From Thermaurantimonas aggregans (GTDB lineage Bacteria; Bacteroidota; Bacteroidia; Flavobacteriales; Schleiferiaceae), in assembly GCF_003851885.1 (NCBI RefSeq), contig NZ_BHZE01000027.1, positions 1 through 34,785 of the forward strand: 34,785 bases of DNA. Reading direction: 5' to 3'. Positions within the stretch are counted from its first letter, which is position 1. Every line of letters begins with the position of its first letter. The translations under genes were made by a program, and so were the position numbers. The notes under the pieces are model-generated. The model made no database searches, was not told the origin of the DNA, and worked only from the letters and a program-made list of their open reading frames with translations. Below are positions 1-34,785 of this stretch, one piece after another.

Positions 1-143
1 TGAATGGAAAATCGGATGCCAGCGTGCGCTGGAACTTCCACAAATTCCTGATTGACGAAAACGGCAATTGGGTGGAGGATTTCGGTAGCATGACCGATCC
101 ATTGAGCGATAAGATCGTAGCTTTCGCTTCCAGAAACAAATAG
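1..143 (+). CDS. Glutathione peroxidase family protein, C-terminal fragment
   Basis: Only the last 46 codons are present, read from base 3 to the TAG at 141-143; the rest lies upstream of the window. The peptide contains WNFHKFLID, followed by an acidic/Gly turn, and ends in the SMTDPLSDKI region. This is the conserved C-terminal part of thioredoxin-fold glutathione peroxidases, which reduce peroxides with thiol or thioredoxin. The catalytic Cys/Gln/Trp residues would be upstream and cannot be checked. A terminator follows directly, so the gene ends its own transcript. bshC, for bacillithiol synthesis, is next, which fits a thiol/peroxide theme, but which thiol reduces this enzyme is unknown. 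Confidence 0.8.
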   Translation, partial: NGKSDASVRWNFHKFLIDENGNWVEDFGSMTDPLSDKIVAFASRNK

Positions 144-169
144 TCTTTTCATGGTGTGTTGATTCGAGT

Positions 170-200
170 AGCCGGCCGGGATGGTCGGCTATTCTTTTTA
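170..200 (+). terminator. Rho-independent terminator after the peroxidase gene
   Basis: An 8-bp stem pairs AGCCGGCC (170-177) with GGTCGGCT (183-190), including one G-T wobble, around a 5-nt GGGAT loop. A T-rich tract (ATTCTTTTTA) follows. It sits 26 nt after the peroxidase stop. The ATG at 181 lies inside the hairpin, so it is an unlikely start for bshC. Confidence 0.8.
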
Positions 201-206
201 CTTTTG
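199..206 (+). promoter_or_regulatory. Bacteroidota -7 promoter element for bshC
   Basis: TACTTTTG matches the TAnnTTTG consensus exactly. It overlaps the T tract of the preceding terminator, and its last base is only 4 nt before the ATG at 211. No convincing -33 TTG was found. Confidence 0.6.
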
Positions 207-210
207 TGTA

Positions 211-1857
211 ATGATGTCTATCGATCCAAGTCTGTCAACTTCTGTAGTTGTAGAGTCAATTCCATTCTCCAAAACAGGCATTTTACCATCCCTAACGCTC
301 GAATATATCTCCGGCAATCAAGAATTAGTCCCGTTCTACAATCGCCACTTCTCTGATAAGGATTTTTATAGTCAAATCTTAGAAAAACAACTAGAATTCA
401 CCGCTGAGCGAAGGGCTATACTCAAAAATGCCATTGAACGCCAATATCGAGAAGCCGGTATTAGCATTGATGAGAGTTCCACATTGCATTATCACATCCA
501 GTCGCTTACATCGCAGAATACTTTTACAGTAGTTACCGGCCATCAATTGTGCATACACACCGGTCCACTGTACTTTTTGTACAAAATCATCAGTACACTT
601 AGCATGGTCAAGCGTTTAAAGAAGCTTTACCCTGATTTTCACTTTGTGCCGGTGTATTGGATGGCCAGTGAAGATCACGATTTCGACGAAATCAATCACT
701 TTCATCACCATCAGGTTCGTTTTTTATGGATTAAAGAATCTAATGGAATGCCTGTTGGCAGATTGCCGCTTGATGACTTTTACAAACTCTTGGAGACTTA
801 CTCTGATTTTTTAAAACCTCATAATACAGCTACTGCCGAGTGGATTGAAATACTACAAAGTGCCTACTTAGATGCACCCAACCTTGCGGTAGCTACCCGT
901 CGATTAGTACATGCGCTGCTCGGTGAATGCGGTGTAATGGTGGTCGATGGCGATGACCCTGAGCTTAAAAAGTCCTTTCGATTCATCCTTAAAGATGAAA
1001 TTCTTAATCAAACTTCAGCCAAGACTGTAAAATCTACTTCTGAGCAGCTTGGCAAGCTGTGGTTTACCCAGGTGAATCCAAGAGAAATCAACTTTTTTTA
1101 CTTAAGTGAATCTGGTAGGGTGCGCATCGTAAAAGACAAGGATACTGCGTACTCAGCGGGCAACGTTCGGTGGAGCGCGACAGAATTAGAACACGAAATC
1201 GAACTGTATCCCGAACGCTTTAGCCCCAATGTGGTAACAAGGCCTCTGTATCAGGAATTTGTGCTTCCGAATCTCGCCTATGTGGGCGGAGCGAATGAAC
1301 TTGCCTATTGGCTGCAGCTGAAAGAAATGTTTGTTGCCCATCAGGTGCCAATGCCCATTTTGCTGCTGCGCAATTCTTTTGTGATGCTCGACCAAAAAAC
1401 GCTGAAGTTTTTTGAAAAGAACAACCTTTCGCTTAATAATTTATTCGTTTCACCAAGAACAGTACTTAAAAATATTGTCAAGCGCAGTTCGGCTACCGAA
1501 GGACAGTTTGAATTTTTTGCAGAAGAGATAGAAAATCTGTATGAAAAAATAGCCTCCTATGTAGCGTCGGTCGATTTCTCGCTTCAGGCAGCTACTCAGG
1601 CTCAGAAAGTAAGGCACTTAAAGGGCTTAGAAAAATTGAAAAACAAAGTGCTGAATGCAGAGATTCGTAAAAACGCCTGGCTTGCTGAGAAGTTAGAATC
1701 CATAAATCAAAAGGTATTTCCGGGTGGGGTGCTACAAGAGCGGTATGAAAATGCTGGTCAGTACTACAGTCGCTATGGCAAGGCGTGGATTAAAATGTTG
1801 ATCGATATTGCCGAAATGCCATCCAATGAGGTAAAAGTGGTCTTTTTGCCCGATTAG
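211..1857 (+). CDS. bshC: BshC, putative cysteine ligase of bacillithiol biosynthesis
   Basis: BshC is thought to add cysteine to glucosaminyl-malate in the last step of making bacillithiol, a low-molecular-weight thiol that replaces glutathione in Bacillota and many Bacteroidota. The 548-residue length is normal. Family hallmarks are visible: VTGHQLCIHTGP, the PVYWMASEDHDFDEI segment in the N-terminal Rossmann-like core, GGANELAYW, and a C-terminal helical or coiled-coil stretch ending in the QERYEN/YYSRYG region. I chose ATG 211 (or the adjacent ATG 214), because the longer frame from 181 begins inside the terminator hairpin and upstream of the -7 box. bshA and bshB are not in the window. 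A glycosyltransferase gene starts shortly after the stop, but it does not look like BshA. Confidence 0.92.
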   Translation: MMSIDPSLSTSVVVESIPFSKTGILPSLTLEYISGNQELVPFYNRHFSDKDFYSQILEKQLEFTAERRAILKNAIERQYREAGISIDESSTLHYHIQSLTSQNTFTVVTGHQLCIHTGPLYFLYKIISTLSMVKRLKKLYPDFHFVPVYWMASEDHDFDEINHFHHHQVRFLWIKESNGMPVGRLPLDDFYKLLETYSDFLKPHNTATAEWIEILQSAYLDAPNLAVATRRLVHALLGECGVMVVDGDDPELKKSFRFILKDEILNQTSAKTVKSTSEQLGKLWFTQVNPREINFFYLSESGRVRIVKDKDTAYSAGNVRWSATELEHEIELYPERFSPNVVTRPLYQEFVLPNLAYVGGANELAYWLQLKEMFVAHQVPMPILLLRNSFVMLDQKTLKFFEKNNLSLNNLFVSPRTVLKNIVKRSSATEGQFEFFAEEIENLYEKIASYVASVDFSLQAATQAQKVRHLKGLEKLKNKVLNAEIRKNAWLAEKLESINQKVFPGGVLQERYENAGQYYSRYGKAWIKMLIDIAEMPSNEVKVVFLPD

Positions 1858-1903
1858 TTAAAGGGAGATGGGAAGTTTGTCTTCACCACCTTCAGCAGAT
1901 ATA

Positions 1904-3022
1904 ATGAAGAGGCCAAGAGTGCTCTGGATCACCCCTTGGTACCCCAGTAAGCTGCACTCCACATTAGGCAACTTTGTAAAGCGACATGCCGAGGTGGCGA
2001 GTCAACATGCAGAGCTTTTTATATTTCATTACTTTAAAAATTCAAAGACAACGACAGAAGTCGAATTTTTCTCTGAAAGGGATTTTTCTGGAGTACATCT
2101 GTATTATACACCTGGTCTTTTTGGAAAAATTCAGTTGTTTCTCTTTTTGGTAAGGATACTCTTGACAAGGGGTTCTTCAACCGACCTGATACATTTGAAT
2201 ATTTTTCACGAAACATACTGGACAGTTTTTCCTCTCAAATGGCTCCTGAAAAAACCCATACTGTGCATCGAGCATTGGACGGGATATCACAACGGCAATT
2301 ATTCAAAACTGCCTAAATGGAAACAAAGCCTTATTAAGTGGTCTGCAAAGCATGTGGATGAATTTCAGCCTGTTTCACATCATTTAGGCCAAGCCATGCA
2401 ATCAGCTTTGGGAATCAGCTTGCCGATGCATGTTGTTCCAAATGCGGTGAATGTGGACGTATTTAAGCCAATGCCTGGAGTTCAGAAACAATTTGACTTT
2501 ATCCATCTCTCCACTCTCGATTTTAAGCATAAGAGGCCTGATGCTATTTTAAGGCAATTTGCTCAAGTATTGCGAAGATATCCAAAGACGAATATGGCAA
2601 TAGGAGGCGATGGCGATCTAACACCTCTTATTGAACTTGCTGAAGAGCTTAATATCCGGAATGCTGTTACATTCTTTGGTGAGCTGTCGGCTGAGGAAGT
2701 ATCGGCTTACTTCAATGCATCGCGCTGTTTAGTGCTTTATAGCAATTATGAAAATTTTCCTTGTGTGATTCCCGAAGCCTGGGCTTGCGGTATACCTGTG
2801 GTGGCCAGCGATGTGGGTGGAATTAAAGAGTGGCTTAACGTAGAGCAAGGTGTACTTGTCGATCCAAAAAATGAAAGCGACCTGAAAAAAGCGATGATAT
2901 ATTTTTTAGAAAACAGTGAAAAATATCTTCCTGATGCCCTGAGGGCCTATTCGACCGCCTATTTTAGCTACGCCTCAGTAGGCAGCAAATTTTTAAGGAG
3001 ATATCAGCACTTAATGCGATGA
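1904..3022 (+). CDS. Glycosyltransferase, GT4-like (GT-B fold)
   Basis: The protein is predicted to transfer a sugar from a nucleotide donor to a growing glycan at the cytoplasmic face of the membrane. The N-terminus (RVLWITPWYPS) and the C-terminal donor-binding region with the E-x7-E type motif (NFPCVIPEAWACGIPVVASD) are typical of GT4 enzymes. The frame is open from ATG 1868, where AAAGGGAG abuts the start with no spacing. ATG 1904 puts the conserved first beta-strand at the N-terminus and is preferred. The stop overlaps the next start by 4 nt (ATGA), so it is translationally coupled to the flippase gene. It lacks the N-terminus expected of BshA, so its nearness to bshC is probably incidental. 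Acceptor and linkage cannot be predicted. Confidence 0.85.
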   Translation: MKRPRVLWITPWYPSKLHSTLGNFVKRHAEVASQHAELFIFHYFKNSKTTTEVEFFSERDFSGVHLYYTPGLFGKIQLFLFLVRILLTRGSSTDLIHLNIFHETYWTVFPLKWLLKKPILCIEHWTGYHNGNYSKLPKWKQSLIKWSAKHVDEFQPVSHHLGQAMQSALGISLPMHVVPNAVNVDVFKPMPGVQKQFDFIHLSTLDFKHKRPDAILRQFAQVLRRYPKTNMAIGGDGDLTPLIELAEELNIRNAVTFFGELSAEEVSAYFNASRCLVLYSNYENFPCVIPEAWACGIPVVASDVGGIKEWLNVEQGVLVDPKNESDLKKAMIYFLENSEKYLPDALRAYSTAYFSYASVGSKFLRRYQHLMR

Positions 3023-4305
3023 TTAAAAAGCTGTTTCAGACCACTGCCACAAGAGCTATTTCTGCGTTTCTTGGTCTCTTAATCTTGTCGATTAACGCTC
3101 ACCACATTGGCAGTGAGGGGGTGGGAGAGACAGCTCTTTTCAATCTGTGGGTGAGTATATTTTTGATGATTGGAAATCTGCTCGGCGGTTCGGCTATGGT
3201 GTATTATGCCCCGCGCCACAAGGTTTCTGAGCTTCTCACAGGGGCTTATGCTTGGGCTTTGGTGGGTTTAGGTATTTTAGGTTTGACTTCAGCATTATGG
3301 AGCGAGGGACTTCCGGATGTGAGATATCTGGCTGTGGTGGTATTTTTTTACGCTACCGGCTGGGCTCAGCAATACCTGCTGGTGGGTCGCGATAAAATTC
3401 ACCTTCACAATGCTGCTTCACTCTCGGTAAATGCAGTTTTGATTGCTTCGCTTGTCATTCAATACCATCTTTTCCGTCCTGATGTCCACCAGTATTTTTT
3501 ATCGTTAAGCCTAGGAGCAGCAGCGCAGTGGATGCTTTCTCTTATCTTTTTGTGGCCCGACATAAAAAGCGAAAAATTTTCGTTTCGATTGAATTTTGAG
3601 ATTGTCTTTCGGTTGTTAAAAGATGGATTTCACATACAGATAGGCAACTTAATTCAGCAATTGAATTACCGGTTTACGTATTTTTTTCTCGATAAATGGC
3701 TGGGAACGGGAGCTGTCGGTATTTTTTCAACGGTTGTGCAGTTGGGCGAGGGCATATGGCTTGTTGCCAAAAGCGCGAGCCTGGTGGTGTATTCGCGTGT
3801 ATCACAATCTGGGAAGGATGTGTATGCCGGCATTATCACCTTTGTAACGGCTCGTTGGGTAGGTTTAATTAGCGCTCTTGCGATGCTCGTTTTGGCGTTT
3901 TTACCTAATGGGTTTTTTCTAGCTTTTTTGGGGAAAGATTTTTCTGGGCTGGCGCAGTGGCTGCTGGCGATGACTCCGGCTGTGGCTATACTCGCTGCTG
4001 GTATGGTGTACTCCCATTACATAGCTGGCAGAGGCAAGTTTGTCGTAAACTTCATGATTTCGCTGGCTGCTTTTGTACCCGTTGCCACTTTGAGCAGTTT
4101 TTTTATTAAACAATTTGGTCTTTTTGGAGCCGTCGTAGTAAATACAATTTCTTACACTATCACGGCGGTGGGATCGTTCGTTCTACTTTTGCGATACGTG
4201 CACCCTGATAGTAAGGATTATATCTGGCGCTTTAAGCCTGACTTTGCTATTCTGCGAGATAATGTGCTATCGTTAAAAAAGGATGAAGATCAATCGCCAA
4301 AATAG
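3019..4305 (+). CDS. Wzx-like polysaccharide flippase (MOP/oligosaccharidyl-lipid superfamily)
   Basis: A 428-residue, very hydrophobic protein with about 12 predicted membrane segments. It opens with a cationic start followed by AISAFLGLLILSI, as in O-antigen and lipid-linked oligosaccharide flippases. These move undecaprenyl-linked glycans across the inner membrane. The start ATG overlaps the glycosyltransferase stop by 4 nt, so the two genes form a pair that probably assembles and exports the same glycan. The C-terminal tail after the last membrane segment is charged and ends DEDQSPK. The last 16 nt overlap the end of the convergent GHMP kinase gene. The substrate is unknown, and no polymerase or ligase gene lies nearby. 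Confidence 0.82.
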   Translation: MIKKLFQTTATRAISAFLGLLILSINAHHIGSEGVGETALFNLWVSIFLMIGNLLGGSAMVYYAPRHKVSELLTGAYAWALVGLGILGLTSALWSEGLPDVRYLAVVVFFYATGWAQQYLLVGRDKIHLHNAASLSVNAVLIASLVIQYHLFRPDVHQYFLSLSLGAAAQWMLSLIFLWPDIKSEKFSFRLNFEIVFRLLKDGFHIQIGNLIQQLNYRFTYFFLDKWLGTGAVGIFSTVVQLGEGIWLVAKSASLVVYSRVSQSGKDVYAGIITFVTARWVGLISALAMLVLAFLPNGFFLAFLGKDFSGLAQWLLAMTPAVAILAAGMVYSHYIAGRGKFVVNFMISLAAFVPVATLSSFFIKQFGLFGAVVVNTISYTITAVGSFVLLLRYVHPDSKDYIWRFKPDFAILRDNVLSLKKDEDQSPK

Positions 4306-5273
4306 ATAAGCTTAGAACCTTCATTTTCAAAGTGAAAGGGGAAGAGTCTTAGCTGTTTTAGGGTTTCGATCAGGTAATTTTTTCGATTAGGTGAAATAAA
4401 AAATAACATAAAGCCACCGCCCCCAGCCCCGAGCAACTTGCCGCCAAGAGCTCCTGCTTTTAAGGCAGTTTCATAAATCTCATCAATGGTGGGGTTTGAA
4501 ATCCCTCCGGCCAATTGGCGCTTGAGTTGCCAATTTTTGTGGAGTAAATGTCCCATAGTCTCTAAATCGCCTTCTAATAGTCTATAGTAGAGCTCTTCAG
4601 CCATGTCGGCCATTTGACAGAGCGCATTAAACTTGTCGAGCTGACTGGTTGTGTTTTTGTTTTGCTCAGCTAATATGGCGCTGGCACTGCGCTGGCTACC
4701 GATGTAAAAAAGTACCAAGTGCTCTTCTAAGGTTTTTTTGTTTTCAGGATTTAGATACAATGGCGATACCCGCACCGATTCGTCAGGCAGAAATTCAATG
4801 AGATTAAGGCCGCCGTAGGCAGCTGCGTATTGATCTTGCTTTCCAATGGGTTCGCCGAGAATGTCAATTTCCACTTCACATGCACCTGCTGCGAGCTTTT
4901 CTTTGGTCACAATCTTCTGCTGTCGAACCATTAAATTGTGCAAAACTCCTACGGTGAAGGAAGATGATGACCCCATGCCAGTGCCGGATGGAACATCAGC
5001 AATGCTGCTGATTTCCACTCCACCGGAAATCTGAAGCTCGGTTAGCACTGTGCGCAAAATGGGGTGTTTTAATTCTGCCACAGAGCTCACAGTTTCAGTC
5101 ACTGAGTATTTGGTGCGGATTTTATCGGGTTCAAAAAAATCGTGACTGCTTATGTACATGTATTTATTGATGGTAGTGCTGAGTACAGCTCCTTTGCGCC
5201 TGCTGTAGAAGGAGCGCAGGTCTGATCCGCCACCTACAAAACTGATTCTAAAGGGTGTTTTTGTGATGATCAA
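4290..5273 (-). CDS. GHMP family sugar kinase, similar to heptose 7-phosphate kinase HddA
   Basis: An ATP-dependent small-molecule kinase of the GHMP fold, 327 residues. The N-terminus TPFRISFVGGGSDL is characteristic of the D-glycero-D-manno-heptose 7-phosphate kinase branch. The glycine/serine ATP loop PSGTGMGSSSS is at residues 95-105, and the C-terminal GHMP motif GKLLGAGGGGFML is present. The start is TTG: reading upstream in frame reaches the hydrolase stop codon with no ATG, and TTG places the family N-terminus correctly. It follows the alpha/beta hydrolase by 15 nt and is probably co-transcribed with it. Other heptose-pathway genes (gmhA, gmhB, hddC) are absent here, so the exact sugar is uncertain; an L-fucose or other hexose kinase is possible. 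Confidence 0.8.
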   Translation of the reverse strand: MIITKTPFRISFVGGGSDLRSFYSRRKGAVLSTTINKYMYISSHDFFEPDKIRTKYSVTETVSSVAELKHPILRTVLTELQISGGVEISSIADVPSGTGMGSSSSFTVGVLHNLMVRQQKIVTKEKLAAGACEVEIDILGEPIGKQDQYAAAYGGLNLIEFLPDESVRVSPLYLNPENKKTLEEHLVLFYIGSQRSASAILAEQNKNTTSQLDKFNALCQMADMAEELYYRLLEGDLETMGHLLHKNWQLKRQLAGGISNPTIDEIYETALKAGALGGKLLGAGGGGFMLFFISPNRKNYLIETLKQLRLFPFHFENEGSKLIYFGD

Positions 5274-5288
5274 GGCAACTTTTTTTAG

Positions 5289-6227
5289 TTATTGATTATC
5301 AGAGTTTTTTTTGTTTTTGATAAAAAGTTGTTGAATCTGCTCATAGGTCATTGAGTGCAAATGCGTTTCTTTCTCGAGAAAACGGATGATTTTTTTGTTC
5401 ACATGCTTATCTCTTAGTACCCTTCGATGGCCTAAACCCGAGGAAGTGAGCAGTTGGCTACCTGGCCAATTTTGATGTACGAGTTGAGCTTCTGAGTAGT
5501 TCACGTCTTCATCATGGGTGTCGTGTACGATCAAGCCCGGAATGCTGAGTTTCGTAACTACTGTAGCTAAGGAATATTGTTGTATGTTTTCTCCATAGAG
5601 TTCCTTAAGCTTAATCATGAGAGCCACCTCAATTTTTTTTGAAGCTCCTATTCTTACACAGAAATCTTTAACGGTATTGCTGATGAGGGCGGGAGAACCA
5701 ATAACGACTAATTTTCGGGTCGATACACCTCTTATTACAGCATTTGATATAGCCACACCACCCAGTGAATGACCTATGAGAGCGTAAAAAGGACCGTATT
5801 CACCGTGAACAGTTTCAACTGCCTGGATAAACTTGAGCAAATCGGTTTTTTTGGCTGGATATCTGCCATGTCCCGGTGCATCAATGGCGAAGGTCTGATA
5901 ACCTTGTTTAACAAGTTTTTTTATAAGCTTGTAAAATTGAGTGCCCCTTCCACTCCAGCCATGAACGAGTAAGACTTTTGGCCCCTTTTTCCCCCATCTG
6001 TAAAGAGTGAAGGGCATATCACTGGCATATAGTGTTTTTTGCAAAGCTTTGTTTTGCCACTTGCGTTCAACGGGTGGAGTTTTGAACGGAATTGGCCTGA
6101 AGAAGAACTTTAAAGCAAGTTTCAGAGCTAATTTTGGAGAAAACTTCTCCAACATCCGAATCGTAATGGGAATCCACTTAGGCACTTTAAAACTTGGGAC
6201 GGGTTTAGTGGGCGAATTGTCTTTCAT
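5289..6227 (-). CDS. Alpha/beta hydrolase
   Basis: A 312-residue serine hydrolase fold. The oxyanion-hole motif LLVHGWSGRG is near residues 86-95, DAPGHG follows the next strand, the nucleophile elbow GHSLGG has its serine at about residue 154, and a late catalytic His is likely in GLGHRR. A hydrophobic or cationic N-terminal segment of about 50 residues precedes the core. The ATG overlaps the TGA of the upstream regulator (ATGA at 6224-6227), implying translational coupling. Because the regulator resembles those controlling acetate and short-chain acyl metabolism, an ester or acyl-thioester substrate is conceivable, but the sequence does not show it. Confidence 0.8.
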   Translation of the reverse strand: MKDNSPTKPVPSFKVPKWIPITIRMLEKFSPKLALKLALKFFFRPIPFKTPPVERKWQNKALQKTLYASDMPFTLYRWGKKGPKVLLVHGWSGRGTQFYKLIKKLVKQGYQTFAIDAPGHGRYPAKKTDLLKFIQAVETVHGEYGPFYALIGHSLGGVAISNAVIRGVSTRKLVVIGSPALISNTVKDFCVRIGASKKIEVALMIKLKELYGENIQQYSLATVVTKLSIPGLIVHDTHDEDVNYSEAQLVHQNWPGSQLLTSSGLGHRRVLRDKHVNKKIIRFLEKETHLHSMTYEQIQQLFIKNKKNSDNQ

Positions 6228-7717
6228 TCTTTTATAAGGCCTTCGGATTGCAAAATTTGTTTGATAGATTCGATTTCTTGGAGTTTGCGGTAAATTTTTG
6301 GTTCGGCTGCTCGTTCTTGGCAGGGGTCGAGCCGACAGCGTTCGCAGGTAACATTTACTTTGTGTGTTGGTATGTTGGGATCGTTAATCCAGCGAATTTT
6401 CTTTCGAGTATCGTTATTGACTTCAATTCCGATGCTAATAGAGGTTCGACTAAAGGGTTTTGAAAGAGTTTCTCTTGCCCAGGAGATTACGATATACTCA
6501 AGGCCCGAGTCGATGTAGTGCGACTTTTGAACCCCGAGAGCGTGTTTTTTCTCTTGGTTTAGCTCGTTAAAAATCTTAATGCTCATCCAGCGTCTGCAGT
6601 AGTGTTCGCCACTTTCATTACCGTGTGGCTGGTGTTTATTGCCCAGATGCAGCTCTTTTGACAGATGAAAGCTCTGGCGATGACCGTCTTGATTAAATCG
6701 AAGGAAGAACATCTTTTGAAGTCCGAATCGCCCGGGCAAAATGTTTGTGAGTCTGTACATGAGGGTTTCGGGCGATGTATTCCATTTGCGAAGCATCGAT
6801 TCCAGAAATTCACCCGGAAATTCCATCGACTCCAACATGTACGACACATCGCTGCAAAATGCTTGCAGTGGTAAAAGGAGAGCCCCTGCAAAATATGACG
6901 CTTGAAAATTAATCAGCGCTTGATCAAAGGTTTTTGTGGAGTTCCAATCTTTGTAGTAATACACCCGCTCATGAAGAGGAAGGTTTAACCAGTGGTAACC
7001 GATCTCCTTGGCGAGAATAAACGCTTTTTGGTACGGGTGAAGGCCCGGATGAATGGAGAGTTCGTTGCGATCGGGATAATAGAGAGCGCGCAGCTGCTGA
7101 AGTACGATTGTTTCAGTAGTGGTGTTTAGTTCGGTCACGAGAGTACCAAACTTTTTTGTGAGGATGTCTTTTAGAAATTCCCAGTTGGCAGCAGCATCAA
7201 GTGGAATCTGAAAGTGGCGTGCGCACAGCTCTGTTTCTTTTTCGAGTTGTGGGAAGTAGTTGTCGTGAAGCTCCTGATAAGAGCGCAAGGCTGCCGAGAG
7301 GAACTTTTCTTTATTAAGGTCGTAATTGCGGGCTATATCGATGTAGGTCGATATAAAAGCGCTGATTTTAGCAGGCGATTGTGTGATGATTTCGACGAAT
7401 TTTTGGTAATCAATTCCGAAGTGTTCAAAAGGGAGCTCATCGAGAATGCCCGAATTAAAAATATCAACTAAAGGCGCAAGTGATCGGGGCAGTCGAGTGC
7501 TGACGAGTTGGTCATAAGTAGTGCCCAGGGCTTCGGCCAGGTCAGCTATTTTATCGGTTTTAGGGTATTTTTTACCTTTTTCTATCTCGTTTATGTACGA
7601 TACGGAAAGTCCACTTTTATCAGCTACTTCTTGTAAAGAGAGGTTTTGTTCTGTGCGAAGATGGCGCACTTTAAGGCCAAAAATCAGTCGTATTTTATCT
7701 TCTGTAAGCTTGTACAT
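6224..7717 (-). CDS. XRE-family regulator of the ScfR/RamB type, likely controlling the glyoxylate shunt
   Basis: A 497-residue DNA-binding regulator with three parts. Residues about 10-70 form a Cro/C1-type helix-turn-helix (LSLQEVADKSGLSVSYINEIEKG). The middle resembles an ImmA/IrrE (M78) domain with NFQASYFAGALLLP at 270-283, but the HExxH metal site is replaced by K237-E-I-G-Y241, so it is probably a ligand-sensing pseudopeptidase. The C-terminus has a conserved cysteine cluster (C458, C461, C466) followed by QERAAEP, as in short-chain fatty acyl regulators related to RamB, which controls acetate metabolism in actinobacteria. It is divergent from aceBA, which supports that role here. The -7 box TACTTTTG ends 4 nt before its ATG, so the mRNA may be leaderless. 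Confidence 0.85.
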   Translation of the reverse strand: MYKLTEDKIRLIFGLKVRHLRTEQNLSLQEVADKSGLSVSYINEIEKGKKYPKTDKIADLAEALGTTYDQLVSTRLPRSLAPLVDIFNSGILDELPFEHFGIDYQKFVEIITQSPAKISAFISTYIDIARNYDLNKEKFLSAALRSYQELHDNYFPQLEKETELCARHFQIPLDAAANWEFLKDILTKKFGTLVTELNTTTETIVLQQLRALYYPDRNELSIHPGLHPYQKAFILAKEIGYHWLNLPLHERVYYYKDWNSTKTFDQALINFQASYFAGALLLPLQAFCSDVSYMLESMEFPGEFLESMLRKWNTSPETLMYRLTNILPGRFGLQKMFFLRFNQDGHRQSFHLSKELHLGNKHQPHGNESGEHYCRRWMSIKIFNELNQEKKHALGVQKSHYIDSGLEYIVISWARETLSKPFSRTSISIGIEVNNDTRKKIRWINDPNIPTHKVNVTCERCRLDPCQERAAEPKIYRKLQEIESIKQILQSEGLIKE

Positions 7718-7721
7718 AGCA

Positions 7722-7729
7722 CAAAAGTA
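7722..7729 (-). promoter_or_regulatory. -7 promoter element for the ScfR/RamB-like regulator gene
   Basis: On the minus strand this reads TACTTTTG, an exact TAnnTTTG match. The spacer to the ATG is TGCT (4 nt), the same geometry as at bshC. Confidence 0.6.
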
Positions 7730-7791
7730 CTATTTGACTTTAAAAATCTACGTTTTTATGAAAAATTCCAGAAAATCGAAAAAATTTTAAT

Positions 7792-7820
7792 AGCGAAAAT
7801 TCGCTGAATACAAATTTTCG
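7792..7820. promoter_or_regulatory. Candidate operator between the regulator gene and aceB
   Basis: Two overlapping inverted repeats lie here. AGCGAA-aa-TTCGCT (7792-7805) is a perfect 6+6 repeat. CGAAAATT (7794-7801) and AATTTTCG (7813-7820) form a perfect 8+8 repeat with an 11-nt spacer. Further GAAAAATT-like units occur at 7760, 7771 and 7778. The repeats cover the expected -33 region of the aceB promoter, so a bound regulator would directly affect it. That the ScfR-like protein binds here is inferred from position. Confidence 0.45.
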
Positions 7821-7823
7821 TTT

Positions 7824-7831
7824 TAGATTTG
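7824..7831 (+). promoter_or_regulatory. -7 promoter element for aceB
   Basis: TAGATTTG matches TAnnTTTG. Its last G is the first base of an in-frame GTG, which therefore is not a credible start. The ATG at 7837 lies 5 nt beyond the box. Confidence 0.55.
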
Positions 7832-7836
7832 TGTCG

Positions 7837-9453
7837 ATGATTTTACAAATTGAAAATCACATGGTCACAAACAAAACCTCCCAACTTACCCTCAATACCC
7901 CCTTGCCCGCTGAGGCTTCTCATATCTTCAGTCCTGAGGCAATGGCCTTTGTGGATGCGCTCCACCAAGAGTTTAACGAGCGACGCTTGGCACTGCTTGC
8001 TATGCGTCGCAAGCGGCAGAAGGAAATAGACAACGGTGCCCTTCCCGACTTTCTGCCACAAACACGCCATATTCGGGTGGACTTCTGGAAAGCTGCTCCT
8101 GTACCTGAGGTCATCGCCGATAGGCGCGTAGAAATAACAGGTCCGGTTGATCGAAAAATGATCATCAACGCGCTGAACAGTGGTGCCAATGTATTTATGG
8201 CAGACTTCGAAGATGCCAACTCCCCGACTTGGCAAAACGTGTATGAAGGACAAGTGAACCTCTTCGATGCTGTGCGCCGTCAAATAGATTTTACTGCTCC
8301 AAATGGCAAAAAATATGCACTGAATGAGAAAATTGCCGTGCTTTTCGTTCGCCCTCGAGGTCTCCACTTGCCTGAGAAACATCTCAAGTATAGTTCCAAC
8401 TGCGCTTCAGGGTCATTAGTTGATTTTGGTTTTTACTTCTTCCACAACGCTCTCAAAAGCATCGAAAACGGATTTGGGCCTTTCTTTTACTTGCCGAAAC
8501 TCGAAAGCCATCTCGAAGCTCGCTGGTGGAATGATGTCTTTAATTTTTCAGAAGACTATCTGGGCTTAAAGCGTGGAACCATTAAGGCTACTGTGCTTAT
8601 TGAGACGATACTGGCTACTTTCGAGGCAGATGAAATCATTTATGAACTCCGCGAACACTCTGCTGGATTAAACTGTGGTCGCTGGGATTACATCTTTTCA
8701 TACATCAAAAAGCTCAAAAACCACAAGCAATTCATCTTGCCTGATCGAGCTCTAGTAACCATGGAGACACCCTTTATGGATGCGTATTCCAAGTACGTGG
8801 TACAAGTGTGCCATCGCAGAGGGGTGCATGCCATGGGCGGTATGTCGGCTTTCATTCCAGTAAAAGACAATGAAACTGAAAATCAGGCAGCTTTTGAAAA
8901 AGTACGCAAAGACAAGCTGCGCGAAGTGCTCAATGGCCATGATGGCACTTGGGTAGCTCATCCGGGCTTGGTGCAAGTAGCCAAAGAAATTTTTGATCAA
9001 TACATGCCCGAGCCCAATCAAATTCACAAGGTAAAACCGACACATGATTTTACGGCCGCTGATTTACTAACACCTCCGGCCCTTGTTGTTACCGAAAAAG
9101 GCATTCGCCACAATATAAACGTAGCCCTTCTCTACATTGAAAGCTGGCTCAGCGGCACTGGAGCAGCAGCCATCTACAATCTGATGGAAGATGCTGCTAC
9201 AGCTGAAATCTCAAGGGCTCAGCTTTGGCAATGGCTTCACAACAAGGTAGTTACTTCTGAAGGTATTGAGTTCACTGAGTACGTGTACGAAAAACTCAAA
9301 AAAGAAGAACTTGCTAAAATAAAAGGAATGGTCGGTGAGAAGCGCTTTGCTTCAGGTCGCTTCCGCGTGGCAGAGTGCATTCTCGATCAGCTCGTGCTTG
9401 ATGTAGAATTTACTGAATTTTTAACTCTACCAGCTTACGAATTTTTACCTTAA
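7837..9453 (+). CDS. aceB: Malate synthase A
   Basis: Condenses glyoxylate with acetyl-CoA to give malate, the second step of the glyoxylate shunt, in the cytoplasm. The protein is about 538 residues, normal for the A isoform. It shows DRRVEITGPVDRKMIINALN, the metal/substrate segment VFMADFEDANSPTW, RPRGLHL, and a C-terminal region with IYNLMEDAATAEISRAQLWQW. The open frame extends to GTG 7831, but that codon is inside the -7 box. ATG 7837 would make the mRNA nearly leaderless, and ATG 7861 is an alternative that trims eight residues. aceA follows after 48 nt, so the two are probably one operon facing away from the ScfR-like regulator. Confidence 0.95.
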   Translation: MILQIENHMVTNKTSQLTLNTPLPAEASHIFSPEAMAFVDALHQEFNERRLALLAMRRKRQKEIDNGALPDFLPQTRHIRVDFWKAAPVPEVIADRRVEITGPVDRKMIINALNSGANVFMADFEDANSPTWQNVYEGQVNLFDAVRRQIDFTAPNGKKYALNEKIAVLFVRPRGLHLPEKHLKYSSNCASGSLVDFGFYFFHNALKSIENGFGPFFYLPKLESHLEARWWNDVFNFSEDYLGLKRGTIKATVLIETILATFEADEIIYELREHSAGLNCGRWDYIFSYIKKLKNHKQFILPDRALVTMETPFMDAYSKYVVQVCHRRGVHAMGGMSAFIPVKDNETENQAAFEKVRKDKLREVLNGHDGTWVAHPGLVQVAKEIFDQYMPEPNQIHKVKPTHDFTAADLLTPPALVVTEKGIRHNINVALLYIESWLSGTGAAAIYNLMEDAATAEISRAQLWQWLHNKVVTSEGIEFTEYVYEKLKKEELAKIKGMVGEKRFASGRFRVAECILDQLVLDVEFTEFLTLPAYEFLP

Positions 9454-9501
9454 AATCAGATAAACTCCCAAAATAAAAACCAAACAAAAACCCCCAAATC
9501 T

Positions 9502-10779
9502 ATGAACAGACAGCAAGCCATTGAAGCCCTGAAAATAGACTGGGCTACCAACAAGCGTTGGGCTGGAATTACTCGCCCCTATTCAGCCGAAGATGTAATA
9601 AATCTACGCGGCTCCGTAAAAATTGAATATACATTGGCTCGCCGTGGGGCCGAGCGCCTTTGGAACGACCTGAATACCCTACCCGTAGTTTCAGGTTTAG
9701 GTGCTCTCACAGGCAATCAAGCCATTCAAGAAGTGCAAGCTGGGCTTCGCGCTATTTATTGCTCAGGTTGGCAAGTGGCCGGTGACAACAACACTGCCGG
9801 CGAGATGTATCCCGACCAATCGCTGTATCCGGTAAATTCCGTTCCCGAACTGGTTCGCCGAATCAATAATGCCTTGTTGCGCACTGATCAGATCCTTTGG
9901 ATGAACGGCGATACTTCCATCGATTGGATGGTACCCATCGTAGCCGATGCAGAAGCAGGTTTTGGTGGCAATCTGAATGCCTATGAACTGATGAAGGCAA
10001 TGATAGCTGCTGGCGCTGCCGGGGTACACTTCGAAGACCAGCTGTCATCGGCTAAAAAATGTGGTCATCTTGGCGGCAAAGTGCTTGTTCCAACTCAAGA
10101 AGCGATTAATAAGCTAGTTGCGGCTCGCCTTGCTGCCGATGTACTCGACGTGCCCACCATCATAATCGCGCGCACCGATGCCGACGCTGCCAACTTGCTA
10201 ACTAGTGACGTAGATCCGCGCGATCAGCCATTTATCACAGGCCAACGCAGCTCTGAGGGATTCTACTACGTACGCAATGGTATCGAACAGGCCATTGCCC
10301 GTGGATTGGCTTACGCTCCTTATGCCGACCTTATTTGGTGTGAGACCTCTAAGCCCTCTCTTGAAGAAGCTCGCCAGTTCGCTGAAGGCATCCACAGCAA
10401 ATATCCCGGCAAATTGCTGGCATACAACTGCTCACCTTCCTTTAACTGGGCTGCTAAACTCACCGAAAAACAAATGCGCACCTTCCGCGAAGATTTAGCA
10501 GAAATGGGTTACAAGTTTCAGTTCATCACTATAGCAGGTTGGCATGCACTCAACAACAGCATGTTTGAGCTTGCAACCGCTTATCGCGAAGAAGGTATGC
10601 TGGCCTATAGCCGCCTGCAGCAGCGTGAGTTTGAAAACGAGCACCTCGGTTACAGAGCAGTGAAGCATCAAGCTTTTGTAGGAACAGGTTATTTTGACGC
10701 TATTCAAAATGTGATTACTGCAGGTAGTGCTTCTACACTTGCCTTAGCCGGTAGTACTGAGTCAGAGCAATTTCATTAA
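9502..10779 (+). CDS. aceA: Isocitrate lyase
   Basis: Cleaves isocitrate to succinate and glyoxylate, bypassing the decarboxylating steps of the TCA cycle during growth on acetate or fatty acids. The 425-residue length is standard. The active-site signature [10 protein letters not shown] is present with the catalytic Cys, as are the metal-binding region ADAEAGFGG, the ARTDADAA segment and NCSPSFNW. It follows aceB by 48 nt; that spacer is strikingly rich in A and C and nearly free of G. A strong terminator lies about 50 nt after the stop, so aceBA appears to be a two-gene unit, presumably governed by the divergent regulator. Confidence 0.97.
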
Positions 10780-10830
10780 TAGCATCCCCTGGCTTCAGTT
10801 TTCCCCCTCCTTTTTGTGTGCTCTGACGAA

Positions 10831-10857
10831 GAAACCCCGTCGTAATGACGGGGTTTC
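10831..10857. terminator. Terminator hairpin between convergent aceA and the BASS transporter gene
   Basis: A perfect 11-bp stem GAAACCCCGTC / GACGGGGTTTC surrounds a GTAAT loop. It is followed by ATTTAAAAAAA on the plus strand. It lies between two converging genes and may serve both, though the T tract is imperfect in either direction. Confidence 0.75.
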
Positions 10858-10911
10858 ATTTAAAAAAATCAATATTAGAGATCAAAAAATGGTTTAAAGG
10901 CTAATTGGATA

Positions 10912-11784
10912 TTAGGCCTCAGCAAGTTGTCTTTTCCTTGAAAACCCAATTATGAGCAACCCTCCGGTCATAAACATAATGAGCGAATAAAGGGCAGGAG
11001 CTACAGTCATTGCCGGATTTTCGAGTAACGTAGCGGTAATCATAATTCCGAGTGTGCCGTTTTGAATGCCAGATTCGATGACGATGGATATTTTGTCTTC
11101 ATATGGAATTCCAGTAATAGCACCGGAAAACCAACCAAGGGCCATGGTTGCCAAGTTCAAAAGCAAAGCGGCCAATCCAGCTGTGCGGAAGTACTCTGGC
11201 AGGTTTTGTCTTTCTTTTAGAATCGCTGCTAAAACGATGAGAGCAAAAATCACTGCCGAAAAAATGCGCACAGGTCTGTCAGCCTTCTCAGCAAATGCAG
11301 ATGCTTTTTTGCGTATAAACATGCCAATGGCTACGGGAACCAGTGTAACTCCAAAGATCTGAATCATCGTTTTGCCAACCGGCAATTCGATGTTTGCCTC
11401 TTTGCCCATAAAGAAGTCGAGGCTGAAGTTTACAATAAAAGGAATCGTGAAAATGGTAATCACACTGGTGATGGCCGTTAGGGTGATTGACAGAGCGGTA
11501 TTCCCTCTACTTAAGTGGGTAATTAAGTTAGAAGTTACGCCTCCGGGGCAGGCAGCAAGTACCATCAAGCCGACAGCCAGCTCTTTAGTAATAGGAATGG
11601 TGCTAACAATCAATAGCCCCACTAACGGCAGTAATAGAAGCTGATTGACCAAACCAGCTGCCACGGATTTTGGAAATTTTACGATGCGCGCAAAATCGTC
11701 CCACGTTAGGCCGAGCCCCATTCCAAGCATTATAATGGCCAGTGAAATAGGCAAAAAAACTTCAGTTAAAATATTGGTTTGCAT
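10912..11784 (-). CDS. Bile acid:sodium symporter (BASS) family transporter
   Basis: A hydrophobic protein of about 290 residues with some nine to ten membrane segments. The N-terminus is FLPISLAIIMLGMGL and the family sodium-site segment AACPGGVTSNLITHLSRGN is present. Bacterial members carry organic anions such as keto acids or sulfonated compounds with sodium; bile acids are not implied. The frame extends to TTG 11805, but ATG 11784 starts directly at the conserved first helix and is preferred. It follows the photolyase gene by 46 nt on the same strand and may be co-transcribed. Sodium coupling fits a cell that also carries the Nqr sodium pump. Confidence 0.88.
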   Translation of the reverse strand: MQTNILTEVFLPISLAIIMLGMGLGLTWDDFARIVKFPKSVAAGLVNQLLLLPLVGLLIVSTIPITKELAVGLMVLAACPGGVTSNLITHLSRGNTALSITLTAITSVITIFTIPFIVNFSLDFFMGKEANIELPVGKTMIQIFGVTLVPVAIGMFIRKKASAFAEKADRPVRIFSAVIFALIVLAAILKERQNLPEYFRTAGLAALLLNLATMALGWFSGAITGIPYEDKISIVIESGIQNGTLGIMITATLLENPAMTVAPALYSLIMFMTGGLLIIGFSRKRQLAEA

Positions 11785-11830
11785 AGCAGGTAATTTTTCT
11801 TGCAAATAAAATGTTAATACTTTTAAAAAG

Positions 11831-13336
11831 TCAATCTTCCTCTAAAATTTCATCCGTTCGTTTGTCGATGTTGCGCGACGAGGTGGTATGTCTTGCTAGA
11901 ATTCTCTGATTTTCTTCTATTACTTTCGGCCACTTCTGAGCTTCGTAAAGTATCTTTTGAGCTCTCTTGTAGGCGATCGATAGATCGACGATCGGACGAG
12001 GATAATCAATTCCGTAGCGAAAATTGTACATCAGCTCATCCATCGGAATAGTCTTCCATGGTTCATGTACAAGAGGTGCTGGCAACCGAGATAGCTCGGG
12101 CACCCATAGTTTGATGAAGTGGGCTTGCGGATCGTGTTCTAAAGATTGTTTTACCGGATTGTAAATGCGAATGGTGTTTATGCCTGTCACACCGGCTTGC
12201 ATCTGAAACTGCGGATAGTGGATGCCCGGTTCAAAGTCGAGAAACTGTTTCGCCAGATGATGAACCCCCGATCGCCAGTCGTGAAAAAGGTAATGCGTAA
12301 GGAAAGAAACCAAAATGGCCCGCATTCGAAAGTTTAGATATCCCGTTGAGCGCACACTGCGCATACAAGCATCTACCAGTGGAAACCCAGTAAGCCCCTC
12401 TTCCCAGGCTTTCACTAGAGCCGGATTGAACTCGTAAGGCATTGCTTGGTATCCTCGATTTACGTGCTCAAACTCCATTCGGTCTTCCGATTCAAACTTT
12501 TGGATGAAATGACAGTGCCAATGCAGCCTGCTTATAAAGGCTCGAAGCGGGAATTTGGCTGACTTTGGATGCTTGTACAATTCTATGGCTTCTTGATACA
12601 CGCGTCGTAAACTGACTGTACCCCAGGCTATGTGCGGTGAAAGACGGCTGCAGCTGGTACGACTCTCTTCCGGTTTTGAAATGTGCCGGCTATAGGAGTG
12701 ATATCTCCCGTCTAAAAAAGTCTTTAGGGTCGATATTCCTGCATCCTCTCCTGCAGGTTGATAGTTTCTAGATTCAATAAGCCATTGATTGCACAGTGTT
12801 GTCGGAAATTCAAATGGATGTTGCAAATCAATCGCTGGAAAGGAATATTTGGAAAAATCAGGAGTACACCTTTCGGCACGCATAAATTCCTTCCACTTTT
12901 TGTCCCAATCGCACCTGTTACGTAAGCCACGAATCACGCCAAATTGCCTATACTCTTGCCATTTAATGCCAGCCGAACGAAAGTATTTAGCAAGCTGAAG
13001 ATCTCTTTCATAAGTAGTGCGAACCCCTGTCTCTTGATATGAGTATACAGAATATATTCGATATTCAGTATGGATGAACCTGAAAATATCAAACGCATCT
13101 CCATACGCTATCCACATGGTGATGCCCTTTTTCTCTAGTTTGCCTTTTACCTCTAATGCAGACTGGAGTTGAAAGGCGAAATGCCTCGAGCTGTAATCAG
13201 GATGATTTACCAAAGCTGATTCTGCAATCCAAAGAGCTAAGACGGGATTTCCAGCCTGTAAGGCCTCTCGCAATGGACAATGGTCGTGAATTCTCAAATC
13301 GCGTTTGTACCAAACGACGGAAATAGGATTTCTCAA
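11831..13336 (-). CDS. Cryptochrome/photolyase family flavoprotein, divergent bacterial type
   Basis: A 501-residue protein with the N-terminal photolyase domain ([16 protein letters not shown], residues 7-22) and the C-terminal FAD-binding domain ([11 protein letters not shown] 318-328, [21 protein letters not shown] 374-394). By ungapped alignment from memory to E. coli CPD photolyase, W277, W316, R342 and W359 are kept as W273, W311, R337 and W354. E274, N341, M345, W384, W306 and W382 become R270, F336, A340, F377, Y301 and P375. Substrate recognition and electron transfer therefore probably differ from classical enzymes. It resembles a recently described bacterial group of photolyase-like proteins; DNA repair is likely but unproven. 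The start is TTG 13336, the only start codon after the in-frame TAG at 13352-13354. Confidence 0.85.
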
Positions 13337-13407
13337 TGGTCGATGAAAATGCTACAAGAAAACAAGCTGCCCGTGTGGTGGTTTAATAAATGTATAAACA
13401 AATGTAG

Positions 13408-13962
13408 ATGAAAAAGCTGTTTTCTTTGCTTACCCTTTCAGTCCTTACCCTAAATGCTCAGAAGATGAACGACAAAAAATATGAACGTGCCATATTGGCT
13501 TCAGGCTGCTTTTGGGGCACCGAATACCATTTGAAGCGCATCCCAGGCGTCATCAGTACTCGCTGCGGATACACCGGCGGACATGTACCCAACCCCACTT
13601 ACAAGCAAGTATGTACCGGAACTACCGGTCATGCAGAAGCCGTAGAGGTCATCTACGATCCCTTAAAAGTGAATTTCGAGACAATTTGTAAGGTATTTTT
13701 TGAAACGCATGACCCAGGTCAGTTAAATAGACAAGGACCCGATATTGGCCATCAGTACAGAAGTGCAGTCTTTTATTTAAATGAGGAACAAAAGAAAATT
13801 ACCGAAAAACTGATTGAAATCCTTCGCAGTAAAGGGCATAAAGTAGTAACCGAAGTAACTCCGGCAGGTGAATTCTACCCAGCTGAAGATTACCATCAGA
13901 ATTACTACGATACTAAAGGCACTACGCCTTACTGCCACTTTTATGTCAAAAAATTTGATTAA
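13408..13962 (+). CDS. msrA: Peptide-methionine (S)-S-oxide reductase MsrA, probably exported
   Basis: Repairs oxidised methionine (S-sulfoxide) in proteins. The catalytic cysteine lies in GCFWG at residue 34. The conserved GYTGG, GHAEAVEVIYDP, HDPGQLNRQGPDIGHQYRSA and YHQNYY segments are all present, and C176 near the end (PYCHFY) is a possible resolving cysteine. The first 19 residues (MKKLFSLLTL..LNAQK) look like a signal peptide, so the mature enzyme probably acts in the periplasm. An internal ATG at 13465 would give a cytoplasmic form starting just before the conserved domain. The gene is divergent from the photolyase; no clear TAnnTTTG element was seen upstream. Confidence 0.93.
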   Translation: MKKLFSLLTLSVLTLNAQKMNDKKYERAILASGCFWGTEYHLKRIPGVISTRCGYTGGHVPNPTYKQVCTGTTGHAEAVEVIYDPLKVNFETICKVFFETHDPGQLNRQGPDIGHQYRSAVFYLNEEQKKITEKLIEILRSKGHKVVTEVTPAGEFYPAEDYHQNYYDTKGTTPYCHFYVKKFD

Positions 13963-13986
13963 ATACTTCGGTGTAGCTCTGAACAG

Positions 13987-14027
13987 TAAAGTGTTAAAAT
14001 TACAATCCACCTCTTGTAAACACTTTA
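13987..14027. repeat. Inverted repeat between msrA and the DUF177 gene
   Basis: TAAAGTGTT (13987-13995) and AACACTTTA (14019-14027) form a perfect 9+9 repeat with a 23-nt loop. There is no T tract, so it is not an obvious terminator. It ends 17 nt before the -7 box at 14045, so it could be a regulatory site for the DUF177-rpmF unit. Confidence 0.45.
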
Positions 14028-14044
14028 ATTAGCGCTTTATTCAC

Positions 14045-14052
14045 TACTTTTG
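14045..14052 (+). promoter_or_regulatory. -7 promoter element for the DUF177-rpmF operon
   Basis: TACTTTTG matches TAnnTTTG exactly. It predicts a 5' UTR of about 50 nt before ATG 14113. Confidence 0.55.
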
Positions 14053-14112
14053 CAGCCCTTTAAAAACAGAGATAAAAAGGAAAGAGTAGGCTCATTTTTA
14101 ACTACTTGAAAG

Positions 14113-14679
14113 ATGTCAAAAAAAGATGAACGCTGGCTAAAAGAGTTTGACGTGCCCTTCGTCGGCATGAAGGTGGGCGTTCATCGCTTTGAATATACCC
14201 TCGACGATGCCTACTTTGCACACTATGCCACTCAAGACTTCAGAAATGCCCGCCTCACTTGTAAGGTGGAGATGGAAAAGAAACCAAATATGCTTGTGTT
14301 TGGTTTTCAAGTAGGTGGCAAAGTAGAGGTGGATTGTGATATCAGCACCGAACCTTTTGACCTCGACATATCTGGCGATTGGAAATTGGTCGTAAAATTT
14401 GGCCCTACTTTCATTGAAGAAGAAGATGGAATAATGACGCTTCCACACGAAGAACACACGATCAATTTATCGCAGTTCATTTACGAAACAGCCGTACTCG
14501 CTATTCCCCTTCAGCGAATACATCCAGGCGTGGCTGACGGTACCTTTGAAAACGACGTAACTCGAAAATTAGCCGAAATCAAAGTAGATAAAATTTCTAC
14601 TGGCATAGAGCCGTTAGACGAATTTCCAACCGATCCACGGTGGGAAAAATTAAAAGACTTAAAAAATAAACTCAATTAA
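14113..14679 (+). CDS. DUF177 (YceD) family protein
   Basis: A 188-residue acidic cytoplasmic protein of the YceD/DUF177 family, which is linked to 23S rRNA accumulation or ribosome assembly and is nearly always encoded just before rpmF, as here with an 11-nt gap. The family core [14 protein letters not shown] is at residues 68-82. Where many homologs have CxxC, this protein has C75-D-I-S78, so the second cysteine is missing. The C-terminal half contains the usual INLSQFIYE segment and the proline-rich motif near residues 125-135. Assignment rests on sequence pattern and the rpmF context; the biochemical role of the family is only partly known. Confidence 0.85.
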
Positions 14680-14690
14680 TATATACGACC

Positions 14691-14882
14691 ATGGCACATC
14701 CTAAACGCAGGCAATCCAAAACCCGCAGAGATAAGCGCAGAACGCATTATAAAGCCGAAGTTCCTACTGTTGCTATTTGCAATGTAACTGGCGAGGCTCA
14801 CTTGTGGCACAGAGCCTACTGGCACGAGGGCAAGCTGTACTACAAAGGCAAGGTAGTACTCGATAAGCAAGCCAACGCTTAA
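14691..14882 (+). CDS. rpmF: 50S ribosomal protein L32
   Basis: A 63-residue basic protein with the unmistakable N-terminus [17 protein letters not shown], followed by a short core ([18 protein letters not shown]). It is a structural component of the large ribosomal subunit near the peptide-exit side. It has only one cysteine, so it is a non-zinc form. Translation is probably coupled to the preceding DUF177 gene. The common downstream partners plsX and fabH are absent; a terminator follows the stop directly. Confidence 0.97.
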
Positions 14883-14909
14883 AAGAACTTTTGAAATAAC
14901 CGTCGTAAC

Positions 14910-14932
14910 AGCCGGCCCAAGGGTCGGCTTTT
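14910..14932 (+). terminator. Rho-independent terminator after rpmF
   Basis: AGCCGGCCC (14910-14918) pairs with GGGTCGGCT (14921-14929), with one G-T wobble, and TTT follows. Its core closely resembles the terminators at 170-190 and 28598-28624. Confidence 0.75.
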
Positions 14933-14947
14933 GCACTTTAAACCTTT

Positions 14948-15199
14948 TTAATTCTCTGATTCCCACTCGCTGGTGTGTGAAAACTTGATGTGTGTATTGT
15001 CCTGATACCACTGATTGTTGTACGACTCGGGAGCTACAAATGTTTTGTCCTTTAAAATGATGTACACCAGCAACAGCAATACTGCAGGCGATACAGAAAA
15101 TAAAAATAATCCGAGTGCGTAGTAGCCATTTAGGTAGAGAAACGGGCTAAGTATACCTGTAAGCAGATGAATAAAAGCTACGAAGGAAATGGTTCTCAT
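14948..15199 (-). CDS. Small membrane protein of unknown function
   Basis: I do not recognise this 83-residue protein. Two hydrophobic segments (about residues 4-24 and 27-50) are separated by a short turn containing NGYY, and a polar, aromatic, acidic tail of about 33 residues ends WESEN. This suggests a two-helix inner-membrane protein with a soluble tail. The ATG at 15199 is the natural start. It lies convergent to rpmF and downstream of the glycosyltransferase on the same strand, separated by about 150 nt and a weak hairpin, so it probably has its own promoter. Confidence 0.6.
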   Translation of the reverse strand: MRTISFVAFIHLLTGILSPFLYLNGYYALGLFLFSVSPAVLLLLVYIILKDKTFVAPESYNNQWYQDNTHIKFSHTSEWESEN

Positions 15200-15336
15200 G
15201 TTAAGTGTTTTTTAACGTAAACGATGCTCTATGATAAATGTTTTTGAAGTCTTTAAATTCTAAGAGCAGGTGTTCTATTTATTTAGAGCCAATTCCATTA
15301 AAGTGAGCCGTACGTTCATGAAATTAATGTTTTCAT

Positions 15337-15355
15337 AAAAAGGCGTTTAGCCTTT
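15337..15355 (-). terminator. Weak terminator at the end of the 15.4-kb glycosyltransferase gene
   Basis: On the minus strand AAAGGC and GCCTTT form a 6-bp stem around TAAAC, and the last T of the stem runs into a short T tract (TTTTT). The hairpin overlaps the stop codon of the gene. Confidence 0.5.
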
Positions 15356-16433
15356 ACTTATCTAATACACGTCGATAAACCTCAATGAGTTTTTTGGTCG
15401 ATTTTTCCCAAGAGTTGTTTTCATAAAAATAATCTCTCTGTTCCGCTGCGGGTGGGGTTTCGAGAGCGAGCATAAGATTTTCTGTAATGTCCAATAGATT
15501 GACAGGGTCGCAGTAGAGTGCATAAACGCCAAAAACTTCGGCAGTGTCACCCCTGTTGGTTACCACTATTCTACAGCCGGAGGCAGCTGCTTCAAGCGAG
15601 GCCAATCCAGTCGTTTCAAACCACGAGGGCTGTGCGTGCACGCGATGCTCCAGATACAAGTCGAGCAACTTTTCGGGGCGCACATGGCCTGCAAATGTAA
15701 CCCGATCGCCAGCCAACCAGTGCACATACCAGTTGTACAGCAGCGAATTTTTACCTGGCTTACCCACCAGTGTGAGGGGAGCATCGAGTTTACCAGCCGC
15801 TTTTATAAGCTTTGCTTGGTTTTTAAGTCCTTCAATTCGACCAACTGACATTATTCCTTTTCGCCTGTGCCATGGCGTATCTTTTGTAAAAAAAATCGGA
15901 TCAATTCCCAGGGGAACAACATCCGTAAAAGCGGGGAGCAAGTTGCAGTAGTTGTAAATCCTCTCCAGTTCGCTACCGGTAGCTGTAATCAAACAATCGG
16001 CGTTTTGAAGGATTTTTCGAATAGCCTTTTTATGTCCGTCTATCAAATATTGCCATGCGCTGTAAGGCAATTGGCCTAACAGCATTTTGGCTGATGCTTT
16101 AAGATATTCGGCATTGTCGCGACCCACAAAAGCCATGATGTCGCGCATAGGCCAAAATCTGCCACGCACGTCGTATTCTCGGTAATCTACAAACAACGAA
16201 GAGATAACCAGTGGTGACCGAATGCTACTCAGATAGGGATATAGGTCATAAGGGCGTCCTAAATTGAAAAAGTGTAAAATGTCGTAACGTCTGCCACTGA
16301 GTGCTTCATCCGACTCAATGATTTCGACACTTACTCTGAATTTTCTTAAATATTCAGCTGTTTTTAATACCTGAATCGTGTCGCCACCGATATGTTCCCG
16401 ATAGCCTTTGCGAATTAAGATGAGTACTTTCAA
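15354..16433 (-). CDS. Glycosyltransferase family 4-like protein
   Basis: A GT-B glycosyltransferase of about 360 residues, predicted to act in surface-glycan synthesis. The acceptor-side N-terminus has KVLILIRKGYREHIGGD. The donor domain begins around SVGRIEGLKNQ and carries ETTGLASLEAAASGCRIVVTN, the E-x7-E type motif. The frame is open to TTG 16451, but that codon is the end of an exact -7 box (TACTTTTG). The next candidate, TTG 16433, starts right at the conserved first strand, and no ATG is available nearby, so the start is uncertain. A run of nine A residues lies between the two candidates. It stands alone, with no flippase or polymerase next to it. Confidence 0.8.
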   Translation of the reverse strand: MKVLILIRKGYREHIGGDTIQVLKTAEYLRKFRVSVEIIESDEALSGRRYDILHFFNLGRPYDLYPYLSSIRSPLVISSLFVDYREYDVRGRFWPMRDIMAFVGRDNAEYLKASAKMLLGQLPYSAWQYLIDGHKKAIRKILQNADCLITATGSELERIYNYCNLLPAFTDVVPLGIDPIFFTKDTPWHRRKGIMSVGRIEGLKNQAKLIKAAGKLDAPLTLVGKPGKNSLLYNWYVHWLAGDRVTFAGHVRPEKLLDLYLEHRVHAQPSWFETTGLASLEAAASGCRIVVTNRGDTAEVFGVYALYCDPVNLLDITENLMLALETPPAAEQRDYFYENNSWEKSTKKLIEVYRRVLDK

Positions 16434-16448
16434 ATACTTTTTTTTTGA

Positions 16449-16456
16449 CAAAAGTA
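16449..16456 (-). promoter_or_regulatory. -7 promoter element for the 15.4-kb glycosyltransferase gene
   Basis: The minus strand reads TACTTTTG, an exact TAnnTTTG match, at the head of the first gene in its transcription direction. The likely transcript start falls in the A9 run just downstream. Confidence 0.5.
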
Positions 16457-16517
16457 TATGCCGATGAATAGCACATTCAGAAACTGGTAATTACCTTGCA
16501 CACAAAACTCCTTCGCC

Positions 16518-17495
16518 ATGTATGTATTTATTTTCCTCGCCGTATTTGTTATTCTCTTTGCCGTAAAAGGTATCATCATCGTACGCCAGAGCGAAACCAT
16601 GGTCATCGAACGACTTGGAAAGTACCATAAAACACTTAATTCTGGCATCAACATTATAGTGCCTTTTATTGACCAACCACGCCCCATAAATTGGAGGTAT
16701 AGCGTAGCAGGTCCAAGAGGTGAGACCATCTCCGTGTACCGACAAAACGTACGCATCGACCTTAGAGAAGCCGTTTTCGACTTTCCGAAACAAAACGTCA
16801 TAACCCGCGACAACGTGGTCACCGAAATCAACGCACTGCTCTACTTTCAGATCGTAGAGCCTGAAAAGGCCCTCTACGAAATCGAAAATCTACCTCAAGC
16901 CATTGAAAAACTTACTCAAACCACCCTGCGCAACGTGATCGGCGAGATGGACCTGGACGAAACCCTCTCATCGCGCGATACCATCAACACAAAACTTCGC
17001 GGAATACTCGATGACGCTACCAATAAATGGGGCGTAAAAATCAACCGCGTTGAACTTCAAGACATTAACCCACCCAAAGACATTCGCGATGCCATGGAAA
17101 AGCAAATGCGCGCTGAGCGCGATCGTCGTGCGCGCATCCTCGAGGCTGAAGGTCTGAAAACAGCTCAAATCCTTGAAGCCGAAGGGGCCAAAATGGCCGA
17201 AATCAATCGAGCCGAAGGCGAAAAACAATCAGCCATACTCCAAGCTCAGGGCCAGGCCGAAGCCAAAATTCAGCTTGCCAAAGCCGAAGCCGAAGCTATT
17301 CGCCTCGTTTCTCAGGCCATAGCCGGTACAAAAAGCGACCCAGTCAACTACCTGGTGGCTATTAAATACATCGAAACCCTAAAAGAAATGGTTACTGGCA
17401 ACGATACCAAAACCGTCTATTTACCCTTCGAAGCCACTGGTGTACTTAGCTCTCTCGGCGGAATCAAAGACCTGCTGAATACAGCGAAGCAGTAA
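16518..17495 (+). CDS. SPFH/Band 7 domain membrane protein, QmcA/stomatin-like
   Basis: A 325-residue inner-membrane scaffold protein. One N-terminal membrane segment (residues 1-18) is followed by the SPFH domain (IVRQSETMVIERLGKY, VDL-type strands, VITRDNV) to about residue 190. A long helical coiled-coil stretch comes next, with repeated AEG/EAEG units (about residues 200-265). A C-terminal region with YLVAIKYIETLKEM matches bacterial QmcA and stomatin homologs. Family members oligomerise in membrane microdomains and influence proteases such as FtsH; the client here is unknown. The usual NfeD-type partner is not adjacent. It is divergent from the glycosyltransferase gene; a weak TAnnTTG-like element is seen around 16491. 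Confidence 0.9.
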   Translation: MYVFIFLAVFVILFAVKGIIIVRQSETMVIERLGKYHKTLNSGINIIVPFIDQPRPINWRYSVAGPRGETISVYRQNVRIDLREAVFDFPKQNVITRDNVVTEINALLYFQIVEPEKALYEIENLPQAIEKLTQTTLRNVIGEMDLDETLSSRDTINTKLRGILDDATNKWGVKINRVELQDINPPKDIRDAMEKQMRAERDRRARILEAEGLKTAQILEAEGAKMAEINRAEGEKQSAILQAQGQAEAKIQLAKAEAEAIRLVSQAIAGTKSDPVNYLVAIKYIETLKEMVTGNDTKTVYLPFEATGVLSSLGGIKDLLNTAKQ

Positions 17496-17922
17496 ATTTC
17501 ATTTATTATCTTTTCGTTTTTAAGGCTTGCTCAGATGAGGTAGTGAATGCTTGTTTCGTCTGAGCCTGTCTGCTTATTTCCGCCTTGTTCGTTAAAAGAT
17601 TTTTAGTCACTTTTAAACGTACACAGATTTAGATAAAAATTTTTTCGATCTTATCACCAAAAACTTAACAATGGATATTAGGATTGACTACAGAAACTTA
17701 CGTTCGGCTGCTAAAGAAGTCCACACAATTTGGAAGCCTAGCTTTTTAGTTTATCATTTACGCAATCATAAGCTGCAAATCTTAATTTTAAAAATATTAG
17801 ACTACTAAAAATGCCAAAAAAATTTTTGTGCGATCTTATTACCTCCACATATTCCATCTAACCTAAAAAGCACATTAATTTTTTGCAGGTAGGAGATAAA
17901 AAGGAATAAACCCTCAATTTTA
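17496..17922. other. AT-rich 427-bp intergenic region without a convincing gene
   Basis: The region lies between the end of the SPFH gene and the end of tsaB, two converging genes. It holds an imperfect hairpin (CTCAGATGA at 17530-17538 with TCGTCTGAG at 17556-17564) without a T tract, and one 45-codon frame (17671-17808) coding for a basic, hydrophobic-tailed peptide. I recognise neither. It is longer than any other gap in the window and could be the residue of a deleted gene. Confidence 0.6.
17671..17808 (+). CDS. Possible 45-residue ORF, doubtful
   Basis: The frame starts with ATG and encodes MDIRIDYRNLRSAAKEV, then a segment rich in Leu, Ile and His, ending KILDY. There is no recognisable domain, signal peptide or good promoter element, and the base composition matches the surrounding noncoding DNA. 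It may be a chance frame or the remnant of a decayed gene. Confidence 0.15.
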   Translation: MDIRIDYRNLRSAAKEVHTIWKPSFLVYHLRNHKLQILILKILDY

Positions 17923-18588
17923 TTACAACTCGCCAAACTGCTTTACATAAATTGGCTCGAAATAGGCCATATCGAGCGGTTCTAAGTAAGACTTTACATT
18001 CTGAGAAAATACTTGCTCAGCAAGCGGATAAATATCTTCTACCACTTGAATATTGCTCAAGGTGAGTACCTGTTTCAATTTCAGAACGCCTACACCTACT
18101 ACATAAATCGATTTGAACTTGTTTTCCAGTTCTTTCCAGGTTTCGGCATTGGCTTTAACGGCTTTGTTTTCAAACACCGCTTTACCTTGCCCTGTAAAAG
18201 CTGAGGCATACACCTCCATTCTTCGCGCATCAATGCAAGAAATAACGAGATCGTCCTGAGCTACAGAAATTTGACTGTTAGTAAACTTTTCACGTATTAA
18301 TCGGAGGCTGCTTATGCCATAAATGGGAATATCGAGAGCATATGCTAGTCCTTTAGCTGCTGAGGCAGCTACGCGCAGTCCGGTGTAAGACCCTGGACCC
18401 AACCCAACGACAATACTTTTAACATCATTAATAGTCGCATTCTGTCTATCTAGCAACTTTTCAATGAATGAAAATACCGCTTCTGAATGACTGTTGTCTT
18501 TTAAAACTTCATTAATACTATCGACTTGACCTCCCGCTTGCAGCGCCACGCTGCACATAGGTGTAGAGGTATCAAAGGCAATTTGCAT
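17923..18588 (-). CDS. tsaB: TsaB, subunit of the tRNA t6A threonylcarbamoyl-transfer complex
   Basis: A 221-residue ASKHA-fold scaffold protein that, with TsaD and TsaE, transfers the threonylcarbamoyl group to A37 of ANN-decoding tRNAs. It opens with IAFDTSTPMCSVAL and carries the signature VVGLGPGSYTGLRVAASAAKGLAYA near residues 60-85. Length and pattern match typical TsaB. The start ATG shares one base with the stop of the upstream adaptor gene (TAATG), so it is translationally coupled and ends a co-directional run of six genes. The stop is followed by the AT-rich region with no obvious terminator. Confidence 0.93.
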   Translation of the reverse strand: MQIAFDTSTPMCSVALQAGGQVDSINEVLKDNSHSEAVFSFIEKLLDRQNATINDVKSIVVGLGPGSYTGLRVAASAAKGLAYALDIPIYGISSLRLIREKFTNSQISVAQDDLVISCIDARRMEVYASAFTGQGKAVFENKAVKANAETWKELENKFKSIYVVGVGVLKLKQVLTLSNIQVVEDIYPLAEQVFSQNVKSYLEPLDMAYFEPIYVKQFGEL

Positions 18589-19859
18589 TACTTCTCTGAC
18601 TTATCTTTTTCAGATTTAATCTTAATGGGTGAGTTGTGCTTGAGCTTTTGATTAACCACCGTGTAAGGGCCTATGATAATTTTTTCGTTTTCAGAAAGTC
18701 CCTTTCGAATTTCAAAATAGTTTTCGTCTTGAATCCCGATTTCCACCTTTCTCAGTTGTGCTTTGTTTCCATCTACCACAAAGACACATTCAAACGCATT
18801 GTCTTTGTTTTGTTCTTCGACCTTTACACGGGCTGATGCTGAGTCTGAACGCACAGTTACGGCCCTTACCGGCACGCGCAAGGCGTTTTCTACTTTTTGG
18901 CAGAAGATTTCTACAGCCGCACTCATACCTGGTTTAAAGGGATATTTTGTCTTTTCAACCAAATGAGCATAAGAGGCCGGATGAATGCGTATGCGCACTT
19001 CGAAGTTGGTAATTTGGTCAGTGCTTACTTGCTGTTGATTCAAAGGATTAGAGGTGGATGAATATGCCACTCGAGTTACATGGCCATAGAAGGGTTTATC
19101 TGAAACGGCATCTACCTCGATGGATACGGAGTCGCCAATTTTTATTTTGTTTATGTCGTTTTCATTTACTTCTGTCACTACCTCCATTTCGCTAAGGTCA
19201 ACGATGCGCATCACCTCAGTACCAGCCATCTGAGCCGTACCCACCACGCGTTCACCTACTTCTACATTCAGCTTGCTCACTAGCCCATCGATGGGAGCGT
19301 AGATGGTCGTTCTGCGCAGGTTGTCACGCGCTTCTTTGTATGAAGCTTCTGCGCTTTTTAATTGATATTCAGCAGCTTCAGCTTGAAATTTTGCAACGTT
19401 AAAGGCACGTTCGATGGCGTCAAACTCTCCTGGAGAGATGGCGCCAGATGCTTTAAGGGGTTGATTGCGTTTATAGACCTTTTCAGCCTCCAGCAGAGTA
19501 GCCTTAGCAGTGGATAGATTTGCGCGAGCTGAGTTAAGAGCGGCTTCGGCACGATTTACGGCCGCTTGATATATATCGGGATTAATGCGCAAGAGCAAGT
19601 CGCCTTTTTTTACGGTTTGTCCTTCTTTTACAAGCAGTTCGATGATTTCTCCCGGCACTTCTGGGCTGATCTTCACCATCGTAACTGGCTGAACCTTACC
19701 TGAGGCGGTCACTGTTTCGATGATATCACCTCTTGTCACTACATCTGTCTCTACTTCCAATACCTCGCCTGCGCTACCTATGATTCCTTGTTTTCTAAGT
19801 ATTATTAATACGACAATCACTAGGATAGCTGCGCCTATCAGGAGGGTTCGTTTTTTCAT
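18588..19859 (-). CDS. Periplasmic adaptor (membrane fusion protein) of a tripartite efflux system
   Basis: A 423-residue HlyD/MacA-type adaptor that would link an inner-membrane pump to an outer-membrane TolC channel. One N-terminal membrane anchor (residues 5-22) is followed by the biotinyl-lipoyl half-motif (VTASGKVQPV...VPGEIIELLVKEGQTVKKGDLL), an alpha-hairpin, the second lipoyl half (TIYAPIDGLVSKLNVEVGERV) and beta-barrel/MP domains. The C-terminal tail is lysine-rich. The gene sits 4 nt after tolC and overlaps tsaB by one base. The usual MacB-like ABC permease or RND pump gene is missing from both sides, so it may partner with one encoded elsewhere. Confidence 0.9.
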   Translation of the reverse strand: MKKRTLLIGAAILVIVVLIILRKQGIIGSAGEVLEVETDVVTRGDIIETVTASGKVQPVTMVKISPEVPGEIIELLVKEGQTVKKGDLLLRINPDIYQAAVNRAEAALNSARANLSTAKATLLEAEKVYKRNQPLKASGAISPGEFDAIERAFNVAKFQAEAAEYQLKSAEASYKEARDNLRRTTIYAPIDGLVSKLNVEVGERVVGTAQMAGTEVMRIVDLSEMEVVTEVNENDINKIKIGDSVSIEVDAVSDKPFYGHVTRVAYSSTSNPLNQQQVSTDQITNFEVRIRIHPASYAHLVEKTKYPFKPGMSAAVEIFCQKVENALRVPVRAVTVRSDSASARVKVEEQNKDNAFECVFVVDGNKAQLRKVEIGIQDENYFEIRKGLSENEKIIIGPYTVVNQKLKHNSPIKIKSEKDKSEK

Positions 19860-19863
19860 CCTG

Positions 19864-21291
19864 TTAAAGTTTTATGGTGTTTGTAAGGATAAATTCAATG
19901 ATTTTTGAGCGAAATATGTATTCGTACTTGGCTCTCGTCAGCTGGCTTTGCGCATTGGCATAGTTGATTTTAAAGCTTTCTAACTGCACCTGATCGAGCA
20001 GCCCATTTGTGTATCGTTGTTCAGCATTTTCGTAAGCTGTTCGGGCAGCGCGCTCAGCTTTGGTCGCAGCCTCCAGGCCTGATTTTGCGGCCATAAATTG
20101 TGCATGCGCTTGTTGTACGTTCTGAAATAGCGAAACTTGAGCTTGTTGGTAGTTCACTTTGGCCAGTTCATAGTTGATTCGAGCATTGTTCAACGTATTT
20201 GAAATTTGGTAACGCGACCACAGAGGTATTTGTATAGAGATGCCTAAAAACTCATTGACGTTGTCCACCACTTGGTTTCTGAAGGGCTTAATTGGTTTTT
20301 CGGAATCAATTACCGGTTGACTGATGGTAGTAAATACGGGTACTCCATCCTGGGTTACACCAATGGGTATGGTAACGGTTTGATTGCCAGTTATATTAGG
20401 CACTGTGTTGGCGTAATTGGTCGAAATACCGGCTACCAGAGCTATGAGCGGAAAGCGCGTACCAAGGGCTTGTTTTACTTCATGTATTCCAGCACTTTCA
20501 AGGAGTCGCGCCGATTTTAAGGACGGATTGTTCTGAAAAGCCTCTCGGTAGATGTCGTTAGGCTTGTAGCCTGAGTAGTCCACTACAGGAATTTCTGACG
20601 TCAAGGGCTTAATTCGCAGGCTTTCCGTCCCGTCGTACAGCATCAGATTAGCCAATTGTAGCAGAGCTATGTCGAGATTGTTTTTGGCTAAGACTACATT
20701 TTGCTGCTCTCGATAGTATTGAGCTTGAATTTCTTGCAAGCGCACTTCAGGCAGCACGCCGGCATCTACGAGTTCTTTAGTTCGTTTAAGTTGTTTTTCA
20801 GTCAGCTCGAGCTGTTGCTCAGCAACGATCAGAAGTTCCTCATTAACAAGGGCTTGCAGATAGAATTGAGCAAGATTCAGGGTAAGGTCGTTTTTAGCTG
20901 TTTCGATGTTTTCGTTTTCAGCCAGCAGATTATACTGCGTTCTTTTGATGTTGTGATAGTTCTGAAGGCCATCGAAGAGCACCCACTGCGTATTGAAGCC
21001 GATGTTGCCTATTTGGCGTGTCTCTCGTCCGATCACATTTCGCACAGGGTCGATGTTCAAACCGAAATTAAACGTGTAACCAAATGATCCATTGAGTGAG
21101 GGGGTAAGGTTGTATTTCGCCAGGGAGGCGAGCGATTCGGCTCGCTGTCTTGAAAGTTGGGCGCGTTTTATTGACAGATTTCTTGAATAGGCCAGCGCCA
21201 AACATTCTTCGAATCCAAGAGGTTTCTGTGCGAATGATTGAAAAAAAACACCAATGGAAAGGGCAAGTACTGTAATATTTTTCTGAAGCAT
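19864..21291 (-). CDS. TolC-family outer-membrane efflux protein
   Basis: A 475-residue outer-membrane channel protein. A signal peptide (MLQKNITVLALSIGVFFQSFAQ) is followed by the duplicated TolC helical repeats: LGFEECLALAYSRNLSIKRAQL at the start of the first, and YREAFQNNPSLKSARLLE at the start of the second. A late helical pair contains AYENAEQRYTNGLLDQVQLES. TolC trimers form the exit duct of tripartite export systems, here presumably with the adaptor encoded 4 nt downstream. It starts 10 nt after the glycosyltransferase stop, with no promoter visible in between, so it seems to be read from the upstream glycan-gene run. Confidence 0.92.
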   Translation of the reverse strand: MLQKNITVLALSIGVFFQSFAQKPLGFEECLALAYSRNLSIKRAQLSRQRAESLASLAKYNLTPSLNGSFGYTFNFGLNIDPVRNVIGRETRQIGNIGFNTQWVLFDGLQNYHNIKRTQYNLLAENENIETAKNDLTLNLAQFYLQALVNEELLIVAEQQLELTEKQLKRTKELVDAGVLPEVRLQEIQAQYYREQQNVVLAKNNLDIALLQLANLMLYDGTESLRIKPLTSEIPVVDYSGYKPNDIYREAFQNNPSLKSARLLESAGIHEVKQALGTRFPLIALVAGISTNYANTVPNITGNQTVTIPIGVTQDGVPVFTTISQPVIDSEKPIKPFRNQVVDNVNEFLGISIQIPLWSRYQISNTLNNARINYELAKVNYQQAQVSLFQNVQQAHAQFMAAKSGLEAATKAERAARTAYENAEQRYTNGLLDQVQLESFKINYANAQSQLTRAKYEYIFRSKIIEFILTNTIKL

Positions 21292-21301
21292 AACGCTGTT
21301 A

Positions 21302-22348
21302 TCAGTCTGAATATAAAATCTCTAAAAATCTTTTATTTCTCTGTTCAAGGCTAAATTTCCGTATGATCCGTTCAGCTGCCTTTTCAGAGAGATACTTCAG
21401 GTCAAAATTCTTTAAATTTTCGATTATTCGGATTAACTCATCAAATTTTTTTTCTCTCAACAAAAATCCTGTATCACCAATGATTTCTGGTATTCCAAAA
21501 ACATCGGAGCCAATAGGTACACATCCGCACAACATCGCTTCGCACAGCGCATTCGGAAATCCTTCAGCCATTGAAAGTTGCATGTAAAATGTGTGGCGAT
21601 TATACACCTCCACCAGATCTGAAGGCGACAACTTTGGCAAGCAGGTTATGTTTTTTGGTAGTGTAATTCCATTTAGTTGCCAATCACCAACGATCGTTAC
21701 CTCAATATATGGCATTTTTTTACAAAGTTCTACTAATAAGTCCACTCCTTTTAAGTAAAACGTTTGTTGATCAATACGGCCAGGGGCGGTGATAAATGAC
21801 CATCCACTTCTGTCATAATTTTTGACTCTGTAAACATCACTTGAATATCCATTTTTCAATTCGATTACTTTGTCTGATGGTGTATTGTATAAATTTTTTA
21901 ATCCTTGCTTACCTATTGTCGAAAAATATTTGTAATCAGTATGGTAAAGACTTCGATGAACAACAAGAATTTTATATGCATACTTTTGTATGATTTTATT
22001 CACAAAAAAAAGCGTTTTTTTAGTGCAAAATCCATAATTAATTTCAGGTATACAGTGTGCTTCTACTCCACCAAAAATTACAAAGGTTTTCTTCTGGAAA
22101 ATTTTGCCAAAAAGTACTGGTAAGAGTGCATGATAGCCTCCGAATCGACAAATAATTTTTTTAGATGTCCATAAATTTATAATCAAATGTAAAAATTGTC
22201 TGGTAAAATACACTGGAAGTAGCCACTTGTACTTAACAGTAAATGCGTATGCCTTTACCAAAAAATACCCTCTTAAAAAGTGTATATCTTTCTGTATAAA
22301 TGGAGAAAGATCAGGGTAAAAATAGAGTACTTTACTCTTTTTCGGCAT
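21302..22348 (-). CDS. Glycosyltransferase, GT4-like
   Basis: A GT-B glycosyltransferase of 348 residues, lysine- and phenylalanine-rich, from the AT-rich part of the window. The N-terminus is KVLYFYPDLSPF. The donor-binding C-terminal half contains APGRIDQQTFYLKGVDLLVEL and the motif SMAEGFPNALCEAMLCGCVPIGSD. It probably adds a sugar to a surface glycan. The start overlaps the preceding methyltransferase gene by 17 nt, and tolC starts 10 nt after its stop. Low GC and codon usage differ from tolC, suggesting that the glycan genes were joined to the tolC-adaptor-tsaB unit by recombination. Confidence 0.85.
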   Translation of the reverse strand: MPKKSKVLYFYPDLSPFIQKDIHFLRGYFLVKAYAFTVKYKWLLPVYFTRQFLHLIINLWTSKKIICRFGGYHALLPVLFGKIFQKKTFVIFGGVEAHCIPEINYGFCTKKTLFFVNKIIQKYAYKILVVHRSLYHTDYKYFSTIGKQGLKNLYNTPSDKVIELKNGYSSDVYRVKNYDRSGWSFITAPGRIDQQTFYLKGVDLLVELCKKMPYIEVTIVGDWQLNGITLPKNITCLPKLSPSDLVEVYNRHTFYMQLSMAEGFPNALCEAMLCGCVPIGSDVFGIPEIIGDTGFLLREKKFDELIRIIENLKNFDLKYLSEKAAERIIRKFSLEQRNKRFLEILYSD

Positions 22349-23156
22349 AGGCTATAAGTGCTGGAGATAATGTGCGGGTTCTTGGAAGTTTTAAAGAAGT
22401 ATAAATTTCAAAAGCCCATAATATTTTTGTCAATCTTGAGAGGTTTAAAGTCAAAAATTTTTTTAATGAGACAAAGGATGTTTTATGCGCTCCATCGATT
22501 TGAGCGGATACAGCTATCGGCAAGACATATTGTATATCGATGTTTTTGAATCCAGCTTTTTGCAAAGCATTTTTTAAATAGTTATTGTCAATTGGCATAT
22601 GTGTGTCAAACACTGCACGGTTCATCACCTTTTGATACCAACCTGGAAAACCACACATATTTGGGACTGAAACAAAGATTTTACCAGTATCATTGAGATA
22701 CTGAGCATGAGCTTTAAGAACTTCTACAGTGTCTCGAAAGTGTTCAATTACCCCAAAGCTGACCACATAGTCAAACTTGCCTTTCAACTCATCCGAAGGC
22801 AAAAACAAATCACCTTCAAATATTTTACCTGGGGTATTATATTTTTTTAAAATAAACCGGCTTCTTTGACATCCCAAATCTGAATAATCTAGACCATAAA
22901 TAATCAGATTAAAATTTTTAAAAAAATAGGGTAACCATACACTATTTCCACATCCAAGTTCAATGAGTTTTCTTTCTTGTCCTGTCTCAATATGTTTTCT
23001 AAAAAAGGCATCAAATTCTGTATATAAATAAGAGTTTATGTGTTTTTTATTTATTACAATTTCATCCGGAATTTGATTTGTTTCCCAAAAGGCATCCCAA
23101 TATTCGGGCGATGTCTTATCAGCAGAGTTTTTTTGTGACTCTATATTCCCATCCAT
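22332..23156 (-). CDS. Class I SAM-dependent methyltransferase
   Basis: Predicted to transfer a methyl group from S-adenosylmethionine, probably to a glycan or glycan precursor given its neighbours. Motif I is KLIELGCGNSVWLPYF and the post-I acidic strand is IYGLDYSDLG. The motif IV-like segment is DYVVSFGVIEHFRD, and VSVPNMCGFPGWYQKVM follows. The open frame extends to ATG 23189, but ATG 23156 has an SD-like AAGGTGG just upstream, shortens the overlap with the preceding methyltransferase gene from 71 to 38 nt, and still precedes the conserved YWDAFW segment, so it is preferred. AT-rich like its neighbours. Target unknown. Confidence 0.8.
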   Translation of the reverse strand: MDGNIESQKNSADKTSPEYWDAFWETNQIPDEIVINKKHINSYLYTEFDAFFRKHIETGQERKLIELGCGNSVWLPYFFKNFNLIIYGLDYSDLGCQRSRFILKKYNTPGKIFEGDLFLPSDELKGKFDYVVSFGVIEHFRDTVEVLKAHAQYLNDTGKIFVSVPNMCGFPGWYQKVMNRAVFDTHMPIDNNYLKNALQKAGFKNIDIQYVLPIAVSAQIDGAHKTSFVSLKKFLTLNLSRLTKILWAFEIYTSLKLPRTRTLSPALIAYAEKE

Positions 23157-24069
23157 TTCCACCTTTTTCGATTGTATAATTTTCGACATTGTCTAAGTTT
23201 TTTAGTATTCTCTCCAATTCTGATTTGGTGATTAATTTCTTGTAGTAATCTGCGAGTACATCGTAGGTTTCGAGATAAGCGGTGTCTTTATTAAAGTCGT
23301 AACCTTTTTCTTCAAATGCCTCTATGTTAGTAAGTACTGGCGATATGTGCCCTAAAATCCATTTAAATATTTTAGAGTGTCTTAACTTCCAATGTATTGG
23401 GAAAAAGATATCCACCAATAATTGAACTATTTTCATGGAATATTTTGGTGGTAATCTCTTTATAAAAAATCGAAAAAACGGAATAACTGTGGTGTAATAT
23501 GACCATCTAAAATGGTAATGATCCGCAATTAATTTTCCTCCTGGTTTTACCACTCTCCACAGTTCATGAATGGCTTTTTCAGTACTTGGAGTATGTTGTA
23601 AAACGCCTAAACAAATTACAAGGTCAAAAACTTCATTTTCAAAGGGAATGTTCAAAATATCTCCTTGAAAAAATTGAGTTTTTTCGTTGCGATTGTTTTC
23701 GTAATTGGCATCAATAGCGCTACTGAGGTCAAAGGTGTACAATTCTTTGCAATATGGTGCCAAGTACTCTGTGAATCTACCAGCACCACTGCCGGCTTCG
23801 AGTACCAGTTTATCAGCTAAAATCTGTTTTACATCAGCACCCAGGCATCGTTCAAGTCGCACGCGTGTAAAGTGTGTGCCTGTGAAACTGTCGAGCTGCA
23901 GCTTTTTGAAACGATTCCATTGCACTCCAAATGCTTCAGCATACGCTGAGGATTCCACAAATCTGGGTATGCCACGCACAATTTGAACCTTTGTGTCTGA
24001 TGCGATTAGATAGCCTCCTTCTTCTGTGTAATATGTCTTTGAGTCTTTGTGGTAAAACTTTATGGTCAT
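23119..24069 (-). CDS. Class I SAM-dependent methyltransferase with N-terminal extension
   Basis: A 316-residue protein. About 80 N-terminal residues (beta-rich, ending GVQWNRFKKLQLDSF) precede the methyltransferase core. Motif I is LVLEAGSGAGRFTEYL, then YTFDLSSAID, then FDLVICLGVLQHTPS and VVKPGGKLIADHYHF. This architecture is common among type-11 methyltransferases in O-antigen and exopolysaccharide loci. The first gene of the minus-strand run, with its own -7 box at 24101-24108. Composition is split: the first third of the gene (about 23750-24069) has near-host GC, the remainder is AT-rich, suggesting recombination inside the gene. Its end overlaps the next methyltransferase gene. Confidence 0.82.
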   Translation of the reverse strand: MTIKFYHKDSKTYYTEEGGYLIASDTKVQIVRGIPRFVESSAYAEAFGVQWNRFKKLQLDSFTGTHFTRVRLERCLGADVKQILADKLVLEAGSGAGRFTEYLAPYCKELYTFDLSSAIDANYENNRNEKTQFFQGDILNIPFENEVFDLVICLGVLQHTPSTEKAIHELWRVVKPGGKLIADHYHFRWSYYTTVIPFFRFFIKRLPPKYSMKIVQLLVDIFFPIHWKLRHSKIFKWILGHISPVLTNIEAFEEKGYDFNKDTAYLETYDVLADYYKKLITKSELERILKNLDNVENYTIEKGGNGWEYRVTKKLC

Positions 24070-24085
24070 TTATAAAGTGAAGTCA

Positions 24086-24093
24086 TACCTTTG
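24086..24093 (+). promoter_or_regulatory. -7 promoter element for asnB
   Basis: TACCTTTG matches TAnnTTTG and predicts a 5' UTR of roughly 10-15 nt before ATG 24114. It is interlocked with the opposing element at 24101-24108. Confidence 0.55.
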
Positions 24094-24100
24094 ATTGCAA

Positions 24101-24108
24101 CAAATGTA
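24101..24108 (-). promoter_or_regulatory. -7 promoter element for the methyltransferase-led run
   Basis: The minus strand reads TACATTTG, a TAnnTTTG match, with ATG 24069 about 30 nt downstream. It lies inside the predicted 5' UTR of asnB. Confidence 0.5.
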
Positions 24109-24113
24109 CATGT

Positions 24114-26018
24114 ATGTGCGGTTTTGCGGGTATTGTTGATTTTTCGAATTCTGTTACTGAAGAAAAGGTTAAAAAAGCTATAGATTTAATACACCATCGA
24201 GGACCGGATGACGAGGGTATTGAAATAATAAGAAAAGATATATATTCTATCTATTTTGGATTTAAAAGATTGGCTATTATCGATCTGTCTACCGGCGGTC
24301 ATCAGCCAATGTTTTCTGCTGAAAAAGATATGGTAATCGTATTTAATGGTGAAATTTATAACTTCAAAAGATTAAAGGCTGAACTACAAAAGGATGGAAT
24401 AAAATTTACCTCAGAAAGCGATACGGAAGTTTTAATCTATTTGTACAAAAAATACGGTATTTCTTTCGTTGAGCATCTAAATGGAATGTTTGCAATAGTA
24501 TTATACGACATAAGAAGAGAAAAAATCTATCTAATTCGAGATAGAGTAGGAGTGAAGCCTTTATACTACTCTAAGCTTACAAATGGCAATCTCATTTTTG
24601 CATCTGAATTAAAATCTATTTTACGGTTAAATCCATCAAGTAATGACATAGATTATTCAGCAGTTTATACTTATTTTTATTTAGGGTATATTCCTGCTCC
24701 AGCTACCATTTTTCAATCCATTAAAAAAGTATTGCCTGCACACATCATTGAATACAATTTAACCTCAAAAGAAGTTAAAAACTTTGCTTATTGGACACCT
24801 ATAAAAAATGTATATCAATACGAATCTTTTGAAGACACGGCTGATAAGCTTGAAACTCTTTTAAAAGATGCCTTTAAACTGCGCATGGTGGCTGATGTGC
24901 CTGTGGGTGTATTTCTAAGTGGAGGGTATGACAGCACAGCAGTTACCGCTTTGCTTCAGACAGAGATGACTTCTAGACTTAAAACGTTTACCATTGGATT
25001 CGATGATGAAGCGTACAACGAAGCAAACCACGCAGAAGCAGTAGCTCGACATCTGGGTACTGATCACACCACCATTACCTGCAAATTGACGGATGCCATT
25101 GAACTCGTGCCAAAAATTCCATTTCACTTCGATGAACCCTTTGGTGACTCATCAGCAGTGCCCACCATGCTCGTGAGCAAACTGGCTCGGCAATACGTCA
25201 CCGTAAGCCTTTCGGCCGATGGAGGCGATGAACTTTTTGCCGGTTATCAACGACATCTGAAAGCTCATCAACAGCTGCGAAAAATCGTATCCATTCCTCC
25301 AATAATTAAAAAATTTATCGGTGAAATGACGCATTTATTGCCGAATGAAAAAAATATTTTTAAATATGATTTAATTTGGAAAATAAACACTTATTTTTCG
25401 GATAATAATACTTCAAAACTCTTCTTAAATCAATTGAGTGTTTTCTCCCCTTATCAAATTAAAATTATGTTATCTAAGGGTGTTTTTTTTAACCCACTTC
25501 AAGAAATATATTTACCTGAAATATCCAATGAATCTCTCTTAAATTCTATTCTTTTGACAGATTTTTATACATACCTACCAGAAGATATTCTCACAAAAGT
25601 CGATCGCGCAACAATGTCAGTTAGTTTGGAAGGAAGGGAGCCATTTTTAGATTACAGAGTTGTTGAATATGCTTTTAGTTTGCCCGATTATTTTAAAATA
25701 AATAACCAAAATATTCAAAAGGCGATTTTGCGACACATCGTGCATAAATATGTGCCTAAAACGATTATGGACAGACCAAAAATGGGATTTGGAATTCCAA
25801 TACACAAATGGCTGAAAAATGAACTGAAATGGATGATCGATGAACATTTAAACGAAGACAAGTTGAAACGACAAGGTTTTTTCAATCCGGATGTAGTAAA
25901 ACAAAGCGTGCAATATTTTTTGAAAAGCGACTCTAAATCTCGAATCGATCACCAGAGAATTTGGTTTTTGCTTATGTTTCAAATGTGGTTTGATAGGTGG
26001 ATAGACACGACTCACTGA
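24114..26018 (+). CDS. asnB: Asparagine synthase (glutamine-hydrolysing) family protein
   Basis: A 634-residue two-domain enzyme. The N-terminal glutaminase (Ntn) domain has its nucleophile at Cys2 (MCGFAGI), with HHRGPDDEG, RLAIIDLSTGGHQPM, NGEIYN and the RDRVGVKPLYY loop. The C-terminal synthetase domain has the PP-loop SGGYDSTA near residue 270, SLSADGGDELFAGY, and SLEGREPFLDYRVVEYA near 500-520. It forms asparagine or amidates another acid using glutamine and ATP. Because it sits among glycan genes, it may amidate a glycan sugar acid rather than serve general asparagine supply. GC is about 47% at 24841-25260 by hand count and 23-35% in sampled flanking lines, a clear mosaic. It overlaps the next, convergent gene by 7 nt. 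Confidence 0.93.
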   Translation: MCGFAGIVDFSNSVTEEKVKKAIDLIHHRGPDDEGIEIIRKDIYSIYFGFKRLAIIDLSTGGHQPMFSAEKDMVIVFNGEIYNFKRLKAELQKDGIKFTSESDTEVLIYLYKKYGISFVEHLNGMFAIVLYDIRREKIYLIRDRVGVKPLYYSKLTNGNLIFASELKSILRLNPSSNDIDYSAVYTYFYLGYIPAPATIFQSIKKVLPAHIIEYNLTSKEVKNFAYWTPIKNVYQYESFEDTADKLETLLKDAFKLRMVADVPVGVFLSGGYDSTAVTALLQTEMTSRLKTFTIGFDDEAYNEANHAEAVARHLGTDHTTITCKLTDAIELVPKIPFHFDEPFGDSSAVPTMLVSKLARQYVTVSLSADGGDELFAGYQRHLKAHQQLRKIVSIPPIIKKFIGEMTHLLPNEKNIFKYDLIWKINTYFSDNNTSKLFLNQLSVFSPYQIKIMLSKGVFFNPLQEIYLPEISNESLLNSILLTDFYTYLPEDILTKVDRATMSVSLEGREPFLDYRVVEYAFSLPDYFKINNQNIQKAILRHIVHKYVPKTIMDRPKMGFGIPIHKWLKNELKWMIDEHLNEDKLKRQGFFNPDVVKQSVQYFLKSDSKSRIDHQRIWFLLMFQMWFDRWIDTTH

Positions 26019-26683
26019 ATTTCGCGGCAGCGAAATCTGGCAAATAGCTCTTCTTCGTACCATTTCAGGCTGTGCGTAAGGGCAATTACGTTTCTATGTG
26101 CCTTGTTTTGGTAAGCCCATCGGCGCATGTCTTCTTCGCTTTTCCATACACTGAAAGTGGCTTGTTCTACCAGGGGCAGTTCGCCCATGCCTACAGAATA
26201 AAGAGCCTCTGAAGGTATTTGGCGGGCTACTTTTGGCACAAATTTCCAGAATTTCCACCAGAGCGACCGCTTAATACTGCCGCGGGTAATGACCGATAGC
26301 TGTGGATAGTCATTTTCCGGTATGTGGGTAACCGAATTGTGTTCGAATGGATTTCGGCCATTCCACAAGCCGTGGCTTTTCATTGGCATCATCTCGTAGA
26401 TTTTCAGACTTTTTACACGCCTCAATAATTCTTTTACATGCAAAGATTCGACAATTGTATCGTGATTTTTTGCGGTTGTTATAATGATGTAGGTACCAAA
26501 ATCAGGTGCAATTCCAAAACCATTGCCTGAACCCGTGCCCATCATCTTAAAGAATCCGAATACCTGCTCAAGTTCCTTTTTCCAATCGTTTTTTCCCATT
26601 TGGGTAAAGGCCCACCATCTATTTAAAAAACCTTCAAATTTTAAAACGTAGAGGAACACTTTGGTCTGCTCAGAGGTCAACAT
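26012..26683 (-). CDS. CrtA-like protein (spheroidene monooxygenase family)
   Basis: About 223 residues. The pattern GFLNRWWAFTQMG, then KMMGTGSGNGFGIAPDFGTYIIIT, then ALYSVGMGELPLVEQATFSVWKS and a C-terminal EEELFARFR matches proteins annotated as spheroidene monooxygenase (CrtA), haem-containing oxygenases that put keto groups on carotenoids in purple bacteria. No other carotenoid gene is in the window, so the substrate here is open; many Bacteroidota carry such homologs. The frame extends to ATG 26725, but ATG 26683 (MLTSEQTK) is better because the longer form would run across the start of the divergent peptidase gene. The end overlaps asnB by 7 nt. Confidence 0.7.
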   Translation of the reverse strand: MLTSEQTKVFLYVLKFEGFLNRWWAFTQMGKNDWKKELEQVFGFFKMMGTGSGNGFGIAPDFGTYIIITTAKNHDTIVESLHVKELLRRVKSLKIYEMMPMKSHGLWNGRNPFEHNSVTHIPENDYPQLSVITRGSIKRSLWWKFWKFVPKVARQIPSEALYSVGMGELPLVEQATFSVWKSEEDMRRWAYQNKAHRNVIALTHSLKWYEEELFARFRCREIQ

Positions 26684-26709
26684 TGTACATTCGTAAAAAT
26701 TTCGTTCGG

Positions 26710-28383
26710 ATGAAAAGGATAACATATGTATTCATCTTTCAGTTTTTGCTCTTCTGGAGCTACGCTCAGAAGTGTGTAGACCCAGAGGTAATTTCTGTTG
26801 ATAAAATCAGTTTTGTCTTAAATGAGTTGGCATCAGAGCGGTTTCAGGGGCGTTATCCCGGTTCACAAGGCGATTCGATCGCCGTGGCTTTCATCGTTGA
26901 TCAACTCAAAGAGATTGGACTGATTCCAATGGGTGAAGCCGGTAACTATACCCAGCCCTTTACTGTAAAACTTCAAGTTAAAATTTCAGACAACACCTTA
27001 ATTAAATCGAGAAAAGCAGTTGTGAAACCCAGTGAACAGGTGTATCCAACGCGATTTTCAGACAACGGAAAAGTGAAAGGTCGGTTGATTGCCCCTGTAT
27101 TTACCCTGAAAAACAGTGCTCTTACTGTAGAGGAACCACGAAAAGTGCGCAAGAAAATAGCAGTCGTCGATTTATACGGCCTAAAGGAGTTATATCAAAG
27201 TCAAGGGCTTGATTTTAAAACATTTAAAATTCAGGATTTGATTCAACTGCTTAAAGACTACAAAGTGAAGGGGCTTTTGCTTACGAGTACAAAAGTTTCA
27301 GGTGTTCCAGTTCCTGAGCGATTTTTTGAAACCCAAGAGCCAGTCGGTTTACCTGTTTGGTATGTATCAAAAGACTTGATCGAGGGCTTACAGAAGCTAA
27401 AACGCATAAAAGTTATCACTCAAATATATGAAAATCAAGTTACTACATATAATATCGCAGGTTATTGGGAAAATGGTGCACCATATACCTTCATAATAGG
27501 TGCACATTATGATCACTTGGGAATGGGCGATAAGAATTCGACGTATCGAGGTGAGCCGCAAATACATCCTGGCGCTGATGACAATGCCTCAGGTGTAGCA
27601 GGTGCTATGGCTTTAGCCAACTACATCGCCGAATTTGGCAATAGAAATTTCAATTACCTCTTTTTGTTTTTTGGTGCTGAAGAACAAGGACTTCTGGGTT
27701 CTAAGCATTGGGTCAGCAACCCTACGTATCCGATGGAAAAGATCACCGCCATGCTCAACTTTGACATGATTGGCCGGCTGGGTGATGATAGAAATTTAAA
27801 AATCAGCGGCACAGGTACAATGCCAGAGTGGGAAAATGCTTTTAGGCAACTTCCTTGTTATAACATTACTTACCAATTGTCGCGAGGTGGTAGAGGGCCA
27901 TCTGACCATACTTCTTTCTACAATCAAAACATTCCCGTTCTTCACTTTTTTACAGGACTGCACCCCGACTATCACAAGCCCTCTGACATTCCAGCGCGCA
28001 TCAATATATTTGGAATTCGCGACGTTGTCGCCCTCAGTGCTAGTTTGATTGAATATTTGGATCAACTCCCACAACCGCTCACTTTCACTCCCACTGACGA
28101 CCAGCAAGAGAGTCGTCCGGTGCGCTTGTCTGTTACAATGGGCATAATGCCTGGATATAATTCCGACAATAAAGGCCTAGAAGTAGAAGGTGTAACGAAA
28201 GGAAAACCAGCAGATAAAGCCGGTATAATAAAAGGAGATTACATTGTGAAAATTGGCAATATGCCTATCCGGAACATTCGTGATTATATGGAAGCCCTCT
28301 CTCAATACGAAAAAGGAGATACGGCTCCCGTTCAGATACTTCGGGCAGAAAAAATTTTGGAAGTGAATGTTTTATTTGAGTAA
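26710..28383 (+). CDS. Secreted M28-family metallopeptidase with C-terminal PDZ domain
   Basis: A 557-residue exported aminopeptidase-like enzyme. A signal peptide (MKRITYVFIFQFLLFWSYAQ) precedes a PA-like insert (about residues 120-240). The M28 catalytic core has two-zinc ligands in GAHYDHLG (H266), GADDNASG (D290/D291), AEEQG (E324/E325), NFDMIGR (D352) and DYHKPSD (H422). A PDZ domain follows from about residue 470 (GLEVEGVTKGKPADKAGIIKGDYIVKI). The frame extends to TTG 26683, but ATG 26710 puts the signal peptide at the N-terminus. It probably trims peptides in the periplasm or outside the cell. It is divergent from the CrtA-like gene with only 26 nt between starts. Confidence 0.92.
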   Translation: MKRITYVFIFQFLLFWSYAQKCVDPEVISVDKISFVLNELASERFQGRYPGSQGDSIAVAFIVDQLKEIGLIPMGEAGNYTQPFTVKLQVKISDNTLIKSRKAVVKPSEQVYPTRFSDNGKVKGRLIAPVFTLKNSALTVEEPRKVRKKIAVVDLYGLKELYQSQGLDFKTFKIQDLIQLLKDYKVKGLLLTSTKVSGVPVPERFFETQEPVGLPVWYVSKDLIEGLQKLKRIKVITQIYENQVTTYNIAGYWENGAPYTFIIGAHYDHLGMGDKNSTYRGEPQIHPGADDNASGVAGAMALANYIAEFGNRNFNYLFLFFGAEEQGLLGSKHWVSNPTYPMEKITAMLNFDMIGRLGDDRNLKISGTGTMPEWENAFRQLPCYNITYQLSRGGRGPSDHTSFYNQNIPVLHFFTGLHPDYHKPSDIPARINIFGIRDVVALSASLIEYLDQLPQPLTFTPTDDQQESRPVRLSVTMGIMPGYNSDNKGLEVEGVTKGKPADKAGIIKGDYIVKIGNMPIRNIRDYMEALSQYEKGDTAPVQILRAEKILEVNVLFE

Positions 28384-28388
28384 ATTTG
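28356..28388 (+). promoter_or_regulatory. Full -33/-7 promoter for the small Cys/Lys-rich protein gene
   Basis: TTTG at 28356-28359 and TAAATTTG at 28381-28388 are separated by 21 nt, close to the Bacteroidota consensus spacing. The -7 box begins at the TAA stop codon of the M28 peptidase gene. ATG 28415 is about 26 nt downstream. Confidence 0.6.
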
Positions 28389-28414
28389 TTCACAATAAAT
28401 AATTTTTACTGAAA

Positions 28415-28591
28415 ATGAGAAAAATCGCTCTGTTCTTTGCTATCACTGCCCTTCCTATAATGATGATGGCCACTGAGCCTGAAAAAAAATCTGAGAAAGA
28501 GGGATGTAAAACTGAGAAAGCTGAAAAGAAAAGCTGCGGCTCTGAAAAAAGTGAAGCAAAAGGTTGCTGCTCAAGCAAAAAACCTTCTTAA
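28415..28591 (+). CDS. Small secreted Cys/Lys-rich repeat protein
   Basis: A 58-residue protein I do not recognise. Residues 1-20 form a signal peptide (MRKIALFFAITALPIMMMAT). The mature part is almost entirely Lys, Glu, Ser and Cys and consists of three decapeptide units: KSEKEGCKTE, KAEKKSCGSE and KSEAKGCCSS. Cysteines fall at 31, 41 and 51, exactly ten apart, plus C52. There is no lipobox. Possible roles are metal binding or thiol buffering in the periplasm, but these are guesses from composition. It has its own promoter and a strong terminator, so it is a self-contained transcription unit between the peptidase gene and nqrA. Confidence 0.7.
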   Translation: MRKIALFFAITALPIMMMATEPEKKSEKEGCKTEKAEKKSCGSEKSEAKGCCSSKKPS

Positions 28592-28597
28592 AGAATT

Positions 28598-28624
28598 AAA
28601 CCGGCCCACGGGCCGGTTTTTTTT
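28598..28624 (+). terminator. Rho-independent terminator after the small Cys/Lys-rich gene
   Basis: CCGGCCC (28601-28607) pairs with GGGCCGG (28610-28616), flanked by AAA and TTT which extend the stem, followed by a run of eight T residues. A strong, canonical terminator. Confidence 0.88.
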
Positions 28625-28711
28625 ATGATTTGAGTTACAAACAATCTTTTAAAATCGTTTAAGGGCTTTCACAAATTTTTAGAAAGCAAACAATTAAATT
28701 TAGTGGCTGTA

Positions 28712-28719
28712 TAATTTTG
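28712..28719 (+). promoter_or_regulatory. -7 promoter element for the nqr operon
   Basis: TAATTTTG matches TAnnTTTG, 24 nt before the nqrA ATG. No clear -33 element was seen. Confidence 0.55.
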
Positions 28720-28743
28720 TGCGCTCTCAAAACAAACAATTGA

Positions 28744-30093
28744 ATGAATATCAGAATAAAAAAAGGTGCTGATATAAAGATAACAGGCCAGCCAAAGCAG
28801 GAGGTGTTGGGAGACTTGAAGGCCGATGTTTATGCCATTAAGCCAGACGATTTTAAGTTTCTTCATCCAAAACTTTCGGTAAAAGAAGGGGATACCGTAA
28901 AGGCAGGCCAACCAATCATCTACAGCAAAGATGACCACAGAATCACAATACCAAGCCCAGTGAGTGGTCAGGTTGTTGAGATTGTAAGAGGGGAAAAGCG
29001 AAAGTTGCTGGCAGTAAAGATCCTTGCTGATAAAGAAATTGACTTTTTAGATTTTGGAAAGCTCAATCCGGAGAATGCCTCCAGAGAGCAAATCATTGAA
29101 AAACTATTGGCATCAGGCCTGTGGACACTCGTTCGTCAACGTCCGTATGGCTGCATCGCGCATCCAGAAGACAAGCCGAAAGCCATCTTTATATCGTGTG
29201 TAGATACTGCTCCTATTTCAGCTGATCCACTTTTTATAATTAAGGACAAGAAAAACTTTTTGAAAACAGGATTAGAAGCGGTTAAAAAGCTTACTGACGG
29301 AAAAGTACACCTTACTTTTTCGGCTTCAAATCCCAATCCCGAAATTTTCTCAGGTCTGATCTCTGGAAATATTGAAACCCACACTATATCTGGCCCACAT
29401 CCGGCTGGCAATGTTGGGGTGCACATTCATTACATCGATCCCATTAATCGCGGTGAGCGCGTATGGTATCTCTACCCGCAAGACCTTGCGATGATTGGGG
29501 AACTCTTAGAAACAGGCCGATATAATGCCTCAAAGATTGTAGCAGTTACTGGGCCGATGGTATCAAACCCGGGCTACTACCACATCATCTCCGGTGCTTC
29601 GCTTAAAGGCTTAAAAGTATTGCTCAAAGAGGGGCATAGTCGAGTAATTTCGGGTAACATTCTTACCGGAGTGCGTCAAGATGAGGACGGATTCCTTGGC
29701 TTTTACGATTACACCATCTCTGTACTTGAGGAAAATCACGAACCCGAATTCCTAGGCTGGCTCCTACCTGGTATAGGAAAGTTCACCATACACAGAGCAT
29801 TGCTCAATTGGTTTCAGAATGGCAAAGCGCTGCCCTACAATACAAAGATGAATGGGGAGGAACGCCCGTTTGTTGTAACTGGTGAATACGAACAAGTTTT
29901 CCCGTTTGATATTTACCCCGTACAATTGCTTAAGGCCATCATGGTAAACGATATCGAAAAAATGGAGCAGCTCGGCCTGTACGAAGTTGTTGAAGAAGAC
30001 TTTGCCCTCTGTGAAGTTGTTTGTACATCAAAAATTCCCGTCCAAGAAACCGTTTACAAAGGTTTGGAACTCTTAAAATCAGAAGTGGGTTAG
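28744..30093 (+). CDS. nqrA: Na+-translocating NADH:quinone reductase subunit A
   Basis: The 449-residue cytoplasmic subunit of the Nqr complex, which oxidises NADH, reduces quinone and pumps sodium. It starts with IRIKKGADIKITGQP. It contains the lipoyl/barrel-like segment VKEGDTVKAGQPI...ITIPSPVSGQVVEIVRGEKR, the RPYGCIA loop, AGNVGVHIHYIDPINRGERVWY, and GPMVSNPGYYHIISGASL. First gene of a complete nqrABCDEF operon and preceded by its own -7 box. NqrA has no membrane segment or covalent cofactor. Confidence 0.95.
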   Translation: MNIRIKKGADIKITGQPKQEVLGDLKADVYAIKPDDFKFLHPKLSVKEGDTVKAGQPIIYSKDDHRITIPSPVSGQVVEIVRGEKRKLLAVKILADKEIDFLDFGKLNPENASREQIIEKLLASGLWTLVRQRPYGCIAHPEDKPKAIFISCVDTAPISADPLFIIKDKKNFLKTGLEAVKKLTDGKVHLTFSASNPNPEIFSGLISGNIETHTISGPHPAGNVGVHIHYIDPINRGERVWYLYPQDLAMIGELLETGRYNASKIVAVTGPMVSNPGYYHIISGASLKGLKVLLKEGHSRVISGNILTGVRQDEDGFLGFYDYTISVLEENHEPEFLGWLLPGIGKFTIHRALLNWFQNGKALPYNTKMNGEERPFVVTGEYEQVFPFDIYPVQLLKAIMVNDIEKMEQLGLYEVVEEDFALCEVVCTSKIPVQETVYKGLELLKSEVG

Positions 30094-30128
30094 TAGATTA
30101 AATGTTGAATGATATAAATTTTTGAGGA

Positions 30129-31322
30129 ATGAAAGCAATTCAAAATTTCATGGACTCCCTAAGACCCCAATTTGAAAAGGGAGGCAAATTGCACAAGTAT
30201 TGGCCGGCCTACGATGCATTTTACACCTTTTTGTTTGTGCCCGGTCATACTACTCCAGCGAGAGGTGCTCACATCCGCGACGGCATCGATCTGAAGAGGA
30301 CCATGTTTACCGTAATAGTAGCCCTCATTCCGGCTCTGCTTTTTGGAATGTACAACGCCGGCTATCAGCACTTCAAAGCAGCTGGTATGCTTGAGGTAGT
30401 TACCTTCTGGGATAAGTTCCTTTACGGTGCTACTAAGATTATACCGATGCTCATCGTATCCTACGGTGTAGGTTTGGGCATTGAGTTCGGAATGGCTATA
30501 GCAAAAGGACATCAAATCAATGAAGGTTACCTCGTAACAGGGATGCTCATCCCGCTGATTATGCCCATCGATATTCCACTGTGGATGTTGGCCTTATCAG
30601 TAGTTTTTGCGGTAGTTATTGGTAAAGAGGTATTCGGTGGAACTGGGATGAACATTCTCAATCCTGCCCTTACGGCACGCGTTTTTGCCTTTTTCGCATA
30701 TCCCTCTTACATGTCAGGCGAAAAGGTGTGGATTGGCGGAATGCTTAAAGGTGAAGCTGTGGACGGATACTCCGGCGCTACTGCTCTTGGTGATCTCGCT
30801 ACCACAGGCAAGACTGATTTTTCAGCCATCGATATGTTTTTAGGGTTCATTCCTGGCTCTGTAGGCGAGACATCTACTCTGGCTATTTTGATAGGGGCTG
30901 TGATATTAATTGCTACAGGTGTAGGTAGTTGGAAGATTATGCTCTCTGGCGTACTCGGTGCTCTCACCATGGGATTGATCTTCAATGCGGTGAGCTCAGC
31001 AGCCATCACACCTGAGATGAAGGGCTTCATGAGTATACCTGCCTGGCAGCACCTTATTATGGGTGGCTTTGCCTTCGGTATTGTCTTCATGGCTACTGAC
31101 CCCGTAAGTGCTGCACAAACCGAAAAGGGCAAATGGATTTATGGTTTCTTAATTGGATTTTTTGCCATCATGATCCGCGTTTTTAATCCGGCTTATCCCG
31201 AAGGCATCATGCTGGCCATCTTGCTGATGAATGTTTTTGCCCCACTCATCGACCACTATGTAGTGGAAGCAAACATTAGGAAGCGCATGAAGAGAATGAA
31301 ACTCCAAACTGTAAAAGCCTAA
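30129..31322 (+). CDS. nqrB: Na+-translocating NADH:quinone reductase subunit B
   Basis: A 397-residue membrane subunit with about ten transmembrane helices. The SGAT motif at residues 215-218 (GYSGATALGD) carries the FMN phosphoester on T218, equivalent to T236 in Vibrio. Other family segments are RGAHIRDGIDLKRTMFTV near the N-terminus, FGGTGMNILNPALTARVFAF, and MATDPVSAAQTEKGKW. NqrB holds part of the sodium channel and the quinone site. It follows nqrA by 35 nt, and nqrC begins 4 nt after its stop. Confidence 0.96.
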   Translation: MKAIQNFMDSLRPQFEKGGKLHKYWPAYDAFYTFLFVPGHTTPARGAHIRDGIDLKRTMFTVIVALIPALLFGMYNAGYQHFKAAGMLEVVTFWDKFLYGATKIIPMLIVSYGVGLGIEFGMAIAKGHQINEGYLVTGMLIPLIMPIDIPLWMLALSVVFAVVIGKEVFGGTGMNILNPALTARVFAFFAYPSYMSGEKVWIGGMLKGEAVDGYSGATALGDLATTGKTDFSAIDMFLGFIPGSVGETSTLAILIGAVILIATGVGSWKIMLSGVLGALTMGLIFNAVSSAAITPEMKGFMSIPAWQHLIMGGFAFGIVFMATDPVSAAQTEKGKWIYGFLIGFFAIMIRVFNPAYPEGIMLAILLMNVFAPLIDHYVVEANIRKRMKRMKLQTVKA

Positions 31323-31326
31323 GAAA

Positions 31327-32016
31327 ATGAACGTAAACAGCAACGGCTATACTTTCACCTTTGCTGCCGTGATGGTGATCATCGTAGCAGCACTCCTTTC
31401 TTTCACAGCCATTTCGCTCAAGGATAAGCAGCAGAAGAACATTGATCTCGAAATCAAGCAGAACATTTTAAAATCTATAGGCGTAAACGTTGAGCGCAGC
31501 GAGGCAGAAAAGGCCTTCGACCAATACATTAAAAAATCCCTGGTTGTCAAAAATGGTCAGGAAGTAGAAGGTGTAGATGCGCTTAAAGTGGACCTCGCCG
31601 ATGAGATCAAAAAACCCGGTGAACAGCGCCTCAACCCTCTCTTTGTTGCTGAAAAAGAAGGCAAAACTTATTACATCATTCCTTTAAGAGGTAAGGGTCT
31701 TTGGGGGCCGATCTGGGGATACATTGCCTTAAACGAGGATGTAGAAACCGTTTATGGTGCCACATTCGACCATAAAACTGAAACTCCGGGTTTGGGAGCT
31801 GAAATCAATACAGCCGGTTTCCAAAGCCAATTCGCTAACAAAAAAATCATGAAAGGCGATGAATTTGTTTCCATCGAGGTTCGAAAAGGCGATGCTTCCG
31901 GAGACTACCAGGTCAATGGTATATCAGGAGGAACAATTACTTCCGTAGGTGTAGATGCCATGCTGAAAGACAATTTGAGAAATTACATCGGTTTTTTGAA
32001 ATCTTACAACAAATAA
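31327..32016 (+). CDS. nqrC: Na+-translocating NADH:quinone reductase subunit C
   Basis: A 229-residue subunit with one N-terminal membrane anchor (about residues 8-29) and a periplasmic FMN domain. The flavinylation motif SGGTITS is at 200-206, with T203 predicted to carry covalent FMN, normally attached by ApbE. Upstream are [16 protein letters not shown] and the [12 protein letters not shown] segment typical of NqrC and RnfG. No apbE gene is in the window, so it must lie elsewhere. It sits 4 nt after nqrB and 4 nt before nqrD. Confidence 0.95.
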
Positions 32017-32020
32017 TGCC

Positions 32021-32704
32021 ATGAGTGAAGTAGCAGAGAAAAAAATTCAAGTCAAGGAAAGCGAACCTCTTTTTTCAAAAAAGAATCGCAAACTCATAAC
32101 TGACCCTCTCAACGACAATAACCCCATTACTGTACAGGTATTGGGTATTTGTTCGGCACTGGCTATTACAGTGAAGCTGAAGCCAGCCATTGTAATGTCA
32201 TTGTCCGTAATGTTTGTACTCGCAGTGGGTAACGTAGTTATCTCTTTAATGCGAAATTACATACCAAACAGAATCCGTATTATCGTACAGTTGGTTGTAG
32301 TTGCATCGCTGGTTATTTTGGTTGACCAAGTATTGAAAGCTTATGTGTACGACATCAGCAAACAGCTTTCGGTGTTCGTTGGATTGATCATTACCAACTG
32401 CATCATCATGGGTCGATTTGAGGCCTTTGCCTTAGGTAATACACCTTGGAAATCTTTCCTCGATGGCATTGGCAATGCTCTCGGTTATGGGGTTATCCTT
32501 ATTACCGTAGCTTTTTTCCGCGAGTTGCTTGGCAATGGAACTTTGTTTGACATTCCTGTGATTCCAAAATCTTGGATGCTGTCAAATGGAGGTTTTTATG
32601 CCAACAACGGCTTGATGCTACTGCCTCCGATGGCACTCATCACTGTAGCCATCATCATTTGGATACAGAGGTCTAGAAATACTAAATTGATTGAGAAAAT
32701 CTAA
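32021..32704 (+). CDS. nqrD: Na+-translocating NADH:quinone reductase subunit D
   Basis: A 227-residue membrane protein with six transmembrane helices. Its conserved cysteines C44 (GICSALAIT) and C127 ([15 protein letters not shown]) match those that, with NqrE, hold an iron-sulfur centre within the membrane. The N-terminus before helix 1 is a polar tail of about 35 residues. It is related to RnfE and coupled closely to nqrC. Confidence 0.95.
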
Positions 32705-32719
32705 AAACGACCGATTACT

Positions 32720-33337
32720 ATGCAAGACTTAATCAACATATTCGTCAAGTCCATCTTCGTAGAAAATATGATTTTCGCCTATTTTCTCGGGATGTGTTCC
32801 TATCTGGCAGTTTCTAAAACCGTACGTACTGCAGTAGGTCTTGGGTTAGCAGTAATCTTTGTATTAGGCATCACAATACCCATCAATTATCTGCTGGAAA
32901 ACTATGTGCTCAAAGAAGGAGCTTTAAAATGGATTGATCCATCTTTCGCTACAGTTGACCTGAGCTTTTTGAGCTTCATCATGTTTATTGCAGTTATTGC
33001 TTCAATGGTTCAGCTGGTTGAGATGACGGTAGAAAAGTTTGCACCAGCGCTTTACAATGCACTTGGTATCTTCTTGCCTCTTATAGCCGTAAACTGCTCA
33101 ATTCTCGGTGGAGCCCTTTTTATGCAAGAAAGAGCCTATTCTACAATTACTGAGGCAACTGTATTTGGCATTGGCAGCGGTATAGGTTGGTTTCTCGCCA
33201 TTGTAGCAATTGCAGCCATCCGCGAAAAGATTAAATATTCGAATGTTCCGGCGCCTTTGCGCGGTCTCGGCATTACTTTTATCATCACAGGCCTTATGGG
33301 CTTGGCTTTCATGAGTTTTATGGGTATTAAACTTTAA
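32720..33337 (+). CDS. nqrE: Na+-translocating NADH:quinone reductase subunit E
   Basis: A 205-residue membrane protein with six helices arranged opposite to NqrD. Conserved cysteines C26 ([10 protein letters not shown]) and C126 ([12 protein letters not shown]) complete the intramembrane iron-sulfur site with NqrD. Segments such as [17 protein letters not shown] and [11 protein letters not shown] are typical. Its stop is 11 nt before nqrF, whose start is preceded by a strong GGAGG. Confidence 0.96.
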
Positions 33338-33339
33338 TC

Positions 33340-33344
33340 GGAGG
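33340..33344 (+). promoter_or_regulatory. Strong Shine-Dalgarno sequence before nqrF
   Basis: GGAGG with a 4-nt spacer to ATG 33349. This is unusual in a window where nearly all genes lack a Shine-Dalgarno sequence; the spacer is short, so its use is not certain. Confidence 0.45.
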
Positions 33345-33348
33345 ACAT

Positions 33349-34653
33349 ATGCTATTGAGTGTTAATGTGATTGTAGTAAGTGCAGTAGTATTCTTTGTCG
33401 TAATACTTCTGCTCGTTTCTATCCTGCTCTACGCTAAAGCCAAGCTATCGCCGGGTGGGTTAGTAAAGCTGGATGTAAATGGAACTATACTCGAGGTAGA
33501 AGCCGGAGGTACACTTCTTTCTACGCTCAGCAACAACAAAATATTCTTGCCTTCAGCCTGCGGTGGTGGTGGTACATGCGCCATGTGTAAGTGTCAGGTG
33601 CTGGAAGGTGGAGGTGAAATTCTGCCTACAGAGGTAGGTTACTTCACCCGCAAGCAGATCCAAGACCACTGGAGACTTGGCTGCCAGGTGAAAGTGAAGG
33701 GTGATATGAAAATTCGCGTTCCTGAGGAAGTTTTTGGTATCAAAAAGTGGGAATGCGAAGTAGTGTCAAACTATAATGTTGCAACCTTTATTAAAGAATT
33801 TGTTGTAAAACTGCCTGAAGGCGAAAATCTGCACTTCGAAGCGGGTGGATATATCCAAATCGACGTACCACCTACAACCGTTGATTTCAAAGACATCGAC
33901 ATTCGCCCCCATCCGGATGATCCTGCCGGTCCTGATAAGTTTAAGCCTGATTGGGATAAATACGACATGTGGTCGCTCAAGATGGTTAGCGATGAGCCTA
34001 TCTTCCGCGCTTACTCAATGGCGAATCATCCAGCCGAAGGCAACATAATTATGCTCAACGTTCGTATCGCCACTCCGCCCTGGGACAGAGCTAAGAACAA
34101 ATGGATGGATGTAAATCCTGGTATTTGCTCTTCATACATCTTCTCTCGCAAGCCGGGCGATAAGGTTACCATATCAGGTCCTTATGGTGAGTTCTTTATC
34201 AAGAACACCGACAAAGAAATGATTTACATAGGTGGTGGTGCTGGTATGGCACCCCTGCGCGCACACATCTTCCACTTGTTCCACACACTTAAGACCACCA
34301 GAAAAGTTTCATATTGGTACGGCGGCCGCAGCCGTAGAGAGCTCTTTTACATAGATCACTTCCGCAAAATTGAAAAAGAATTCCCCAACTTCAGATTCTA
34401 TGTTGTGCTCTCAGAGCCGCTCCCTGAAGACAACTGGAAAGTGGCTAAAGACATCAACGACCGCGAAGCTGATGGTTTTGTTGGATTTGTGCACCAAGCC
34501 CTTATCGATAATTATCTGAAATTCCATCCCGAGCCAGAAGAAGTAGAATATTATTTCTGCGGTCCTCCCATGATGAATGCTGCAGTGCTTAAAATGCTCG
34601 ACGATTGGGGTGTACCTAAAGAAAATATATCGTTTGACGACTTTGGAGGATAA
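33349..34653 (+). CDS. nqrF: Na+-translocating NADH:quinone reductase subunit F
   Basis: The 434-residue NADH-oxidising subunit. An N-terminal membrane anchor (residues 5-30) leads to a plant-type [2Fe-2S] ferredoxin domain with C71, C77, C80 and C112. A ferredoxin-reductase module follows: RAYSMAN (220-226) binds FAD, and [11 protein letters not shown] (295-305) together with CGPPMM near the C-terminus bind NADH. It delivers electrons from NADH to the [2Fe-2S] centre and on through the NqrD/E iron-sulfur site to NqrC and NqrB. Last gene of the operon, followed by a terminator. Confidence 0.97.
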
Positions 34654-34660
34654 TCCCGGA

Positions 34661-34698
34661 AAGAAGGTGTCCAAAAAGTAAAGGACGCCTTCTTTTTT
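34661..34698 (+). terminator. Rho-independent terminator after the nqr operon
   Basis: AAGAAGGTGTCC (34661-34672) pairs with GGACGCCTTCTT (34683-34694), a 12-bp stem with one G-T wobble and a 10-nt loop, running into a T tract. The remaining 87 nt of the window show no convincing gene. Confidence 0.88.
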
Positions 34699-34785
34699 AT
34701 TTTGATAAAACCCTTAATTGAAGTAAATTAGAGCCATCATAGACATTTTAAGTGAGGCGAGTAGTCTTTAAACAGCAACCCGGCA

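Follow-up and report, generated by a model that had tools for sequence, protein, structure and literature searches.

Bacterial metallothioneins and other thiolate metal buffers are cysteine-rich proteins that are probably disordered until bound. A second group of metal-binding chains, the bufferins (Buf1, Buf2) and the Buf-EGKCG peptides or oxazolins, are described in the cited source as copper-binding, MNIO-modified RiPPs (PMC12452194). The gene considered here lies on contig NZ_BHZE01000027.1 of Thermaurantimonas aggregans, positions 1–34,785 of which were analyzed and are called the window; its genome is G000. An open reading frame at 28415..28591 on the forward strand begins with ATG and encodes 58 amino acids, with the sequence that a sequence-only reading of this DNA had given. 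It is a real gene, as its homologs and dN/dS ratios show.

The protein has cysteines at residues 31, 41, 51, and 52. By eye, residues 1–19 (28415..28471, forward strand) are a likely signal peptide, with a basic start, a hydrophobic run, and an alanine at the proposed cleavage site, and the product is probably exported. Ala19 is invariant in 33 of 33 rows of A5, an alignment in which the window protein is one row. The –3 position of the proposed site is threonine in the homologs from genomes G014 and G001 and methionine, which is not ideal, in the window protein. AlphaFold2 with A5 predicted a disordered mature chain (residues 20–58; 28472..28588, forward strand) and no fold, with a mean pLDDT of 53.3 and a pTM of 0.13. 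Within this chain, residues 33–56 (28511..28582, forward strand) form the family core, TEK...EKKSC...GCC.SKK. Cys41 (codon 28535..28537) and Cys51-Cys52 (codons 28565..28570) are invariant in A5, and the window protein also has the EKK and K..K context and the Lys/Glu-rich composition of the other rows, whose chains typically run to about 40–50 residues; the Cys31 codon (28505..28507), on the same forward strand, is not conserved across the wider family.

As previously proposed, the gene is self-contained, with a Bacteroidota-type promoter match ahead of the reading frame and a strong terminator behind it. A pattern scan placed the promoter match, TTG-N21-TAAATTTG of the Bacteroidota –33/–7 type, at 28357..28388 on the forward strand, where the –7 box shares bases with the stop codon (28381–28383) of the gene for an M28 peptidase. 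Its spacer of 21 is longer than the spacer of 19 in the consensus Bacteroidota promoter. The motif alone is weak evidence, because with both strands counted the window contains a single match to the pattern with spacers of 17–21 versus ~4 matches expected. Of 38 other members tested (the five others from the window's own bacterial family and 33 of the 42 flavobacterial ones), 28 have a TAnnTTTG box within the 110–130 bases before the gene, among them all five of the window's own family; the chance rate, estimated from shuffled window sequence, is ~7% per upstream stretch and is higher in AT-rich gaps. The intrinsic terminator (28598..28624, forward strand) consists of a hairpin of 9 pairs, 6 of them G-C, at 28598–28619 followed by a T run, and by eye a hairpin resembling it is found 3′ of the gene in G001 and G014. 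The small gene stands alone between the gene for the M28 peptidase, which has a PDZ domain (26710..28383, forward strand; Pfam, with the start from the ORF listing), and nqrA (28744..30093, forward strand; NCBIfam, above cut-off), both of which are outside the unit.

The closest homologs are 74% (G014) and 60% (G001) identical to the window protein. The window gene is under purifying selection, with dN/dS of ~0.09 against G014 and ~0.14 against G001, the synonymous sites being near saturation; for six flavobacterial pairs, values ranged from about 0.04 to 0.32. Among 88 genomes of the window's family, the three-row profile A1 matched strongly in 3 (G000, G001, and G014) and, up to E 1, in 21 in all, with G045 among the weak matches.

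The decapeptide repeat of the window protein is modest. Composition-preserving shuffles of the mature chain equalled the period-10 score in 0.17% of cases; when the best of 12 periods was taken, the share was 1.3%, and 8.8% of mature-chain shuffles had three equally spaced cysteines. Because the three 30-base units of DNA have only 13–18 of 30 bases in common, the repeat is not a fresh tandem copy. The ten-residue spacing noted earlier holds for the window protein (31, 41, 51) and for the G014 homolog (31, 41, 51, 52). It does not extend to the wider family and fails as an exact family trait, since the G001 cysteines are residues 43, 54, and 55, and most flavobacterial members share the C...CC core alone and differ from the window protein in cysteine arrangement outside it. 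One relative (L259 in G942) carries an additional EKKSC unit, which shows that the number of units can differ among relatives.

The sequence-only reading had assigned the protein to no recognized family, and scans of Pfam and NCBIfam indeed left it without any match above cut-off; profile searches, by contrast, found relatives. Profiles grown from the window protein reached an unannotated family with the consensus KTEK-SC..EEKKSC..EKKGGCC.SKK, and the window protein most likely belongs to this flavobacterial family, which has the core EKKSC...GCC.SKK. Profile A3, whose six rows came solely from the window's own bacterial family, gave matches in 24 of 395 genomes at the level of the order (E 0.01) and in 14 of 395 at the level of the class. 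Ten new A3 loci were read, of which G242 and G250 are similar to the window protein along their whole length and G693 and G623 are looser look-alikes. With G242, G250, the window protein, and G014 as rows, profile A4 matched 95 of 199 genomes of the genus of G242 (g21, which we take to be Flavobacterium) at E 1e-3, weak matches counted. Profile A5 at E 1e-5 matched just 2 of 214 genomes of G242's family, namely G242 itself and one partial match. Among the 212 other genera sampled in that family, this partial match was the only one, so connecting forms between the two groups are lacking. Weak profile matches that consisted, where read, of a signal peptide and a Lys/Glu stretch were dropped. Four stretches of viral contigs fit a sequence pattern and none coded for a relative, a plasmid search with one flavobacterial member gave no match, and no solved structure was found with profile A4 up to E 1. 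Among the open-licence literature matches listed, none described a KTEK-EKKSC-GCC.SKK family, which is weak evidence of absence. At one locus (L230), two copies of the small gene, at 6559–6744 and 7241–7438, lie in a single sulfur cluster, the first having one front cysteine fewer.

Common descent of the window protein and the large flavobacterial family is likely, although not proven, on the basis of sequence comparisons. First, with an HMM built on the mature chains of 42 flavobacterial members and 1000 shuffles of each chain as controls, the mature chains of the window protein (13.8 bits) and of its G002 counterpart (16.3 bits) outscored all of their own shuffles (0/1000 as high in each case). 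Second, the full-length A3 matches in G242 (E 1.1e-9) and G250 (2.3e-8) stand apart from the next match in the order search, a 456-residue frame at 1.6e-6. Third, TEK, EKK, C, and CC line up across the rows of A5. These results argue against convergence, in which the window protein would be one of many short Lys/Glu/Cys-rich chains exported by Bacteroidota, related just to the proteins of G001 and G014 and perhaps of G002 and G045, and serving a separate role, for example as a general periplasmic thiol buffer. We consider convergence unlikely but a possibility of some weight. Look-alikes do exist (g5, G693, G623, and L161), and for G693 and G623, respectively, 104 and 53 of 1000 shuffles score as high with the HMM through composition alone; the corresponding figure for g5 is 3 of 1000. 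The close homologs score poorly with the same HMM (G014, 3.5 bits, 13/1000 shuffles as high; G001, 5.2 bits, 6/1000), and the two G045 chains give –1.7 bits (G045a, 23/1000) and 4.8 bits (G045b, 2/1000). In a background of 3,986 ORFs, the best non-family scores were 15.9 (L161), which is above the 13.8 of the window protein, and 8.4, and G045b and G001 score among unrelated ORFs. The near absence of members from other flavobacterial genera and the lack of a sulfur or efflux context for the window gene also favor convergence.

Several of the look-alikes are of interest in themselves. The g5 type, from another genus of the window's family, is an exported protein of 112–113 residues with three EKKSCC units whose gene adjoins one for an OmpA-like protein; it occurs at L021 (1306–1644) and at L015, L016, L019, and L071–L075, and is similar in style, with homology unproven. 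A scan of genome contigs with this protein returned five loci, all of the g5 type. Around 1477–1782 of L161 (G407), a 102-residue cysteine-rich exported protein with NPADCNPANCKPADCK repeats, the source of the 15.9-bit score, is a possible distant relative. The G693 protein (L160, 1366–1692), exported and 106 residues long, has His/Cys-rich repeats (HKCTG, KKCCSDKK), is encoded near a sigma-factor-like gene, and may bind metal.

The gene context of the relatives, which combines sulfur and efflux genes, is the best functional clue. We read 42 loci, comprising 40 A4 matches, mostly the best-scoring, together with G242 and G250, and thus not a random draw. Same-strand neighbors included genes for metallo-beta-lactamase (MBL)-rhodanese (24 loci), TolC-type (21), membrane-fusion (20), RND permease (19), kelch-like (19), thioredoxin (19), DUF6132 (16), Crp-type (16), TauE (14), YgaP-TM-like (14), and HMA (7) proteins, with sulfide:quinone-reductase-like (3) and CydA (3) genes and a YeeE pair (1) less frequent. 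The domain matches for kelch, YgaP, and DoxX did not reach cut-off. The RND permease resembles AcrB rather than a CusA-type metal pump, although no subfamily model scored above its own cut-off. A strictly sulfur gene, mostly MBL-rhodanese, was present on the same strand in 28 of the 42 loci, rising to 29 when thioredoxin, HMA, and YgaP-like genes were added to the set, and tripartite RND efflux genes were present in 21. With broader sets, 38 loci had sulfur or efflux genes, 12 had both, and 4 (L237, L248, L253, and L256) had neither, all as raw rates; by estimate, a gene present in 1–3 copies per 3-Mb genome would lie by chance in a given stretch of 14 kb about 0.5–1.5% of the time. The position of the small gene varies: it follows MBL-rhodanese, thioredoxin, or DUF6132 genes, lies between kelch-like and TolC-type genes, or precedes CydA or YeeE. 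An unannotated cysteine-containing protein of 107–121 residues is encoded among the same-strand neighbors in 18 of the 42 loci (for example, L229 5165–5485 and L263 6675–7037), and NCBIfam gave no match for the two such proteins scanned.

In the window, Pfam, NCBIfam, and the ORF listing revealed no sulfur, metal, or efflux gene adjoining the small gene. This difference from the 38 flavobacterial loci weakens the membership of the window protein in the family but does not bar it, because the context is frequent rather than universal. The window genome does carry a pair of MBL-rhodanese genes on another contig (C26), surrounded by ORFs judged by eye to be TauE-like, rhodanese-like, and sulfur-transporter-like. 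No small cysteine-protein gene was found in this C26 cluster, so the functional link of the window gene is one of family and co-occurrence, not of adjacency. MBL-rhodanese genes are also present in G014, G002, and G045, three of the four other gene-carrying genomes searched; none was found in G001, which is 70% complete.

A metal or thiol role for the window protein is plausible. A cationic exported thiol chain, with relatives encoded beside genes for persulfide oxidation, HMA metallochaperone-like proteins, and envelope-spanning efflux, suggests a periplasmic buffer or carrier of Cu(I) or sulfane sulfur. The peptide would be exported to the periplasm and remain disordered there, and its thiols, set among lysines, would bind either a soft metal ion, for example Cu(I), or sulfane sulfur as persulfide. 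In relatives, it would act as a buffer or carrier beside persulfide-oxidizing enzymes and tripartite efflux pumps, and the window protein may keep this role although its own gene stands alone. We give roughly even chances to the combined proposal that the window protein is an exported, natively disordered thiol peptide of the flavobacterial family that holds a soft metal or sulfane sulfur in the periplasm. A narrower proposal is doubtful and offered tentatively: that the exported, disordered thiol peptides common in one flavobacterial genus form an undescribed family, are unmodified, and carry sulfane sulfur or copper-sulfur adducts in the periplasm between persulfide-oxidizing enzymes and an RND efflux pump, with the window protein as a free-standing member.

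A role in service of the adjacent M28 peptidase or the NQR complex is very improbable. The gene does follow the M28 gene in G001, which retains both neighbors, M28 and nqrA, and also in G002 and in two G045 contigs, where a cysteine protein of 65 or 79 residues is encoded between the M28 gene and a gpsA-like gene. Nevertheless, the small gene has its own promoter match and terminator, and its G014 homolog is located elsewhere in a genome in which M28 and nqrA genes are both present. Moreover, the gpsA-like gene comes immediately after the M28 gene at 27 of 30 loci and at 18 of another 20, and a small gene is found upstream of nqrA in just 2 of 30 nqrA loci, those of G000 and G001. The names gpsA, rlmN, and UspA are presumptive.

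We regard it as very improbable that the small gene of the window encodes a copper-binding RiPP like the bufferins or oxazolins, with cysteines altered by an MNIO (DUF692) enzyme. A Sec-type export signal followed by a Cys-Lys-rich chain is also seen in bufferin and oxazolin precursors, as far as the source describes them (PMC12452194). In G014, an MNIO gene lies ~8 kb from the small gene and adjoins a gene for an EGKCG-like peptide, and in G242 a DoxX-like gene, below the Pfam cut-off, adjoins the small gene. The window genome, which is 99.93% complete, has no PF05114 match, and the bufferin reading fails because this enzyme is missing; the MNIO/bufferin identity was rejected for this genome. 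It also finds no support in the 42 flavobacterial neighborhoods, in which no MNIO-like ORF was seen. The G014 locus itself (L009, 16579–18624) encodes a 124-residue exported KCGE/EGKCGE-repeat protein, a sigma-factor-like protein, and the MNIO protein (PF05114), and resembles an oxazolin or bufferin cluster.

Least probable of all is a secreted bacteriocin-like peptide, suggested for some relatives by weak YxzE-like (PF25184) matches in 6 of 33 A5 members (best E 7.3e-6), since the best relative reaches 27.3 bits versus a cut-off of 40, the window protein has no YxzE match, and neither the larger ORFs of the window nor the recurrent neighbors of the 42 loci, as read, included a gene for immunity or for dedicated export. 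The matches that A5 members gave with the Pfam families Conotoxin (9/33), ANGEL2_N (7/33), and YxzE were below cut-off in 10 of 10 members with printed cut-offs and were rejected; the best Conotoxin match (E 6.1e-5) came from outside these 10 members.

Short exported cysteine proteins escape curated libraries, and one family of them, whose loci consistently feature sulfur and efflux genes, was apparently overlooked. Should its members prove to bind sulfane sulfur or copper in the periplasm, they would constitute a simple, unmodified counterpart to the bufferins, and through them persulfide detoxification would be linked to RND efflux in flavobacteria. Among known systems, the YxzE-like putative bacteriocins are similar in length to the small cysteine proteins, and HYC_CC_PP (NF047658), like the window protein, is a small cysteine-rich protein, which the window protein matches faintly (12.5 bits versus a cut-off of 28, and thus rejected as an identity). 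Like bacterial metallothioneins, for which Pfam gave no match to the window protein up to E 1, the window protein is cysteine-rich and probably disordered until bound, but it has fewer cysteines and is predicted to be exported. Unlike the bufferins and oxazolins, it has no EGKCG motif, its genome has no MNIO gene, and its thiols are assumed to be unmodified; like the bufferins and oxazolins described in the cited source, it is short, predicted to be exported, and cysteine-containing, and periplasmic metal buffering would be a property shared with them (PMC12452194).
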